A stretch of DNA of 64,000 nucleotides, from assembly GCF_000582785.1 (NCBI RefSeq), contig NZ_HG931173.1, positions 619,282-683,281 on the forward strand, written 5' to 3'. The notes beneath the pieces were generated by a model. The model was not told where the DNA came from. It searched no databases and was given only the letters and a program-made list of their open reading frames with translations. Of the stretch, positions 1-64,000 are shown in pieces. Every line of letters starts with the position of its first letter. The first letter of the stretch is position 1. This DNA comes from Candidatus Blastococcus massiliensis AP3. GTDB taxonomy: Bacteria; Actinomycetota; Actinomycetes; Mycobacteriales; Geodermatophilaceae. A program made the position numbers and the translations under genes.

Positions 1-2606
<2,606 letters not shown>

Positions 2607-2617
2607 GCCTCCGCACC

Positions 2618-2655
2618 CGGATGCCCCGGCCCGCACCCGCGGGTCGGGGCATCCG
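2618..2655 (+). terminator. Strong hairpin terminator after katG
   Basis: A 17-bp stem (2618-2634 with 2639-2655, one G-T wobble, otherwise perfect) closes a 4-base loop 12 bases after the katG stop codon. There is no long T run after it, as is common in high-GC actinobacteria. It should separate the furA-katG unit from the P450 gene downstream. Confidence 0.8.
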
Positions 2656-2770
2656 CGCGTCCGGACTCCGGTGGGGGCGGCCCCGAGCGACACGACAGGC
2701 ACGACAGCACCGCGCGCGTTCCGGGCACTTCAGGTAGGCAGGGGGTCTCTCGATCCCAGGAGGGTGTCCC

Positions 2771-4129
2771 GTGGTGATGCGCAGTGCGATCCGGTGGGCC
2801 GCGACGCACGGTGCGATGCGGTTGGCCATCGGCGCCCAGGCGCGACGGGGCAACCCCGACGCCGAGGTGCTCCGCGATGCGGTCGTCCGGGAGGACCCGT
2901 ACCAGCACTACGAGCGCCTGCGCACCGACGCCCCGTTCGCCGGCGGTGCGTTCGCCCGGGTCAGCGTCCACCACGACGTCTGCACCGAGGTCCTGCGCAG
3001 CGACGACTTCGGGGTGATCGGCGGCGACCGCACCAAGGGGCTCCCCCCGTTGCTCCGGAAGGCGCTGCGCCTGGCCGGCCCCCGGCCGAGCATCGGTCCG
3101 CTCGACCCGCCCTCGATGCTCGCCGTCGACCCGCCGGAGCACACCCGCTACCGCCGGATGGTCAGCCGCGCCTTCAGCGCCCGCGCCGTCACCCACTTCC
3201 GAGAGCGCACCGAGCAGATCGCCGAGGAACTGCTCGACGACCTCGCGCGCGACGCCGTGGGCGGGCAGCCGGTGGACCTGGTCGCCCGCTACGCCAGCCT
3301 GCTGCCGGTCACGGTCATCTCGGAGATGCTCGGGGTCCCGGTGGCGATGCGCGAGCAGTTCCTGGCGTGGGGCGACGGTGCCAGCCCCAGCCTCGACATG
3401 GGACTGACGTGGTCCACCCACCGCAGCGTCGAGCGGAACCTCGCCGAGCTCGACTCGTGGTTCCGCGGACACCTGCGCCGGCTGCGCGCGGACCCGGGCG
3501 ACGACCTGTTGTCCCAGCTCGTCGTTGCCGCCGACGACGACGGCAGCGGCCTCAGCGAGCAGGAGCTCGTCGCCACCGCCGCACTGGTCTTCGGGGCAGG
3601 CTTCGAGACGACGGTCAACCTCATCGGCAACGGCACCGCGCTGCTGTTCGGCTCCCCCGACCAGCGTCGTCTGCTGGTCGACGACCCGTCGCTGTGGCCC
3701 AACGCCGTCGACGAGATGCTGCGGGTGGAGTCACCGGTGCAGCGAACCGGACGGCGGGTCAAGCGGGACACCACCGTGCACGGCGTGCCGCTGCGCGAGG
3801 GCGAGCTGGTGCTCCTCGGGCTCGCGGCGGCCAACCGCGACCCCGAGGTGTTCCAGGACCCGCACACGTTCGACGTCACCCGCACCAACGCGCGCGACCA
3901 CGTCGCCTTCTCCAGCGGCATCCACTTCTGCCTCGGCGCCGCGCTCGCGCGGATGGAGGGGGAGGTCGCCCTGCGCGCGCTGTTTCAGCGGTTCCCCGAC
4001 CTCGGCCCCGCCGGCGCCGGACGGCGGCGCGGCACGATCATCCTGCGCGGCTACGAGTCGCTCCCCGTGACGCTCGGCCACCCCGCGTCCGCACCGTCCG
4101 GCGAGCGCTCGACCGCCGTCCCCGGCTGA
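2771..4129 (+). CDS. Cytochrome P450
   Basis: Haem-thiolate monooxygenase of 452 residues; the substrate cannot be told from sequence. Hallmarks in order: the early HTRYRRMVSRAFS segment of bacterial P450s, an I-helix AGFETT motif near residue 275 for oxygen activation, the K-helix ExxR in EMLRVESPVQR, and the haem loop FSSGIHFCLG with the Cys ligand near residue 387. The chosen GTG has AGGAGGG six bases upstream. A second GTG one codon later is also possible. No ferredoxin or reductase gene is adjacent, so it probably uses redox partners encoded elsewhere. A hairpin separates it from katG, so it has its own promoter or weak read-through. Confidence 0.92.
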   Translation: MVMRSAIRWAATHGAMRLAIGAQARRGNPDAEVLRDAVVREDPYQHYERLRTDAPFAGGAFARVSVHHDVCTEVLRSDDFGVIGGDRTKGLPPLLRKALRLAGPRPSIGPLDPPSMLAVDPPEHTRYRRMVSRAFSARAVTHFRERTEQIAEELLDDLARDAVGGQPVDLVARYASLLPVTVISEMLGVPVAMREQFLAWGDGASPSLDMGLTWSTHRSVERNLAELDSWFRGHLRRLRADPGDDLLSQLVVAADDDGSGLSEQELVATAALVFGAGFETTVNLIGNGTALLFGSPDQRRLLVDDPSLWPNAVDEMLRVESPVQRTGRRVKRDTTVHGVPLREGELVLLGLAAANRDPEVFQDPHTFDVTRTNARDHVAFSSGIHFCLGAALARMEGEVALRALFQRFPDLGPAGAGRRRGTIILRGYESLPVTLGHPASAPSGERSTAVPG

Positions 4130-4147
4130 GCTCAGGAAAGGCCCGCC

Positions 4148-6838
4148 TCACGACCCGGCGAGTGCTGCCCGCCCGGCCTCGAGCCGGGCGACCGGCACGC
4201 GGAACGGGGAGCAGGACACGTAGTCCAGCCCCACCTCGTGGAAGAAGTGCACCGACTCCGGGTCGCCGCCGTGCTCGCCGCAGATCCCGAGCTTGAGGTC
4301 CGGACGGGTGGCCCGGCCGGCCTCCACGGCGATCTGCACGAGCCGCCCGACGCCCTCGCGGTCCAGCGACTCGAACGGCGAGACGCCGAAGATGCCCTTG
4401 TCCAGGTACTGGTGGAAGAACGCCGCCTCGACGTCGTCCCGCGAGAAGCCCCACGTCATCTGGGTGAGGTCGTTGGTCCCGAAGGAGAAGAACTCCGCCG
4501 AACCGGCGATCTCCCCCGCGGTCAGCGCGGCGCGCGGCACCTCGATCATCGTGCCGAGCAGGCCGTCCACCTCGCAGCCCTCGCGCTCGAACACCTCGGC
4601 GAGCACCCGCACCGACTCGTCGCGGATCGCCTCCAGCTCCTGCACCGCGCCGACGAGCGGGATCATGATCTCCGGCCGGGGATCGCCGCCGGCCTTCTTC
4701 CGCTCGCAGGCGGCCTCGGCGATCGCGCGCACCTGCATGGCGAAGAGGCCGGGGACGACCAGGCCCAGCCGTACGCCGCGCAGCCCCAGCATGGGGTTGG
4801 ACTCGTGCATCCCCCGGACGGCGGCCAGCAGCCGGAGGTTGCCCTCGTCGGGCTCCCCCCGTTCCTCGGCCAGGGCGACGCGCACCGAGAGCTCGGTGAG
4901 GTCGGGCAGGAACTCGTGCAGCGGGGGGTCGAGCAGCCGGACGGTGACCGGCAGCCCGTCCATCGCCTCGAAGATCTCCAGGAAGTCCTGCTTCTGCAGC
5001 GGCTCCAGGGCGTCCAGCGCGCCCTGCCGCTCGTCGTCCCCCTCGGCGAGGATCAGCTTCTCCACCAGCTGGCGCCGGTCGCCGAGGAACATGTGCTCGG
5101 TCCGGCACAGGCCGATCCCGCGGGCCCCGAACCGGCGGGCGCGGGCCGCGTCCGCGGGGGTGTCGGCGTTGGTGCGGACGTCGAGCCGCCGCACCTCGTC
5201 GGCGTGGGTGAGGATCCGGTGCACGCTGCGCACCAGATCGTCGGTGTCCTCGGCGTCGGGGTCGAGCTCGCCCTCGAAGTAGCGCACCACCGACGACGGC
5301 TCGACCGGCACCTCCCCCAGCCACACCTTCCCGGTCGAGCCGTCGATGGAGACGACGTCGCCCTCGTTCACGACGGTGCCGCCGGGGGCGGTGAACCTCT
5401 TCGCCTTGGTGTCAACCTGCAGCTCCTCGGCACCACACACGCACGTCTTGCCCATGCCCCGCGCGACGACGGCGGCGTGCGAGGTCTTGCCACCCCGGCT
5501 GGTGAGCACGCCCTCGGCGGCGATCATCCCGGAGAGGTCATCGGGGTTGGTCTCGCGGCGGACCAGCACGACCTTCTCCCCGCGCTGCGCCCACTGCACC
5601 GCCGTCTCCGAGGAGAAGACCGCCTTGCCCACGGCCGCGCCCGGCGAGGCGTTCATGCCCTGGGTGAGCTGCGTGGCATCCCCGCCGGCGACGAATCGGG
5701 GGAACATCAGCTGCGCCAGCTGGTCGCCGGTCACCCGGCGGACCGCCTCGTCCATGTCGATGAGGCCCTCGTCGACCAGCTGGGTGGCGATTCGGAAGGC
5801 CGCCCCCGCGGTGCGCTTGCCCACGCGGGTCTGCAGCATCCAGAGCTTGTTGCGCTCGACGGTGAACTCGATGTCGCACAGGTCGCGGTAGTGCGACTCC
5901 AGCCGCGCCATGATGCCCATCAGCTCGTCGTAGGCCGGCGCGTCGATGCTCTGCAGGTCGACCAGCGGCACGGTGTTGCGGATGCCGGCGACGACGTCCT
6001 CGCCCTGGGCGTTCTGCAGGTAGTCGCCGTACACGCCCTGCTCGCCGCTGCCCGGGTCGCGGGTGAAGGCGACCCCGGTGCCCGAGTCCATGCCGAGGTT
6101 GCCGAAGACCATCGAGCACACGTTGACCGCGGTCCCGGCGTCGCTCGGGATCCGCTCACGACGGCGGTAGAGGACTGCCCGGTCGGAGTTCCACGAGTCG
6201 AAGACGGCGTTGATGGCCATGTCCATCTGCTCGCGCGGGTCCTGGGGGAAGTCCGCGCCGGTGTGCTCGCGCACGATCGCCTTGAACCGGGTGACGACGT
6301 CCTCGAGGTGTGCGGCGTCGAGGTCGAGGTCCAGCTCGGTGCCCTGCTCCGCCTTGACCGCGTCGAGCGCGTCGTCGAAGAGGTCGCCGTCGATGCCCAG
6401 CACGGTCTTGCCGAACATCTGGATCAGCCGGCGGTAGGAGTCCCAGGCGAACCGCTCGCTGCCGGACTGGGCCGCCAGCCCCCGCACCGACTCGTCGTTG
6501 AGGCCGACGTTGAGGACGGTCTCCATCATCCCGGGCATGGACGCCGCGGCGCCGGAGCGCACCGAGACCAGCAGCGGGTCGGAGGGGTCGCCCAGCGACT
6601 TGCCCATGGCCCGCTCCAGGGCGCTCAGGTGCTCGGTCACCTCGTCGGCCAGCTCCGGCGGGGTCCGCGCGTGCTCGAGGTAGAAGCGGCAGGCGTCGGT
6701 GGTGATCGTGAAGCCGGGCGGGACGGGCAGGCCCAGGTTGGACATCTCGGCGAGGTTCGCGCCCTTGCCTCCGAGCAGGTCCTTCTGCTCCTTGCTGCCC
6801 TCGCTGAAGTCGTAGACCCACTTCGTCGCGCCGCTCAT
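4148..6838 (-). CDS. ppdK: Pyruvate, phosphate dikinase
   Basis: Interconverts pyruvate, ATP and phosphate with phosphoenolpyruvate, AMP and pyrophosphate. The 896 residues match the family length. The N-terminal ATP-grasp region starts with GGKGANLAEMSNLGLPVPPG. The swivelling phosphohistidine domain carries LTSRGGKTSHAAVVARGMG with the catalytic His near residue 453. The C-terminal TIM barrel ends with the PEP-binding LGICGEHGGDP and a catalytic Cys in the final YVSCSPFRVPVARL. It is convergent with the P450 gene (18 bp gap) and transcribed from the 6839-6950 gap. It allows PEP formation from pyruvate, or reversible glycolysis using pyrophosphate. Confidence 0.96.
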   Translation of the reverse strand: MSGATKWVYDFSEGSKEQKDLLGGKGANLAEMSNLGLPVPPGFTITTDACRFYLEHARTPPELADEVTEHLSALERAMGKSLGDPSDPLLVSVRSGAAASMPGMMETVLNVGLNDESVRGLAAQSGSERFAWDSYRRLIQMFGKTVLGIDGDLFDDALDAVKAEQGTELDLDLDAAHLEDVVTRFKAIVREHTGADFPQDPREQMDMAINAVFDSWNSDRAVLYRRRERIPSDAGTAVNVCSMVFGNLGMDSGTGVAFTRDPGSGEQGVYGDYLQNAQGEDVVAGIRNTVPLVDLQSIDAPAYDELMGIMARLESHYRDLCDIEFTVERNKLWMLQTRVGKRTAGAAFRIATQLVDEGLIDMDEAVRRVTGDQLAQLMFPRFVAGGDATQLTQGMNASPGAAVGKAVFSSETAVQWAQRGEKVVLVRRETNPDDLSGMIAAEGVLTSRGGKTSHAAVVARGMGKTCVCGAEELQVDTKAKRFTAPGGTVVNEGDVVSIDGSTGKVWLGEVPVEPSSVVRYFEGELDPDAEDTDDLVRSVHRILTHADEVRRLDVRTNADTPADAARARRFGARGIGLCRTEHMFLGDRRQLVEKLILAEGDDERQGALDALEPLQKQDFLEIFEAMDGLPVTVRLLDPPLHEFLPDLTELSVRVALAEERGEPDEGNLRLLAAVRGMHESNPMLGLRGVRLGLVVPGLFAMQVRAIAEAACERKKAGGDPRPEIMIPLVGAVQELEAIRDESVRVLAEVFEREGCEVDGLLGTMIEVPRAALTAGEIAGSAEFFSFGTNDLTQMTWGFSRDDVEAAFFHQYLDKGIFGVSPFESLDREGVGRLVQIAVEAGRATRPDLKLGICGEHGGDPESVHFFHEVGLDYVSCSPFRVPVARLEAGRAALAGS

Positions 6839-6950
6839 GCCTCACCCCTACCCGCTCGACCCCACCGTTGGTCGAGATCGTGCCGTACGGGCGTGGGGTC
6901 GGCTCGCTCGCCGTGCCCTGGTTCCCTCGTGCGATGGACCGGGTCAGCGG

Positions 6951-7385
6951 TCAGGCGACGCCGCAGATCCGGAGGCCGTCCTCACCGATCACGGTCAGCT
7001 CGGTGGTCGCGCCGTCGGACCAGGACACGGGCACGATCCGCGCGTCGCCGTCGGTCCGCGGGTCGCCCAGCTGCGGCTTCCCCTCGCCGAGGTAGTCGTC
7101 CGCGATCTCCGCGGGAGCGAGTCGGGCCCGCTCCTCCTCGCAGAGCAACCCGGAGGCGGTCTCGGTGTCGTCGGCGGCCAGGGCGCTCAGGAACACCCCG
7201 CTGACCTCCTTCGCCTGGTCCGAGCCGGTCCCCTTGATCGTGACCGTGAGCACCACCATGAGGACGGCGACCAGCACGGTGGCGCCGAAGATGAGGGCCA
7301 TCCACTTGCCCGACCGGGTCGGCGCGCCGGTGTGCAGGGGCTCGGGACCCTCGTCGTAGAGGAAGGGCCCTGGGGTGCTGGTCAT
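6951..7385 (-). CDS. Small single-pass membrane protein of unknown function
   Basis: A 144-residue protein with a short N-terminal cytoplasmic part, one transmembrane helix (about residues 29-51, MALIFGATVLVAVLMVVLTV) and an extracytoplasmic domain. The domain, with FLSALAADDTETASGLLCEEERARL and a later GDARIVPVSWSDG, resembles the DUF4878/NTF2-like lipoprotein-type fold seen in many actinobacterial membrane proteins; this is a resemblance only. Its ATG overlaps the dusB stop as ATGA, so translation is coupled to dusB. No function can be assigned. Confidence 0.75.
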   Translation of the reverse strand: MTSTPGPFLYDEGPEPLHTGAPTRSGKWMALIFGATVLVAVLMVVLTVTIKGTGSDQAKEVSGVFLSALAADDTETASGLLCEEERARLAPAEIADDYLGEGKPQLGDPRTDGDARIVPVSWSDGATTELTVIGEDGLRICGVA

Positions 7386-8542
7386 CCGCCGCTCGTCTCC
7401 AGTTCTGCACCGGCCGGGGGCCGGGGGTCGTCGCGGTCGGCCAGCCAGCCCTCGGGCAGGGCGACCGGCCGGGGCGGGGTGGTCCGCCCGCGCGGAGCCC
7501 CGAGGACGGCGACCGGGTAGGGCTGGTCGGGGATGCCCGCCAGCAGGTCGGCCAGCTCGTCCAGGCCGCTGACCATCGCCAGTGCCCGGCGGATGTCGGA
7601 GCCGACGCTGAAGCCCTTGAGGTACCAGGCGACGTGCTTGCGGAAGTCGCTGCAGCCGTAGAGCTCTCCGTGCTCCTGGGTGAGCAGCTCGGCGTGCCGG
7701 TGCATGATCGCGGCGACCTCGCGGAAGGTCGGCAGCACGCGCGCGGTGCGGCCGGCGAAGGCGGCGGCGAGGTCGCCGAACAGCCACGGCCGGCCCAGGC
7801 AGCCACGGCCGATGACGACGCCGGCGCACCCGGTCTCGGCGACCATGCGCAGCGCGTCGTCGGCCTCCCAGATGTCGCCGTTGCCGAGCACCGGGATGTC
7901 GACGGTCTCGACCAGGCGCGCGATCGGCGCCCAGTCCGCGGTACCGCTGTAGAGCTGGTCGGCGGTGCGGCCGTGCAGCGTGATGGCGGCGGCGCCCTCG
8001 TCCTGCGCGATCCGGCCGGCGTCGAGGTAGGTGACGTGGTCGGCGTCGATGCCGATGCGGGTCTTGATCGTGACCGGGACGTCCTTCGCCGCGCGCACGG
8101 CCTCGCGGACGATGTTCCGCAGCAGCACGCGGTGCCAGGGCAGCGCGGAGCCGCCGCCCTTGCGGGTCACCTTGGGCACCGGGCAGCCGAAGTTGAGGTC
8201 GATGTGCGCCGGGCGGGTGCCGGCGACGCCCTCGTCGACGAGCAACTCCACCGCGCGGCCGACGGTGGCCGGGTCGACGCCGTAGAGCTGGACGGAGAAG
8301 GCGTCCTTCTCGTCGGCGGTCGCGCGGATCATCCGGAGCGTCTTCTCGTTGCGCTCCACCAGCGCCCGGGTGGTGATCATCTCGCAGACGTAGAGGCCCG
8401 CGCCGAACTCACGGCACAGGGTGCGGAAGGCCGGGTTGGTGATGCCGGCCATCGGCGCGAGCACGACGGCGGGGTCGACGGTGAGCGCGCCGAGCCGCAA
8501 CGGCGGCAGGGCCGTCGTCGTCGGTTCGAGCGTGGCGGTCAC
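7382..8542 (-). CDS. dusB: tRNA-dihydrouridine synthase
   Basis: FMN enzyme that reduces uridines in the tRNA D-loop with NADPH. The 386 residues show the TIM-barrel start LAPMAGITNPAFRTLCREFG, the catalytic Cys near residue 120 in LNFGCPVPKVTRKGGGSAL, the FMN-phosphate part KTRIGID, and the TLHGRTADQLYSG and NGDI segments. The C-terminal helical tRNA-binding domain carries RKHVAWYLKGF. It is the first gene of a two-gene unit with the small membrane protein. Actinobacteria usually carry one Dus enzyme of this DusB-like type. Confidence 0.93.
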   Translation of the reverse strand: MTATLEPTTTALPPLRLGALTVDPAVVLAPMAGITNPAFRTLCREFGAGLYVCEMITTRALVERNEKTLRMIRATADEKDAFSVQLYGVDPATVGRAVELLVDEGVAGTRPAHIDLNFGCPVPKVTRKGGGSALPWHRVLLRNIVREAVRAAKDVPVTIKTRIGIDADHVTYLDAGRIAQDEGAAAITLHGRTADQLYSGTADWAPIARLVETVDIPVLGNGDIWEADDALRMVAETGCAGVVIGRGCLGRPWLFGDLAAAFAGRTARVLPTFREVAAIMHRHAELLTQEHGELYGCSDFRKHVAWYLKGFSVGSDIRRALAMVSGLDELADLLAGIPDQPYPVAVLGAPRGRTTPPRPVALPEGWLADRDDPRPPAGAELETSGG

Positions 8543-8660
8543 GCCACCCAGCGTAGGCGGCGAGCTGCGTCACTCCGGGCGGCGCCCGGCGCGGTGAGCC
8601 GCAGGACTTCCGGACCGGTCGACGACGCCACTAGGTTGCCGCCATGACGAGGTGGATCGC

Positions 8661-9614
8661 GTGAGGGCGGTCCTCCAGGACCGTTACGGTCCACCCGAGG
8701 TGCTGCGCGTCGAGGACGTGCCCCTGCCGACGCCCGGCCCGGGGCAGGTGCGGGTCGAGGTGGCCGCGACGTCGGTCAACCTCAGCGACTGGGAGGGACT
8801 CGTCGGCTCACCGGGCTACGCCCGCCTCGGTGGTCTCCGCGCCCCGAGGATCCACACGCTCGGATCGGACATCGCCGGGACGGTCGACGCCGTCGGTGAG
8901 CGCGTCACCCGCTTCCGCCCCGGTGACGAGGTCTACGGCGACAACCTCCGGATGAAGGGCGGCTTCGCCGAGTACGCGATCGCGCCGGAGACGGCTCTGG
9001 CCCGGAAGCCGCCCGAGCTGTCCTTCGCCCAGGCGTCGGCGATCCCGCAGGCCGGGGCGATCGCGTCGTCCGGGACGCGAGGTGTCGCTCTCGGTACCCG
9101 GATGCTCATCAACGGCGCCGGTGGCGGGTCGGGGGCGTTCGCGATCCAGCTCGCCAAGCAGCTCGGAGCGCACGTGACCGGCGTGGACAACGCCGGGAAG
9201 CTCGATTTCATGCGGTCCCTGGGCGCCGACGACGTGATCGACTACCGCGCCGACGACTTCACCCGCCATGGACCGTACGACCGGATCCTCGACCTGGTCG
9301 CCCACCGCTCGGTGTTCGCCTACCGACGCGCGCTCGCACCCGGAGGGCGGTACCAGTGCGTCGGCGGTCCCGTCCGTTCCCTGCTGCGGGTGCTCACGGT
9401 GGGACAGGTGGCCGGCCTGCTGACCGGTCGGCGCCTGGGCGTGCTCATGGTCGAGGAGGGGCCGGCCGCCTTCGAGCCGGTGGCCGCCCGCTGCGTCGCC
9501 GGGGACGTCGCCGTCCACATCGACCGCACGTTCCCGTTGGACGAGGTTGCCGCGGCGCTGACCTGCGTCGGCGAGGGACGCGCCCGGGGCAAGGTCGTCG
9601 TCGAGATCCCCTGA
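8661..9614 (+). CDS. NAD(P)-dependent alcohol dehydrogenase/quinone oxidoreductase (MDR family)
   Basis: Medium-chain dehydrogenase/reductase of about 317 residues without the structural-zinc cysteines. The N-terminal GroES-like domain starts MRAVLQDRYGPPEVLRVEDV, and the Rossmann nucleotide site is GAGGGSGAFAIQLAKQLGA. The likely GTG at 8661 has GAGGTGG upstream and gives the usual family start; an in-frame GTG at 8652 would add three residues. The substrate is unknown; such enzymes reduce quinones or activated double bonds. It starts about 120 bp from divergent dusB, and a methyltransferase gene follows after 19 bp, probably in one transcript. Confidence 0.88.
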   Translation: MRAVLQDRYGPPEVLRVEDVPLPTPGPGQVRVEVAATSVNLSDWEGLVGSPGYARLGGLRAPRIHTLGSDIAGTVDAVGERVTRFRPGDEVYGDNLRMKGGFAEYAIAPETALARKPPELSFAQASAIPQAGAIASSGTRGVALGTRMLINGAGGGSGAFAIQLAKQLGAHVTGVDNAGKLDFMRSLGADDVIDYRADDFTRHGPYDRILDLVAHRSVFAYRRALAPGGRYQCVGGPVRSLLRVLTVGQVAGLLTGRRLGVLMVEEGPAAFEPVAARCVAGDVAVHIDRTFPLDEVAAALTCVGEGRARGKVVVEIP

Positions 9615-9633
9615 GGTCTGGCAGCCTGCCCGC

Positions 9634-10266
9634 ATGGGTGTCACCGACTGGAGTCACAACAGCTGGTACCACTCACTGCTCCTGCGCCAGATCCCCCAGA
9701 GGGCGGAACGGGTCCTGGACGTGGGGTGCGGCTCCGGCACTCTCGCCCGCCGGCTCGCCGCGACCGTGCCGCAGGTCGACGCCTTCGACTCCTCGCCGGT
9801 CATGCTCGCCGAGGCCCGCGTGGGGGCCCCGGCCAACCTGAGCCTCCAGGTCGCGGACGCGCTGACCGTGGAGCTCCCGGAGGACGCGTACGACGCCGTC
9901 GTCAGCGTCGCGGTGCTGCACCACCTGCCGCTGGTCGAGGCTCTGCCCCGGATGGCCGGGTGGTTGCGGCCCGGCGGCGTGCTCGCCGCCGTGGCCCTCC
10001 CCCGCGCCGACCTCCCCCGCGGGCTGCCGGTCGAGGCCGCGGCTGCGGTCGCCCACCACGGCCTCGGACTCGCGTTCAGCGCCCTGCGCCCGATGACCGG
10101 AGCGGACCTCTTCCGGCACGAGGACAGCCACGGCGACATGCCCGTGTCCGACGGCGCGCTGACCACCCGCGAGGTGCGGACGGCCGCCGAGGCGGTACTC
10201 CCCGGCGTGCAGGTGCGGCGGCTGCTGTTCTGGCGCTACCTGCTCGTCTGGCGCAAGCCGCTCTGA
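9634..10266 (+). CDS. Class I SAM-dependent methyltransferase
   Basis: A 210-residue protein with the SAM-binding motif I VLDVGCGSGTLARRLA, an acidic motif II residue in VDAFDSSPVML, and the motif IV region DAYDAVVSVAVLHHLPL. This is the Methyltransf_11/25 type. The acceptor molecule is unknown. It follows the oxidoreductase gene by 19 bp and ends just before a perfect palindrome that separates it from convergent glyS. Confidence 0.88.
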   Translation: MGVTDWSHNSWYHSLLLRQIPQRAERVLDVGCGSGTLARRLAATVPQVDAFDSSPVMLAEARVGAPANLSLQVADALTVELPEDAYDAVVSVAVLHHLPLVEALPRMAGWLRPGGVLAAVALPRADLPRGLPVEAAAAVAHHGLGLAFSALRPMTGADLFRHEDSHGDMPVSDGALTTREVRTAAEAVLPGVQVRRLLFWRYLLVWRKPL

Positions 10267-10270
10267 CCCG

Positions 10271-10298
10271 GAGGGACTTTCGGCGCCGAAAGTCCCTC
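10271..10298. terminator. Perfect 28-bp palindrome, bidirectional terminator
   Basis: Bases 10271-10284 are the exact reverse complement of 10285-10298, with GGCGCC at the centre. It fills the gap between the stop codons of the convergent methyltransferase and glyS genes (4 bp after one stop, directly abutting the other), so it can end transcription from both sides. Confidence 0.75.
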
Positions 10299-11717
<1,419 letters not shown>

Positions 11718-11798
11718 CCGGCTGGCGGTCGGCGGTTGACCTGCCCACGGTAGTTGCCCCTGGCGGACGGGCGGCGACCGCCGTCGGGGCCGGTGCGC

Positions 11799-12296
11799 TC
11801 AGACCCCGTCGAGCAGGACCACCCAGGCGATCGCGGAGCCGACGATGATCAGGATCGGCAGCAGGGTCAGCACCACCCACGACCACCGGCGAGGGGTCGA
11901 GCCCACCTGCACCGGCTCGATCGGGCGGTGCCGCATCTCGGGCGACGTGAAGGCCAGCGTCCGCTCCCGGCCCGAGGCGGCGGGCTGTGGCGGGAGCTCG
12001 TCGGTGCGCGCCCTGGCCAGCCGCTGCCCCTCCACCTGCTCCTCCGACGGCTCCTCCACCGACGGTTCCGCCGCCTCCGGTTCCGCTCGCGTGTCTGCCT
12101 CGCGTGCCAGGTCGGCCGGCGGCCTCGGTCCCTCGGGAACGGCGGTGGTCGGAGAGTCGAGCGGCGAGACCGCGGGACGCAGCCCGGCCCACTCCTTCGG
12201 CAGCGCGGGCGGGGGCCGGTCCGGGAGAGGCGGCAGTGCGATGTCGCGGGTCGGGTCGGCGAGCGCACCGGGATCGTCGGGCGTCCGATCGGTCAT
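11799..12296 (-). CDS. Hypothetical protein with one C-terminal transmembrane helix
   Basis: About 165 residues. The first two thirds are rich in Pro, Glu and Ala and look disordered; a basic stretch (STPRRW) precedes a C-terminal hydrophobic helix WVVLTLLPILIIVGSAIAWVV. This is the layout of a tail-anchored membrane protein. The start is uncertain: ATG 12296 has GGAG nearby, while an in-frame ATG at 12308 has GGGGAGGGG directly upstream. It follows the HNH nuclease gene after about 20-30 bp, so the two may share a transcript. No family recognised. Confidence 0.6.
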   Translation of the reverse strand: MTDRTPDDPGALADPTRDIALPPLPDRPPPALPKEWAGLRPAVSPLDSPTTAVPEGPRPPADLAREADTRAEPEAAEPSVEEPSEEQVEGQRLARARTDELPPQPAASGRERTLAFTSPEMRHRPIEPVQVGSTPRRWSWVVLTLLPILIIVGSAIAWVVLLDGV

Positions 12297-12325
12297 GCGG
12301 TGCTCCATGCCCCTCCCCGGGCGCC

Positions 12326-12730
12326 CTACGCCTCGTGGCCTGCCGGTTCCCGCTCGTCGACGTCGTCCGCGCGATTCCTGTCGTCGGAGAACTGCTGCGC
12401 GAGCAGCATGCGGACCTCGGCGTGCCGCACCAGGAAGGCCCGCTCGTCCAGCCGCTTGCGCCGCAGCCAGCCGGTGACCTCGTCGTTGCACTTGCTGGCG
12501 TTGCAGGAGCCGCAGGCAGGGGCGATGTTGTCCAGCGTGTACCGCCCGCCGCGCGAGAGGGCGAGCACGCAGTCCCGCTGCAGGGGGACGCCGGTCGCGC
12601 CACAGTAGGCGCAGCCACCCCACACCTCCTGCAGGATGGCCCACTGCTCCGGACTCAGATCGTGCTCGACGGCGTCCATCCGACGCTTGCGCCGGCGGGC
12701 GTACCGAGCGGTGCGGGTGCGGCTGACCAC
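12326..12730 (-). CDS. HNH endonuclease family protein
   Basis: A small basic protein of about 134 residues from GTG 12730 (or 117 from ATG 12679; neither has a good ribosome site). The zinc-finger HNH core is clear: CAYC, then LQRDCVLALSRGGRYTLDNI and PACGSCNASKCND. The position usually held by the first His of the HNH motif reads RDC here. Related actinobacterial proteins that I recall share this variant, so it is probably a subfamily feature and not damage. The role is unknown; it may act in DNA repair or be a solitary nuclease. It ends with TAG, which matters given the UAG-reading tRNA in this genome. Confidence 0.8.
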   Translation of the reverse strand: MVSRTRTARYARRRKRRMDAVEHDLSPEQWAILQEVWGGCAYCGATGVPLQRDCVLALSRGGRYTLDNIAPACGSCNASKCNDEVTGWLRRKRLDERAFLVRHAEVRMLLAQQFSDDRNRADDVDEREPAGHEA

Positions 12731-12776
12731 CGGCCGACCGTAAGGGCGAACAGGGGCGTGCGGTGGGACCGCCGCG

Positions 12777-13241
12777 TCACTCCCGCACGTCGGCCGGGCC
12801 CTGCGACGTCGGGAGACCGGCGGCGATCCACACCTCCACGCCACCGACGAGGTCCGTGGCCTGGTGCAGGCCGATCGCCCGCAGCGAGGCGGCGGCGAGG
12901 CTCGAGCTGTAGCCCTGCCGGCACACGACGACGATCTCCAGGTCGTCGCCGGTCGCCTCGGGGATCCGGTCGGGGCTCCGGGGGTCCAGCCGCCACTCCA
13001 GCACCGTCCGGTCGATGACGACGGCGCCGGGCAACTCCCCCTGCCGGCGACGCTGCACCTCGGTCCGGGTGTCCACGACCAGGGCGCCGCGCGCGGCGGC
13101 CTCGACCAGATCGGCGGGGGCCAGCCGCCGCACACCGGCCCGGCTCGCGGCCAGTACCGCGTCGATCCCGCCGTGCACGACCGCCGTCACGACGGCGAGC
13201 CTGCCAGCCCCGGCACGGAGCCGCCCGTCGACGTCCGACAC
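12777..13241 (-). CDS. Rhodanese-like domain protein
   Basis: A 154-residue single-domain rhodanese. The domain begins near residue 40 (APADLVEAAARGALVVDTRTEVQRRRQGELPGAVVIDR). The active-site loop CRQGYSSSLAAASL holds the catalytic Cys that would carry persulphide sulphur. GGVEVWIAAGLP is the typical C-terminal end. The partner or acceptor is unknown. It is transcribed towards the HNH gene with a 46-bp gap. Confidence 0.85.
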   Translation of the reverse strand: MSDVDGRLRAGAGRLAVVTAVVHGGIDAVLAASRAGVRRLAPADLVEAAARGALVVDTRTEVQRRRQGELPGAVVIDRTVLEWRLDPRSPDRIPEATGDDLEIVVVCRQGYSSSLAAASLRAIGLHQATDLVGGVEVWIAAGLPTSQGPADVRE

Positions 13242-13316
13242 CTCACCTGCCCCAGACGTCTCCCGGAGCCGGGTCGGGCTGTCCGCGCCGGGCCGGACCG
13301 CCTACGGTGCTCGACC

Positions 13317-13904
13317 GTGCCGTTCCTGTCGCGTTCCCGCGGTCCCGCAGAGTCCGTCCCGCTGCCCTACGAGGCGTCCTCGCCCGAGGGCCTCGCCGCC
13401 CGGTGGGTGCAGTGGGTCGCCGCCGCCGGTCCGCTCGCCAACCCGGTCGAGGACGAGGACGGCCGGCACGCCGCGGCCAACCAGCCCGACGACGTGTGGT
13501 TCCTCGCCGGATCGACCGGCGAGCCCTGGGAGCGCAACTGCGTCGTACCGGCCGGCCGGCCGCTGTTCGTGCCGGCCTTCAACTGGTGGGAATCCCCGTC
13601 CGCGGGGCCCGCGCCCGTGGTGGAGCGGGCCTTCGGGTCCGTCACCCTCGACGGCGTCCCCCAGCAGCTCCAGGAGATCGGGACCCCGGTGCCCTTCGTC
13701 GTCTCCGGCGTGCGTCTCAACGGCATCAACGGCAGCAAGCGCCCGGCGCCGACGACGGTCTGGGGCCTGTGGGCGCTCATCCCCCCGCCGGCTCCGGGAA
13801 CGCACGAGGTGCGCATCCACGGCGGCGACGGCCACGGCTTCGAACTGCAGGTCGGCTACCGCCTCGCCGTGGGTGGGTCGGACCCGGGCTACTCGTCGAC
13901 GTAG
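13317..13904 (+). CDS. Conserved hypothetical protein without signal peptide
   Basis: A 195-residue protein starting at GTG, with no good ribosome site. It has conspicuous aromatic blocks: RWVQWVAAAGPLANPVEDEDG, then DDVWFLAGSTG and RNCVVPAGRPLFVPAFNWWE. I recall a similar block order (a W-Q-W start, an NP-D-G stretch, a VWFLAG block and a C-VPAGK block) in uncharacterised exported bacterial proteins, but this copy shows no signal peptide. No function is known to me. Its 3' end overlaps the convergent ABM-like gene by 16 bp, and both genes end in TAG. Confidence 0.7.
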   Translation: MPFLSRSRGPAESVPLPYEASSPEGLAARWVQWVAAAGPLANPVEDEDGRHAAANQPDDVWFLAGSTGEPWERNCVVPAGRPLFVPAFNWWESPSAGPAPVVERAFGSVTLDGVPQQLQEIGTPVPFVVSGVRLNGINGSKRPAPTTVWGLWALIPPPAPGTHEVRIHGGDGHGFELQVGYRLAVGGSDPGYSST

Positions 13905-14164
13905 ACGCCGGGCTCGTCCAGCGCGTGCACCCACACCGGCGCGCCGGCGATCTTCACCGCTGCGGCCGACAACCCCCGCCGGTAGGCGCCGACGCCGTCC
14001 CATCGGGTGACCAGGGCCCACAGCGTGGGGTCGTCGGCCGACCGGCCGAACTCCCCGCCCCGGAACCCGGGCGCGGCTCCCAGCGCCTCGAGCAACGGTC
14101 CCACCGCGGCCGCCAGGGCGTCGGCGTCCTCTTCCGTCGCCCGGAGCCGGGTCACCGCGAACAC
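13889..14164 (-). CDS. Antibiotic biosynthesis monooxygenase (ABM)-like protein
   Basis: A small 91-residue protein with the dimeric ferredoxin-like layout of ABM-domain proteins: a beta strand FAVTRLRA, a helix EEDADALAAAVGPLLEALGAAPGFRGGEFGRS, then WALVTRWDGVGAYRRGL. The family includes small cofactor-free oxygenases, haem-degrading enzymes and stress proteins, so the activity is open. It lies directly after the SDR gene (2-bp gap), probably co-transcribed. It ends in TAG inside the overlap with the convergent gene. Confidence 0.75.
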   Translation of the reverse strand: MFAVTRLRATEEDADALAAAVGPLLEALGAAPGFRGGEFGRSADDPTLWALVTRWDGVGAYRRGLSAAAVKIAGAPVWVHALDEPGVYVDE

Positions 14165-14166
14165 CG

Positions 14167-14931
14167 TCAGCGGGGGGCCATGCGGATGGCGCCGTCGAGA
14201 CGGATCGTCTCGCCGTTGAGGTAGCCGTTCTCCAGGATCTGGGCGGCCAGCAGCGCGAACTCCGAGGTGTGACCCAGCCGCGGCGGGTTGGGCACCGAGG
14301 CCTCCAGCGACGCCCGGACGTCCTCACGCAGGCGCGCGAGCAGCGGCGTGTCCATGATCCCCGGCGCGATGGTGCAGACCCGGATCGCCTTGCTCGCCAG
14401 GTCGCGGGCCGCGTTGAGGGTCATCCCGACGATCGCGGCCTTGGAGGCGGTGTACGGGAGCTGGCCGATCTGCCCCTCGAACGCGGCCACCGACGCGGTC
14501 AGCACGATCGCGCCGCGCTCGCCGTCGACCGCCTCGTTGCGCGCCATGCGGGCCGCGCCCAGCCGCAGCGCGTTGAACGAGCCGGTGACGTTGAGCTTCA
14601 TGACCCACTCGAAGTCCTCCAGCGAGCCGGGCTCGCCGTCCTTGTCGAGCACCCGGAGCCGGCGGCCGGCGCCGGCGCAGTGCACCAGCCCGCGCAGCGA
14701 ACCGTCCGCACCGGCCGCGTCGAGAGCAGCGGCGAACTGGTCGCCGTCGGTGACGTCGGCCGCGACGAACCGGGCAGCCTCCCCCAGGTCGGCGGCCACC
14801 TGCTCGCCCGCCGACGTCGGCAGGTCGATGATCGTCACCCGGCCGCCGGCGGCGACCAGCCGCTGCACGGTGGCCAGGCCGAGGCCGGAGGCGCCGCCGG
14901 TGACGGCGGTGGTCAGTCCGGAGAGCTGCAT
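14167..14931 (-). CDS. Short-chain dehydrogenase/reductase, 3-hydroxyacyl-CoA dehydrogenase-like
   Basis: NAD(P)-dependent oxidoreductase of 254 residues. It has the cofactor-binding glycine motif TGGASGLGLATVQRL, the HCAGAG strand, and the catalytic YTASKAAI (Tyr-x-x-x-Lys). The sequence around APGIMDTPLLARL and the ending LDGAIRMAPR match the type-2 3-hydroxyacyl-CoA dehydrogenase (HSD17B10-like) subgroup, which acts in fatty acid or branched-chain breakdown. That role is inferred from family resemblance; nothing nearby confirms it. Confidence 0.87.
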   Translation of the reverse strand: MQLSGLTTAVTGGASGLGLATVQRLVAAGGRVTIIDLPTSAGEQVAADLGEAARFVAADVTDGDQFAAALDAAGADGSLRGLVHCAGAGRRLRVLDKDGEPGSLEDFEWVMKLNVTGSFNALRLGAARMARNEAVDGERGAIVLTASVAAFEGQIGQLPYTASKAAIVGMTLNAARDLASKAIRVCTIAPGIMDTPLLARLREDVRASLEASVPNPPRLGHTSEFALLAAQILENGYLNGETIRLDGAIRMAPR

Positions 14932-14974
14932 GAGTCGGGACGTCCTTTCGACGGATCGGGTCGGACGCTGTCTA

Positions 14975-15739
14975 TCAGGCGCTGCCGAACCGCCGCTGCC
15001 GCGAGGCGTACTCCTCGCACGCCGCCCACAGGTGACGGCGGTCGAAGTCGGGCCAGAGCGTGTCGAGGAAGACGAACTCCGCGTAGGCCGACTGCCACAG
15101 CAGGAAGTTGCTGGTGCGGTTCTCCCCGGAGCTGCGCACGAACAGGTCGACGTCGGGCATGTCGGGCTCGTCGAGGAAGCGGGCGACGGTCCGCTCGTCG
15201 ATCTTGTCCGGCTTCAGCCGGCCGGCCGCGACCTCACGGGCGATGGCCGCGGCGGCGTCGGCGATCTCGGCCCGGCCGCCGTAGTTGACGCACATGGTCA
15301 GGGTCAGGACGTCGTTGTCCTTCGTGAGCTCCTCGGCGATCTCGAGCTCCTTGATGACGCTCCGCCAGAGCCGGGGACGCCGTCCCGCCCAGCGCACCCG
15401 GACACCGAGCTCGTGCATCTCGTCCCGGCGACGGCGGATCACGTCCCGGTTGAAGCCCATGAGGAAGCGGACCTCGTCGGGGCTGCGCCGCCAGTTCTCG
15501 GTGGAGAAGGCGTAGGCGCTGATCTGCTTGATGCCGAGTTCGATGGCGCCCTCGACGCAGTCGAACAGCGAGGACTCCCCTGCCTCGTGCCCGGCGGTGC
15601 GTGGGAGGCCCCGCTCCTTCGCCCAGCGGCCGTTGCCGTCCATGACGATGGCGACGTGCCCGGGCAGCTTCTCCCCGGACAGCTGCGGCGGCCGGGCCCC
15701 GGAGGGGTGCGGGTTCGGCGCCTTGACCTCGCGTTTCAC
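14975..15739 (-). CDS. uppS: Isoprenyl transferase (cis-prenyl diphosphate synthase)
   Basis: Elongates a prenyl diphosphate with isopentenyl diphosphate to make the lipid carrier for cell-wall synthesis. The 254 residues carry the catalytic Asp in [20 protein letters not shown], the [10 protein letters not shown] segment, and the C-terminal [21 protein letters not shown]. Its GTG overlaps the recO stop as GTGA, so the two are translationally coupled. In mycobacteria the equivalent gene next to recO makes decaprenyl diphosphate; the chain length here cannot be read from sequence. Confidence 0.95.
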
Positions 15740-16521
15740 GCACCCACCGCCGGCTCCGGGCGCGCGGCCGGCTCGGAGCGGTCGACCAGCGGCAGCGAGC
15801 GCAGGCCCCGCTCCAGGTGCCACTGCAGCAGCGCCGCCACCAGGCCGCTGCTCTCCCGGCGGTTGATGCCCTGGCTGGCGTCGGCACGCGCCCAGTCCCC
15901 GGTCATCAGGGCCTCCATGAGCTCGAGGGTGACCGGGCTCGGCATCGCCGAGCCGGTGGGCCGGCACGGCGGGCAGACCGTGCCGCCGGCCGGCACGGAG
16001 AAGTGCCGGTGCGGACCGGCCTCGCCGCAGCGGGCGCACTCCCCCAGCGCGGGTTCCCAGCCGGCCACCGACATCGCCCGCAGCAGGAACGCGTCGAGGA
16101 CGAGGCCCGGCGGGTGGGCACGCTCGCCGAGAGCGCGCAGAGCGCCGACGACGAGCAGGAACAACCGCAGCGAGGGCTCCTTCTCCTCGGCGGTGAGCCG
16201 GTCGGCGGTCTCCAGCACCGCGGTGCCGGCGGTGTAGGCCGGGTAGTCGGAGACGATCTCCTGCCCGTAGGACCGGATCGACTCCACCTGGCTGACGATG
16301 TCGAGGTTGCGGCCGGTGTAGAGCTGCAGGTCGACGTGGGTGAAGGGCTCCAGTCGGGCGCCGAACTTGCTCTTGGTGCGACGGACCCCCTTGGCCACGG
16401 CGCGCACCTTGCCGGTGCGGCGGGTGAGCACGGTGACGATGCGGTCGGCCTCACCCAGCTTCTGGGTGCGCAGCACGATGCCCTCGTCGCGGTAGAGGGC
16501 CTTGGGCGTGTGCGCGCTCAA
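15736..16521 (-). CDS. recO: DNA repair protein RecO
   Basis: Helps load RecA at gaps and breaks (RecFOR pathway). It has about 261 residues from TTG 16521, whose TTGA overlaps the era stop; an in-frame ATG at 16560 would overlap era by 43 bp and seems less likely. The N-terminal OB fold reads [30 protein letters not shown], typical of the family. The C-terminal part has the zinc finger CARC and CPPC. It lies between era and uppS in a tightly packed cluster. Confidence 0.93.
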
Positions 16522-17420
16522 TAGCCCAGCCTGTTCAGCTTCTTGGGGTCGTCCTGCCACTCGCCGAGCACGGTGACGTGCAGGTCGAGGTGGACGCGGG
16601 TGCCCAGCAGCGTCTCCATGCCCACGCGGGCCTCGCTGCCGATCGCCTTGATGATCGAGCCGCCCTTGCCCAGCAGCATCGGCTTCTGGCTGTTGCGCTC
16701 GACGTGCAGGAGCGCGTGGATCTCGACCAGGTCCCGGTCGGTCCGGCGGTTGATCTCCTCGATGGTGACCGCCAGCGAGTGCGGCACCTCCTGGAAGACC
16801 TTCTCCAGCGCGGCCTCGCGGACCAGCTCGGCCAGCTGGCGCTCGGTGTCCTCGTCGGTGGTCTGCGCTTGCGGGTACAGCGGAGGGCCCTCGGGCAGCA
16901 GCTTGATCAGGAGGCCCTCGAGCAGCTCTACCTGGTCGCCGTTCACCGCGCTCACCGGCACGACCTCGGCGGCCTCGACCAGCTGGCTGGCGGCCATGAG
17001 CTGCTCGGCCACCTGCTTCTTGCTCGCGACGTCGGTCTTGGTGACGACGACGACCACGGGCGCGCGCACCTCGCGCAACTGGCGGGCGATGAACCGGTCG
17101 CCGTTGCCGACGGGCTGGTCGGCCGGGACGCAGAACACGATGACGTCGACGTCGGACAGCGTGTCGCGGACGACGTCGTTGAGCCGCTTGCCCAGCAGGC
17201 TCTTGGGCTTGTGCAGGCCCGGGGTGTCGACCAGCACGATCTGGCCCTCCGGCTTGTGCACCACCCCGCGGATGGCGTGCCGGGTGGTCTGCGGCCGGTT
17301 GCTGACGATGCCGACCTTCTCGCCGACCAGGGCGTTGGTCAGCGTCGTCTTACCGGCGTTCGGGCGGCCCACCAGGGCGACGAAGCCGCTGCGGTGCGGC
17401 GTCTGCTCAGGGCTGCTCAC
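16518..17420 (-). CDS. era: GTPase Era
   Basis: Ribosome-assembly GTPase that binds 16S rRNA near its 3' end. The 300 residues show G1 GRPNAGKTTLTNAL, G2 near RPQTTRHAIRG, G3 DTPGLHKP, G4 TKTD and G5 PVSAVNG. The C-terminal KH domain ends in MLLGKGGSIIKAIG. In mycobacteria the gene directly follows the cytidine-deaminase-like gene; here three exported-protein genes lie between them. Confidence 0.97.
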   Translation of the reverse strand: MSSPEQTPHRSGFVALVGRPNAGKTTLTNALVGEKVGIVSNRPQTTRHAIRGVVHKPEGQIVLVDTPGLHKPKSLLGKRLNDVVRDTLSDVDVIVFCVPADQPVGNGDRFIARQLREVRAPVVVVVTKTDVASKKQVAEQLMAASQLVEAAEVVPVSAVNGDQVELLEGLLIKLLPEGPPLYPQAQTTDEDTERQLAELVREAALEKVFQEVPHSLAVTIEEINRRTDRDLVEIHALLHVERNSQKPMLLGKGGSIIKAIGSEARVGMETLLGTRVHLDLHVTVLGEWQDDPKKLNRLGY

Positions 17421-17465
17421 GTCGTCAGTCTCCCACCGCCCACCGACGTCCTCGGCGCGGGCGCG

Positions 17466-18071
17466 TCAGCCGGTCGGGCGCGCCTCCCCACGGCACCCTG
17501 CGGGAACTCCCGGCTCGCCGGCATCGGGCCGGTCGAGCGCCACCACGAAGTCCGCGTACCGGTTGCCCAGCGAGACCGGAGGGCCGTCGTCGATGCGCAC
17601 CGCGAGCTCCCGGACGAACAGGCAGCCGGATCCGAGGTGGGCCCGGGCGGCGGCGTCGGCCGGGGAGACGTGCATGACCACCTTGACGACGTCGGCGCGT
17701 CCCGCCATCACGTCCGCCTCGGGCGGCACGACGAACCCGTCCGGCCACTCGATCGAGTCCGCGAGCATCGGCTCGGCGTCCCCCCACCCCATGGCCCCCG
17801 CGCAGCCCCTCCGGCAGCTCGACGCCCCGAGAACCTCGATCGCCAGGCCGTCGTCCGCCTCGACGACGACCTCGCTCACTGTGACCGGCTCCGGTCCGTC
17901 GTTGCGGAGCGCGACCGAGAACACGGCGCCGTCGGAGTCAGCCGCAGGGGTGGTGAGCACCTCGGCGACAGCCAGGAACTGTGACGCCCGCGGAGCGTCG
18001 TCCCGTCCGCACGCCGTCGCCGTCCCGAGGACGAGCAGGGCGAGCGCCGCACCACGAACGAGCCGGCGCAC
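17466..18071 (-). CDS. Putative lipoprotein of unknown function
   Basis: A 201-residue protein from a GTG start with a lipoprotein signal peptide: basic MRRLVRG, a hydrophobic core, and a lipobox ATAC with the acylated Cys near residue 21. The mature part begins with a beta-rich segment (FSVALRNDGPEPVTVSEVVVEA) like an immunoglobulin-type or copper-chaperone fold. It has a CRRGC motif and another Cys in GSGC. It starts one base after the stop of the large secreted-protein gene, so it belongs to that unit. No family recognised. Confidence 0.7.
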   Translation of the reverse strand: MRRLVRGAALALLVLGTATACGRDDAPRASQFLAVAEVLTTPAADSDGAVFSVALRNDGPEPVTVSEVVVEADDGLAIEVLGASSCRRGCAGAMGWGDAEPMLADSIEWPDGFVVPPEADVMAGRADVVKVVMHVSPADAAARAHLGSGCLFVRELAVRIDDGPPVSLGNRYADFVVALDRPDAGEPGVPAGCRGEARPTG

Positions 18072-18072
18072 G

Positions 18073-19707
18073 TCACGACCCGTTGTTCCAGCACGCCCCG
18101 GTGCTGACCCATCCCGGGTTGAGTTCGCAGCTGAAGTGGTCGTACCGCCGTCGACCGTCGTGGTCGTAGTACCAGTACTTGTACATGAAGTTCTGGGTCT
18201 CACCGTTCCTCACCAGCCGCCGCACCTCGTAGGTCATGGAGGCGAGGCTCTCGTTGCGCTGGCTGGTCGTCGACTCGAACGTCACCGAGCCGAACGCCGA
18301 CCCCCACGTGGCCTTGACCGACACCGTGGCGCCGCGGGTCCTGGTGAACGAGGCGTTGAAGTCACTCTGCCGCGTCGATCCCGGGTCCAGGCCCGTCCAG
18401 TTGCCGAAGGACCCGGAGCGGACCGCCGACGGACGCTTCTCATAGTTGGTCAACCCGATGAAGTCGTCGGAGAAGGTGCCTCCGATGTACCACCGGTTGC
18501 GCACCGTCTCGTACACCGTCTGGGAACAGATGAACGCCTCGAAGCACGTGGTGCTGACGTGCCGCTCCCACCGCCAGGTGTCGTTCCCGTACGCGCCGAT
18601 GAAACCGTAGAAGATGTTCGTGCAGTCGGGCCCGTCGCCCTGGACCGACGGGACGACGCCGGTCTCGCTGCGCCAGCAGTCGCTGCGCATCGGCCAGGTG
18701 TCGGCCGTGGTGCTCGAGTTGGACGACTGCTTGCTCACGCTCATCGAGCCGTTGACCTCGAACGCGCCGGCCTCGCTGCGCCAACCGTTCTGCGTGACCG
18801 TCTCCGCCGTGGCCGACATCTTGAACTGCGCGCGCATGCCGTAGCCCTGGGTGCTCCACGAGCGGAAGGTGTAGACGCCGTAAATGTCTTGTGCATCGGT
18901 GACCTGGTCGTTCGTGTACGACACCGTGCGCAGCGGGGGGGTCGACAGCGGGACGTCCGGGCCGTTCTGAGCGGGGCGGGACGGCGTGGCCGGCCCCTCC
19001 AGGCGGTTCTCGAGCGCGCCACCGTCCTCGCCGACCCCTTCCTCGGGGGCCGGATCGCCGTACTCCGGCTCGTTGCGGGCGGGCGCCGCCTCCCCACCCT
19101 CGGTGCCGGCACGGGCGGGCAGCACGACCTGCCCCTGATCCGGGACGGCGACGGGTTGGGCCTCCGTCTCCTGCTGCATCCGGGCGATCTCGGTCTCGTC
19201 CGGTGGCTCCTCACCCGTGCGCCCGCCCCCTCCCGTCAGCGCATGGACCTCCTTGGGGGTGTACGTGGGCACAACCTTCGGGACAGGCACGGTCAAAGTC
19301 ACCACAGACGTCTCCGTCAGCGTGTGGTCGGTGATGCCCACGGACGCCACAGACTGCAGGGCGGTGTCCGTGCCAGGAATCGGCAGCACCGCGATCGCCT
19401 GGAGGAACGCCACGCCGTTGTCCGCCGGCAGGTCCACCTTGGGCAACGTGACGCTCAGCAGCCCCGAGGGCGGGAGCGCTCCGGAACGGAGCGTCTCGGA
19501 CGCGGCCTGGGTGCGGGTGCCCGCGTCACGGGTCACCTGGAAGCCGGCTCCGGCCAACGTGGCCGGGAACTGGGCGACGAGCCGCACGGAATCGGCCGGT
19601 AGGGCCACCGAGGGGGCCGCGGTCGCCGTGGCCGTCATACCCGGCACCAGCGACGCGCCGACAAGGAAGGCCAGGACGGTCGCCGGAAGACGTCGGGAAC
19701 GGTTCAC
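18073..19707 (-). CDS. Large secreted protein of unknown function
   Basis: About 544 residues from GTG 19707, which has GAGGAG nine bases upstream. A Sec signal peptide (MNRSRRLPATVLAFLVGASL...ATATAA) is followed by a domain of about 130 residues that looks beta-rich, then a linker rich in Pro, Gly and Glu (about residues 165-240), then a Trp/Tyr-rich C-terminal domain. That domain contains several cysteines that could form disulphides (SDCWRSETG, DCTNIFYG, TTCFEAFICSQ, HFSCELNPG, GACWNN). No known family recognised. It sits 44 bp downstream of the secreted metalloprotease gene and may be its partner or substrate; that is inference. Confidence 0.65.
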   Translation of the reverse strand: MNRSRRLPATVLAFLVGASLVPGMTATATAAPSVALPADSVRLVAQFPATLAGAGFQVTRDAGTRTQAASETLRSGALPPSGLLSVTLPKVDLPADNGVAFLQAIAVLPIPGTDTALQSVASVGITDHTLTETSVVTLTVPVPKVVPTYTPKEVHALTGGGGRTGEEPPDETEIARMQQETEAQPVAVPDQGQVVLPARAGTEGGEAAPARNEPEYGDPAPEEGVGEDGGALENRLEGPATPSRPAQNGPDVPLSTPPLRTVSYTNDQVTDAQDIYGVYTFRSWSTQGYGMRAQFKMSATAETVTQNGWRSEAGAFEVNGSMSVSKQSSNSSTTADTWPMRSDCWRSETGVVPSVQGDGPDCTNIFYGFIGAYGNDTWRWERHVSTTCFEAFICSQTVYETVRNRWYIGGTFSDDFIGLTNYEKRPSAVRSGSFGNWTGLDPGSTRQSDFNASFTRTRGATVSVKATWGSAFGSVTFESTTSQRNESLASMTYEVRRLVRNGETQNFMYKYWYYDHDGRRRYDHFSCELNPGWVSTGACWNNGS

Positions 19708-19751
19708 GTGGATGACTCCTCGCTCGCGAGTGGAGGTGGGGACGGTGAAGA

Positions 19752-20861
19752 TCATCGGTCGACGCCCATGGATCCGTAGCGGGCACTGAGGCCTTCGCGG
19801 TCGCCCGCGCCGAGGTAGCGGGCGTAGATGCTCGTCGGGTACACGCCGGAGCCGGACATGGTCAGCTGGCTCGGAGCGGCGGAACTGCCGGCGTGCCCGA
19901 GTCCGAAGACGTGGCCCACCTCGTGCGCCACCACACTGGCGACGTCGTACTGGCTGGCGCTGAAGTCGGGACCGGTGCTCCACGTGTAGTTGGCGTTGAG
20001 AGTGATGTCGGCGTCCAAGACGCGGGGTCCGTAACCGGCGTCGACATAGGAGTAGATGCAGGCAAGTCCGAGGTATCCGGATCCGCCGCGGACCCACCCG
20101 GCGACGTTCAGACCGTCATAGGGCTGGCAGGTCCTCGAGGGCGTGATGCCGGGCGGAACGGTGGTCTCCCCCGCGAATACCTGGGATGTGAGGACGGTGG
20201 TGGACTCGACGTGACAGCCGTCGCGGCCGGCGGCCACGTTGTCGAAGCTCGACGTGAACGCCTCGAGACCGGTTGCGGCGACGTTCAGGGGCGCGCCGGC
20301 TCCGTTGTAGAACCAGACGTGCGGCCCGTAGACGAAGTGGCCGAGCGACGACCATCGCGCGTCCGTGCAGCGATCCGGCGCGCCGCCCTGGTACGGCCCC
20401 GGGGCGCCGCTGTCGACAGCATCGGTGCTTGCCTCGTGCTCATGGTGGGCATGGTCGGCGTGGGGGTGGTCGGCCTCGTGGCGGTCCGCCGGGGGGTGGT
20501 CGGCGTGGCCGTCGGAAGTGTCGACGAAGAGAACCTCGATGGCGCCGCTGGCCGTGCGCCTCACGATGAACTCCGTGTGCCCCTCGGTGCCCACGGCCGA
20601 CTGGGTGACCTGCATGCCTGGCGGCGGCAGTGGCACCGACCACGTGTCCTCGGCCGTCAGCAGCACGGTCCCGGCGGCGTCCCGGGTGCACTCCATCGCC
20701 GGGAGGTGACCACCCTCGTGGTGCTCGATGGTGAGCAGCGTGATCTGCGGACAGTCGTCGACCCCAGCAAGCGGCGCGGCGTGGGCGATGGCCGGAGCAG
20801 AAGCTGCCACCGCCGTGGCCGCGAGCGCGCCGGCCAGACCTTCTCGAAATCGCAGCGGCAC
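19752..20861 (-). CDS. Secreted matrixin-like zinc metalloprotease
   Basis: A 369-residue protein from GTG with a Sec signal peptide ending AHA. A His/Asp-rich stretch follows (about residues 115-150, HADHPPADRHEADHPHADH and more), which could bind metal ions. The C-terminal catalytic domain has the extended zinc motif HEVGHVFGLGHAG starting near residue 313 (three His ligands and the catalytic Glu), followed by SQLTMSGSGVY as the likely Met-turn. This matches matrixin/metzincin proteases. It is first in a unit of three exported-protein genes. The peptide substrate is unknown. Confidence 0.78.
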   Translation of the reverse strand: MPLRFREGLAGALAATAVAASAPAIAHAAPLAGVDDCPQITLLTIEHHEGGHLPAMECTRDAAGTVLLTAEDTWSVPLPPPGMQVTQSAVGTEGHTEFIVRRTASGAIEVLFVDTSDGHADHPPADRHEADHPHADHAHHEHEASTDAVDSGAPGPYQGGAPDRCTDARWSSLGHFVYGPHVWFYNGAGAPLNVAATGLEAFTSSFDNVAAGRDGCHVESTTVLTSQVFAGETTVPPGITPSRTCQPYDGLNVAGWVRGGSGYLGLACIYSYVDAGYGPRVLDADITLNANYTWSTGPDFSASQYDVASVVAHEVGHVFGLGHAGSSAAPSQLTMSGSGVYPTSIYARYLGAGDREGLSARYGSMGVDR

Positions 20862-21045
20862 CGGCCGTCTCCCGTCCCTGCATCACGGCCGGGGAATGCT
20901 TCCAGCCGAGGTGTTTGTGATGCCCGTCACCATCGGAACGAGCATCGAAGCGGGAGGTCACGCTCGATGTCCGGCCGTCGTCCTCCGGTGTGCGGCCCCG
21001 ACGACGAATGTGGCGGGACGACGAGACCGGAGGGTTCGGTCACCG

Positions 21046-21378
21046 TCAGACGGTGGTGCGCAGCGCCCCGTCCGGGCCGGCGAGGTGCACCGGTGCCGAC
21101 GGCGTGAGGTCGCGGACGGCGGCCAGGCCCTCCTGCTCCACCGCGTCGCCGTCGGAGACGATGACCGCTGCCTCCAGGCCCTCGACGCCGCTGGACACGG
21201 CCGCCGCCACCGCCGCCTGCAGCGCGGACAGCTTCAGCGAGGGCAGGGCCACGCTCGCCGCCACGTAGGTGCGGCCGTCGGTGTCGCGGACCGCCGCGCC
21301 CTCCGCCGCGCCGGTGCGGGCGCGGGTGGAACGGGCCAGGGTGACGAGCTTGGCGTCCTCGGGCTGCAGTTCGGGCAC
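21046..21378 (-). CDS. Cytidine deaminase-like protein lacking the zinc motifs
   Basis: A 110-residue protein whose start (PELQPEDAKLVTLARSTRARTGAAEGAAV) and layout follow the cytidine deaminase fold. The zinc ligands are absent: where active enzymes have an H/C-A-E motif this one reads LSALQAAVAAAV, and no PCxxC follows. It corresponds by position to the small protein encoded between the CBS-domain membrane protein and era in mycobacteria. It is therefore probably not a deaminase. GTG 21378 is preceded by GGAAGG. Role unknown. Confidence 0.75.
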   Translation of the reverse strand: MPELQPEDAKLVTLARSTRARTGAAEGAAVRDTDGRTYVAASVALPSLKLSALQAAVAAAVSSGVEGLEAAVIVSDGDAVEQEGLAAVRDLTPSAPVHLAGPDGALRTTV

Positions 21379-21383
21379 GGGCT

Positions 21384-22739
21384 TCAGCCTTCCACCGGGG
21401 CGGGCTCCTCGTAGCGGGTGGCCCCCTTGCCCTGTCCGCGACCGTCCTCGGCGTCGTCCTCGGCCGACTGCTCGACCCGGCAGACCAGCATGGTGTCGAC
21501 CCGGTTGCGGCGTCCGCCGGTGCTCTCGGCGACCAGCCGCAGCCCACCGATCTCGGCCGACGCGCCCTCGATGGGCACCAGGCCGAGTTCGCGGGCCAGC
21601 AGACCTCCGACGGTCTCGACGTCGTCGTCCTCGGGCAGTTCGACGCCGAACAGCTCGGCGAGGTCCTCCACCGGCAGACGCGCGGTGATCCGCATCGAGC
21701 CGTCGGGCAGCTCCTCGACCGGCGGCCGCTGGAAGGCGTCGTGCTCGTCGGCGATCTCGCCGACGATCTCCTCGAGGATGTCCTCGATGGTGACCAGGCC
21801 GGCGAAGCCGCCGTACTCGTCGACCACGATCGCGATGTGGATGCGCTGGGCCTGCATGTCGCGCAGCAGCTCGTCGACCGGCTTGGACTCGGGCACGAAC
21901 GTCGGCGTGCGCATGAGCTCCTCGACGCGCGGGCTGCTCTTGGCGTCGTTGTTGCCCTGCGACCGGCGGACCAGGTCCTTGAGGTAGACCACGCCGACGA
22001 CGTCGTCGACGTTCTCGCCGATCACCGGGATGCGACTGAAGCCGCTGCGCAGCGCCAGAGCGAGCGCCTGACGCACGGTCTTGGTGCGCTCGATCCAGAC
22101 GACGTCGGTGCGCGGCACCATGACCTCGCGAGCGATGGTGTCGCCCAGCTCGAAGACCGAGTGGATCATGTTGCGCTCGCCAGACTCCACGACACCGCGC
22201 TCCTCGGCCATGTCGACCAGCTCGCGCAGCTCGACCTCGGAGGAGAACGGGCCGTCGCGGAAGCCCCGGCCGGGCGTGATCGCGTTGCCGACCAGGATGA
22301 GCAGCGTGGCGACGGGGCCGAGCACGCGGCCGAGCAGCTTCACCACGCCGGCGGTGGCGAGCGCGATCGAGTAGGCGTGCTGGCGGCCGAGGGTTCGCGG
22401 CCCGACGCCCACCAGGACGTAGCTGACGACGGTCATGATGCCGGCCGCCGTGAGCACGGTCCGCCAGCCGAAGCCCCAGAGGTCGTCGAGCAGGACGGTG
22501 GCCAGCACCGCCGCGCTCATCTCGCACAGGATGCGGAGCAGGAGCAGCAGCGAGACGTGGCGGGCGCGCTCGAGCACGACCTCCTCCAGCGCGCGGGCGC
22601 GCTTGGCGCCCTCCCGGCGGAGCTCCCCGACGCGCGCCTGCGACACCCGTTGGAGCGCTGCGTCCATGGCGCCGAACAGGCCGGCGAGCGGGACCAGGCA
22701 GCAGGCGATCACCAGCAGGGTGATCGCACCGGACGTCAT
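21384..22739 (-). CDS. HlyC/CorC family membrane protein with CBS domains
   Basis: A 451-residue protein of the CNNM/CorC family, linked to magnesium or cobalt transport. Parts in order: an N-terminal DUF21 membrane domain with about four hydrophobic helices, a linker, a pair of CBS domains ([20 protein letters not shown] and later [21 protein letters not shown], with the ending [25 protein letters not shown]), and a C-terminal CorC/HlyC domain. Its 3' end lies 5 bp before the deaminase-like gene and its start overlaps ybeY, matching the actinobacterial gene order. Confidence 0.92.
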
Positions 22740-23239
22740 CGGAGGGTCTGTTCCTGACCGGCCGGCGCACCGGTCACCGGCTCGCGGGGCGCTGACTTCC
22801 AGCCCTCGATCAGCTGCGACTGGAGGCCGAACATCTCTTTCTCCTCGTCGGGCTCCATGTGGTCGTAGCCGAGCAGGTGGAGCACGCCGTGGGTGGCGAG
22901 CATGACCAGCTCGTCGTCCATGGTGTGCCCGGCGGCCCGGGCCTGCCGGACGGCGACGGCCGGGCAGAGGACGACGTCACCGAGCAGGGCCGGGCCCGGA
23001 TCGGGGTCGTCGGGCCGCGCGGTGTCGAGCTCGTCCATGGGGAAGGCCAGCACGTCGGTCGGCCCCTTCTCCCCCATCCACCGCTCGTGCAGGCTGCTCA
23101 TGTACTCGACGTCCACGCAGAGCACCGACAGCTCGGCCATCGGGTGGACCTTCATCTCGCCGAGCACGAAGCGGCAGATGCCGGCCAGCTCCGCCTCGTC
23201 GACGGCGATCTCGGACTCGTTGGACACCTCGACCGGCAC
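22736..23239 (-). CDS. ybeY: Endoribonuclease YbeY (rRNA maturation)
   Basis: Zinc RNase for 16S rRNA 3'-end maturation and ribosome quality control. In its 167 residues the signature [21 protein letters not shown] supplies three His zinc ligands. The usual [11 protein letters not shown] segment is present. It overlaps the next gene by four bases (ATGA) and follows phoH by 5 bp, the standard phoH-ybeY arrangement. Confidence 0.96.
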
Positions 23240-23244
23240 GGCGG

Positions 23245-24396
23245 TCAGCTCCCCTGCCGGCGTGGCCGGGTCGGTCGTGCCGGCGCGGGCGCGGCCGGGC
23301 GGGTGGTCGTCGGTTGACGCGAGGCGTCGAAGCGCTCGTAGGCGTCGACGATGTCGCCGACCAGCCGGTGCCGGACGACGTCGGTGCTGGTCAGGGTGGC
23401 GAAGTGCACGTCCTCGACGCCGTCGAGGATCTCGCGCACGATCTTCAGCCCGCTCTGCGCACCGCCCGGGAGGTCGACCTGGGTGACGTCACCGGTGACC
23501 ACGATCTTCGAGCCGAAGCCGAGCCGGGTCAGGAACATCTTCATCTGCTCGGCAGTGGTGTTCTGCGCCTCGTCGAGGATGACGAACGCATCGTTCAGGG
23601 TCCTGCCCCGCATGTAGGCCAGCGGGGCGACCTCGATCGTCCCCGATGCCATCAGCCGCGGGATCGACTCGGGGTCGACCATGTCGTGCAGCGCGTCGTA
23701 CAGCGGCCGCAGATAGGGGTCGATCTTCTCGCTGAGCGTCCCGGGCAGGTAGCCCAGCCGCTCGCCGGCCTCGACCGCCGGGCGGGTCAGGATGATCCGG
23801 TTGACCTGCTTGGTCTGCAGCGCCTGCACCGCCTTGGCCATGGCCAGGTACGTCTTCCCGGTACCGGCCGGGCCGATGCCGAAGACGATCGTGTGCTCGT
23901 CGATCGCGTCGACGTAGCGCTTCTGGTTCAGCGTCTTCGGCCGGATGGTGCGGCCCCGGCGGCTGATGATGTCCAGGCTGAGGACGTCGGCCGGGCGTTC
24001 GGACCCGCCGCTCTTCAGCATGGCGATGACCCGGCGCACGGAGTCGGGGCGCAGCTGCTGGCCGGTGCCCAGGAGGGCGATGAGCTCGTCGAAGACGCGG
24101 ACCGCGAAGGCGTTGTCGGCGGGCTGCCCGGTCACGGTGATCTCGTTGCCGCGCACGTGCACGTCGGCGTCGACCTCGGCCTCGACCAGGCGCAGGAGCT
24201 CGTCGGCGGAGCCGAGCAGGGCGACCATGGAGACCGACTCGGGCACCGCGATGGTGGCGCGGACGACGGCCGGCTGGCTCGCGCCCGGACTCGGGGAACT
24301 GTCGGCTGCGGTGTCGTCGACGGCGGCGGCCTGCGCCGATGCCTCACGGGACGTGGGGGCACCCTCGACGGGGACGTTCGGGGAGGTGTCGGGCAA
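23245..24396 (-). CDS. phoH: PhoH family ATPase
   Basis: Cytoplasmic ATPase linked to RNA metabolism, usually paired with ybeY. It has 383 residues from a TTG start with GAGGG upstream. The N-terminal 45 residues are a low-complexity extension. A KH-like region ([21 protein letters not shown]) precedes the ATPase core with Walker [16 protein letters not shown], Walker [11 protein letters not shown], and the RGRTLNDAF and [11 protein letters not shown] segments. First gene of the run phoH-ybeY-CBS protein-deaminase-like protein. Confidence 0.94.
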
Positions 24397-24489
24397 GAAC
24401 CCTCGACCCTGCCTTCCTGGCTGGGAGTGGCGGACCGCTCGATGCTACCCGCGTGCGGCACCCCGAATCGTGGTTCGCACCCCTTGGGG

Positions 24490-25314
24490 TCACCGCCCCG
24501 AGTACGTCGCCGTCCCCGGGCCCTCCGTGAGGAAGGAGCGCACCGCGCCGCGCAGGTCGTCGCTGGCGAACAGCGCCCCCGAGACCTCGGACACCAGCGC
24601 GTCCGCCGCGCGGGCGCCCTCCCGCACGGAGGTGGCCACGAGCCGCTTGGTGGCGGCGTGCGCCAGGGTGGGTCCGGCGGCGACCTGCCGGGCGTAGACC
24701 CGGGCGGCCTCGGCGAAGCCCTCGTCCGGGAGCACCCGGTTGACCACGTTCCAGCGCTCCAGGACGGCCGCCGGGTAGCGCTCGCCGGTGAAGATCAGCT
24801 CCCGCGCGCGGGCCGCACCGGCCCGCTCGGCGAGCCGCTGCGGGCCGCCCATCGACGGGGTCAGCCCGACGACGATCTCGACCAGGCCGAAGGACGCCTT
24901 CTCGCCGGCCAGCAGGATGTCGCAGGCGAGCGACAGCTCGAAGGCGGCGGTGAGGGTGAGGCCGTGTGCGGCGAACACCGTCGGCACCGGCAGGTCCTCC
25001 ACCGCCTGCGCGACGCGGAGCAGCTGCGCCCACAGCTCCCCGCCGCGGCCGACCGGGTCCGGCCCCTCGGCGATGTCGCGGAAGAAGGTGACGTCGACAC
25101 CTCCGGAGACGACCTTGCCGCGGGCCTCGAACAGCACCGCCCGCGCCCGGTCGGGCCGCTGCGGGTCGGTGAGGGCGACCAGTTCGGCGACCGCGGCGTC
25201 CAGCGCCTGGAACACGGCCGGGGTGAAGAGGTTCAGCGGCGGGTTGTCGAGGACGACGACGGCGACGTCGCCGTCCCGCTCGACGCGGACGGGCGGGGCG
25301 GTCTGCTCGGTCAC
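24490..25314 (-). CDS. Enoyl-CoA hydratase/isomerase family protein
   Basis: A crotonase-fold protein of 274 residues. It shows the family start VAVVVLDNPPLNLFTPAVFQAL, an oxyanion-hole loop GKVVSGGVDVTFF (the usual F-S-A-G-A-D reads V-S-G-G-V-D), the second oxyanion segment AAHGLTLTAAFELSLACD, and a catalytic-type Glu in FGLVEIVVGLTPSMGG. The substrate is probably an acyl-CoA, but hydratase, isomerase and hydrolase members cannot be told apart here. It lies between phoH and a HIT gene with gaps of 93 and 25 bp. Confidence 0.85.
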   Translation of the reverse strand: MTEQTAPPVRVERDGDVAVVVLDNPPLNLFTPAVFQALDAAVAELVALTDPQRPDRARAVLFEARGKVVSGGVDVTFFRDIAEGPDPVGRGGELWAQLLRVAQAVEDLPVPTVFAAHGLTLTAAFELSLACDILLAGEKASFGLVEIVVGLTPSMGGPQRLAERAGAARARELIFTGERYPAAVLERWNVVNRVLPDEGFAEAARVYARQVAAGPTLAHAATKRLVATSVREGARAADALVSEVSGALFASDDLRGAVRSFLTEGPGTATYSGR

Positions 25315-25339
25315 CGCTCGATCCTCGCAGGATCGGTGC

Positions 25340-25696
25340 TCAGCCGGGAGGCCAGCCGAGGTCGCGGCCGCCCAGCACGTGGACGTGCAGGTGGTGCACC
25401 GTCTGGCCCGCGGCCGGACCGGTGTTGGTCACCAGTCGGTAGCCGGGCTCGGAGCCGTCGGTGACGAGCTTCTCCTGGCGCGCGACCGCGTGCGCGGCGG
25501 CGACGACGTCGGCGAGCAGCGCTGGGTCCGTCTCCGCGAGCGCACCGACGGTGGCGTGGTGCTCCTTCGGGATCACCAGCACGTGGGTGGGCGCCTGCGG
25601 GCTGATGTCGCGGAAGGCGAGCACCCGGTCGGTCTGGTGGACGACGTCGGCAGGGATCTCCCCGGCGACCATGCGGCAGAACAGGCAGTCGGTCAC
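25340..25696 (-). CDS. HIT family nucleotide-binding protein (HINT type)
   Basis: Small purine-nucleoside phosphoramidase-like protein of 118 residues. It starts with the zinc-type Cys pair CLFCRMVAGEIPADVV. It carries HVLVIPKEHHATV and the catalytic histidine triad TVHHLHVHVLGGRDLGWPPG. It belongs to the HinT branch found next to the hrcA-dnaJ-rsmE block in many actinobacteria. Confidence 0.93.
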   Translation of the reverse strand: MTDCLFCRMVAGEIPADVVHQTDRVLAFRDISPQAPTHVLVIPKEHHATVGALAETDPALLADVVAAAHAVARQEKLVTDGSEPGYRLVTNTGPAAGQTVHHLHVHVLGGRDLGWPPG

Positions 25697-25865
25697 GTCC
25701 GCACCCTAGGAGGAGCATCCCTCCCCCCACACCTCGCACGCCCGACGGCGCGACGGGCGGCACGCGCTCCGGCGTCCTCCCTCACCGGGGCGCTACCTCC
25801 CGCACCGCCCACCACGAGGTAGGTGACGCCACGATCAGGTCACCTGATCCCAGCACCGTCGACGG

Positions 25866-26627
25866 CTAGGCCCAGCGGGTGTGGGCGCTCAGCGCGGCCA
25901 GCGCGGCGGCGCCGGCGGTCGAGGTGCGCAGCACCTCGGGGCCCAGGCGGACCGGCTCGGCGCCGGCGGCCCGGAAGGCGACCACCTCGCCGTCGGTGAG
26001 CCCGCCCTCGGGGCCGACGACGACCGCCACCGTGCCGGACGAGGGCACGGTCAGCTCGGCCATCGGCCGGCGCGCCTGCTCGTGCAGCACGACGGCGAGG
26101 TCGACGTCGCCCAGCAGGCCGCACACCTCGCGGGTGGACATCGGCTCGGTCACCTCGGGCACCCGCGGACGCCGGGACTGCTTGCTGGCCGCCCGGGCCG
26201 CGGCCCGCCACTTGGCCACTCCCTTGGCCACCCGGTCGTCGCGCCAGCGGGTCACGCAGCGCGCCGCCGTCCACGGAACGATGCGGTCGACGCCCAGCTC
26301 GGTCGCGAGGTCGACCGCGAGCGGTCCGCGGTCCCCCTTCGGCAGGGCCTGCACCAGCAGGAACTCCGGCTGGGGGGCCGGCACCTCGAAGCGGTGCAGG
26401 ACGGCCACCCGCAGGCCCTGCGGGCCGGCCGAGACCACGTCCCCCTCGACGACGGTGCCCTGGCCGTCCCCGACCCGGACCCGCTCCCCCGGCTCGAGGC
26501 GCAGCACGTCGACGGCGTGCCGCCCCTCGGCGCCCTCGACCAGGAGTTGCTCGGTCTCCGGCAGGACATCCAGGAGGAACAGGGGCGCGCCGTCGAGCTC
26601 GGGGACCTCGGCGCCGGGGGTGGCCAC
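25866..26627 (-). CDS. rsmE: 16S rRNA (uracil1498-N3)-methyltransferase
   Basis: SPOUT-class methyltransferase that modifies U1498 of 16S rRNA. It has about 253 residues from GTG 26627, five bases after the dnaJ stop. An N-terminal PUA-like domain (HAVDVLRLEPGERVRVGDGQG) is followed by the SPOUT domain with QALPKGDRGPLAVDLATELGVDRIVPW, the GPEGGLTDGEV loop and the knot-forming LGPEVLRTSTAGAAAL. The stop codon is TAG. It is co-transcribed with hrcA and dnaJ. Confidence 0.94.
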   Translation of the reverse strand: MATPGAEVPELDGAPLFLLDVLPETEQLLVEGAEGRHAVDVLRLEPGERVRVGDGQGTVVEGDVVSAGPQGLRVAVLHRFEVPAPQPEFLLVQALPKGDRGPLAVDLATELGVDRIVPWTAARCVTRWRDDRVAKGVAKWRAAARAASKQSRRPRVPEVTEPMSTREVCGLLGDVDLAVVLHEQARRPMAELTVPSSGTVAVVVGPEGGLTDGEVVAFRAAGAEPVRLGPEVLRTSTAGAAALAALSAHTRWA

Positions 26628-26632
26628 GTCGA

Positions 26633-27763
26633 TCAGCGCCCGTGGAACGCGTCGCGCACCCGCGAGAACAGCCCGCCCTGCGCCTCGCGGTTCGACTCGG
26701 GCTGGTCCTCGCCACGCAGGGCGGCGAGTTCGCGCACGAGCTTCTCCTGCTCGGCGTCGAGCTTGGTGGGCGTGACGACGTCGACGTGCACGACGAGGCC
26801 ACCCCGCCCGGTGGCCCGCAGCCGCGGTGCGCCCTGGGCGCGCATCTTCAGCACGCTGCCCGACTGCGTGCCGGGCTGGATGTCGATCTCCTGCTCGCCG
26901 TCGAGGGTCTTCAGGTTCAGCGTGGTGCCCAGGGCGGCGGAGGTCATGGGCAGCGTGACCCGGCAGTGCAGATCCTCGCCGTCGCGGGTGAAGACGTCGT
27001 GCGGGCGCTCGTGGATCTCCACGTAGAGGTCGCCGGCGGGACCACCGCCGGGGCCGACCTCGCCCTGGCCGGTGAGCCGGATGCGCATGCCGTCCTCGAC
27101 ACCGGCGGGCACCTTGACCGAGATGGTGCGGCGGGAGCGCACGCGGCCGTCCCCGGCGCACTTGACGCACGGCTCGGGGATGACCTGGCCGGTGCCCGAG
27201 CAGGTCGGGCAGGGCCGGCTGGTCATGACCTGGCCGAGGAAGCTGCGCTGGACGCTCTGCACCTCGCCGCGACCCGAGCAGGTGGTGCACGTCGTGACGT
27301 GCGTGCCCGGGGCCGTGCCGGCACCGGCGCACACGTCGCAGAGGACGGCGGTGTCGACGGTGAGTTCCTTGACGGTGCCGAACACCGTCTCGTCCAGCTC
27401 GAGCTCGATCGGGATGAGCGCGTCCCGGCCGGCGCGGGTGCGCCCGCGCGGCCCGCGGGTGGTCGCGCCGCCGAAGAACGCGTCCATGATGTCGCCCAGA
27501 CCGCCGAACCCCGCGTTGCCGAAGCCGTTGCCGCCCCCGCCACCGGTGTCGAACGGGTCACCGCCGAGGTCGACGATCCGCCGCTTCTCGGGGTCGGTCA
27601 GCGCCTCGTACGCCCGGGTGACCTCCTGGAAGCGCTCCTTGGCCTCGGGGTCGGGGTTGACGTCGGGGTGCAGGTCCCTCGCCAGCCGCCGGTAGGCGCG
27701 CTTGATGTCGGAGTCACTGGCGTCGCGGGCCAGGCCCAGGACACCGAAGTAGTCGGTTGCCAT
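26633..27763 (-). CDS. dnaJ: Chaperone protein DnaJ (DnaJ2 type)
   Basis: Hsp40 co-chaperone of DnaK, 376 residues. The J-domain is at the N-terminus with the HPD tripeptide in [12 protein letters not shown] short Gly/Phe-rich linker follows. Four zinc-binding CxxCxGxG repeats run from CDVCAGAG through CTTCSGRG and CPTCSGTG to CVKCAGDG. The C-terminal substrate-binding domain follows ([19 protein letters not shown]). The gene lies 15 bp after hrcA and under the same CIRCE control, as for DnaJ2 of mycobacteria and Streptomyces. Confidence 0.96.
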
Positions 27764-27778
27764 CGCAGAAGTTCGTCC

Positions 27779-28801
27779 TCAGCTCTCGGCCAGGATCTGG
27801 CCGACGTAGCGGGCCACGGCGCGCACCGCGGCCATGTTCGTGGGGTAGTCCATGCGGGTCGGGCCGACGATGCCCAGCCCGCCGAGCGCCCGGTCGGCAG
27901 AGCCGTAGCCGACGCTGACCAGGGAGGCTCCGCTGAGTGCCTCGTGTGCGTTCTCCTCGCCGATGCGGACCAGCACCGTGCCCGCCTCCACCTCGCTGAT
28001 CAGGCGCAGCACGACGACCTGTTCCTCCAGCGCCTCCAGCAGCGGCCGGACGGTGCCGTGGAAGTCCAGGGCGTTGCCGCGGGCGAGGTTCGCCGTCCCG
28101 CCGATCACGAGCCGGTCCTCGCTCGGCTCGACGAGGGTCTCCAGCAGCGTGGAGCTGACCGTGGCGACCAGGCCCCGCAGGTGCGGCGGCGCGGTGTCCA
28201 GCAGGTCGGGCACCTTGCTGCCCGCCTCGGTGAGCTTCACGCCGGTGAAGGCGGAGTTGAGCAGCGTGCGCAGCTCCGCGACGGCCTCGGCGTCGATGTC
28301 GGTCGGGCAGTCGACGACCCGCTGCTCCACACGTCCGGTGTCGGTGATGAGCACCAGCATGAGCCGGGCCGCGGCGACCTGCACCACCTCGAGGTGACGA
28401 ACGGCGCTCCGCGAGAGCGTCGGGTACTGCACGACGGCCACCTGGCGGGTGATCTGCGCCAGCAGCCGGACGGTGCGGCCGAGGACGTCGTGCAGGTCGA
28501 CGGCGCCGTCGAGGAACCGCTCGATGGCCCGCTTCTCGGCCACGGACAGCGGCTTGACGGCGGAGAGCCGGTCGACGAAGAGCCGGTACCCCTTGTCGGT
28601 GGGCACCCGCCCCGCGCTGGTGTGCGGCTGGGTGATGTATCCCTGCTCCTCCAGCACCGCCATGTCGTTGCGGATGGTGGCCGGGGAGACGCCCAGATCG
28701 TGCCGGTCGGCCAGCGCCTTGCTGCCCACCGGGTCGTTGGTCGAGACGTAGTCCTGGACGATCGCCCGAAGGACGTCCAGGCGGCGTTCGTCGTGCGCCA
28801 C
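27779..28801 (-). CDS. hrcA: Heat-inducible transcriptional repressor HrcA
   Basis: Represses class I heat-shock genes by binding CIRCE. About 340 residues; GTG 28801 was chosen because GGGGAGGT lies six bases upstream and the usual start ([19 protein letters not shown]) follows. The winged helix includes [32 protein letters not shown], followed by the GAF-like regulatory domain. A CIRCE element is centred about 95 bp upstream of the start, so the gene is autoregulated together with dnaJ and rsmE. Confidence 0.96.
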
Positions 28802-28883
28802 GAGACACCTCCCCGTACCGGTCGACATGCCGTGCGGTGCCGGGCCACGGTTTCCGAGGCCCACCCGGGGACCAGCCCGCGCT

Positions 28884-28908
28884 GGCACTCGCACGGTCGG
28901 AGTGCCAA
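28884..28908 (-). promoter_or_regulatory. CIRCE operator (HrcA-binding site)
   Basis: TGGCACTC, a 9-base spacer and GAGTGCCA form a perfect 8-bp inverted repeat with the spacing and core sequence of the CIRCE element (consensus half-site TTAGCACTC). It lies upstream of hrcA on the minus strand, 83 bp before its start codon, and should place hrcA-dnaJ-rsmE under heat-shock control. Confidence 0.9.
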
Positions 28909-29066
28909 CCCAGCATACGCGAAGGACCCCCTCCTCCTTCCTCGCTCGCGAGCTCATGGCGAGCCTCCGGACGAGGCCCAGGAGACGACGGCAGCACGTC
29001 CCCCCCGCCGGGCCGTTAGGGTTGTCCGGTCGGCGCCCCGCTGGGGCAGGAAGCGGAGGTCGTTCC

Positions 29067-29444
29067 CTGATCTTCAAAGCGGTGAGAGACGGCCGCCCCT
29101 ATCCCGACCACGGCTTGTCCACACGGGACTGGGCGATGATCCCGCCCCGGCAGGTGCGGATGGACACGCTGACCACCACCAAGAAGGAGCTGGCGCTCGA
29201 CGCCCTCCTCGCGGACGACTCCACCTTCTACGGCGACCTGTTCCCGCACGCCGTCCAGTGGCACGGGGAGCTCTACCTGGAGGACGGGCTGCACCGCGCG
29301 CTGCGAGCGGCGCTGCAGCAGCGCAACGTCATCCACGTGCGGGTACTCGACCTCGACGCCCTCACCCCCGTCCAGGCGCCCGCCGGCCCGTCGACGGAGG
29401 CGATTCCCGCCCAGCCCCCGGTGCCCGGCCCGCGCCGGAGCTGA
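29067..29444 (+). CDS. Conserved actinobacterial hypothetical protein
   Basis: About 125 residues if started at CTG 29067, which lies six bases after GGAGGT; the protein then begins (M)[22 protein letters not shown], the start I recall for similar proteins in Streptomyces and relatives. No ATG, GTG or TTG is well placed; the first ATG in frame (29160) would remove 31 residues of this conserved region. The rest contains [40 protein letters not shown], which looks like one small alpha/beta domain. Such proteins are sometimes labelled VapB-like antitoxin, with no basis visible here. The gene is divergent from hrcA. Confidence 0.75.
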
Positions 29445-29490
29445 GCCGGCGCCGGAGCTGGGCCGGCGCCGGAGCTGGGCCGGCGCCGGA
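29433..29490. repeat. 17-bp tandem repeat, about 3.4 copies
   Basis: Three consecutive 17-base units (29433-29449, 29450-29466, 29467-29483) plus seven bases of a fourth. Units 2 and 3 are identical; unit 1 differs at 29444 only, and that A makes the TGA stop of the upstream gene. Each junction also forms a GC hairpin, for example 29448-29455 with 29463-29470 (8 bp, 7-base loop), so the array can act as a terminator between the two convergent genes. Confidence 0.85.
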
Positions 29491-29506
29491 CCGATCGGGC
29501 GGGAGG

Positions 29507-29815
29507 TCAGCTGCAGGAGACGCAGCAGCGCGCCATCGGGCGCAGCTCCAGCCGCTCCTCGGGGATGGCGGCACCGCACTCCGTGCACGAGCCGTACGTG
29601 CCGGCCTCGATGCGCTCGAGGGCGGCGTCGATCTCCTCGATGGTCGTCTGCAGGTCGGCGCTGCGGCGCTGGGCGACCGGGTCGGGCACCGAGATGGCGC
29701 ACTCCTCCAGTGCCTGCTCGCGCTGCTGGACGCAGTCGGCGCGCTGGGTCTCGAGCTGGGCGCGGATGCTGCTCCAGTCGGCGGTGCGGGCGGTCGAGTC
29801 GAGAGTGCTGGACAT
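29507..29815 (-). CDS. DksA/TraR-type C4 zinc finger protein
   Basis: A 102-residue protein with an N-terminal coiled-coil-like helix pair (residues about 15-70, with ADCVQQREQALEECAISVPD and ADLQTTIEEIDAALERIEAGTYGSC) and a C-terminal zinc finger: CTEC and CVSC. This is the layout of DksA-like proteins that bind RNA polymerase in its secondary channel. Whether it works with ppGpp like DksA is unknown. GAGGAGGA stands seven bases before the ATG. Confidence 0.85.
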   Translation of the reverse strand: MSSTLDSTARTADWSSIRAQLETQRADCVQQREQALEECAISVPDPVAQRRSADLQTTIEEIDAALERIEAGTYGSCTECGAAIPEERLELRPMARCCVSCS

Positions 29816-29913
29816 GAGGGTCCTCCTCGGACGAGGGCTTTTCGGGAAAGCAGGAAGGGACGCGGCACCAGGCGGAGCGCGTCAGGACGGGGTGGGCGTG
29901 ACCCGGGTGGGGG

Positions 29914-30096
29914 TCAGACGGCCTGTGGCGGGGCCCGGTCCTGGCTGCGTCGGAGTACGTCGAGGCCGCGGAGGCCACGGGCACGGCGATTCATCGCCAA
30001 CGCGAGCAGCATGCCGCCGCTGAGGGCGGGCGTGTCGGCTACCGGCGGATGGCCTGGCGGGGAGCCCACGGCGGACCAGGACGTGCGTACGTCCAC
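29914..30096 (-). CDS. Possible small basic protein, 60 residues
   Basis: GTG 30096 has GGGAGG at a good distance (8 bases). The product would be about 60 residues with a hydrophobic short helix GGMLLALAMNRRARGLRGL and a basic C-terminus. No family recognised. The region has no other candidate gene, and it lies on the same strand as the DksA-like gene, 98 bp upstream. It could equally be non-coding leader sequence. Confidence 0.35.
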   Translation of the reverse strand: MDVRTSWSAVGSPPGHPPVADTPALSGGMLLALAMNRRARGLRGLDVLRRSQDRAPPQAV

Positions 30097-30211
30097 CGGA
30101 ACCACCTCCCTGCCTGACCGGCGCCGTTGCCGGAACCGGGACCATAGCCGAAAAACGTGCGCGAAATCTCGCTCTTTCGGATGAGCGGGTCGCCCTCCGG
30201 GCGAACCCCGT

Positions 30212-31432
30212 TCAGTCGGTGAGGTCCCGGACGACCGCGTCGGCGAGCAACCGACCCTTGTCGGTGAGCACGGCCAAACCTCGACGGTACGCCTCCTCGG
30301 CGAGGAGGCCACGGCTCACCGCGTCGGCCGCGCGGACCCGCCCGAGATCGGAGAGGGCGGTCAGCGGCAGCCCGTCGCGCAGCCGCAGCCCGAGCATGAC
30401 CGTCTCCAGCGCGCGGTCGTCGTCCGCGAGCAGCTCGGCGTCGGCGTGGGGGCTGGACCCGGCGGCCAGGCGGTCGGCGTAGGCCGCGGGGTGCTTGACG
30501 TTCCACCAGCGCAGTCCGCCCACGTGGCTGTGTGCGCCGGGGCCGACGCCCCACCAGTTGGCGTTGGCCCAGTACAGCTCGTTGTGCCGGCAGCGGGCAG
30601 CGTCCGAGGTCGCCCAGTTGGACACCTCGTACCACTGGAAGCCGGCGCTCCGCAGGGTCGCGTCGGCCTGCTCGTAGCGGTCGGCCAGCACGTCGTCGTC
30701 GGGCATCGGCAGTTCGCCGCGGGCGATCCGCCGGGCCAGGCGGGTGCCGTCCTCGACGATGAGCGCGTAGGCGCTCACGTGGTCGACGGGCGAGGCGAGG
30801 ACTGCGTCGAGCGAGGCCGCCCAGTCGGCGTCGGACTCACCGGGGGTGCCATAGATGAGGTCCAAGTTGACGTGCTCGAACCCGGCCGCACGAGCGTCGT
30901 GCGCGGCCTGCACCGCCCGCCCCGGCGTGTGCCTGCGGTCCAGGACGGCGAGGACGTGCTCGGCCGCGGACTGCATGCCCAGGCTCACCCGCGTGAAGCC
31001 GGCCTCGCGCAGCCTCGCCAGGTAGTCGCGGTCGACGGTCTCGGGGTTGGCCTCCGTCGTGACCTCGACGTCGGGGGCCACCGGGAACAGCCGCCGCACC
31101 TCGTCCAGGACCGCGCTCAGGTCGGCTGCCGGCAGCAGGGTCGGCGTGCCGCCGCCGACGAACACGGTGGAGACCGTGGGCAGGTCGGGGCCGAGGGTCT
31201 CCGCCGCCCGGCGCAGCTCGGCGACGACGGTGCCGGCGTACTCGGAGCGGTTGGCTCCGGGGCCCAGCTCGTCGGAGGTGTAGGTGTTGAAGTCGCAGTA
31301 GCCGCAGCGCGTGGCGCAGAAGGGCACGTGTACGTAGAGGCCGAACGGCGTGCGCGTCAGCCCCTCGCGGGCGGGCGCCGGCAGCTCGAGCGGCGGTACG
31401 GCGCGCTCGACCAGCGGCAGGACGGTGTTCAT
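30212..31432 (-). CDS. hemW: Radical SAM haem chaperone HemW
   Basis: Related to oxygen-independent coproporphyrinogen oxidase, but the HemW branch inserts haem into respiratory proteins. 406 residues. The iron-sulphur motif CATRCGYCDF (CxxxCxxC) lacks the extra Cys that true HemN has after it. TVFVGGGTPTLLP, TTEANPETVDRDYLARLREAGFTRVSLGMQS and NLDLIYGTPGES are standard radical SAM segments. The C-terminal HemN_C domain contains RCRHNELYW. In actinobacteria it usually lies near hrcA, as here. Confidence 0.92.
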   Translation of the reverse strand: MNTVLPLVERAVPPLELPAPAREGLTRTPFGLYVHVPFCATRCGYCDFNTYTSDELGPGANRSEYAGTVVAELRRAAETLGPDLPTVSTVFVGGGTPTLLPAADLSAVLDEVRRLFPVAPDVEVTTEANPETVDRDYLARLREAGFTRVSLGMQSAAEHVLAVLDRRHTPGRAVQAAHDARAAGFEHVNLDLIYGTPGESDADWAASLDAVLASPVDHVSAYALIVEDGTRLARRIARGELPMPDDDVLADRYEQADATLRSAGFQWYEVSNWATSDAARCRHNELYWANANWWGVGPGAHSHVGGLRWWNVKHPAAYADRLAAGSSPHADAELLADDDRALETVMLGLRLRDGLPLTALSDLGRVRAADAVSRGLLAEEAYRRGLAVLTDKGRLLADAVVRDLTD

Positions 31433-31480
31433 CTGCTCCCAGTGTGCCGCGCCGGCGCCCCGGCGCGGCAGGATGCGGCT

Positions 31481-32251
31481 GTGACCCACGACCGAGTGAT
31501 CCAGGTGACCGTGTCCGCCGGCGTCGCCACGCTCACCCTCGACTCGCCGCAGAACCGCAACGCGCTGTCGAAGGCGCTGCGCGGCCAGCTCCGCGCCGCC
31601 CTGGAGGACGCGCTCGCCGACGACGCCGTGCGGGTGATCGCCCTCGACCACACCGGCCGGGTCTTCTGCTCCGGCATGGATCTCGCCGAGGCGGCCGGCG
31701 GTTCGTCGCAGGACCAGGGCGTGAACGAGTTCCCGCAGCTCCTGCAGCTGATCTGGTCCTCCCCGAAGCCCGTCGTCGCCGTCGTCCGCGGGCCGGCCCG
31801 GGCCGGCGGGGTGGGCCTCGTCGCCGCCTGCGACGTCGTCGTGGCGGCGTCCTCGGCCAGCTTCGCCTTCTCCGAGGTCCGGCTCGGCCTGGTGCCCGCG
31901 GTGATCTCGGCCGTGGTGCTGCCGCGCATGACGACGCACGTGGCGCACCGGTTGATGCTGACCGGCGAGGTGTTCGACGCCGCCGCAGCCGCGGCCGGTG
32001 GCCTGGTGGACCTGGTCGCCGCGGACGACGAGATCGACGCCGTGCTCGACGGGCAGTTGCGGGCGCTGGCCGCGGGCGCCCCGGTCGCGCTGGCCGAGAC
32101 CAAACGGCTGCTGCGGTCGCACCAGCCGGACCTGGACTTCGGCGACCTGCTGCAGCTCTCGGCCCGGTTCTTCGCGAGCGACGAGGGCCAGGAGGGCATC
32201 GCGTCCTTCCGCGAGAAGCGCCCGGCCCGCTGGGTCCCTCCGACCGACTGA
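31481..32251 (+). CDS. Enoyl-CoA hydratase/isomerase family protein
   Basis: Crotonase-fold protein of 256 residues from GTG, with GGCAGGA upstream. N-terminal VTVSAGVATLTLDSPQNRNALSKAL, first oxyanion loop RVFCSGMDLAEA, second segment VRGPARAGGVGLVAACDVVVA, and the region FSEVRLGLVPAVISAVVLPRM where hydratases carry a catalytic Glu. The C-terminus ends with the typical EGIASFREKRPARW. It probably acts on an acyl-CoA in lipid or amino acid breakdown. It is divergent from hemW with a 48-bp gap. Confidence 0.9.
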   Translation: MTHDRVIQVTVSAGVATLTLDSPQNRNALSKALRGQLRAALEDALADDAVRVIALDHTGRVFCSGMDLAEAAGGSSQDQGVNEFPQLLQLIWSSPKPVVAVVRGPARAGGVGLVAACDVVVAASSASFAFSEVRLGLVPAVISAVVLPRMTTHVAHRLMLTGEVFDAAAAAAGGLVDLVAADDEIDAVLDGQLRALAAGAPVALAETKRLLRSHQPDLDFGDLLQLSARFFASDEGQEGIASFREKRPARWVPPTD

Positions 32252-32274
32252 CGACGCCCGCATCCGTCGCGCGC

Positions 32275-34020
32275 TCAGCGCAGCCGGCGGGTGTTGTCCG
32301 GGAGACGAGCGGTCACGCCCTGGGCGTCGAGCCACTCCATCAGCGGGACGGCGACGCGGCGACTGGTCCCCCAGGCCTGGCGAGCCTGGCTCAGCGTGAA
32401 CGGCTGTGGCACGGCGGCGAGCCGGCCGCGTGCGACGTCGGCGATCCCGGGCGCGAGGTAGACGCCGTCGGCGATGCGGACCAGTTGACCGCTGCGCACG
32501 GCGGCCGCGAGTTCGCGCGCGCCGAGGCCCGCGGCCACGAGCTCCGGCGCCTCCGGGGCGGCGAACGGGTCCGCGGCCAGCCGCGCCCGCACCGCGTCCA
32601 CCGCGGCCTGCACCGGCGCCGGGAGTACCGCCGCCTCGTCGACCACCCGGCCGTCCCGCAGGGCGAGCGGCGTCCGGACGAGGGCCGCGACGAGGTCGGC
32701 GGCGGGCAGCTCCAGGGCGCGGCGAACGACCTCGACGGGCGGCCCGGGCTCGAGCGGCCGCAGCTTCCGGTACCGGGCGACGACGTCCGGCACGCGCGCG
32801 GCCAGCGCGTCGGTCAGGCCGGGAGCGAGCAGCCACGGTCCGTGCTCGTCGGCATCCGCAGGAACCGGCCAGCCCATCGCGGTGAAGTCGGCGGTGCGGA
32901 CGATGCTCCGGGCGGCGAGGTCCGCCGCCGCACCCTCGGCGCCCTCCGGCCGGGCCGAGAGCTCCGCGGCGCGCTGCCGGGCCGCTCCCCTGCGCCGCAG
33001 CTCCGGTGGGTCGACGTCCCGGACGTCCGCGCCGAGCACCCGGCGCGCGCCGGGATCGCGCAGCAGCAGGCGGTCGCCGACGCGCAGCGGCAGCGGAGCG
33101 CCCAGCCGCAGCCGGACGACGGCGCCGTCCAGCAGCCGCACGCGCGCACCGACGGTGGCCGAGCCGATGTGCACCACCACCTCGGCGGGCAACCGGTCGT
33201 CGGGAGCGGCAGCGAGCGTCACGTCCAGCTCGGTGGTGCTGCGGAACGCCCCCGGCGTGAGCAGCGCGTCGCCACGGGAGAGCTCCTCGACGGCGGTGCC
33301 GCGCAGGTTGAGCGCGACCCGGGCGGTGGCGGTGGCCCGCTCGACCGTCCGACCGAGCGACTGCACCCCGCGGACGACGACCTCGCGCTCACCCAGCGTG
33401 AGCCGGTCCTCGGCGGACACCGAGCCCGCCGCCAGGGTGCCGGTGACCACGGTGCCGGCGCCCTTGATGGTGAAGGCGCGGTCGACCCAGAGCCGCACGG
33501 GCGCCTGCCGATCGGCCGCCGGGAGCCGCGCGAGCAGCGTCTCCAGCCCGTCGGTCAGCTCGGACAGGCCCGCGCCGGTGACCGCGCTGACCGCGAATCC
33601 GGGCACGTTCCCCAGCGAGGTCCCGGCCAGCCGGTCCCGGACGTCGGCGAGCACCGGGCGCGGATCGGCGAGATCGGCCTTGGTGACCGCCAGGAGCGCG
33701 TGCCGCACCCCGAGGGCGTCGAGGACGGCGACGTGCTCCGCCGTCTGCGCGGACCAGCCGTCGTCGGCCGCCACGACGAGCAGCGCGGCCGGAGCGGGAC
33801 CCACGCCGGCCAGCATGTTGCCGATGAACCGCTCGTGGCCGGGGACGTCGACGACCGCCACCGTCCGTCCCGAGGCCAGCGTGGTCCAGGCGAAGCCCAG
33901 GTCGATGGTGAGCCCGCGCCGGCGTTCCTCCGTCCATCGGTCGGGCTCCATACCGGTGAGGGCGCGCACCAGCGCGGACTTGCCGTGGTCGACGTGGCCG
34001 GCGGTGGCGATCACGTCCAC
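32275..34020 (-). CDS. selB: Selenocysteine-specific elongation factor SelB
   Basis: GTPase that delivers Sec-tRNA to the ribosome at a recoded stop codon. The 581 residues start at GTG, overlapping the selA end by 10 bases. G1 is AGHVDHGKSALVRAL, the switch region follows with GLTIDLGFA, G3 is DVPGHERFIGNMLAG and G4 is TKAD. Three beta-barrel domains and then winged-helix domains (last one near FTLSQARQAWGTSRRVAVPLMEWLDAQG) follow; the latter read the SECIS hairpin in mRNA. In this genome the cognate tRNA reads UAG, so SelB would act at UAG codons. Confidence 0.95.
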   Translation of the reverse strand: MDVIATAGHVDHGKSALVRALTGMEPDRWTEERRRGLTIDLGFAWTTLASGRTVAVVDVPGHERFIGNMLAGVGPAPAALLVVAADDGWSAQTAEHVAVLDALGVRHALLAVTKADLADPRPVLADVRDRLAGTSLGNVPGFAVSAVTGAGLSELTDGLETLLARLPAADRQAPVRLWVDRAFTIKGAGTVVTGTLAAGSVSAEDRLTLGEREVVVRGVQSLGRTVERATATARVALNLRGTAVEELSRGDALLTPGAFRSTTELDVTLAAAPDDRLPAEVVVHIGSATVGARVRLLDGAVVRLRLGAPLPLRVGDRLLLRDPGARRVLGADVRDVDPPELRRRGAARQRAAELSARPEGAEGAAADLAARSIVRTADFTAMGWPVPADADEHGPWLLAPGLTDALAARVPDVVARYRKLRPLEPGPPVEVVRRALELPAADLVAALVRTPLALRDGRVVDEAAVLPAPVQAAVDAVRARLAADPFAAPEAPELVAAGLGARELAAAVRSGQLVRIADGVYLAPGIADVARGRLAAVPQPFTLSQARQAWGTSRRVAVPLMEWLDAQGVTARLPDNTRRLR

Positions 34021-35342
34021 GCAGCCGCCACCTCCAGGACGGCGTCGGTCAGCGCGCCGTCGTCCTCCGGGGCGAGGCTGCGCAGGTTGAGCAGGGTGCG
34101 GCCGTCCTCGAGGTAGCCGACGACCGGGCGGCCGCCGAGCCGCAACGGCTCGGCGAACGTCGGGGGCAGCGAGATCGCGACGCCGGGCAGCGGCTGCTCG
34201 GGCGCTCCTCCTCCGCCGACCCGGGCGTCGGCGGCGACGACGTGCGCGTCGACGCCGGCCGCCGTCAGCCGGTCGGCGACCGCCCGGGCCCGAGCAGTGA
34301 GGACGGCGGGCTCCGCGGCGAGCAGCTGCGGCACCGGCGGCAGCGGGCCTCGCAGCGTCGCCTCCAGGGCGGCCAGCGTCGTCTTGTCCACCCGCAGCGC
34401 GCGGTAGAGCGGATGCCGGCGCAGCCGTTGCACGAGGTCGGCGCGGCCGAGGACCAGTCCCGCCTGGGGCCCGCCGAGCAGCTTGTCGCCGCTGGCCACC
34501 ACGAGGTCCGCGCCGTCGGCCAGCGTGGACTGCAGGTCGGGCTCGTCGGGCAGCAACGGGTGCGGCCGCAGCAGGCCGGAGCCCACGTCGGCCACCAACG
34601 GCACTCCGGTGCCGGCGAGCCCCTCTGCCAGGTCCCGCACCGGGACCGCCCGGGTGAAGCCGCGGACGACGAAGTTCGACGGGTGCACCTTGAGCACCGC
34701 ACCCGTGTCCGGCGACAGTGCGGCGAGGTAGTCGTCGAGGGTGACCCGGTTGGTCGTCCCCACCTCGCGGAGCCCCGCCCCGGTCGACTCCAGCAGGTCA
34801 GGGATGCGGAAACCGTCGCCGATCTCGACCAGCTCCCCCCGGGCGAGGACGAGTTCCCGGCCCTGCCCGAGCGCGGTGGCGACCAGGGCGAGGGCCGCGG
34901 CGCAGTTGTTGACGACGATCGCCGCCTCGGCCGCGGGGACCGCCTCCAGCAGGGCGTCGATCGCCGCCGCACCGCGCGGTCCACGGCGCCCGGTCCGCAG
35001 GTCCAGCTCCACGTCCGTGGTCCCGGCCGCCGCGGCGATCGCCTCGACCGCCGCCGCCGACAGCGGCGCGCGACCCAGGTTGGTGTGCACGAGGACGCCG
35101 GTGGCGTTCAGCACCGGGCGCAGGCTGCCGGCCGTGAGCGGCAGCGCGGCGAGGACGGCGTCGACCGCGTCGCCCGCCGGGAGCCCGCCGTCGCGGATGC
35201 GGCCCTGCACCCGCTGCACGGCGGCCTTGACCAGCTCGCGGCCCAGCCGCTGCACCGCGGCCTGCACCGCCGGCGCCGCGAGCAGGGCGTCGGTGCGGGG
35301 CACGGCGCGGCGCGGATCGTCGGTGCTGCTGTCGGCGGGCAT
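34011..35342 (-). CDS. selA: L-seryl-tRNA(Sec) selenium transferase SelA
   Basis: PLP enzyme that converts Ser-tRNA-Sec to Sec-tRNA-Sec with selenophosphate. The 443 residues have the family layout: an N-terminal tRNA-Sec-binding domain, NATGVLVHTNLGRAPLS, NNCAAALALVATALGQGRELVLARGELVEIG, and the PLP lysine in ASGDKLLGGPQAGLVLG. The ATG at 35342 lies 29 bp downstream of the tRNA-Sec gene; selB follows with a 10-bp overlap, so selC-selA-selB probably form one transcription unit. Confidence 0.95.
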   Translation of the reverse strand: MPADSSTDDPRRAVPRTDALLAAPAVQAAVQRLGRELVKAAVQRVQGRIRDGGLPAGDAVDAVLAALPLTAGSLRPVLNATGVLVHTNLGRAPLSAAAVEAIAAAAGTTDVELDLRTGRRGPRGAAAIDALLEAVPAAEAAIVVNNCAAALALVATALGQGRELVLARGELVEIGDGFRIPDLLESTGAGLREVGTTNRVTLDDYLAALSPDTGAVLKVHPSNFVVRGFTRAVPVRDLAEGLAGTGVPLVADVGSGLLRPHPLLPDEPDLQSTLADGADLVVASGDKLLGGPQAGLVLGRADLVQRLRRHPLYRALRVDKTTLAALEATLRGPLPPVPQLLAAEPAVLTARARAVADRLTAAGVDAHVVAADARVGGGGAPEQPLPGVAISLPPTFAEPLRLGGRPVVGYLEDGRTLLNLRSLAPEDDGALTDAVLEVAAAWT

Positions 35343-35371
35343 CGCACCGGAGCGTAGGTCCGGCGGGGGCT

Positions 35372-35467
35372 TGGCGGAGGCGGACGGGAATCGAACCCGC
35401 CTGACCGAGGTACTCGGCCACGTCGGCTTTAGAGGCCGCGGGGGCCACCAGACACCCTGACGCCTCC
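35372..35467 (-). tRNA. selC: tRNA-Sec with anticodon CUA (reads UAG)
   Basis: A 96-base gene including the encoded CCA. The acceptor 5' strand GGAGGCG (35467-35461) pairs with 35382-35376; the discriminator G and CCA end at 35372. The long variable arm is an 8-bp stem (35420-35413 with 35409-35402), as expected for tRNA-Sec. The T arm is GCGGG-TTCGATT-CCCGT, giving the extended 13-layer acceptor/T stack with one mismatch. The anticodon stem CGGC/GCCG closes the loop CTCTAAA, so bases 34-36 are CTA (35432-35430) where normal tRNA-Sec has TCA. Its identity is supported by its place directly upstream of selA and selB. Confidence 0.95.
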
Positions 35468-35490
35468 GCCGCCGAGCCTACGGGGCCGGT

Positions 35491-35510
35491 CCTCCGAGAA
35501 CTGTCGGAGG
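35491..35510. promoter_or_regulatory. Inverted repeat in the selC/WYL divergent gap (possible operator)
   Basis: CCTCCGA, six bases, TCGGAGG: a perfect 7-bp inverted repeat in the 63-bp gap between the tRNA-Sec 5' end and the WYL-protein start. It lies 24-43 bases before the tRNA, where a promoter is expected, and 21-40 bases before the WYL gene start. It could be an operator for the neighbouring WYL protein, or simply a hairpin; no evidence decides this. Confidence 0.4.
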
Positions 35511-35530
35511 CCACTGCCAGCATCCGTCTC

Positions 35531-36124
35531 GTGACCCGAACCGAGCCCCGCTCCCCCGCGCCGCTGCCGCCGGTCTCCTTCACACCCGAGGAGGCCGCGG
35601 CGATCACCGCCGCCCTGGCCGCTCGGCCCGACGGCCCGTTCGCCGAGGCCGGCGGGGCGGCGCTGGAGAAGGTGCTCACCGTGCTCGAGCCCGATCCGCA
35701 GCTGCGGGCCCGGATGCTGGCGAGCAGCCGGTGGGTCGCCGCCGACGTGGCCCGCGAGAGAAAGCTGCAGCGGCGCGTCGAGCAGGGCGTGGCCGAGCGG
35801 CGCGTGCTCGTCCTCGACTACCGCGACCGGGAGGGCCGCTGGTCGGAGCGGGCGGTGGAGCCGCAGCTGCTGGTCCGCTCGGGCACGCACGAGTTCCTGG
35901 TCGCCTGGTGCCGCGAACGGCAGGAGCTGCGCTGGTTCCGGGAGGACCGCATCGGCGGCGCCGAGCTCACCGGGGAGATCGCGCCGGGACGTGACCTCGG
36001 CGGTCTGGGCATGCCGCCGAACGGACGTCCGACGACCAACCATCCCGCCGGGCGGGCACTGCGGCAGCGCCCCACGGAGCCTCGGCCCCCGCGACTGGTC
36101 GTGCTGCCCGGAGGTCGCGCCTAG
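35531..36124 (+). CDS. WYL-domain protein without a helix-turn-helix
   Basis: A 197-residue protein from GTG. The central part (SFTPEEAAAITAALAARPDGPFAEAGGAALEKVLTVLEP) matches the region that follows the HTH in YafY/DeoR-type regulators. The WYL core follows: RVLVLDYRDREGRWSERAVEPQLLVRSGTHEFLVAWCRERQELRWFREDRI. The usual N-terminal winged helix of about 60 residues is missing, and the tRNA-Sec gene starts 63 bp upstream. The stop codon is TAG, the codon read by the adjacent tRNA-Sec, and selD continues in the same frame nine bases later. It is either a ligand-sensing remnant or a small regulator of the sel genes; both are inference. Confidence 0.75.
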   Translation: MTRTEPRSPAPLPPVSFTPEEAAAITAALAARPDGPFAEAGGAALEKVLTVLEPDPQLRARMLASSRWVAADVARERKLQRRVEQGVAERRVLVLDYRDREGRWSERAVEPQLLVRSGTHEFLVAWCRERQELRWFREDRIGGAELTGEIAPGRDLGGLGMPPNGRPTTNHPAGRALRQRPTEPRPPRLVVLPGGRA

Positions 36125-36133
36125 ATTCGAGCC

Positions 36134-37138
36134 GTGACCACCGCATCGGCCGTCCGCCTGACGCAGTACGCCCACGGTGGCGGGTGCGCCTGCAAGATCC
36201 CGCCGGGCGAGCTCGAGGCCGTGGTCGCCGGGCTGACCGCGCAGGGTCCGGCCGATCCGGCCGCCGAACTGGTCGTGGGGCTCGACGACGGCGACGACGC
36301 CGCGGTGGTCCGCATCGCCGGTGGTCAGGGGCTCGTGCTCACCACCGACTTCTTCACTCCGGTCGTCGACGACGCCTACACCTTCGGCCGCATCGCCGCG
36401 GCCAACGCACTGTCGGATATCTACGCCATGGGCGGCACACCGGCCGTGGCGGTGAACCTCCTGGGGTGGCCACGCGACGTGCTGCCCGCCGAGCTCGCGG
36501 CCGAGGTGCTCCGCGGCGGCCTGGAGGTGGCGCACGAGGCGGGCTGCCACGTGGGCGGCGGGCACTCGATCGACGACCCGGAGCCGAAGTACGGCATGGC
36601 CGTGACCGGCCTGGTCGACCTGGACCGGATCATCACCAACTCGGGCGCGGTCGCGGGCACCCCGCTGAGCCTGACCAAGCCGCTGGGCGTCGGTGTCCTC
36701 AACAGCCGGATGAAGGCGACCGGCGAGGTGTCGGAGGAGGCGGTCGCCTCGATGACCGCCCTGAACCGGGACGCCGCGCGGGCCGCGGTGGCCGCCGGCG
36801 TCCGTGCGGGGACCGACGTGACCGGCTTCGGCCTGCTCGGGCACCTCTACAAGATGGCCCGGGCCAGCGGCGTCACCGCGGTCGTCGACGCGGCGGCCGT
36901 CCCCTACCTGGCCGGCGCCCGGCAGGCGCTGGCCGACGGCTTCGTCTCCGGCGGCACCCGGCGCAACCTCGACTGGGTGCGCCCGCACACCGACCTGTCG
37001 GCGGTGTCCGAGGACGAGGCGCTGCTGCTGGCCGACGCGCAGACCTCCGGCGGTCTGCTGCTCGGCGGCGAGATGCCCGGGGCCCCGGTGATCGGCGAGT
37101 TCGTGCCCCGCGGGGAGCACGTCGTCGTCATCCGCTGA
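36134..37138 (+). CDS. selD: Selenide, water dikinase (selenophosphate synthetase) SelD
   Basis: Makes selenophosphate from selenide and ATP, the selenium donor for SelA. The 334 residues match the family. The catalytic segment near the N-terminus reads YAHGGGCACKIPPGEL, so this copy uses Cys and not Sec at the active site. Other hallmarks: LTTDFFTPVVDDAYTFGRIAAANALSDIYAMGG and GGHSIDDPEPKYG. GTG 36134 follows the TAG of the WYL gene in the same frame; GGAGG lies about 17 bases upstream, so coupling to the upstream gene is likely. Confidence 0.94.
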   Translation: MTTASAVRLTQYAHGGGCACKIPPGELEAVVAGLTAQGPADPAAELVVGLDDGDDAAVVRIAGGQGLVLTTDFFTPVVDDAYTFGRIAAANALSDIYAMGGTPAVAVNLLGWPRDVLPAELAAEVLRGGLEVAHEAGCHVGGGHSIDDPEPKYGMAVTGLVDLDRIITNSGAVAGTPLSLTKPLGVGVLNSRMKATGEVSEEAVASMTALNRDAARAAVAAGVRAGTDVTGFGLLGHLYKMARASGVTAVVDAAAVPYLAGARQALADGFVSGGTRRNLDWVRPHTDLSAVSEDEALLLADAQTSGGLLLGGEMPGAPVIGEFVPRGEHVVVIR

Positions 37139-37174
37139 CGGACGTCCGGCCGGTCCTCGGCCCTGCGGCGCGGA

Positions 37175-38017
37175 TCAGCCCCAGAAGGCGCGGGCGGCGT
37201 CGATCGTGGCGGCGGCCTGCGCCCGCCCGGCGCGGGCCGAGGGCTCCCGGGTCGCGGGGTCGAGCACGTTGCTCCCGAAAGCCGCCAGGGACGCCTCGTC
37301 CGCGGTCACCACGTGCACCTCGGCGTTCTCCTGCAGCACCTCGATCTCGCCGTCCAGCCCGGGGCCCAGGAGACCACCTGGCATACCGCGCGTCGGGGTG
37401 ACCACGAGGACCTTCTCGCAGCCCGCCGCCAGATCCGCGTTCGTGACCGAGCGCATGCCCCCGTCCATCAGCCGGCGCCCGTTCACGGTGACCGGTGGCC
37501 AGACGCCCGGGACCGCGCAGCTCGCGGTCACGGCGTCGAGCAGCCGCACGCCCGAGGACGCGTCGAACGGCAGGAACTCGCCGTCGGCGGTGTCCACGGC
37601 AGTGATCACCAGCTGCCCCGTCGGCCACTCGGGGTCCCCGATCCGGCCCTCGATGATGGCGCGCCGCTCAGCCTCCGGCACGGCGTCCACCGCGAGGGCG
37701 AGCGCCCCCAGGCGGGCGCGCGCGTCCTGCTCGCCGGTGGCGCCCTTCATCGCGTCGGCGAAGGCGGTCATCGTCGCCACCCCGTCGAACTCGACCTTCT
37801 TCTCACCGACCGGCGGGAGCAGCTGCCGCTCGTACAGCGCCTGGAGATCCCCGTCGAGGCGCAGCTGGGCACCCACGACCGAACCGGCCGAGGTGCCGAC
37901 GACGAGGTCCGCCTCCCGGACGTCGACGCCCTCGGCGGCCCAGGCGCTGAGCAGTCCCAGTTCCCAGGCGATCCCGGCGACCCCGCCGCCGCCGAGGACA
38001 AGCGCACGCGTCGTCAT
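37175..38017 (-). CDS. Patatin-like phospholipase
   Basis: Lipid acyl hydrolase of 280 residues. The N-terminal oxyanion loop is ALVLGGGGVAGIAWELGLL, the nucleophile Ser is in the GTSAGS elbow near residue 45, and the catalytic Asp is in the DGG of LMDGGMRSVTNADLA. No signal peptide or membrane helix is visible, so it is probably cytoplasmic. Bacterial patatins range from membrane remodelling to unknown roles. It is convergent with selD (36 bp gap). Confidence 0.9.
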   Translation of the reverse strand: MTTRALVLGGGGVAGIAWELGLLSAWAAEGVDVREADLVVGTSAGSVVGAQLRLDGDLQALYERQLLPPVGEKKVEFDGVATMTAFADAMKGATGEQDARARLGALALAVDAVPEAERRAIIEGRIGDPEWPTGQLVITAVDTADGEFLPFDASSGVRLLDAVTASCAVPGVWPPVTVNGRRLMDGGMRSVTNADLAAGCEKVLVVTPTRGMPGGLLGPGLDGEIEVLQENAEVHVVTADEASLAAFGSNVLDPATREPSARAGRAQAAATIDAARAFWG

Positions 38018-38225
38018 CTGGAGTGGACCCCCTGCAATCGGATGGACGAGACCTCCGACAGGCTAGGGGCGCGCGCGGCTCCGCACCGCTCCGGCGGGTG
38101 GCAACAGGGTTGTCTGGTCCGTCGCCCGCCGTCCCAAACGCACGTACCAGGAGTTCACCGCATGGTGCCCGTCCAGCCGCGTGGATACCGGTACAGGTTT
38201 CCTCCTGGGCGCTACCGTGCGTCCC

Positions 38226-39179
38226 GTGGCCACCGACCTCGTCGCGCAAGTCCCCGGGGGAGCCGCGCCGGCCGCTACGGCCGCGCCCCCGTCACCCCCG
38301 GGCCGACGGCGCTTTCGAGGCATCCTCCTCGCCGCGGCCTTCCTGCTCCCGAACCTCGTGCTCCTCGGGGTCTTCACCTACCGGCCGCTCCTGGACAACA
38401 TCAGGCTGTCGTTCACCAGCTGGAACATCTCGTCACCGACCGCCGAGTACATCGGCTTCGACAACTACGTCGAGTGGTTCACCAGCTCGGCCAGCCACAC
38501 GGTGCTGTGGAACACGATCATCTTCACCGGCGTGGCGGTCATCGGCTCCATGGTGCTGGGGCTGGCGCTGGCGCTGCTGCTCGACCGCAAGCTGTTCGGC
38601 CGCAACGCCGTGCGGTCGATGGTCTTCGCCCCGTTCGTCGTCGCCGGCGCCGCCGTCGGTGTCGCCTTCCAGTTCGTCTTCGACCCGACGTTCGGCCTGG
38701 TGCAGGACCTGCTCGGCCGGATCGGCGTCGATGCGCCGGCGTTCTACCAGGACCCCGAGTGGGCCCTGTTCATGGTCACGGTGACCTACATCTGGAAGAA
38801 CCTCGGCTACACGTTCGTCATCTACCTCGCCGCCCTGCAGGGCCGGCGGGCGGAGCTGGACGAGGCGGCCGAGATCGACGCGGCCTCCACCTGGACGAAG
38901 TTCCGCAAGGTCACCTGGCCGCAGCTGCGGCCGGCCACGTTCTTCCTGCTGATCACCGTGCTGCTCAACAGCTTCCAGGTGTTCGACATCATCCACACCA
39001 TGACCAGGGGCGGTCCCCTCGGCAACGGGACGACGACGATGGTCTACCAGGTCTACCAGGAGACCTTCGTCAACCAGCGGGCCGGCTTCGGCGCCACCGT
39101 CGCGACGATCATGTTCGTCATCCTGCTGATCGTCACGCTGGTCCAGGTGCGCATCATGGAGCGGGGGCAGGAGCGATGA
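38226..39179 (+). CDS. ugpA: ABC sugar/glycerol-3-phosphate transporter permease (UgpA type)
   Basis: Inner-membrane permease of the MalF/UgpA family, about 317 residues with six transmembrane helices, the first around LLAAAFLLPNLVLLGVFTY. The EAA loop that contacts the ATPase is ELDEAAEIDAASTWTKFRKVTWPQLRP. The start is uncertain: GTG 38226 leaves a normal 30-residue leader and has TACCGT 7 bases upstream that could be the -10 of a leaderless promoter; in-frame GTGs at 38217 and 38181 are alternatives. It heads the four-gene unit permease-permease-binding protein-ATPase, the order of ugpAEBC in mycobacteria. Confidence 0.82.
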   Translation: MATDLVAQVPGGAAPAATAAPPSPPGRRRFRGILLAAAFLLPNLVLLGVFTYRPLLDNIRLSFTSWNISSPTAEYIGFDNYVEWFTSSASHTVLWNTIIFTGVAVIGSMVLGLALALLLDRKLFGRNAVRSMVFAPFVVAGAAVGVAFQFVFDPTFGLVQDLLGRIGVDAPAFYQDPEWALFMVTVTYIWKNLGYTFVIYLAALQGRRAELDEAAEIDAASTWTKFRKVTWPQLRPATFFLLITVLLNSFQVFDIIHTMTRGGPLGNGTTTMVYQVYQETFVNQRAGFGATVATIMFVILLIVTLVQVRIMERGQER

Positions 39180-40024
39180 GCACGGCGGTCTCCCCCACCC
39201 GCGAGCGGCTGCCGAGCCGGCTGGGCGGCTACGCCGGCCTGCTGCTCGTGATCCTGCTCGTCGCGGTGCCCCTCTACTGGATCCTCGTGTCGTCGCTCAA
39301 GGAGCGGCCCGACATCTACACCGTCCCGGTGAGCTGGTGGGCGGACCCGCTGACCTTCGACAACTACACCTCGGTGGGCGGCGGCGTCGCCTTCACCGAC
39401 TACCTGCGCAACTCGATCATCATCACCGCGGTCCTGACCGTGGTGCAGGTGTTCCTCGGGGTGCTCTCGGCGTTCGCGCTGGCGTTCCTGCGCTTCCCCG
39501 GCCGCACGCTGGTCCTGCTGCTCGTCATCGGCAGCCTGATGGTGCCCAACCAGATCACGGTGATCAGCAACTACGCGCTGGTCGCCCAACTGGGCTGGCG
39601 CAACACCTTCGCCGGGATCATCATCCCGCTGGCCGGCGTCGCCTTCGGCACGTTCCTGATGCGCAACCACTTCCTGTCACTGCCGAAGGAGATCATCGAG
39701 GCGGCGGAGATGGACGCCGCCGGGCCGCTGCGGATGCTGTGGCGGGTGGTCCTGCCGATGTCGTGGCCGACGCTCATCGCCTTCACCCTGATCACCATCG
39801 TCAACGAGTGGAACCAGTACCTCTGGCCGCTCCTCATGGCCGACGACTCGCGGGTCGCGCCTCTGCCGGTGGGCCTGGCCCAGCTGCAGAACAGCGAAGG
39901 GCTCACCAACTGGGGGCCGGTCCTGGCCGGGACCGTACTGACCGCACTCCCCATCCTGCTGATCTTCCTGGCGCTGCAACGACACATGATCAAGGGCCTG
40001 ACGGCCGGGGCCGTCAAGGGCTGA
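39176..40024 (+). CDS. ugpE: ABC sugar/glycerol-3-phosphate transporter permease (UgpE type)
   Basis: Second permease of the importer, 282 residues, MalG/UgpE family, with six helices and a large loop after the first (SSLKERPDIYTVPVSWW). The EAA motif is EIIEAAEMDAAGPLRMLWRVVLPMSWPTL. The C-terminus LQRHMIKGLTAGAVKG is typical of the family. The ATG overlaps the upstream stop as ATGA, so the two permeases are made in equal amounts. Confidence 0.85.
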   Translation: MSTAVSPTRERLPSRLGGYAGLLLVILLVAVPLYWILVSSLKERPDIYTVPVSWWADPLTFDNYTSVGGGVAFTDYLRNSIIITAVLTVVQVFLGVLSAFALAFLRFPGRTLVLLLVIGSLMVPNQITVISNYALVAQLGWRNTFAGIIIPLAGVAFGTFLMRNHFLSLPKEIIEAAEMDAAGPLRMLWRVVLPMSWPTLIAFTLITIVNEWNQYLWPLLMADDSRVAPLPVGLAQLQNSEGLTNWGPVLAGTVLTALPILLIFLALQRHMIKGLTAGAVKG

Positions 40025-40082
40025 CCAGACTCCCGGGCACACGGCCCGGTGCACACCCTGAACCACCACGAAGGAGCCGTAC

Positions 40083-41384
40083 ATGACCGCATCGGGACGC
40101 CGTTCCCTGCTCCGCTACACCAGCGCGGCGGCGATCGCCGCACTCGCGCTGACCGGCTGTGCCGGTACCGGCTCCTCCGACGACGGCGGCGACGGCGGCG
40201 GACCGGTGGAGAGCTTGACCCTCTGGTCCAACCACCCCGGCGAGTCCAAGGAGATCGAGACCGAGCTCCTCGAGGCGTTCGAGGAGGAGAGCGGCATCGA
40301 GGTCAACCTCGTCACCGCCGGCCAGAACTACGAGGAGGTGGCGCAGAAGTTCAACGCCGCCCTCTCCGGCGGCGACCTGCCCGACGTCGTCGTGGCGTCC
40401 GATGTCACCTGGTTCAACTTCGCGCTCAACGACGCGATCACGCCCATGGACGACCTGTGGGAGTCCATGGAGGTCGACAGCGAGGGCTACGTGGACGCGC
40501 TGCGCGAGGACTACGAGTTCGAGGGCGGGCACTACGCGATGCCCTACGCCCGTTCGACGCCGCTCTTCTACTACAACAAGGCCATGTGGAGCGCCGCCGG
40601 CCTCCCTGACCGTGGCCCGGAGTCGTGGGAGGAGTGGGCCGAGTGGGGCCCGCAGCTGGCTGCCGCCAACGGTAGTGCGGCCCCGATGGTCCTGCCCGAC
40701 GGCAGCAACTACCTCGACTGGTACTTCCAGAACATGGCGTGGACCTTCGGCGGCGGCTACTCCGACGAGTGGGACATGACGTTCACCGCGGACGAGACCA
40801 TCGAGGCCGGGGAGTTCCTGAAGGACCAGCACGAGCAGGGGCTCATCGCGATCTCCAACGACGCCAACAACCAGTTCGGCGCAGGTCAGGCCGCCTCGCT
40901 GCTCCAGTCGACGGGCTCCCTGGGTGGGCTGCGGGACACGGCGGAGTTCGAGTTCGGGACGGCCTTCCTGCCCGGGCCGACCCCCGCGACCCCCACCGGT
41001 GGTGCGGGCCTGGCGATCCCCGAGCGCATCTCCGACGAGCGCAAGGAGGCCGCCATGGAGCTGATCGCGTTCCTCACCAACTCCGACAACACCGTCAAGT
41101 TCAGCCAGGCCACCGGGTACATGCCGGTTCAGAAGGGTTCGGTCGACCACCCGGAGATGCAGCCGTACCTGGAGGAGAACCCCAACGCCCGCACCGCGCT
41201 GGAGCAGCTCGAGGTGACCAAGCCCCAGGATTACGCCCGGGTGTTCCTGCCCGGCGGCGGCGCTCGCATCGGTGCCGCACTGGACCAGATCACGATCGGC
41301 GGCCGGGACGTGCAGTCGGTCTTCGAGGAGCTGCAGGAGGAGAGCCAGACGGTCTACGAGCGCGACATCGAGCCCCAGCTGTGA
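40083..41384 (+). CDS. ugpB: ABC transporter solute-binding lipoprotein (UgpB type)
   Basis: Extracytoplasmic binding protein of family 1, 433 residues, anchored by lipid at Cys 26 (lipobox LTGC). After a Gly/Asp linker the mature start reads SLTLWSNHPGESKEIETELLEAFEEESGIEVNLV, typical of carbohydrate and glycerol-3-phosphate binding proteins. PYARSTPLFYYNKAMWSAAGL is a further family segment. The gene order supports the UgpB assignment, but the ligand (glycerol phosphate, glycerophosphodiester or a sugar) is not proven by sequence. GAAGGAG lies before the ATG. Confidence 0.83.
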   Translation: MTASGRRSLLRYTSAAAIAALALTGCAGTGSSDDGGDGGGPVESLTLWSNHPGESKEIETELLEAFEEESGIEVNLVTAGQNYEEVAQKFNAALSGGDLPDVVVASDVTWFNFALNDAITPMDDLWESMEVDSEGYVDALREDYEFEGGHYAMPYARSTPLFYYNKAMWSAAGLPDRGPESWEEWAEWGPQLAAANGSAAPMVLPDGSNYLDWYFQNMAWTFGGGYSDEWDMTFTADETIEAGEFLKDQHEQGLIAISNDANNQFGAGQAASLLQSTGSLGGLRDTAEFEFGTAFLPGPTPATPTGGAGLAIPERISDERKEAAMELIAFLTNSDNTVKFSQATGYMPVQKGSVDHPEMQPYLEENPNARTALEQLEVTKPQDYARVFLPGGGARIGAALDQITIGGRDVQSVFEELQEESQTVYERDIEPQL

Positions 41385-41412
41385 CGTCCGCTCCACGAGG
41401 GAAGGGGCGGGC

Positions 41413-42513
41413 ATGGCGACGGTGACCTTCGACGCCGCCACCCGCACTTTCCCGCAGAGCGAGCGGCCGGCGGTGGACTCGCTGGACCTGGAGATCCACG
41501 ACGGCGAGTTCGTCGTCGTCGTGGGTCCCTCCGGGTGCGGGAAGTCCACCAGTCTCCGGATGCTGGCCGGCCTCGAGCCGGTCACCTCGGGGCGGGTCCT
41601 GATCGACGGGGTCGACGTCACCGGACGCCGACCCCGGGACCGCGACGTGGCGATGGTGTTCCAGAGCTACGCGCTGTACCCGAGCATGACCGCCGGCGAG
41701 AACATGGCCTTCGCGCTGAAGAACCTCGGCTTCGCCGCGGAGGAGATCAGGACGCGGGTGGCCGAGGCGGCCAGGATCCTCCAGCTGGAGGACCTCCTGG
41801 ACCGCAAGCCGGCCAAGATGTCCGGCGGTCAGCGGCAGCGGGTGGCCATGGGTCGGGCGATCGTGCGCGACCCGAAGGTCTTCTGCATGGACGAGCCGCT
41901 GTCCAACCTCGACGCCAAGCTGCGGGTCTCGACCCGGGCGGAGATCGCGGCTCTGCAGAAGCGGCTGGGCACCACCACGGTCTACGTGACGCACGACCAG
42001 ACCGAGGCGATGACCATGGGCGACCGCGTCGTCGTCCTGCGCGACGGCCGCGTCCAGCAGATCGGCACCCCGGGTGAGCTGTACGAGAGCCCGGTCAACA
42101 CGTTCGTCGCCGGGTTCATCGGGTCGCCGTCGATCAACCTGATCGACGGCGTGCCGGTCACCGACGGCCGGGCGGTCGTGGCCGGCTCGCTCGAGGTGCC
42201 GCTGCCTCCGGGGACGCAGGCCGGGTCGGTGACGGTCGGCATCCGCCCGGAGGGCGTGGACGTGGCCGGTACGGAGCCGGGCGGCTCCGGCGACCGGTTG
42301 ATCGTCCGGGTGGAGCGCGTCGAGCGCACCGGCGCGGAGCTCTTCGCGCTGGCCGCACCGGTCGGGCTCTCGGACGGCGCCGCGCAGCGCGGTGAGCACC
42401 TGGTGTTCCGGCTCGACAAGCGCCTCGACGTCCAGGACGGGGCGGAGCTCGCGCTCCGCGTCCACCTCGCCGAGGTGCTGATGTTCGACGTTGAGGGCGC
42501 CGCGCTCGGATAG
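41413..42513 (+). CDS. ugpC: ABC transporter ATP-binding protein (UgpC/MsmK type)
   Basis: ATPase of the carbohydrate uptake 1 (CUT1) class, 366 residues. Walker A GPSGCGKSTSLRMLAGLEPVTSG, Q-loop MVFQSYALYPSMT, signature MSGGQRQRVAMGRAIVR, Walker B VFCMDEPLSNLDAKLR, and the switch His in VTHDQTEAMTMG. A C-terminal regulatory OB-type TOBE domain follows from about residue 240. It closes the ugpAEBC-like unit and ends in TAG. Confidence 0.88.
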   Translation: MATVTFDAATRTFPQSERPAVDSLDLEIHDGEFVVVVGPSGCGKSTSLRMLAGLEPVTSGRVLIDGVDVTGRRPRDRDVAMVFQSYALYPSMTAGENMAFALKNLGFAAEEIRTRVAEAARILQLEDLLDRKPAKMSGGQRQRVAMGRAIVRDPKVFCMDEPLSNLDAKLRVSTRAEIAALQKRLGTTTVYVTHDQTEAMTMGDRVVVLRDGRVQQIGTPGELYESPVNTFVAGFIGSPSINLIDGVPVTDGRAVVAGSLEVPLPPGTQAGSVTVGIRPEGVDVAGTEPGGSGDRLIVRVERVERTGAELFALAAPVGLSDGAAQRGEHLVFRLDKRLDVQDGAELALRVHLAEVLMFDVEGAALG

Positions 42514-42590
42514 GGCTGCCGACGCGGGTCGCCGGTTCGCACCGGCGGCCCGCGTCGCTGCTCCGGGAGCGCTCGGTTAGCGTCCCGTCC

Positions 42591-43556
42591 ATGCTCGCTG
42601 CCTTCGTCTCCACCCCTGCCCCGAAGGACCCGCTCTCCGTCCTGGAGATCGCCGACCGCCCCGAGCCGCAGGTTCCCGACGGGTGGACGACCGTCGAGGT
42701 GAAGGCGGTCTCGCTCAACCACCACGACCTGTTCAGCCTCCGCGGCATCGGCCTGCCGCAGGAGCGCATGCCGATGATCCTGGGCACCGACGCGGCCGGA
42801 CTCGACGAGGACGGCAACGAGGTCGTCGTCCACGGCGTGATCGCGAGCCCCGGCTGGACCGGTGACGAGACGCTGGACCCGAAGCGGTCGCTGCTCTCGG
42901 AGGTCCACCAGGGCTCGATGGCCGAGCGGGTCGCCGTCCCCCGGCGCAACTTGCTGCCCAAGCCGGCCGACCTGTCCTTCGCCGAGGCCGCCTGCCTGCC
43001 GACGGCGTGGCTGACCGCCTACCGGATGCTGTTCGTCCGCTCGGGTCTCCGCCCGGGTCAGACGGTGCTCGTGCAGGGCGCCAGCGGTGGCGTGGCGACG
43101 GCGCTGATCGTGCTCGGCCGGGCTGCCGGCTATCGGATGTGGGCGACCGCGCGCAGCGAGGAGAAGCGCGCCGCGGCGCTCGCCCTGGGAGCCGAGCAGG
43201 CGTTCGACAGCGGTGCCCGGTTGCCTGAGCGGGTGGACGGCGTGATGGAGACCGTGGGCGAGGCGACCTGGAGCCACAGCATCAAGTCGCTCAAGCCCGG
43301 CGGCGTCCTGGTGACCTCCGGTGCGACCACCGGCTTCAACCCCGGCGCCGAGCTCAACCGGGTGTTCTTCACCCAGCTGTCGGTCATCGGCTCGACGATG
43401 GGCACCAAGGACGAGCTCGAGGCGCTGATCCGGATGTGCGCCGTCACCGGCATCCGCCCGCAGATCGACGTCGAGCTGCCGCTGACAGAGGCGCGCGAGG
43501 GCTTCGAGCGCATGCTCGAGGGCCGCACCAACGGCAAGATCGTCTTCACCCTCTGA
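42591..43556 (+). CDS. Zinc-type alcohol dehydrogenase-like protein (MDR family)
   Basis: A 321-residue medium-chain dehydrogenase/reductase. GroES-like N-terminal domain with VKAVSLNHHDLFSLRGIGLPQERMPMILGTDAAG; cofactor site GASGGVATALIVLGRAAGYRM. The catalytic Cys of true zinc enzymes is absent, so it is likely a quinone or enoyl reductase type. ATG 42591 is well separated from the upstream transporter unit (77 bp). Substrate unknown. Confidence 0.88.
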   Translation: MLAAFVSTPAPKDPLSVLEIADRPEPQVPDGWTTVEVKAVSLNHHDLFSLRGIGLPQERMPMILGTDAAGLDEDGNEVVVHGVIASPGWTGDETLDPKRSLLSEVHQGSMAERVAVPRRNLLPKPADLSFAEAACLPTAWLTAYRMLFVRSGLRPGQTVLVQGASGGVATALIVLGRAAGYRMWATARSEEKRAAALALGAEQAFDSGARLPERVDGVMETVGEATWSHSIKSLKPGGVLVTSGATTGFNPGAELNRVFFTQLSVIGSTMGTKDELEALIRMCAVTGIRPQIDVELPLTEAREGFERMLEGRTNGKIVFTL

Positions 43557-43604
43557 CCGCCCCGTCGGGACGCTGTCGATCAGGTCGGCTGATCAACGGG
43601 GCGG
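43557..43604. terminator. Bidirectional terminator between oxidoreductase and guanidinium exporter
   Basis: An outer 9-bp stem CCGCCCCGT (43557-43565) pairs with ACGGGGCGG (43596-43604), and an inner hairpin GATCA/TGATC (43578-43582, 43590-43594) fills the loop. It lies directly after the plus-strand stop codon and just before the minus-strand stop codon. Confidence 0.75.
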
Positions 43605-43610
43605 CTGGGG

Positions 43611-43925
43611 TCAGGAGACGGCCTTGAGACCGATGACGCAGCCGATCAGGCCCGCGATCAGCAGTACCTTCGCCGCGGACACCGGTTCGGTGCCGGTCAC
43701 CATCGCGTAGATGACGGTGAGCGAGGCGCCGATGCCGACCCACACCGCGTAGGACGTGCCCACGGGCAGTTCGCGCATCGCGTAGGCCAGCCCGCCCATG
43801 CTCAGCACGAGCGCGATCCCGAAGACGACCGACGGAGCCGGCCGGGTGAACGCCTCCGACCGGCCCAGGGCGGTGGCCCACACCGCTTCGAGCACTCCGG
43901 ACACGACGAGCACGAGCCAGGCCAT
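43611..43925 (-). CDS. gdx: SMR-family guanidinium exporter (Gdx/SugE type)
   Basis: A 104-residue small multidrug resistance protein with four transmembrane helices. MAWLVLVVSGVLEAVWATALG has the membrane-embedded Glu and the E-x-x-W-A pattern of the Gdx/SugE branch, and ELPVGTSYAVWVGIGA is the typical second signature. Members of this branch export guanidinium with proton exchange. The assignment is strengthened by a guanidine-III riboswitch placed directly upstream. Start ATG 43925 follows GGGAG. Confidence 0.92.
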   Translation of the reverse strand: MAWLVLVVSGVLEAVWATALGRSEAFTRPAPSVVFGIALVLSMGGLAYAMRELPVGTSYAVWVGIGASLTVIYAMVTGTEPVSAAKVLLIAGLIGCVIGLKAVS

Positions 43926-43938
43926 CGTCCACTCCCTG

Positions 43939-43981
43939 GCGCCGTCTTGTCGCAGTCCGGGTACGGCACCACCTCGTCCGG
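43939..43981 (-). promoter_or_regulatory. Guanidine-III riboswitch aptamer
   Basis: The minus strand reads CCGGACGAGGTGGTGCCGTA, then CCCGGACTGCG, then ACAAGACGGCGCC. From memory this matches the guanidine-III (formerly ykkC-III) aptamer almost base for base, including the invariant CCGGACGAGGTG, GCCGTACCCGG and GACAAGACGGCGC blocks that fold into a pseudoknot. It ends 13 bases before the gdx start codon and abuts the ribosome-binding site GGGAG, so guanidine should turn on translation of the exporter. Confidence 0.93.
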
Positions 43982-44021
43982 GAGCCGGTCAGGGCTCCCG
44001 GCCACTGTCCCATGGCCGCTC

Positions 44022-44063
44022 TGTCAATCCTGGTTGACAGGGCGGATTGCGCAACCTAGGTTG
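44022..44063 (+). promoter_or_regulatory. Leaderless promoter with two operator dyads upstream of the HTH gene
   Basis: A consensus -35 TTGACA (44034-44039), a 17-base spacer and -10 TAGGTT (44057-44062) put the transcription start on or next to the ATG at 44070. The -35 is the right half of the palindrome TGTCAA-TCCTGG-TTGACA (44022-44039). The -10 lies inside the perfect palindrome CAACCTAGGTTG (44052-44063). The two dyads share the right half GGTTGACA and are 27 bp apart, as expected for a repressor covering the promoter, probably the HTH protein itself. Confidence 0.75.
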
Positions 44064-44069
44064 ACAGCC

Positions 44070-44318
44070 ATGTCCGACACGACCCAGGTGGCGTCCGCCG
44101 CCAGCAGCAAGGACCCTGCCGTCGGGCTGGCGGCGGTCCGCTCGCTGCGCGTCCTGGTCGAGCGCCTGGAGGAGCTCCAGGTCGGCAACGCCCGCGCACA
44201 GGGCTGGACGTGGGAGCAGATCGCGGAGCGGCTCGGCGTCAGCCGGCAGGCGGTCCACAAGAAACACGCACGCGGCAGGTCCCTGACCAGCAGGGCGCCG
44301 CTCCAGCGGAGGGACTGA
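44070..44318 (+). CDS. Small helix-turn-helix protein paired with a Clp N-domain protein
   Basis: An 82-residue DNA-binding protein. The C-terminal half carries a clear helix-turn-helix GWTWEQIAERLGVSRQAVHKKHA, preceded by a helical stretch RSLRVLVERLEELQVGNARAQ. ATG 44070 has no Shine-Dalgarno sequence, which fits the leaderless promoter found just upstream. The next gene (Clp N-domain protein) begins 2 bases after its stop. This HTH/Clp-N pair is known from several actinobacteria. It probably represses its own operon through the dyads over the promoter. Confidence 0.88.
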   Translation: MSDTTQVASAASSKDPAVGLAAVRSLRVLVERLEELQVGNARAQGWTWEQIAERLGVSRQAVHKKHARGRSLTSRAPLQRRD

Positions 44319-44319
44319 G

Positions 44320-44847
44320 ATGTTCGAACGATTCACCAGTGAGGCCAGGGACGTGGTCGTGGGCGCCCAGCAGCAGGCACGGGAGCTGCGCTCCGAGCGG
44401 ATCGGCACCGAGCACCTGCTGCTCGGGTTGCTCGCTCAGCAGGGGACGACGTCGGCGCGGGTCCTCGCGTCGCACGGCGTCACCCGCGACGCCGTCGTGA
44501 CGGCGGTCCGCACCTTCTACGGGGACGGCCTGGACGCCGAGGCGCTCACTGCCGTCGGCATCGACCTGGACGCGGTGCGCAGTTCGGTCGAGGCCACGTT
44601 CGGCCCCGGCGCGCTGGACGCGCGGGGCTCGCGGCGGGGACACATCCCGTTCAGCCCGGGCGCGAAGAAGGTGCTCGAGCTCGCCCTGCGCGAGACGATC
44701 GCGCTGAAGTCGCGAGCCATCACCGACGCGCACATCCTGCTGGGGCTGATCCGCGAGGGCGAGGGGCCGGTGGCGACGGTGCTGCACGACCGCGGCGTCG
44801 ACCACGGAGCCCTGCGCGACGAGCTCAGGCTGACGCTGAACTCCTGA
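44320..44847 (+). CDS. Clp R-domain (ClpA/ClpC N-terminal) protein
   Basis: A 175-residue protein made only of the double Clp repeat domain that in ClpC binds adaptors and substrates; no ATPase part follows. Repeat one: FERFTSEARDVVVGAQQQARELRSERIGTEHLLLGLLAQQ. Repeat two: FSPGAKKVLELALRETIALKSRAITDAHILLGLIREGEGPV. A free N-domain could act as an adaptor, decoy or stress sensor for ClpC. It forms one operon with the HTH gene. Its last 23 bases overlap the convergent MOSC gene. Confidence 0.9.
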   Translation: MFERFTSEARDVVVGAQQQARELRSERIGTEHLLLGLLAQQGTTSARVLASHGVTRDAVVTAVRTFYGDGLDAEALTAVGIDLDAVRSSVEATFGPGALDARGSRRGHIPFSPGAKKVLELALRETIALKSRAITDAHILLGLIREGEGPVATVLHDRGVDHGALRDELRLTLNS

Positions 44848-45502
44848 GGTCGTCGTCGGCGTCCCGAGCGGTGATCTTCGCGGTCAGCTTCGGCTGGTCC
44901 TTGAGCGGCAGGTAGGGCAGCACCGGGGCGAGCTCCGGCAGCCGGTGCTTCTGCGTCGTGACGATCCGGAAGGCGGTACCGACGGTGATCCCGTGGTCCG
45001 GCCGCGACCCGATCTCCACGACGTCGCCGGCTCCGAGCTCGCCGGTCTCGAGGACGCGCAGGTAGGCGCCGGTCGCCCCGTGAGCGGCGAAGCGCTTGAC
45101 CAGGTCGGGGATGCCCCAGAACCGGGCGAAGTTGGCGCAGGGGGTCCGCCAGGCGGTCACCTCGAACAGCGCCGTCCCGACGCGCCAACGCTCACCGATG
45201 ACCGCGCCGAGCAGGTCCAGCCCCGAGGTGCGGAGATTCTCGCCGAACCGCCCGGCCGGCAGGTCGCGGCCGAGCTCGGCCATCCACCAGTCGGCGTCCT
45301 CCTGGGCGTAGGCGTAGACCGCCTGCCCCTCACCGCCGTGGTGCTTGCGGTTGGCCTGGACGTCGCCCTCGAGCCCCAGCGGGTGGACGGCGACCCGGCC
45401 CTCGACCGGCCGCTTGTCGATGCCGGTGCGGACCGGCTTGCGGTCCGGCACCGAGGGCAGGTCCGTGCCCGAGACGCAGACCGCCTCGACGCGGCCGGTC
45501 AC
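44825..45502 (-). CDS. MOSC domain protein (YiiM type)
   Basis: A 225-residue MOSC-domain protein with a C-terminal 3-alpha domain. N-terminal [24 protein letters not shown], then [24 protein letters not shown], and the conserved Cys in [20 protein letters not shown] that would bind molybdenum or sulphur. The family includes enzymes that reduce N-hydroxylated compounds such as 6-hydroxylaminopurine. GTG start overlaps the lepA stop (GTGA), so it is probably made with LepA. Confidence 0.88.
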
Positions 45503-47343
45503 TTCTTCGACGCGGTGGACTCGTTCGTGGAGAGCGCGGCGACGAACGCCTCCTGGGGGACCTCGACGCGGCCGACCATCTTCATCCGCTTCTTGCCCTC
45601 CTTCTGCTTCTCCAGCAGCTTCCGCTTGCGGGTGATGTCACCGCCGTAGCACTTGGCGAGGACGTCCTTCCGGATGGCGCGCACGGTCTCCCGGGCGATG
45701 ACCCGGGAGCCGACCGCGGCCTGGATGGGCACCTCGAACTGCTGGCGAGGGATGAGCTCGCGCAGCTTGCCGGCCATCGCCACGCCGTAGGCGTAGGCCT
45801 TGTCCTTGTGCACGATGGCGCTGAACGCGTCGACGGCCTCGCCCTGCAGCAGGATGTCCACCTTGACCAGGGCGGACTCCTGCTCGCCGGCCTCCTGGTA
45901 GTCCAGGCTGGCGTAGCCCCGCGTCTTGGACTTCAGCGCGTCGAAGAAGTCGAAGATGATCTCGCCGAGCGGCAGCGTGTAGCGGAGCTCGACCCGTGAC
46001 TCGCTCAGGTAGTCCATGCCGCCGAGCTGGCCGCGGCGGCTCTGGCAGAGCTCCATGATCGCGCCGGTGTAGTCGCTGGGCGCGATGATCGTGGCGTTGA
46101 CGATCGGCTCGAAGACCTTGTCGATCTTGCCCTCGGGCCAGTCGCTCGGGTTGGTCACGGTCAGCTCGGTGCCGTCCTCCATGACCACCCGGTAGACGAC
46201 GTTCGGCGCCGTGGAGATGAGGCTGATCCCGGCCTCGCGCTCGAGCCGCTCGCGGACGATCTCCAGGTGCAGCAGGCCGAGGAAGCCGACGCGGAAGCCG
46301 AAGCCCAGGGCCGCGGAGGTCTCCGGCTCGTAGGTCAGCGCGGCGTCGTTGAGCAGCAGCTTGTCCAGCGCCTCGCGCAGCAGCGGGTAGTCGCTGCCGT
46401 CGATCGGGTAGAGGCCGGAGTACACCATCGGCTTGGGGTCGCGGTAGCCGCCGATCGACTCCGCGGCCGGCTTGTGCTGGAGCGTGACGGTGTCACCGAC
46501 GCGGGACTGGCGGACGTCCTTCACGCCGGTGATGAAGTAGCCGACCTCGCCGAGGCCGAGGCTGTCCACCGGCTTGGGCTCGGGGGCGATGACGCCGATC
46601 TCCAGCAGCTCGTGCGTCGCGCCGGTGGACATCATCTTGATCTTGTCGCGCGATGCGATCCGGCCGTCGACCACGCGGACGTAGGTGATGACGCCGCGGT
46701 AGATGTCGTAGACCGAGTCGAAGATCATCGCCCGGGCCGGGGCGTCGGCCTCGCCGGTCGGCGCCGGGATCTCCTCGACGATCCGGTCCAGGAGCTCGGG
46801 CACGCCGACGCCGGTCTTGCCGCTGACGCGCAGCACGTCGTCGGGCTCGCAGCCGATGATGTGCGCGATCTCCTCGGCGTACCGCTCGGGCTGGGCGGCC
46901 GGCAGGTCGATCTTGTTGAGCACCGGGATGATCGTGAGGTCGTTCTCCAGCGCCAGGTACAGGTTGGCCAGCGTCTGGGCCTCGATGCCCTGGGCCGCGT
47001 CGACCAGCAGGACGGCGCCCTCGCAGGCGGCCAGCGAGCGGGACACCTCGTAGGTGAAGTCCACGTGGCCCGGGGTGTCGATCATGTCGAGCACGTACTC
47101 GGTGTCGGTGTGCGCGCCGGAGCGCGGCGTCCACGGCAGCCGCACGTTCTGCGCCTTGATGGTGATCCCGCGCTCGCGCTCGATGTCCATCCGGTCGAGG
47201 TACTGGGCGCGCATGTGCCGCCCCTCCACGAGCCCGGTGATCTCGAGCATCCGGTCGGCCAGCGTCGACTTGCCATGGTCGATGTGGGCGATGATGCAGA
47301 AGTTCCGGATGAGGGCCGGATCGGTGGCAGCAGGAGTCGTCAC
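45499..47343 (-). CDS. lepA: Elongation factor 4 (LepA)
   Basis: Translational GTPase involved in ribosome biogenesis and back-translocation. It has about 614 residues from GTG 47343, which gives the usual start [26 protein letters not shown]; an upstream in-frame GTG at 47388 would add 15 atypical residues. G1 [11 protein letters not shown]3 DTPGHVDF, G4 [11 protein letters not shown]-like domains follow and the unique C-terminal domain ends with [28 protein letters not shown]. It is divergent from rpsT, as in most actinobacteria. Confidence 0.97.
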
Positions 47344-47486
47344 AGTGCCGCCATCGTCCCACGCCGGGTGGGCGGGTACAGCGATCACCCGGAGACGCGT
47401 GCGTCCGCCACGGTTCGGACGTGTCCCTCGCCGGCGGCCCGCACCGCCCTACGGCCGCCTTCCCTGGCTCTGCCCACCGCCGCCGG

Positions 47487-47515
47487 TTGGGCGGCAGGTG
47501 CCCGGCTGGTATCTT
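47487..47515 (+). promoter_or_regulatory. Probable rpsT promoter
   Basis: TTGGGC (47487-47492), a 17-base spacer and TATCTT (47510-47515) look like a sigma-A type promoter. Transcription from it would give a leader of about 85 bases before the rpsT start at 47607. The rest of the lepA-rpsT gap shows nothing else clear. Confidence 0.5.
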
Positions 47516-47606
47516 GTGAGGCCGGTCCGTGTGCGCGATCTTCTCTCGCCGCTGCGCGCGGACGCACTGTCAGCAGACACCCCCTTAGACACCTCGAGGC
47601 TCACGC

Positions 47607-47867
47607 GTGGCGAACATCAAGTCCCAGATGAAGCGGATCAAGACCAACGAGAAGGCGCGTCAGCGCAACGTCGCGGTCAAGTCCGCCCTCAAGACGGCCG
47701 TCCGGCGCGTCCGCACGGCCGCTGAGTCCGGTGACTCCGCCGCCGCGGCCACCGCTCTGGCGACCGCCAACAAGGCGCTGGACAAGGCCGCCAGCAAGGG
47801 CGTCATCCACAAGAACCAGGCCGCCAACCGCAAGTCGGGTCTGGCGAAGCTCACCTCCGGCCTCTGA
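47607..47867 (+). CDS. rpsT: 30S ribosomal protein S20
   Basis: Primary 16S rRNA-binding protein of the small subunit, 86 residues, basic and helical. [21 protein letters not shown] and the ending [22 protein letters not shown] are typical. It starts at GTG with GAGG upstream, and a strong terminator follows 30 bp after the stop. It lies between lepA and holA as in mycobacteria. Confidence 0.97.
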
Positions 47868-47896
47868 GCCGCCGGTCCGCGTCGTCGTGACGCGGT

Positions 47897-47936
47897 GCGA
47901 ACGAGCCCCCTCCCTTCCGGGACGGGGCTCGTTCGC
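47897..47936. terminator. Strong terminator between rpsT and holA
   Basis: A perfect 13-bp stem: GCGAACGAGCCCC (47897-47909) pairs with GGGGCTCGTTCGC (47924-47936), with a 14-base loop. It lies between the two convergent genes and can serve both. Confidence 0.9.
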
Positions 47937-47971
47937 GTTCGGAGCCGGCGGACCGGCGTGGCGGACCGCCG

Positions 47972-48970
47972 TCAGCGGCCGGCGGCGACCCGGCCGCGGC
48001 CGGTCGCGGCGCGGATGGCGACCATCCGGCGTACCGCACGCTCGAGGGCGTAGTCGGGGTCGGCGGCGGCGCCCTTCACCTCGGCGTTGAGCTCGGCGGT
48101 CACCGCCACCGCCTGCTGCAGTCCGTCGATGCTCCACGCCCGGGCGTGCTTCAGGCCGCTCTCGGCCTTCCGCTTGGGCCACTTGAAGGTGCGCATCAGC
48201 TCGCCGTAGGACGAGACGTCGACCGACTTCGCGCGTGCCGCGGTGCGGACGCCTTCGGCCAGCGCGTCGGCGATGAGCACCTGTGGCACACCACCGTCCA
48301 GCGCCCACCGGAGCACCTCCACCGCCCCGGCGGCATCGCCCGTCATGACCTTCTCGGCCACCGCGAACCCGTTGGCCTCCGCCTGGCCCCGGTAGAAGCG
48401 GGCGACGGCGTCCGCGTCGATGGAGCCGCCGAAGTCCGACAGCAGCTGGCTGACCGCCGCGGAGAGGTTGCGGAGGTCGTTGCCCACGGCCTCGACCAGG
48501 GCCATCACGGCGTCGGCGGTGATCCGGCCGCCGAAGGCGCGGACCTCGTTGCGGACGAAACCGCCGAGCTCGTTCGGCCAGACCTTGGGGCAGTCGTCCA
48601 CAGCCGCACCCGCGGCCTTGAACGCCTTGAGCAGCGCCTCGTTCCGCTTGCCGCCGCCGTGGACGATCACGAGCGTGATCTCCGGATCGGGATCCTTGGC
48701 GTAACCGGTGAGCGCATCGGCCAGCGCACCGGCCGACTCGTGCACCCCCGTGACGACGACGAGGCGGTGCCCCCCGAACAGCGACGGGGCCAGCACGTCC
48801 GCCAGCTGGCCGACGGCGAGACCCTGCGCGGCCAGCTCGTGCAGCTCGGCGTCGGGGTGGCGCTCGAGGACCGCCGCACGGACTCGGGCCACCGCGCGCG
48901 ACCGGAGCAGCTCCTCCTCCCCCGACACCACGCGGAGCCGCGAGGTGGGCGGCACGGGAGCGGCTGGCAC
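47972..48970 (-). CDS. holA: DNA polymerase III subunit delta
   Basis: Clamp-loader subunit that opens the sliding clamp, 332 residues from GTG. N-terminal LRVVSGEEELLRSRAVARVRAAVLERHPDAELHEL, then HRLVVVTGVHESAGAL and DPEITLVIVHGGGKRNEALLKAFKAAG; the C-terminal domain includes WSIDGLQQAVAVTAELNAEVKGAAADPDYALERAV. It follows comEC, as in other actinobacteria. The comEC frame has no stop before it, see that entry. Confidence 0.94.
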   Translation of the reverse strand: MPAAPVPPTSRLRVVSGEEELLRSRAVARVRAAVLERHPDAELHELAAQGLAVGQLADVLAPSLFGGHRLVVVTGVHESAGALADALTGYAKDPDPEITLVIVHGGGKRNEALLKAFKAAGAAVDDCPKVWPNELGGFVRNEVRAFGGRITADAVMALVEAVGNDLRNLSAAVSQLLSDFGGSIDADAVARFYRGQAEANGFAVAEKVMTGDAAGAVEVLRWALDGGVPQVLIADALAEGVRTAARAKSVDVSSYGELMRTFKWPKRKAESGLKHARAWSIDGLQQAVAVTAELNAEVKGAAADPDYALERAVRRMVAIRAATGRGRVAAGR

Positions 48971-48982
48971 GACTGCATCGTG

Positions 48983-51368
48983 TCACGCGGGACCGACAGG
49001 ACCGACCGCGCGCGCCCTGCCGGACCTTCCGAGCTGCCACGCCCCAGTCCTCCCCGTCGCCGACGACCGCCACGTCACCTTCCCGATCGGTCCGGTGCAC
49101 GGCGGTGCCCGCCCGGGTCAGCGTCTCCACCAGCGTCCGCGCGGGATGCCCGTAGGAGTTGTCGGCTCCGACGGAGATCAGCGCGACCCGCGCCCCGACC
49201 GCGGTGAGGAAGCCGGCGTCGGCGTCCGCGCTGCCGTGGTGCGGCACCTTCAGGACGTCGGCCCGGAGGTCGGTCCCCGCCGTCCGCAGCCGTGCTTCGG
49301 CGGTCGCTCCGAGGTCGCCGGTGAGCAGTACGCGGACCCCGCGGACGGTGGCCCGGACCACCAGCGAGAGGTCGTTGGACCCGGCCGCCCCCGTCACCCG
49401 ACGAGGGTCGGGGGCCAGCACCTCCAGGGCCACCTCCCCGACGTCCCGCCGCTCCCCCGGCAGCAACCGGATCCGGTCCGCGCCGGCAGCGCGCACCAGG
49501 GCGTCGACCGCGGGCAGCCGGTCCTCGTCCGGCGGCAGCGTCCCGGTGGCCACCACCCCGACCTCCCGACCACCGAACGCGCCGGCCAGGCCGCCCACGT
49601 GATCGGCGTCGAGGTGCGACAGGAGGACCAGCGGCAGTCGCTCGACGCCCACGTCGTCGAGACAGCGGTCGACGGCGGGGGCGTCCGGTCCGGCGTCCAC
49701 CAGGACCGCCGAGCCGGGGCCGGTGGGCAGCACGAGCGCGTCGCCCTGGCCCACGTCGCAGGCGACGATCACGGTGTCCGGGGGCGGCCAGCCGCGAACG
49801 GTCTGGCGCACCGGCCAACCGACCAGCACCAGTCCCACGAGGGCCGCCAGTGCCAGTGGCCGGAGCCGTGGGAACCACCACAGCGCCCAGCCGCATCCGG
49901 CCAGGACCGTCGCGAGCAGCACCGCGCCCCGCACCCCGGCGGGCCAGCCGACCGCGGCATCGGGAACCTGCGCCGCGCGCTCGGCCACGAGCACCAGCCA
50001 CCGCGTCGGCCAGCCGGCGCACCACACGAGCACCTCCCCCGCCGCAGGGACCGCTGCTCCCAGGACCGTGGCCAGGAGACCGAGCACGGTCGCCGGCGCG
50101 ACGGCGGGAGCGGCTAGCAGGTTGGCCGGCAGCGACACCAGGCTGACCGTGCCCGACAGCGCCGCGATGAGCGGCGCGGTCGCCAGCCCGGCGGCCGCGC
50201 TGACCGTCAGCGCGTCGGCCACGAGGGCAGGCCAGCCGCGATCCCGCAGCCGCCGGGACCACGGCGGCGCGAGCAGCACGATGGCCGCCGTGGCGACCAC
50301 CGACAGGGCGAAACCGGGCTCCCGGGCCAGGCCCGGGTCCAGCAGGAGGAGGACGCACACCGCCGCGCCCAGCGCCGGCACGGCGACCCGCGGCCGTCCG
50401 GAGGCCAGGGCGAGCAGCGTGACCGCCCCCATGGCGGCGGCGCGCAGGACGCTGGGCTCCGGGCCGGCGAGCACGACGAAGCCGGCGAGCGCGGTTGCCC
50501 CGATGACGGCCAGGACCCGTCGGTCGACCGCGCGACGGCGCAGGGGGCGGACCACGGCGGCGATCACGATGGCGACGTTCGCCCCGGAGACGGCGGTCAG
50601 GTGGGCCAGCCCCGCGCGCCGGAAGTCCTCGTCCAGCACCGGGTCCATGCCACGGGTGTCGCCGACGACCAACCCCGGCAGGAGGCCGGCCGGACGCGGG
50701 TCGAGCGCGCGCGTCGCAGCGCCGGCCAACCCGTCCCGCAGCCGCCCGGCGAGCCGGTGCCACGGCTCCGCTTCCCCGATGTCGGCCGGAGGTCCGCGGA
50801 CCGACAGCACGGCCACGACGTCGTCCCCCCGGTCGGCCGGCGCGAGGACGGCACGCGCCCGGACGGTCTGGCCGGGCAGGAGCCGGCGCCAGCCCTCCTC
50901 CGGTGCGAAGAGGAGCACAGGGGCGTCGAGGCGCTGGACCGACGCCCCGTCGTGCAGCGCCGTCACGGTGGCATCGGCGACGATCCGCGGCCGGCCGCTG
51001 CCGGTCAGCAGGTGCGTCTCGCCGTCCAGGTCGAGCTCCACCGTGACGCTCTCCCGCCTCTCGGCCAGGGTGGTCAAGGGGGATGCGTCCCGGGCAGCTT
51101 CGCGGACGGCGGACGTGCCGCACGTGACCGCGGCACCGGCGAGGAGCGCCAGCAGCACCGTCCAGCCGGCCGCGTCCCGCCGCCGCACCCGCCGGACCGC
51201 CGAGGCCGCCGCGAGTGAGGACACGGCCAGGGCGGCCAGCACGGGCGGTGCCACGAACGGCGCAGCCAGGCTGACCGTCCACACAGCTGCTGCGAGCGGG
51301 ACCAGACGGAGGTCGATCCACTGCCAGGGGGCGTCCGCATCGGGCTCCGTCCGGGCAGCCGCGGTCAC
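48983..51368 (-). CDS. comEC: ComEC/Rec2-type DNA uptake channel (3' end uncertain)
   Basis: Membrane channel for DNA uptake or related internalisation. From GTG 51368 (GTGA overlap with comEA) it shows an N-terminal soluble OB-like domain, the Competence domain with HLTAVSGANVAIVIAAVV and many hydrophobic helices, and a C-terminal metallo-beta-lactamase domain with LLSHLDADHVGGLAG, LLTGDLG and KVPHHGSADADAG. Family homology seems to end near 49050. The frame then has no stop until 47601, running through all of holA. A TGA at 48983-48985, in the +1 frame and 12 bp before holA, looks like the expected end, so a one-base indel or sequence error is likely. The end given here assumes that. Confidence 0.8.
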
Positions 51369-52249
51369 ACGGTCACCAGTCCCGCGAGCTCCGCGGCGAT
51401 GGTGGGGCCGATGCCCGGGACGTCCTCCAGCTGGTCGACGCTGCGGAACGGCCCCTGCCCGCGACGGTGGTCGACGATGCGCTGGGCAAGCACGGGGCCG
51501 ATCCCGGGGAGCCCGTCGAGGTCGGCGGCCGTTGCGGTGTTGAGGTTCACCGGCGAACCCGCCGCAGCCCCTCCGCCGGGGACCGGCCCCTCGGCACCCG
51601 GCGCTGCACCGGATCCGGGGACCCCGACGGCGATCTGCTGGCCGTCGGTGACGACGGCCGCGAGGTTGACCGTCGCCGGGTCGGTACCCGGGAGGAACCC
51701 GCCGGCTGCCTCCACCGCATCGGCCACCCGCGACCCCGGAGGGACCGTCACCAGACCTGGGCGGGCGACCAGACCCACCACCGCGACGACCACCGGACCG
51801 GACGTCTCCGCCGCCTCCCCCATCAGCGGTTCGACGGGTCCAGCCGACACCTCGGCGGTCTGCGACGGGAGCGGAGCTGGCTCGACCGTCGGTCGGTCCA
51901 GCCAGGTCCAGGCCACGACGACCAGCGCGGCCACCGACCCGGCGATCCAGAGCGAGCGCACCCCTTGGTCGCCCGGGTCCCAGCGCACGGTGCGCCCCGG
52001 CCTGCGGTGCCGTCCCACGCCGACCGGCCGGGCGACGTCCGGATCGGCTGCGTGCCCGCGACGTGGCGTCTCCGGTGCCCGGGAGGCGGGCTCGTCGTCG
52101 GGCTCCTCGGGCTCCTCGCGCTCCTCGCGCTCCTCGCGGTCCTCCGGCTCTTCGGGCACCCAGCCGCCGCGGCGCCCGTCGTCGAGCAGCGCCCGCAGCC
52201 TCGCCCGGATGACGTCGGCGTCGTCGGAACGGCGGGAGATGTGGCGCAC
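51365..52249 (-). CDS. comEA: ComEA-type helix-hairpin-helix DNA-binding protein
   Basis: DNA receptor of the competence system, 294 residues. A long disordered N-terminal part rich in Glu, Arg and Pro (including a run of repeated Arg/Glu residues) precedes one transmembrane helix (LWIAGSVAALVVVAWTWL). An SLBB domain follows (VVVAVVGLVARPGLVTVPPGSRVADAVEAAGGFLPGTD). The C-terminal helix-hairpin-helix pair is VNLNTATAADLDGLPGIGPVLAQRIVDHR and LEDVPGIGPTIAAELAGL. Translational overlap with comEC. Whether the organism is naturally competent is not shown. Confidence 0.9.
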   Translation of the reverse strand: MRHISRRSDDADVIRARLRALLDDGRRGGWVPEEPEDREEREEREEPEEPDDEPASRAPETPRRGHAADPDVARPVGVGRHRRPGRTVRWDPGDQGVRSLWIAGSVAALVVVAWTWLDRPTVEPAPLPSQTAEVSAGPVEPLMGEAAETSGPVVVAVVGLVARPGLVTVPPGSRVADAVEAAGGFLPGTDPATVNLAAVVTDGQQIAVGVPGSGAAPGAEGPVPGGGAAAGSPVNLNTATAADLDGLPGIGPVLAQRIVDHRRGQGPFRSVDQLEDVPGIGPTIAAELAGLVTV

Positions 52250-52411
52250 CCGAGGAACGCTAGGGAGCTCCGCGCGCCTCGCGGCGGGCGTCGGCGTCGA
52301 CTGTGGACGACGGCCGCCCCTGTGGACACCGGAACGGTGTCATCGCCGCGCTGCGGTCATGGTGTCGCCATGCTCATCCACGCAGCGCGGGCGCCCTCAC
52401 CCCGCCGCCGG

Positions 52412-53308
52412 TCACCCCTGGGCGGCTGGTTCCTGTCCGTCCTCGGGTTCCGTCGGGTGGTCGGGTGCCGGGGCCACGACCACACCGACCGCGCCCGGGC
52501 CCACGTGCGCCCCGATGGCGGCACCCAGCTCGCTGACGTGCAGTTCGTGGAGCGTGGGCACCAGCTCCCGCAGCTCGTCCGCCAGCCGCTCGGCCTTCTC
52601 AGGCGCGGCGAGGTGATGAACGGCGAGGGACACCGGGGCGCCGTCGGTCTCCTCGACCACCCGTTGCACGAGGCGGTTCACCGCCCGCGCCGAGGTGCGC
52701 ACCTTCTCCAGGACGACGACCCGCCCGTCCAGCACGTGCAGCACCGGCTTCACGGCCAGCGCCGAACCGAGCAGGGCGGCCGCGGAGCCGATCCGGCCAC
52801 CCCGCCGCAGGTGGTCGAGGGTGTCGACGACGAAGAACGTCCGGGTAGCCGCGGCCGTCCGGCGGGCGGACTCCGCGACGTCGGCGGCATCCGCGCCCGC
52901 CGCGGCCGACCGGGCCGCCGCCAGCACGGCGAAACCGTTGCCCATCGCCGCCGATCGGGAGTCGACCACCGTCACGAGCTGTTCGCCCACGTGCGTGGCA
53001 GCCACGCGCGCGGCGTCCCACGTCCCGGACAGCTCCGCGGAGAGGTGGACGGACACCAGGTGGTCCGCGCCCGCGTCCAGGAGCCGACGATAGGTCTCCG
53101 CGAAGTCGTCCGGGGTGGGCATCGACGTCGAGACCCGCCCACCCCGGCTCGACAGCACCCTGGCCACGTCGTCGGGACCGACGGACTCCCCTTCGCGTCC
53201 CGAGTCACTGCCCAGCATCACGTACAGCGGGACGACGCTGATGTCGTAGCGCTCGAGGAGCTCCGGCGGCAGGTAGGCCGTCGAATCGGTCACGACGGCA
53301 ACGGGCAC
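52412..53308 (-). CDS. DegV family fatty acid-binding protein
   Basis: A 298-residue DegV protein. N-terminal VAVVTDSTAYLPPELLERYDISVVPLYVMLG, then STSMPTPDDFAETYRRLLDAGADHLVSVHLSAELSGTWDAARVA. These bind a fatty acid; in some bacteria (FakB) they present it to a kinase. No FakA kinase gene is nearby, so only lipid binding is inferred. It lies in the usual actinobacterial place between comEA and the phosphatase gene. Confidence 0.93.
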   Translation of the reverse strand: MPVAVVTDSTAYLPPELLERYDISVVPLYVMLGSDSGREGESVGPDDVARVLSSRGGRVSTSMPTPDDFAETYRRLLDAGADHLVSVHLSAELSGTWDAARVAATHVGEQLVTVVDSRSAAMGNGFAVLAAARSAAAGADAADVAESARRTAAATRTFFVVDTLDHLRRGGRIGSAAALLGSALAVKPVLHVLDGRVVVLEKVRTSARAVNRLVQRVVEETDGAPVSLAVHHLAAPEKAERLADELRELVPTLHELHVSELGAAIGAHVGPGAVGVVVAPAPDHPTEPEDGQEPAAQG

Positions 53309-53388
53309 CCGGCGAGGCTAACCGGCCGCTCCGGCCACGCGTCGGCCGCAGGTGCGGCAGCGGTCGGTCCGCGGGGGGTGGAACACGG

Positions 53389-54123
53389 TCAGGCGACGGC
53401 GTCGGCGTCGCCGATCGGGCCGGAGCCGCCCTCCTCCGGGCTCGCGCCCGACCGCACGACGGCGCCGTCCCCGGGCGCCGTGGCGACCCGGGTGGCCGAC
53501 ACGTTGTGCTTCATCAACCGCCAGCTGCCGGACTGCTCCACCAACTCGCTCCAGGCGCAGTTGGCCAGCGGCCCGAACACCCGGCGCTGCTCGCGCCCGA
53601 GACCCAGCAGCCGCTCGATCAGCCGGCCACTGGTACCACCGTGCGTGACGACGACCGCCACCGGTGCGGGCGGCAGATCGGCCAGGGCCGCGAGCGCCCG
53701 CTCGGCGACCTCCTCGGGGTCCTCGCCGCCGCGGCCGCGCACGGGTCGGCCGGCGAGCCAGTCGGCGTACTGGTCGGGGTGCCGTTCGGCGACCTCGGCG
53801 CGGGTGAGGCCTTCCCAGCTGCCCATGCCGTGCTCCCGCAGCCGGGGGTCGAGCCGGACCTCCACACCCAGGAGCCCGCCCAGCGCCGCGGCGGTGTCGG
53901 CGGCGCGGGAGAGATCGCTGGAGACCACCGCCGTGTCCGCACCGAGCTTCGCGGAGGCGACCAGGTGCGGCGCGGCGTCGACGGCCTGGCGCCGGCCGAC
54001 GTCGTCCAGCGGCGGGTCGAGCCGTCCCTGGAAGCGGCCGCTGGCGTTCCACTCCGTGCGGCCGTGCCGCCAGAGCAGCAGCCGGCCGACCGGCAGGGAG
54101 GGCAGCCCCTGGGGGTGGCTCAC
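53389..54123 (-). CDS. Histidine phosphatase family protein
   Basis: Phosphoglycerate mutase-like phosphatase, 244 residues from GTG overlapping the rsfS stop (GTGA). The phosphohistidine motif RHGRTEWNASGRFQG is near the N-terminus, SSDLSRAADTAAAL and LREHGMGSWEGLTRAEV follow, and the second catalytic His is in VVVTHGGTSGRLI. The corresponding mycobacterial gene next to rsfS encodes a glucosyl-3-phosphoglycerate phosphatase-like protein; the substrate here is open. Confidence 0.9.
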   Translation of the reverse strand: MSHPQGLPSLPVGRLLLWRHGRTEWNASGRFQGRLDPPLDDVGRRQAVDAAPHLVASAKLGADTAVVSSDLSRAADTAAALGGLLGVEVRLDPRLREHGMGSWEGLTRAEVAERHPDQYADWLAGRPVRGRGGEDPEEVAERALAALADLPPAPVAVVVTHGGTSGRLIERLLGLGREQRRVFGPLANCAWSELVEQSGSWRLMKHNVSATRVATAPGDGAVVRSGASPEEGGSGPIGDADAVA

Positions 54124-54548
54124 CGGTCGGAGTCGTCCTCGGCGGGCGACGCGTCGTCCGCCGCGGTCTCGGATGCCTGCGCCGGGCGGTCGCGATCGAC
54201 GAAGGGGATGGTCGGGCAGTCCTTCCAGAGCCGCTCGAGGGCGTAGTAGGCGCGCTCCTCCGCGTGCTGGACGTGCACCACCACGTCGACGAAGTCCAGC
54301 AGCACCCAGCGGGACTCGGCCACGCCTTCGCGGCGCACCGGCTTGATGCTGTGCTCGCGCAGTCGCTCCTCGACCGCGTCCACGATGGCCTGCACCTGAC
54401 GCTCGTTGGGCGCCGACGCCAGGACGAAGGCGTCGGTGATCGCGAGGCGGTCGCTGACGTCGACGATCGAGACGTCGGTGGCGAGCTTGTCGGCAGCCGC
54501 CTGAGCTGCGAGCAGCGCGGTTTCCCGCGCCTCGGCCGAGGCGGTCAT
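54120..54548 (-). CDS. rsfS: Ribosomal silencing factor RsfS
   Basis: Binds L14 of the large subunit and blocks subunit joining under starvation. About 142 residues from ATG 54548 (ATGA overlap with nadD). The core [38 protein letters not shown] and [32 protein letters not shown] is complete. The C-terminus is a short acidic tail. Confidence 0.94.
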
Positions 54549-55294
54549 CTGGGTACCTCCGAGAAGTCGGTTCGTGAGTCGGGGTCGGGTGCGGGACCGG
54601 AGGGCGCCGGTGGGCGGTCGTAGGTGGGCCGGTCGCCTCGCGGGGCGCCGTCGGGGGAACCGTCGTCCTCCCCGCCGCTGACCGCCGCCGGTGCACGGCG
54701 GCGCAGGCCCTCCCGGTAGAGGCCCCGCTTCTCGATGTACTGCACCACGCCGTCGGGCACGAGGTACCAGACCGGCATGCCCCGGGCCACGCGGCCGCGG
54801 CAGTCGCTGGAGCTGATCGCCAGCGCCGGGATCTCGACCAGGCTGACCCGGCCGGCGGGAAGGTCGGAGTCGGCCAGCGTGTAGCCCGGGCGGGTCACCC
54901 CGATGAAGTGGGCGAGTTCGAAGCACCGGTCGCCGTCGCGCCAGGTCATGATCTGCGCCAGCGCATCGGCGCCGGTGATGAAGAAGAGCTCCGCGTCCGG
55001 CCGCTGCGCGCGCAGGTCCACGAGGGTGTCGATCGTGTACGTCGGTCCGCCGCGGTCGATGTCGACCCGGCTGACGGAGAACCGTGGGTTGGAGGCGGTC
55101 GCGATGACCGTCATGAGGTACCGGTCCTCGGCAGGGCTGACCTGGCGGTCGCTCTTCTGCCACGGCTCCCCGGTGGGCACGAAGACGACCTCGTCCAGCC
55201 CGAAGAGCCCTGCGACCTCGCTCGCGGCCACGAGGTGCCCGTGGTGGATGGGATCGAACGTCCCGCCCATCACACCGATCCGCCCACCTGTCAC
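54545..55294 (-). CDS. nadD: Nicotinate-nucleotide adenylyltransferase
   Basis: Makes nicotinate adenine dinucleotide in NAD synthesis. 249 residues from [21 protein letters not shown] is the nucleotidyltransferase HxGH-type motif, [18 protein letters not shown] follows, and the C-terminal substrate motif is [34 protein letters not shown]. The last 50 residues are an acidic, Pro-rich extension beyond the normal family end. Confidence 0.95.
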
Positions 55295-55626
55295 CGGTCG
55301 AGCGTATCCGTGCCGACCGGAGCCGGTCCTGACCGGACCGGCCCCGGCACGACGGAGCCGCCGCGCTCCCGGATGCCGGGGGCGCCACGGTCCGCGGCGA
55401 CCGGCTCCCCCGTGCAGCCGGTCGCAGGCGTTGCCGCCCTCTCGCGGTGGACGGTGTCGCTGCCACGCACCGACACCGCGCTGCCCAACGGCTCGACCGC
55501 CCCGGTGGTTACGCGCTGGTTCCGATTCACCGGTGTGGGCGTCGGCACAGGCCCTCGCCGGGCCTGCCGGCCACGGTCAGGTCGGCCAGTCGACGAGCCG
55601 ACGGGCCCCTGCCAGGAGGTGTTTTC
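55295..55626. other. Gap of 332 bp between nadD and the VWA gene, with one doubtful small ORF
   Basis: No recognisable gene. One minus-strand reading frame (55291-55548, 85 codons from GTG with GAGGG upstream) ends with a GTGA overlap on nadD, which is how real neighbours overlap here. Its product is low in hydrophobic residues, rich in Pro, Gly, Thr and Arg, and matches no family I know. The region probably also holds the promoter of the nadD unit. No repeats or RNA structure stand out. Confidence 0.4.
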
Positions 55627-57063
55627 TCAGAGGGTGGTGATGAAGTCGGCCAGCTGGGCGGCGTTGCGGCACTCGACCATGTCGATGACCTCGCCGTACC
55701 GGTCGGCGGCGGAGTCCCCGCTCCCCCATTGGGCGCGCGGCTCCGGGTTCAGCCAGTGCGCCGACCGCGCCTTCTGGACCAGCCCGGCCAGCACGGGCAC
55801 GCCCGCCGGTCGGTAGTTCGTCCGCCCGTCGCCCAGGACCAGCAGCGACGTCTTCGGCCCGACCGCCGCGGCGTACCGGTCGGCGAACACCTCCAACGCG
55901 GTGCCGTAGTCGCTGTGCCCGTCGAACGCCACCACCTGCGCCTCCTGCCCGATGCGGGTGACGGCGTCGGCGACGTCGGCCCCCGGGCGGAAGAACCGGG
56001 TGACCTCGTCGGTCGAGTCCACGAACGCGAACGCCCGCACACCGGTGAAGTGCTCGCGCAGCGCCTGGGTGAGCATGAGCGTGAAGTGGCTGAACCCGGC
56101 CACGGAGCCGCTGATGTCGCAGAGGACCACCAGCTCGGGCTTGTGGATCTTGCGCGGCCGGTGGTGGGTCACGACCGGGACGCCCCCGGTGCCCAGCGAC
56201 GCCCGGACCGTCTTGCGGAAGTCCAGCCGGCCCTGGCGCCCCATCTTCCGGCGCGCCGACAGCCGGACGGCGAGCCGCCGCGCGAGCGGGGCTACGGCGC
56301 GGCGGAGCTCGGCGAGGTCGGAGGACTGCGCGCGCAGGAAGTCGATCTGGTCGGCCAGCGGGCGCACGGCGTTCTTCGCGACCTTGTCCCGCCCCTTCTC
56401 CGCGGCCGTCCGCCGCCGGACCTCCGCCTCGACCGCCGCCTTGAAGGCGTCGAGGCGCTCGCGGATGCCCCTGCGTGCGACCTGCTCGTTGAGTCCGCCC
56501 CGGTCGCCCTCGGCGAGCAGGCCCGCGAGCAGCTGGGAGACGAGGGTGTCCGGCGACAGCGACCGCATGACCCGGTAGCTGAAGTACGACTGCCCCGACG
56601 GGCTGGGCTGTCCGCGCCCGAGCCGGTCGACGGCCTGGCGGGCGAAGCGGCGCAGGTCCTCGTCGTCACCCTCCAGCAGCAACCGGAGCAGCTCGTCGCG
56701 CATCCGCTTGGCGGCCTCGGCGTCGTCCATGCGGGGCGAGTCCGGCGAGTCGCCCGGCTCCCCGCCCTCCCCCGGCTCGCCCTCGCCGTCGGCCTCGACC
56801 ACCGGCCGGTCGGTGAGCGGCCACCACAGGTCGAACAGCACGTCGTAGGTGGGGCGCTGCGCCGCGCGCTGCAGGAGCACCGCCGCCAGCCCGTGCCGCA
56901 GCTGCTCCCGCTCCAGCAGGTCGACGACGGTGAGGATCTCGGCGGCGTCGACGGCCTGGCTGATGCCCACCGGGATCCCGGCCTCGCGCACCGCGCGCAC
57001 GAAGCCGTCCAGGTGCCCGGCCAGCCCGCCGGGCTCGCCCGCGCTCACCGCCACCGCGCCCAT
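55627..57063 (-). CDS. VWA domain protein (CoxE-like), partner of MoxR ATPase
   Basis: A 478-residue protein of the CoxE-like VWA group. The N-terminal helical region includes GHLDGFVRAVREAGIPVGISQAVDAAEIL. The C-terminal von Willebrand A fold has the metal-ion site ELVVLCDISGSVAGFSHFTLML (DxSxS). The start ATG shares its A with the TGA of the MoxR-like gene (TGATG). Such MoxR-VWA pairs are thought to help assemble metal-containing or multi-subunit enzymes; the client here is unknown. Confidence 0.9.
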   Translation of the reverse strand: MGAVAVSAGEPGGLAGHLDGFVRAVREAGIPVGISQAVDAAEILTVVDLLEREQLRHGLAAVLLQRAAQRPTYDVLFDLWWPLTDRPVVEADGEGEPGEGGEPGDSPDSPRMDDAEAAKRMRDELLRLLLEGDDEDLRRFARQAVDRLGRGQPSPSGQSYFSYRVMRSLSPDTLVSQLLAGLLAEGDRGGLNEQVARRGIRERLDAFKAAVEAEVRRRTAAEKGRDKVAKNAVRPLADQIDFLRAQSSDLAELRRAVAPLARRLAVRLSARRKMGRQGRLDFRKTVRASLGTGGVPVVTHHRPRKIHKPELVVLCDISGSVAGFSHFTLMLTQALREHFTGVRAFAFVDSTDEVTRFFRPGADVADAVTRIGQEAQVVAFDGHSDYGTALEVFADRYAAAVGPKTSLLVLGDGRTNYRPAGVPVLAGLVQKARSAHWLNPEPRAQWGSGDSAADRYGEVIDMVECRNAAQLADFITTL

Positions 57064-57950
57064 CAGTTCAGCCGCAGCTCGGCAGCGGCGCGGGTCTGGT
57101 CGCTCGCGTGCTTGAGCACGACGCCGAGGGTCGAGGCCACCGCCGGCTCGTCCAGGGTGTCCAGGCCCAGTTCCAGCAGCGTCTGCGCCCAGTCGAGCGT
57201 CTCGGAGATCGACGGCGACTTCTTGAGCTCCATCGCCCGGAGCGCCCGCACGGTGCGCACCAGCTGCTCGGCCAGCCCGGGCGCCAGGTCGGGGACCCGC
57301 GAGAGGACGATCTCCCGCTCCCGCTCGGCCGACGGGTAGTCCAGCGCGAGGTAGAGGCAGCGCCGCTTGAGCGCCTCGGAGAGCTCCCGGGTGGCGTTCG
57401 AGGTGAGCACCACCATCGGCCGGCGGGTGGCAGTGATCGTGCCGAGCTCGGGGATGGTCACCTGGAAGTCCGACAGCACCTCCAGCAGCAGGCCCTCGAC
57501 CTCGACGTCGGCCTTGTCGGTCTCGTCGATGAGCAGCACGGTGGGGTCGGTGCGCCGGATGGCGGTCAGCAACGGACGGGAGAGCAGGAACTCATCACCG
57601 AAGATGTCGTCGTGGACGGTGTCCCAGTCGGCGCCGCCGTCGGCCTGCGACGCCTGGATGCGGAGCAGCTGCTTCTTGTAGTTCCACTCGTACAGCGCGC
57701 GGGCCTCGTCCAGGCCCTCGTAGCACTGCAGCCGGATCAGGTCCGAGCCGGTGGCGGTGGCCAGCGCCTTGGCGAGCTCGGTCTTGCCGGTGCCCGCGGG
57801 GCCCTCGACCAGCAGCGGCTTGCCGAGCCGGTCGGCCAGGAAGACCGTCGTCGCGATCTGGGCGTCGGGCAGGTAGCCCGCCTCGCTCAGCCGCTTGCTG
57901 ACGTCGCTGACGGAGGAGAAGTGCGGGGACTGCGACGGCGGACGGGGCAA
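57063..57950 (-). CDS. MoxR-family AAA ATPase
   Basis: A 295-residue AAA+ ATPase. TTG 57950 is preceded by GGAG at six bases and gives a normal start (MPRPPSQSPHFSSVSDV). Walker [20 protein letters not shown], Walker B VLLIDETDKADVEVEGLLLE, sensor 1 VLTSNATRELSEALKRRC, and a C-terminal lid domain. It is paired with the VWA gene in one unit. Chaperone-like remodelling of an unknown partner is inferred from the family. Confidence 0.92.
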   Translation of the reverse strand: MPRPPSQSPHFSSVSDVSKRLSEAGYLPDAQIATTVFLADRLGKPLLVEGPAGTGKTELAKALATATGSDLIRLQCYEGLDEARALYEWNYKKQLLRIQASQADGGADWDTVHDDIFGDEFLLSRPLLTAIRRTDPTVLLIDETDKADVEVEGLLLEVLSDFQVTIPELGTITATRRPMVVLTSNATRELSEALKRRCLYLALDYPSAEREREIVLSRVPDLAPGLAEQLVRTVRALRAMELKKSPSISETLDWAQTLLELGLDTLDEPAVASTLGVVLKHASDQTRAAAELRLN

Positions 57951-57988
57951 AGCAAGCTCCTGGGGCGGTGGGACGGACCGGGGCCCGT

Positions 57989-59257
57989 TCAGCGGATGTG
58001 ACCTCGGCCGGTCACGACGTAGGTGGTCGAGGTGAGCTCGGGCAGCCCCAGCGGGCCACGCGCGTGCAACTTCTGGGTGGAGATGCCGATCTCGGCGCCG
58101 AAACCGAACTCGCCGCCGTCGGTGAACCGGGTGGAGGCGTTCACCAGCACGGCGGCGGCGTCCACACCGGCGGTGAAGGCGGCGATGGCGGCGGCGGAGT
58201 CGGCGACGATCGCCTCGGTGTGACCGGTGCTCCACCGCTCGATGTGATCGAGGGCCTGCGGGAGGTCGTCGACGACCCGCACGGCCATGTCCATCGACAG
58301 GTACTCGGCGGCCCAGTCCTCGTCGGTCGCCGGGACGACGCCCCCGAGATCGGAGCGCGCGGCGGCGTCGATCGTCCCGGGGTCCCCGTGCAGCGCGACA
58401 CCGGAGCCAGCCAGGGCCTGCAGCAGCCGCGGCAGGTGGGGGTAGTCGCGGTGCACCAGCAGCGTCTCGGCGGAGTTGCAGACGCTCACCCGGTGGGTCT
58501 TGGAGTTGAGCACGACCGCCTCGGCGATCGCCGGGTCGGCCGAGGCGTCGACGTACACGTGGCAGTTGCCCTCGCCGGTCTCGATGACCGGCACCCTCGA
58601 CTCGCGCACCACCCGCTGGATGAGGGAGGCGCCGCCGCGCGGGATGACGACGTCGACGTGCCCGCGGGCGTTCAGCAGCTCGCCGACCGAGGCGCGATCG
58701 GCCGGCAGGAGCTCCACGAAGCCGGCCGGCAGCCCGGCCTTCTCCCCCGCCTCGGTGAGGACGGCCACGAGCGCGGTGTTGGTGCCGAACGCCGACGCGG
58801 ACCCGCGCAGGAGTGCTGCGTTTCCGCTCTTGAGGCACAACCCCGCGGCGTCGACGGTCACGTTGGGGCGCGCCTCGTAGACGATCCCGACGACGCCGAG
58901 CGGCACCCGGACCTGGCGCAGCTCCAGCCCGTTGGGCAGCCGCGACCCGCGGACGACGTCGCCGACCGGGTCCGGGAGGGCGATGAGCTGCCGCAACGCG
59001 GCGGCCACGCCCTCGATCCGGCCCACGTCCAGGCGGAGCCGGTCGAGGATCGCCTCGGACGTGCCGGCCTCCCGGGCGGCGCCGACGTCGGCGGCGTTCG
59101 CGGCGAGGATCTCGTCGGCTCGCTCCACGAGCGCCTCGGCCATGGCGGCGAGCGCCGCGTCCTTGGCGTCGGTGGGCACGGTGCGCAGCACACGGGCGGC
59201 CGACCGCGCGCGCAGGGCGGCGGCGCCGATCAGCGGCAGCCCGGTGACGTCGAACAC
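57989..59257 (-). CDS. proA: Glutamate-5-semialdehyde dehydrogenase
   Basis: Second step of proline synthesis: reduces gamma-glutamyl phosphate to glutamate semialdehyde with NADPH. About 422 residues from GTG 59257, close to the family length; a longer frame to 59404 adds unlikely residues. [25 protein letters not shown], the catalytic Cys in [18 protein letters not shown], and [19 protein letters not shown] are diagnostic. Its usual partner proB lies about 4 kb away, beyond a zinc uptake cassette and def. Confidence 0.96.
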
Positions 59258-59328
59258 GTACGCAGAGTACGCGCAGCCGCCGGTCCGGTGATGCGACCAC
59301 CGACCGCACCACACGGACGGGTCCTGTG

Positions 59329-59343
59329 TGAGAATGGTTCTCA
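59329..59343 (+). promoter_or_regulatory. Zur box overlapping the znuA start codon
   Basis: TGAGAATGGTTCTCA is a perfect 6-bp inverted repeat around TGG and fits the actinobacterial Zur pattern TGAnAATGnTTnTCA. Its last A is the first base of the znuA ATG (59343). GAGAAT (59330-59335) within it could be the -10 of a leaderless promoter. Zinc-loaded Zur would block RNA polymerase there. Confidence 0.8.
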
Positions 59344-60350
59344 TGATCAGTACGCCGGCCCGCTTGATGGGCACCGCCCTCACCTCCGTCGCGCTCCTCC
59401 TCACGTCGGCCTGTGGTGACGGGGAAGGCGGCGCCGGGGACGACGGCCTGCAGGTACTCGCCGGCTTCTACCCGCTGCAGTGGGCGGCCGAGCGGGTCGG
59501 CGGTGACCGGGTGTCGGTCAGCGCCCTCACCCCGCCGGGCGCCGAGCCGCACGACCTGGAGCTCACCCCCCGGGCCGTCGCGTCGATCGAGGACGCCGAC
59601 CTGCTCGTCTACCTGGCCGGGTTCCAGCCGGCTCTCGACCAGGCCGCGGAGGCAGCGGGCGGGGACCAGGCCTGGGACGTCGGCAGCGCCGCGGACCTGC
59701 TCTCCGGCGAGGGCCACCACCACGACCACGATGACGAGCACGGCGACGAGCACGGCCACGAGGACGACGAGCACGCCGACGAGCACGAGGAGGAGGACGA
59801 CGGGCACGGCCACGAGAACTCCGGGGACGCGGCCGTCGATCCGCACTTCTGGCTGGACCCCACCCGCCTGGCCGACGTCGGCGACGCCCTCGCCGACCGC
59901 CTGGCCGAGGAGGACCCCGACGGCGCCGGCACCTACGCGGCCAACGCGGCGGCGCTGCGCGCCGACCTGGAGCAGCTCGACGGCGAGCTGAGCGCCGGCC
60001 TGCAGAACTGCGCCGTGGACACCGTCGTCACCGCCCACGACGCCTTCGGCTACCTGGCCGACCGCTACGGTCTCGACGTGGTCGGGATCAGCGGGCTGAG
60101 CCCCTCCCAGGAGCCCCAGCCGGCCCAGCTCGCCGAGATCTCCCGGCTGGTGGCCGACCGGGGCGTCACCACCGTGTACACCGAGACCCTGGTCGACCCG
60201 GCGGTCGCCGAGACCGTGGCCGAGGAGGCCGGGGTCCGCACCGCCGTCCTCGATCCGCTCGAGGGGCTGACCGACCGGTCGGCCGGTGACGACTACCTGG
60301 AGGTCATGCGCGCCAACCTGGCGACACTGCAGCAGGGCCAGTCCTGCTGA
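59343..60350 (+). CDS. znuA: Zinc ABC transporter substrate-binding lipoprotein
   Basis: Zinc-capturing surface lipoprotein, 335 residues; lipobox TSAC with the lipidated Cys near residue 24. The cluster A-1 binding fold is visible: [37 protein letters not shown], a His/Asp/Glu-rich flexible loop (about residues 122-162) that gathers zinc, [15 protein letters not shown] with the metal His, and the second-half segment [21 protein letters not shown] 59343 has no ribosome site, which fits a leaderless mRNA. First gene of znuA-znuC-znuB-zur. Confidence 0.92.
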
Positions 60351-61165
60351 TGGCACCCACTCCGCCCGCGATCCGGCTGCGCTCGGCCAGCATCGGCTAC
60401 GGGGACGTGGCGATCGTCCGGGACGCCGACCTGACCGTCGCGGCCGGCGAGGCGGTCGCCGTCCTCGGCTCGAACGGGTCGGGCAAGACCACCCTGGCCC
60501 GCGGCCTGCTCGGCCTCGCCGCCGTGCTCGACGGGGAGGTCGAGGTGCTCGGCGCCCCGGTGGGCCGGCTGCGCGAGCGGGGCCGGGTGGGCTACGTCCC
60601 CCAGCGGCACACGGTCAGCGGCGCGGCGCCGGCCACCGTGCGGGAAGTGGTGGCGGTCGGCCGCCTGGCCCGCCTCGGACTGCTGCGCCGGCTGGGCGCC
60701 GCCGACCGCCGGGCGGTCGCGGACGCGGTCGCCGCGGTCGGCCTGGCCGACCGCATGGACTCCCCCGTCGCGTCCCTCTCCGGCGGCCAGCAGCGGCGGG
60801 TCCTCGTGGCCCGCGCGCTCGCCGCGGAGCCGGAGCTGCTGATCATGGACGAGCCGACCGCCGGCGTGGACTCCGCCAGCCAGGACGCGCTGGCCGGCGT
60901 GCTGGGGCGCGTCGCCGCCGCCGGGACGACGTTGCTCGTCGTCACCCACGAGGCCGGACCGCTGGCCGGGGTGCTGCGCCGCGCGGTCATCGTGGAGTCG
61001 GGGCGGATCACCTACGACGGTCCGCTCGCCGGGGCGCAGGAGGAACCGGGCGGCGGGCACCACCACGCCGACGGGACCGGGGAGCCCACCGGGCGCCCCG
61101 GGTACCGGCTGGACCAGCCGACGGTCACCGCGCCGTCGATCCGGCCACGGACGCCAGGAGCCTGA
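60350..61165 (+). CDS. znuC: Zinc ABC transporter ATP-binding protein
   Basis: ATPase of the zinc importer, 271 residues, overlapping the znuA stop by one base (TGATG). Walker [18 protein letters not shown]-loop [10 protein letters not shown], signature [17 protein letters not shown], Walker [13 protein letters not shown], switch His in VVTHEAG. The last 50 residues contain a His pair and run into the permease gene with a 1-bp gap. Confidence 0.92.
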
Positions 61166-61166
61166 C

Positions 61167-62195
61167 GTGGAGATGCTCGACTACGCGTTCATGCAGCGGG
61201 CGCTGCTGGCCTCGCTCATGGTCGGCCTCGTGGCGCCCGCGGTGGGGGTCTTCCTCGTCCAGCGGCGGCTGTCCCTGCTGGGCGACGGGCTGGGGCACGT
61301 GGCGCTCACCGGCGTCGCGATCGGCGTCCTCACCTCCACCGCCCCGGTCGGCGCGGCCCTCGTCGCCGCCGTCCTGGGCGCGGTGCTCATCGAACTGGTG
61401 CGCGCCCGTGGGAGAACCAGCGGGGACGTCGCCCTCGCCGTCCTCTTCTACGGCGGGATCGCCGGCGGCGTGGTGCTGCTGAGCCTCGCGCCCGAGGGAC
61501 AGGCGACGAACCTCGACGCCTACCTGTTCGGCGCCATCACCACCACCAGCACCGCCGACGTGACCGTCTTCGCCGTCATCGCCGTCGTCGTGCTGTCCGT
61601 CGTCGGCCTCCTCGGGCAGCGGCTGTACGCGGTGAGCGACGACGAGGAGTACGCCCGCGCCGTCGGGCTGCCGGTGCTCGCCCTCAACATCGTGCTGGCC
61701 GCTCTGGTCGCCTCGACCGTCGTGCTGTCCATGCGCGTCGTGGGCCTGCTGCTGATCAGCGCGCTGATGATCCTGCCGTGCGCCGTGGCCCAACTGGTGG
61801 CGCGCAGCTTCCGGCAGGCGGTCTTCCTCGGGTGTGCGATCGGCCTGGTCGTCAGCGTGTCCGGGACGGGGATGTCGTACTACACCGGCACCCCCTCCGG
61901 CGGCACGATCGTGCTGCTGGCCATCGCGATCTTCCTGCTCGGCACCACGGTGGTGACCGTCCGCGAGGCGACCGCCCGCCGCCGGCACCGCCGCCGGACG
62001 GGCGTGCACGAGGCCCATCCGCACGAGCACGGCGAGAACTGCGGGCACGAGCCGGTCGCGCACGGCGACCACGTGGACTACGACCACGACGGGCACCTGC
62101 ACGCCCCCCACCACACCGGCGCGGGGCTGCACTACGACGAGCACGGTGAGCACTCCGTGCCCGCACCGCAGTCCGGCACGGGGAGTGCCCGGTGA
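61167..62195 (+). CDS. znuB: Zinc ABC transporter permease
   Basis: Membrane permease of the ABC-3 family, 342 residues with about eight hydrophobic helices. Typical parts: FMQRALLASLMVGLVAPAVGVFLVQRRLSLLGDGLGHVALTGVA and the later VVGLLLISALMILPCAVAQLVARSF. After the last helix comes an unusual cytoplasmic or loop tail of about 65 residues rich in His and Asp (HEAHPHEHGENCGHEP and on), which could bind zinc. GTG 61167 or ATG 61173 may be the start. The zur ATG/GTG overlaps the stop. Confidence 0.9.
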   Translation: MEMLDYAFMQRALLASLMVGLVAPAVGVFLVQRRLSLLGDGLGHVALTGVAIGVLTSTAPVGAALVAAVLGAVLIELVRARGRTSGDVALAVLFYGGIAGGVVLLSLAPEGQATNLDAYLFGAITTTSTADVTVFAVIAVVVLSVVGLLGQRLYAVSDDEEYARAVGLPVLALNIVLAALVASTVVLSMRVVGLLLISALMILPCAVAQLVARSFRQAVFLGCAIGLVVSVSGTGMSYYTGTPSGGTIVLLAIAIFLLGTTVVTVREATARRRHRRRTGVHEAHPHEHGENCGHEPVAHGDHVDYDHDGHLHAPHHTGAGLHYDEHGEHSVPAPQSGTGSAR

Positions 62196-62611
62196 GCCGC
62201 TCCGCCGCCACCGATCCGCCCGCACGGCCGCCGACGCGGCAGCGCAGTGCTCTCCTGGCGCTCCTGGAGGACCTCGACGGCTTCCGCACCGCCCAGGAAC
62301 TGCACGGCCTCCTGGCCGATCGCGGGGAGCGCGTCGGGCTGGCCACGGTCTACCGCGGTCTGCAGGTGCTCGTGGAGGACGGGCGCATCGACGTCCTGCG
62401 CGGCGACGACGGCGAGGCCGCCTACCGCCGCTGCTCCACGGTGCAGCACCACCACCACCTGGTCTGCCGCGACTGCGGCCGGGCCGTGGAGGTCGCCGAC
62501 CCGCCGGTGGAGCGCTGGGCGGGCCGGGTGGCCACGGAGCACGGGTTCACCGACGTGCGGCACCGGGTCGAGCTCTTCGGCACCTGCGCCGACTGCTCGA
62601 CCGGGGACTGA
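62192..62611 (+). CDS. zur: Zinc uptake regulator Zur (Fur family)
   Basis: A 139-residue Fur-family repressor. Winged helix TRQRSALLALLEDLDGFRTAQELHGLLADRGERVGLATVYRGLQVLVEDG, then STVQHHHHLVCRDCGRAVEVADPPVERW with zinc ligands, and C-terminal FGTCADCSTGD. Placement as the last gene of the zinc uptake operon and the Zur box at its head make a zinc-sensing role very likely. GTG 62192 overlaps the znuB end (GTGA). Confidence 0.93.
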   Translation: MSRSAATDPPARPPTRQRSALLALLEDLDGFRTAQELHGLLADRGERVGLATVYRGLQVLVEDGRIDVLRGDDGEAAYRRCSTVQHHHHLVCRDCGRAVEVADPPVERWAGRVATEHGFTDVRHRVELFGTCADCSTGD

Positions 62612-62626
62612 CCCCGCGGCGGGTCA
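62609..62626. terminator. Small hairpin at the zur/def junction
   Basis: TGACCC, six bases, GGGTCA: a 6-bp stem between the convergent zur and def genes. Each arm contains a stop codon (TGA on plus, TGA on minus). Short, so only a possible terminator. Confidence 0.4.
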
Positions 62627-63106
62627 GCGCGAGCGGAGCGCGCGCAGCGCGGACTTGCGCGCCTCGCCGGTGAGCCGGTCCAGGAAGACCTTGCCGTCGA
62701 GGTGGTCGACCTCGTGCTGCAGGCACCGGGCCATGAGGCCCTCGCCCTCGAGCCGCAGCGGCTCGCCCCGGACGTCGAACCCGTCGACGACGGCGTGCTG
62801 AGCCCGCACCGTCGGCGCCCAGATGCCGGGCACGGACAGGCAGCCCTCGTCGCCGTCCTGGATCTCCTCGGACAGCTCGGTGATCACCGGGTTCACCATG
62901 TGCCCGATGACGCCGTCGATGTTGTACGAGAAGACCCGGACGCTCACGCCGATCTGCGGGGCGGCCAGCCCGGCCCGGCCCGGGTGGTCGACGGTCTCCT
63001 CGAGGTCGCGGACCAGCGTGGCCAGCCAGCCGTCGAAGGCGCGCACCTCGTCGGCCGGCGTGCGCAGGACCGGATCACCGAGCTCTCGGATGGGACGGAT
63101 GGTCAC
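62624..63106 (-). CDS. def: Peptide deformylase
   Basis: Removes the formyl group from new proteins, 160 residues. Motif 1 [16 protein letters not shown], motif 2 EGCLSVPGI with the metal Cys, motif 3 [16 protein letters not shown] with two metal His and the catalytic Glu. The insert between motifs 1 and 2 is short, as in actinobacterial enzymes. It lies between zur and proB, transcribed with proB direction, 12 bp after its stop. Confidence 0.96.
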
Positions 63107-63118
63107 CGGAGCAGTCTC

Positions 63119-64000
63119 TCAGCCGGTCTCTCGGCCGCCGACCAGCACCATCTCGTCGCGGTGGACGACCTCGCGGCGGTACTCCGGCGGCAGGTCGCCG
63201 CTCTTGCGGCCCAGCAGTGCCGGCAGCTCGGTGGCGTCGTAGGCGACCAGGCCGCGGGCGACGACCGAGCCGTCGAGTCCGACCAGCTCGACCGGGTCGT
63301 CGGCCACGAACTCGCCGGACACCGCGGTGATCCCCGCGGCCAGCAGGGAGGCGTGGCGCTCGCGCACGGCCTGGACCGCGCCGTCGTCCAGGGTCAGCCG
63401 GCCGCGCGGGCGGCTGGCGTAGCGCAGCCAGAACTGGCGCGCGCTGGGCCGCCGGCCCATCGGTCGGAAGAACGTGCCCACCCGCTCCCCCGCCAGCGCC
63501 GCGCCGGCCTGGGCGGCCGACGTGACGACGACGGGGACGCCGGCGTGCGCGGCGAGCAGGGCGGCTTCCACCTTGGTCGCCATGCCACCGGTGCCGACGC
63601 CGTTGCGCCGGGCCGAGCCGAGCGTCACGGCGGCCAGGTCCCCGGGGGCGTCCACCGTGTCCAGCAGCGCGGCAGGACCCGAGCGCGGGTCGCCGTCGTA
63701 GACGCCGTCGACGTCGGAGAGCAGCACCAGCGCATCGGCCTGGGCGAGGTGGGCGACCAGCGCGGCCAGCCGGTCGTTGTCGCCGAACCGGATCTCCTCC
63801 GTCGCCACCGTGTCGTTCTCGTTGACGACCGGCAGCACGCCGAGGGAGAGCAGGCGCTCGACGGTGCGGTGCGCGTTGCGGTAGTGGCTGCGCCGGGTGA
63901 GGTCGTCGGCGGTGAGCAGCACCTGGCCGACGGTCACGCCGTGGGCGGCGAAGGCGTCGGCGTAGGTCTGCACCAGCCGGAGCTGCCCGACGCTCGCCGC
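63119..64000 (-). CDS. proB: Glutamate 5-kinase (5' part outside the window)
   Basis: First step of proline synthesis: phosphorylates glutamate. The C-terminal 293 residues are visible and the frame runs past the window end. SVGQLRLVQTYADAFAAHGVTVGQVLLTADDL, NENDTVATEEIRFGDNDRLAALVAHLAQADALVLLSDVDGVYDGDP and GVGTGGMATKVEAALLAAHAGVPVVV are amino acid kinase segments. The C-terminal PUA domain begins near GRLTLDDGAVQAVRERHASLL. Together with proA it supplies proline. Confidence 0.95.
   Translation of the reverse strand, partial: AASVGQLRLVQTYADAFAAHGVTVGQVLLTADDLTRRSHYRNAHRTVERLLSLGVLPVVNENDTVATEEIRFGDNDRLAALVAHLAQADALVLLSDVDGVYDGDPRSGPAALLDTVDAPGDLAAVTLGSARRNGVGTGGMATKVEAALLAAHAGVPVVVTSAAQAGAALAGERVGTFFRPMGRRPSARQFWLRYASRPRGRLTLDDGAVQAVRERHASLLAAGITAVSGEFVADDPVELVGLDGSVVARGLVAYDATELPALLGRKSGDLPPEYRREVVHRDEMVLVGGRETG

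Follow-up and report, generated by a model that had tools for sequence, protein, structure and literature searches.

The window, which is the whole 64-kb stretch of the Candidatus Blastococcus massiliensis AP3 genome analysed here, contains a selenocysteine (Sec) locus in which a tRNA-Sec gene (selC) with a CUA anticodon is accompanied by selA, selB, and selD (Table 1). ARAGORN finds a single tRNA in the window, at this position and with anticodon CTA, and labels it tRNA-Pyl; Rfam cmscan matches the tRNA-Sec family RF01852 at 35376-35467 of the minus strand (64.2 bits, E 9e-11; gathering score 47), reading CUA as the anticodon, with no other RNA family over threshold at the locus. The plus strand reads TAG at 35430-35432, which gives CTA at 35432-35430 on the minus strand, and the loop and anticodon proposed in the sequence-only reading are thus confirmed by the letters themselves and by both programs, neither of which places the loop differently. 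By eye, the variable arm is long, with 8 pairs possible, and G73 and CCA are present; with the covariance model score over its threshold, the assignment to the tRNA-Sec type also stands, and the gene is a real tRNA-Sec gene with a CUA anticodon.

The acceptor and T stems are shared with the tRNA-Sec genes of other Geodermatophilaceae. The outer acceptor pairs are formed (7/7) in 110/110 family tRNA-Sec genes, some with compensated changes; the eighth acceptor pair (U8 with C) is unformed in all 110, the one in the window included, and a sixth T-stem pair, G-C, is formed in all 110, giving a 13-pair branch organized as 7+6. This differs from the standard bacterial 8+5 branch, which by eye is also that of an actinobacterial tRNA-Sec from outside the family (G222), and the AT-stem forms named in PMC5330540 are 8+5 (standard), 9+4, and a 12-pair 7+5. 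A search of the whole genome with RF01852 (3.87 Mb in 4 contigs, 99.94% complete) returns 10 matches, of which the weakest two score 30.8 and 30.6 bits. Identities were read for the best 8, among which there is no second tRNA-Sec, with UCA or otherwise; the other seven are tRNAs for Ser (three), Tyr, Gly, Leu, and Met.

Table 1. Features of the Sec locus and other features noted in the window
Feature	Position	Strand	Basis
selB, Sec-specific elongation factor with a C-terminal SelB winged helix (binds SECIS)	32275..34020	-	GTP_EFTU, SelB-wing_3, Beta-barrel_SelB
selA, L-seryl-tRNA(Sec) selenium transferase	34011..35342	-	PF03841 326.8 bits, PF12390
selC, tRNA-Sec gene with encoded CCA, anticodon CUA	35372..35467	-	ARAGORN, Rfam RF01852, family survey
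Anticodon CTA within loop CTCTAAA (35428-35434)	35430..35432	-	Sequence, cmscan alignment
WYL-domain gene	35531..36124	+	
selD, selenophosphate synthetase, Cys form (GGGCACK)	36134..37138	+	TIGR00476 391 bits, cut-off 125; sequence
Guanidine-III riboswitch	43937..44006	-	54.6 bits, gathering score 36

The neighbouring genes are also matched by profiles. SelA scores 415.7 bits with TIGR00474 (cut-off 267.9) and its gene starts 29 nt from the tRNA; selB overlaps selA and is the single match over cut-off to TIGR00475 in the genome (294.1 bits, cut-off 242.25). These matches bear out the earlier claim that the tRNA adjoins selA and selB, to which selD, on the opposite side of the tRNA, is now added. 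Between the tRNA and selD lies a WYL-domain gene, which stops at a TAG in the selD frame, 9 nt ahead of selD. Read-through of this stop to a WYL-SelD fusion was considered and rejected; where relatives have a WYL gene in this stretch, it stops at either TAG or TGA and its frame differs from one to another, while in others none was found there, and with the arrangement so variable the TAG before selD looks like chance. A guanidine-III riboswitch farther along the window is a separate observation.

Two genes elsewhere in the genome carry TAG at the position of Sec. The first codes for a formate dehydrogenase (FDH; C1:1569435-1572725, minus strand) and is a frame of 1158 codons with a single in-frame TAG and a TGA at its end. 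It scores 1908.8 bits with NF041513 (cut-off 1400), the NCBI curated model for FDH of this kind, and the protein is 62-89% identical to its matches in other genomes of Geodermatophilaceae. The motif at the TAG is NQARI-TAG-HSSTVPGL (given also as NQARI-TAG-HSSTVPGLGASFGRGG), and comparison with the solved structure of Escherichia coli FdnG (1kqf) puts the TAG opposite the Sec residue, written X, of NQARVXHGPTV. The second gene codes for a UGSC-family protein (C3:339599-340024, minus strand), with TAG at the U of ALADUGSC (ALAD-TAG-GSC). Both Sec proteins found in the genome therefore have TAG, where TGA at a Sec site had been named as the contrary outcome. A second FDH-like protein (C1:36552-38600) has no internal stop, nor have the two CMD matches or the seven AhpC-TSA matches of this genome; with none of the seven interrupted, an AhpC selenoprotein like that of Blastococcus saxobsidens is not seen here, and the candidate was rejected, the matches listed for 23 Blastococcus genomes likewise having no internal stop.

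The FDH TAG appears to be followed by a conserved SECIS hairpin that is kept in relatives. A hairpin of 7 pairs starts 11 nt after the TAG (GGUGCCC-GGUCU-GGGUGCC in this genome) and is present at the same place in all 38 FDH loci, from 37 genomes, that hold the Sec site; these loci come from two retrievals (30 and 8) and comprise 18 distinct sequences. Over those 18 sequences, 100% of cells are paired, compared with 29-66% when the partners are slid by 1 to 3 columns as a control, and one pair, the sole two-sided covarying pair, is changed on both sides in 5 of the 18. The folding energy is no better than that of shuffled sequences (z = 0.00, with 88 of 200 shuffles as good), so the case for a SECIS rests on position and covariation. 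The UGSC gene has a hairpin that likewise starts 11 nt after its TAG, and although the stems of the UGSC genes read differ from those of FDH, the loop letters, GGUC in FDH and AGUG in UGSC, both fall by eye at nucleotides 19-22 after the TAG. The sequence-only reading had suggested that FDH genes be searched for an in-frame TAG with a SECIS hairpin, and that search is positive, with the TAG at the FdnG Sec position and a covarying hairpin downstream.

The CUA anticodon is widespread in the family. RF01852 has a match at E <= 1e-8 in 109 of 112 genomes of Geodermatophilaceae, the exceptions at this threshold being G067, G097, and G098, and the anticodons of the matches were read with ARAGORN. 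CUA tRNA-Sec is present in 101 of the 112, comprising every tRNA-Sec-bearing genome of nine genera, and a further three genera have UCA, in 7 genomes (3/4 in g5, 1/1 in g6, and 3/4 in g7); in G071 the matches are to tRNA-Ser only. G036 has a second copy of the CUA tRNA-Sec on a small contig. Other genomes gave second matches at about 50 bits, which were considered as further tRNA-Sec genes and set aside, all 25 being tRNA-Ser(tga).

FDH is matched in 101 of the 112 genomes, and in 98 of them a match spans the Sec site with one internal TAG; no spanning match is without a TAG, and the TAG is at the Sec site itself in 38/38 FDH loci read (37 genomes). TGA codons counted inside the FDH of G008, G023, and G028 were rejected as Sec codons, as the aligned proteins have only the Sec-site TAG, and are taken as the terminal stop. 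In the nine genomes of g5, g6, and g7, FDH of this kind was not found at E <= 1e-60. The three FDH genomes outside the 98 are G033 and G096, which have partial matches, and G079, in which each of the two FDH copies has a gap over the Sec site (roughly residues 171-200 in one and 180-202 in the other), with a change of frame at the gap; recurrent loss, or faulty assembly at the SECIS, could account for these gaps.

Among the genomes of the order and the viral stretches searched, no convincing CUA tRNA-Sec was found outside the family. The CUA tRNA-Sec pattern occurs in 76 of 397 genomes of the order, 75 of them in the family and one (G610) outside. The G610 tRNA is on a 4,845-base contig (C194) that over 2 kb shares 85% identity with a Geodermatophilus, and the SelA of this genome, which is 82% complete, groups among the family's CUA rows; the resemblance and the SelA placement make it look like a contaminant contig, and it was rejected as a case outside the family. 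A phage-borne CUA tRNA-Sec was rejected too: 111 viral stretches match the pattern of CUA loop and T arm, but the best of the 80 searched scores 45.6 bits with the tRNA-Sec model, below the 62.3 to 115.4 bits of true tRNA-Sec genes, all of which are rows of that same model.

Between UCA and CUA, two of the three anticodon letters change, and the closing pair of the anticodon stem is C-G in 102/102 CUA tRNAs and U-A in 8/8 UCA tRNAs. A SelA tree without an outgroup was built from 37 of 99 rows, with no more than about 5 per genus. One of its branches, supported at 100/100, separates the four UCA rows from the CUA rows, and a single anticodon change then suffices. A tree with a very distant outgroup places the root inside the CUA rows, and two changes are then needed. 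A single switch is the simplest reading and a likely one. Both the tRNA and its targets would have gone from UGA to UAG in one switch, or very few, that predates the divergence of the family's CUA genera, Blastococcus and Geodermatophilus among them. As to why UAG was taken, rough calling of the window's genes gives 41 that stop at TGA, 5 at TAG, and 1 at TAA (47 in all), and UAG, as the rarer of the two main stops, may have been the cheaper Sec codon.

We are highly confident in the explanation as a whole: a working tRNA-Sec that reads UAG, a route through SelD, SelA, and SelB, FDH and the UGSC-family protein as targets, and one or very few switches. SelD would make selenophosphate, SelA would convert Ser-tRNA-Sec to Sec-tRNA-Sec, and SelB would bring the product to UAG codons that have a SECIS hairpin at a fixed distance, which in this genome are those found in the FDH and UGSC genes; at a UAG without a SECIS, translation would end. 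The gene set (SelA, SelB, SelC, and SelD) and the hairpin just after the codon are those of the standard bacterial UGA system, from which this one differs in using UAG and in its 7+6 branch. That Sec is set to UAG, as first proposed, is supported by the tRNA, the sel genes, the TAG in both targets, the hairpin, the finding of no second tRNA-Sec, and the spread of the arrangement through the family, and tRNA charging, SelB delivery, and Sec insertion are probable in this strain. Mukai and colleagues are reported to have shown in 2016 that Sec is inserted at UAG in relatives. The further claim, of a natural variant of the genetic code, holds with the refinement that recoding of UAG seems confined to sites with a SECIS downstream, UAG being still a stop elsewhere. 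Gene callers that look only at UGA may miss such selenoproteins, as the sequence-only reading proposed, though for FDH of this kind NCBI has the curated model NF041513.

A CUA anticodon would also suit a general amber suppressor, in which a seryl-tRNA is delivered by EF-Tu and UAG is read everywhere, and tRNA-Sec is indeed first charged with serine. This is very unlikely, however: the tRNA retains 13 pairs in its branch, a length that excludes EF-Tu, it lies next to selA and selB, the recoded UAGs have hairpins at a fixed distance, and UAG still serves as the stop of 5/47 rough gene calls in the window. Fainter still is the prospect that the ARAGORN label is right, with a tRNA-Pyl inserting pyrrolysine at UAG; that label goes with the CUA anticodon, whereas Rfam gives tRNA-Sec and no other family over threshold, the variable arm is long by eye, the 13-pair acceptor/T branch is found in 110/110 tRNAs, the neighbours are selA, selB, and selD, and the FDH TAG sits at the Sec position. 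A relic system, with a decayed tRNA and an FDH pseudogene cut by a stop codon, could be argued from the two gapped and frame-changed FDH copies of G079 but is scarcely credible when the 7/7 outer acceptor pairs are intact in 110/110 tRNAs with compensated changes among them, the FDH frame stays open past the TAG and codes for a protein conserved across the family, and SECIS pairs covary.

With Sec at UAG thus preferred for the window and its family, one relative, Geodermatophilus sp. LHW52908 (G058), has tRNA-Sec genes of both kinds. Its CUA tRNA-Sec is on contig C11 (86,783 bases), and its FDH and UGSC genes have TAG; a second tRNA-Sec, with UCA, scores 81.8 bits and is located at C17:1169-1263 on the minus strand. 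About 315 nt away and divergent from it is a CMD/AhpD-like gene (C17:1579-2157, plus strand) that ends in TGA and has a single TGA inside the frame, in a CxxU motif (RCFY-TGA-MESH). The protein is a marginal match to Pfam CMD (23.3 bits, cut-off 23), passes TIGR01926 (112.6, cut-off 81.8), and scores 51.8 bits, below the cut-off of 175, with NF041238, the model for AhpD-related (seleno)proteins. It has matches at E <= 1e-15 in 35 of 396 genomes of the phylum, and the codon in the column aligned to its TGA is TGA, TGC, or TGT in the 30 loci read; the 12 rows ranked next after its own come from 10 genomes and have TGA throughout, and the lower rows are mixed. In its CxxU with UGA and in the UGA of its closest relatives the protein resembles the AhpD-like (COG2128) selenoproteins listed in PMC1794560, with the differences that the host's own Sec codon is UAG and that the NF041238 score is below cut-off. 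A hairpin follows the TGA (ACGCAGA-GUU-UCUGCGU), with an energy not above shuffles and, by eye, a loop that is closer to the codon than the FDH loop by about 2 nt.

The G058 cassette looks acquired, as kilobases 2 to 6 of C17 have 59-65% GC compared with 76.5% beyond 25 kb and transposon genes surround it. A plasmid origin was rejected, as the five plasmid records that match do so over the tRNA only. Farther along, C17:40001-49000 matches 26/26 Geodermatophilus genomes, G058 among them, and in several the match is unbroken for 5-6 kb, so that the contig is the host's unless it is misassembled. G058 has one SelB over cut-off and, as the 25 lesser RF01852 matches in the family are all tRNA-Ser, it is the only genome with both anticodons found among the 112. 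Tentatively, and at slightly less than an even chance, G058 would use two Sec codons with one SelB: UAG in the ancestral FDH and UGSC genes, read by the CUA tRNA, and UGA in the acquired AhpD-like gene, read by the UCA tRNA that shares its low-GC stretch.

The UAG-decoding tRNA-Sec of this family has been described before. Passages of PMC5330540 credit Mukai et al. (2016) with the UAG-decoding tRNA-Sec and with FDH and UGSC selenoproteins, in agreement with the attribution in the sequence-only reading; they describe three Geodermatophilaceae genomes with CUA and add the AhpC selenoprotein in B. saxobsidens. The window shares with that system the CUA anticodon, the family, the genus Blastococcus, and UAG at the Sec site of FDH and UGSC, and differs in probably being from another species and in having no AhpC selenoprotein that was seen. 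The use of UAG, of UAA, and of ten sense codons for Sec is summarised in PMC10778597, and the parts of PMC13188914 and PMC7609411 consulted name neither Geodermatophilaceae nor Blastococcus. Genomes with two tRNA-Sec genes are reported in PMC5330540, with no pair of different anticodons in its passages, and G058 is absent from its passages on UAG tRNA-Sec; the titles and abstract openings returned by a literature search describe no genome with tRNA-Sec of two anticodons. The counts of CUA in 101 and UCA in 7 of 112 genomes, with the closing-pair rule, are possibly new, and a relative with both Sec codons and a family-wide view of how the switch was fixed may be new as well.

The window is a further member of the natural code variant already known for Geodermatophilaceae, which is confirmed here in an additional genome. 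From the survey, the change between UGA and UAG can be located within a single family, where genera with UCA stand beside genera with CUA, and the anticodon is seen to go with a fixed difference in the closing pair of the anticodon stem. In G058, tRNAs of both kinds and genes with both codons are present in one named strain. If both codons are used, the standard Sec codon would have been regained naturally after the family's move to UAG; the strain would allow a direct test of whether a single SelB can serve both codons and of the way in which a Sec codon changes while the enzymes are kept.
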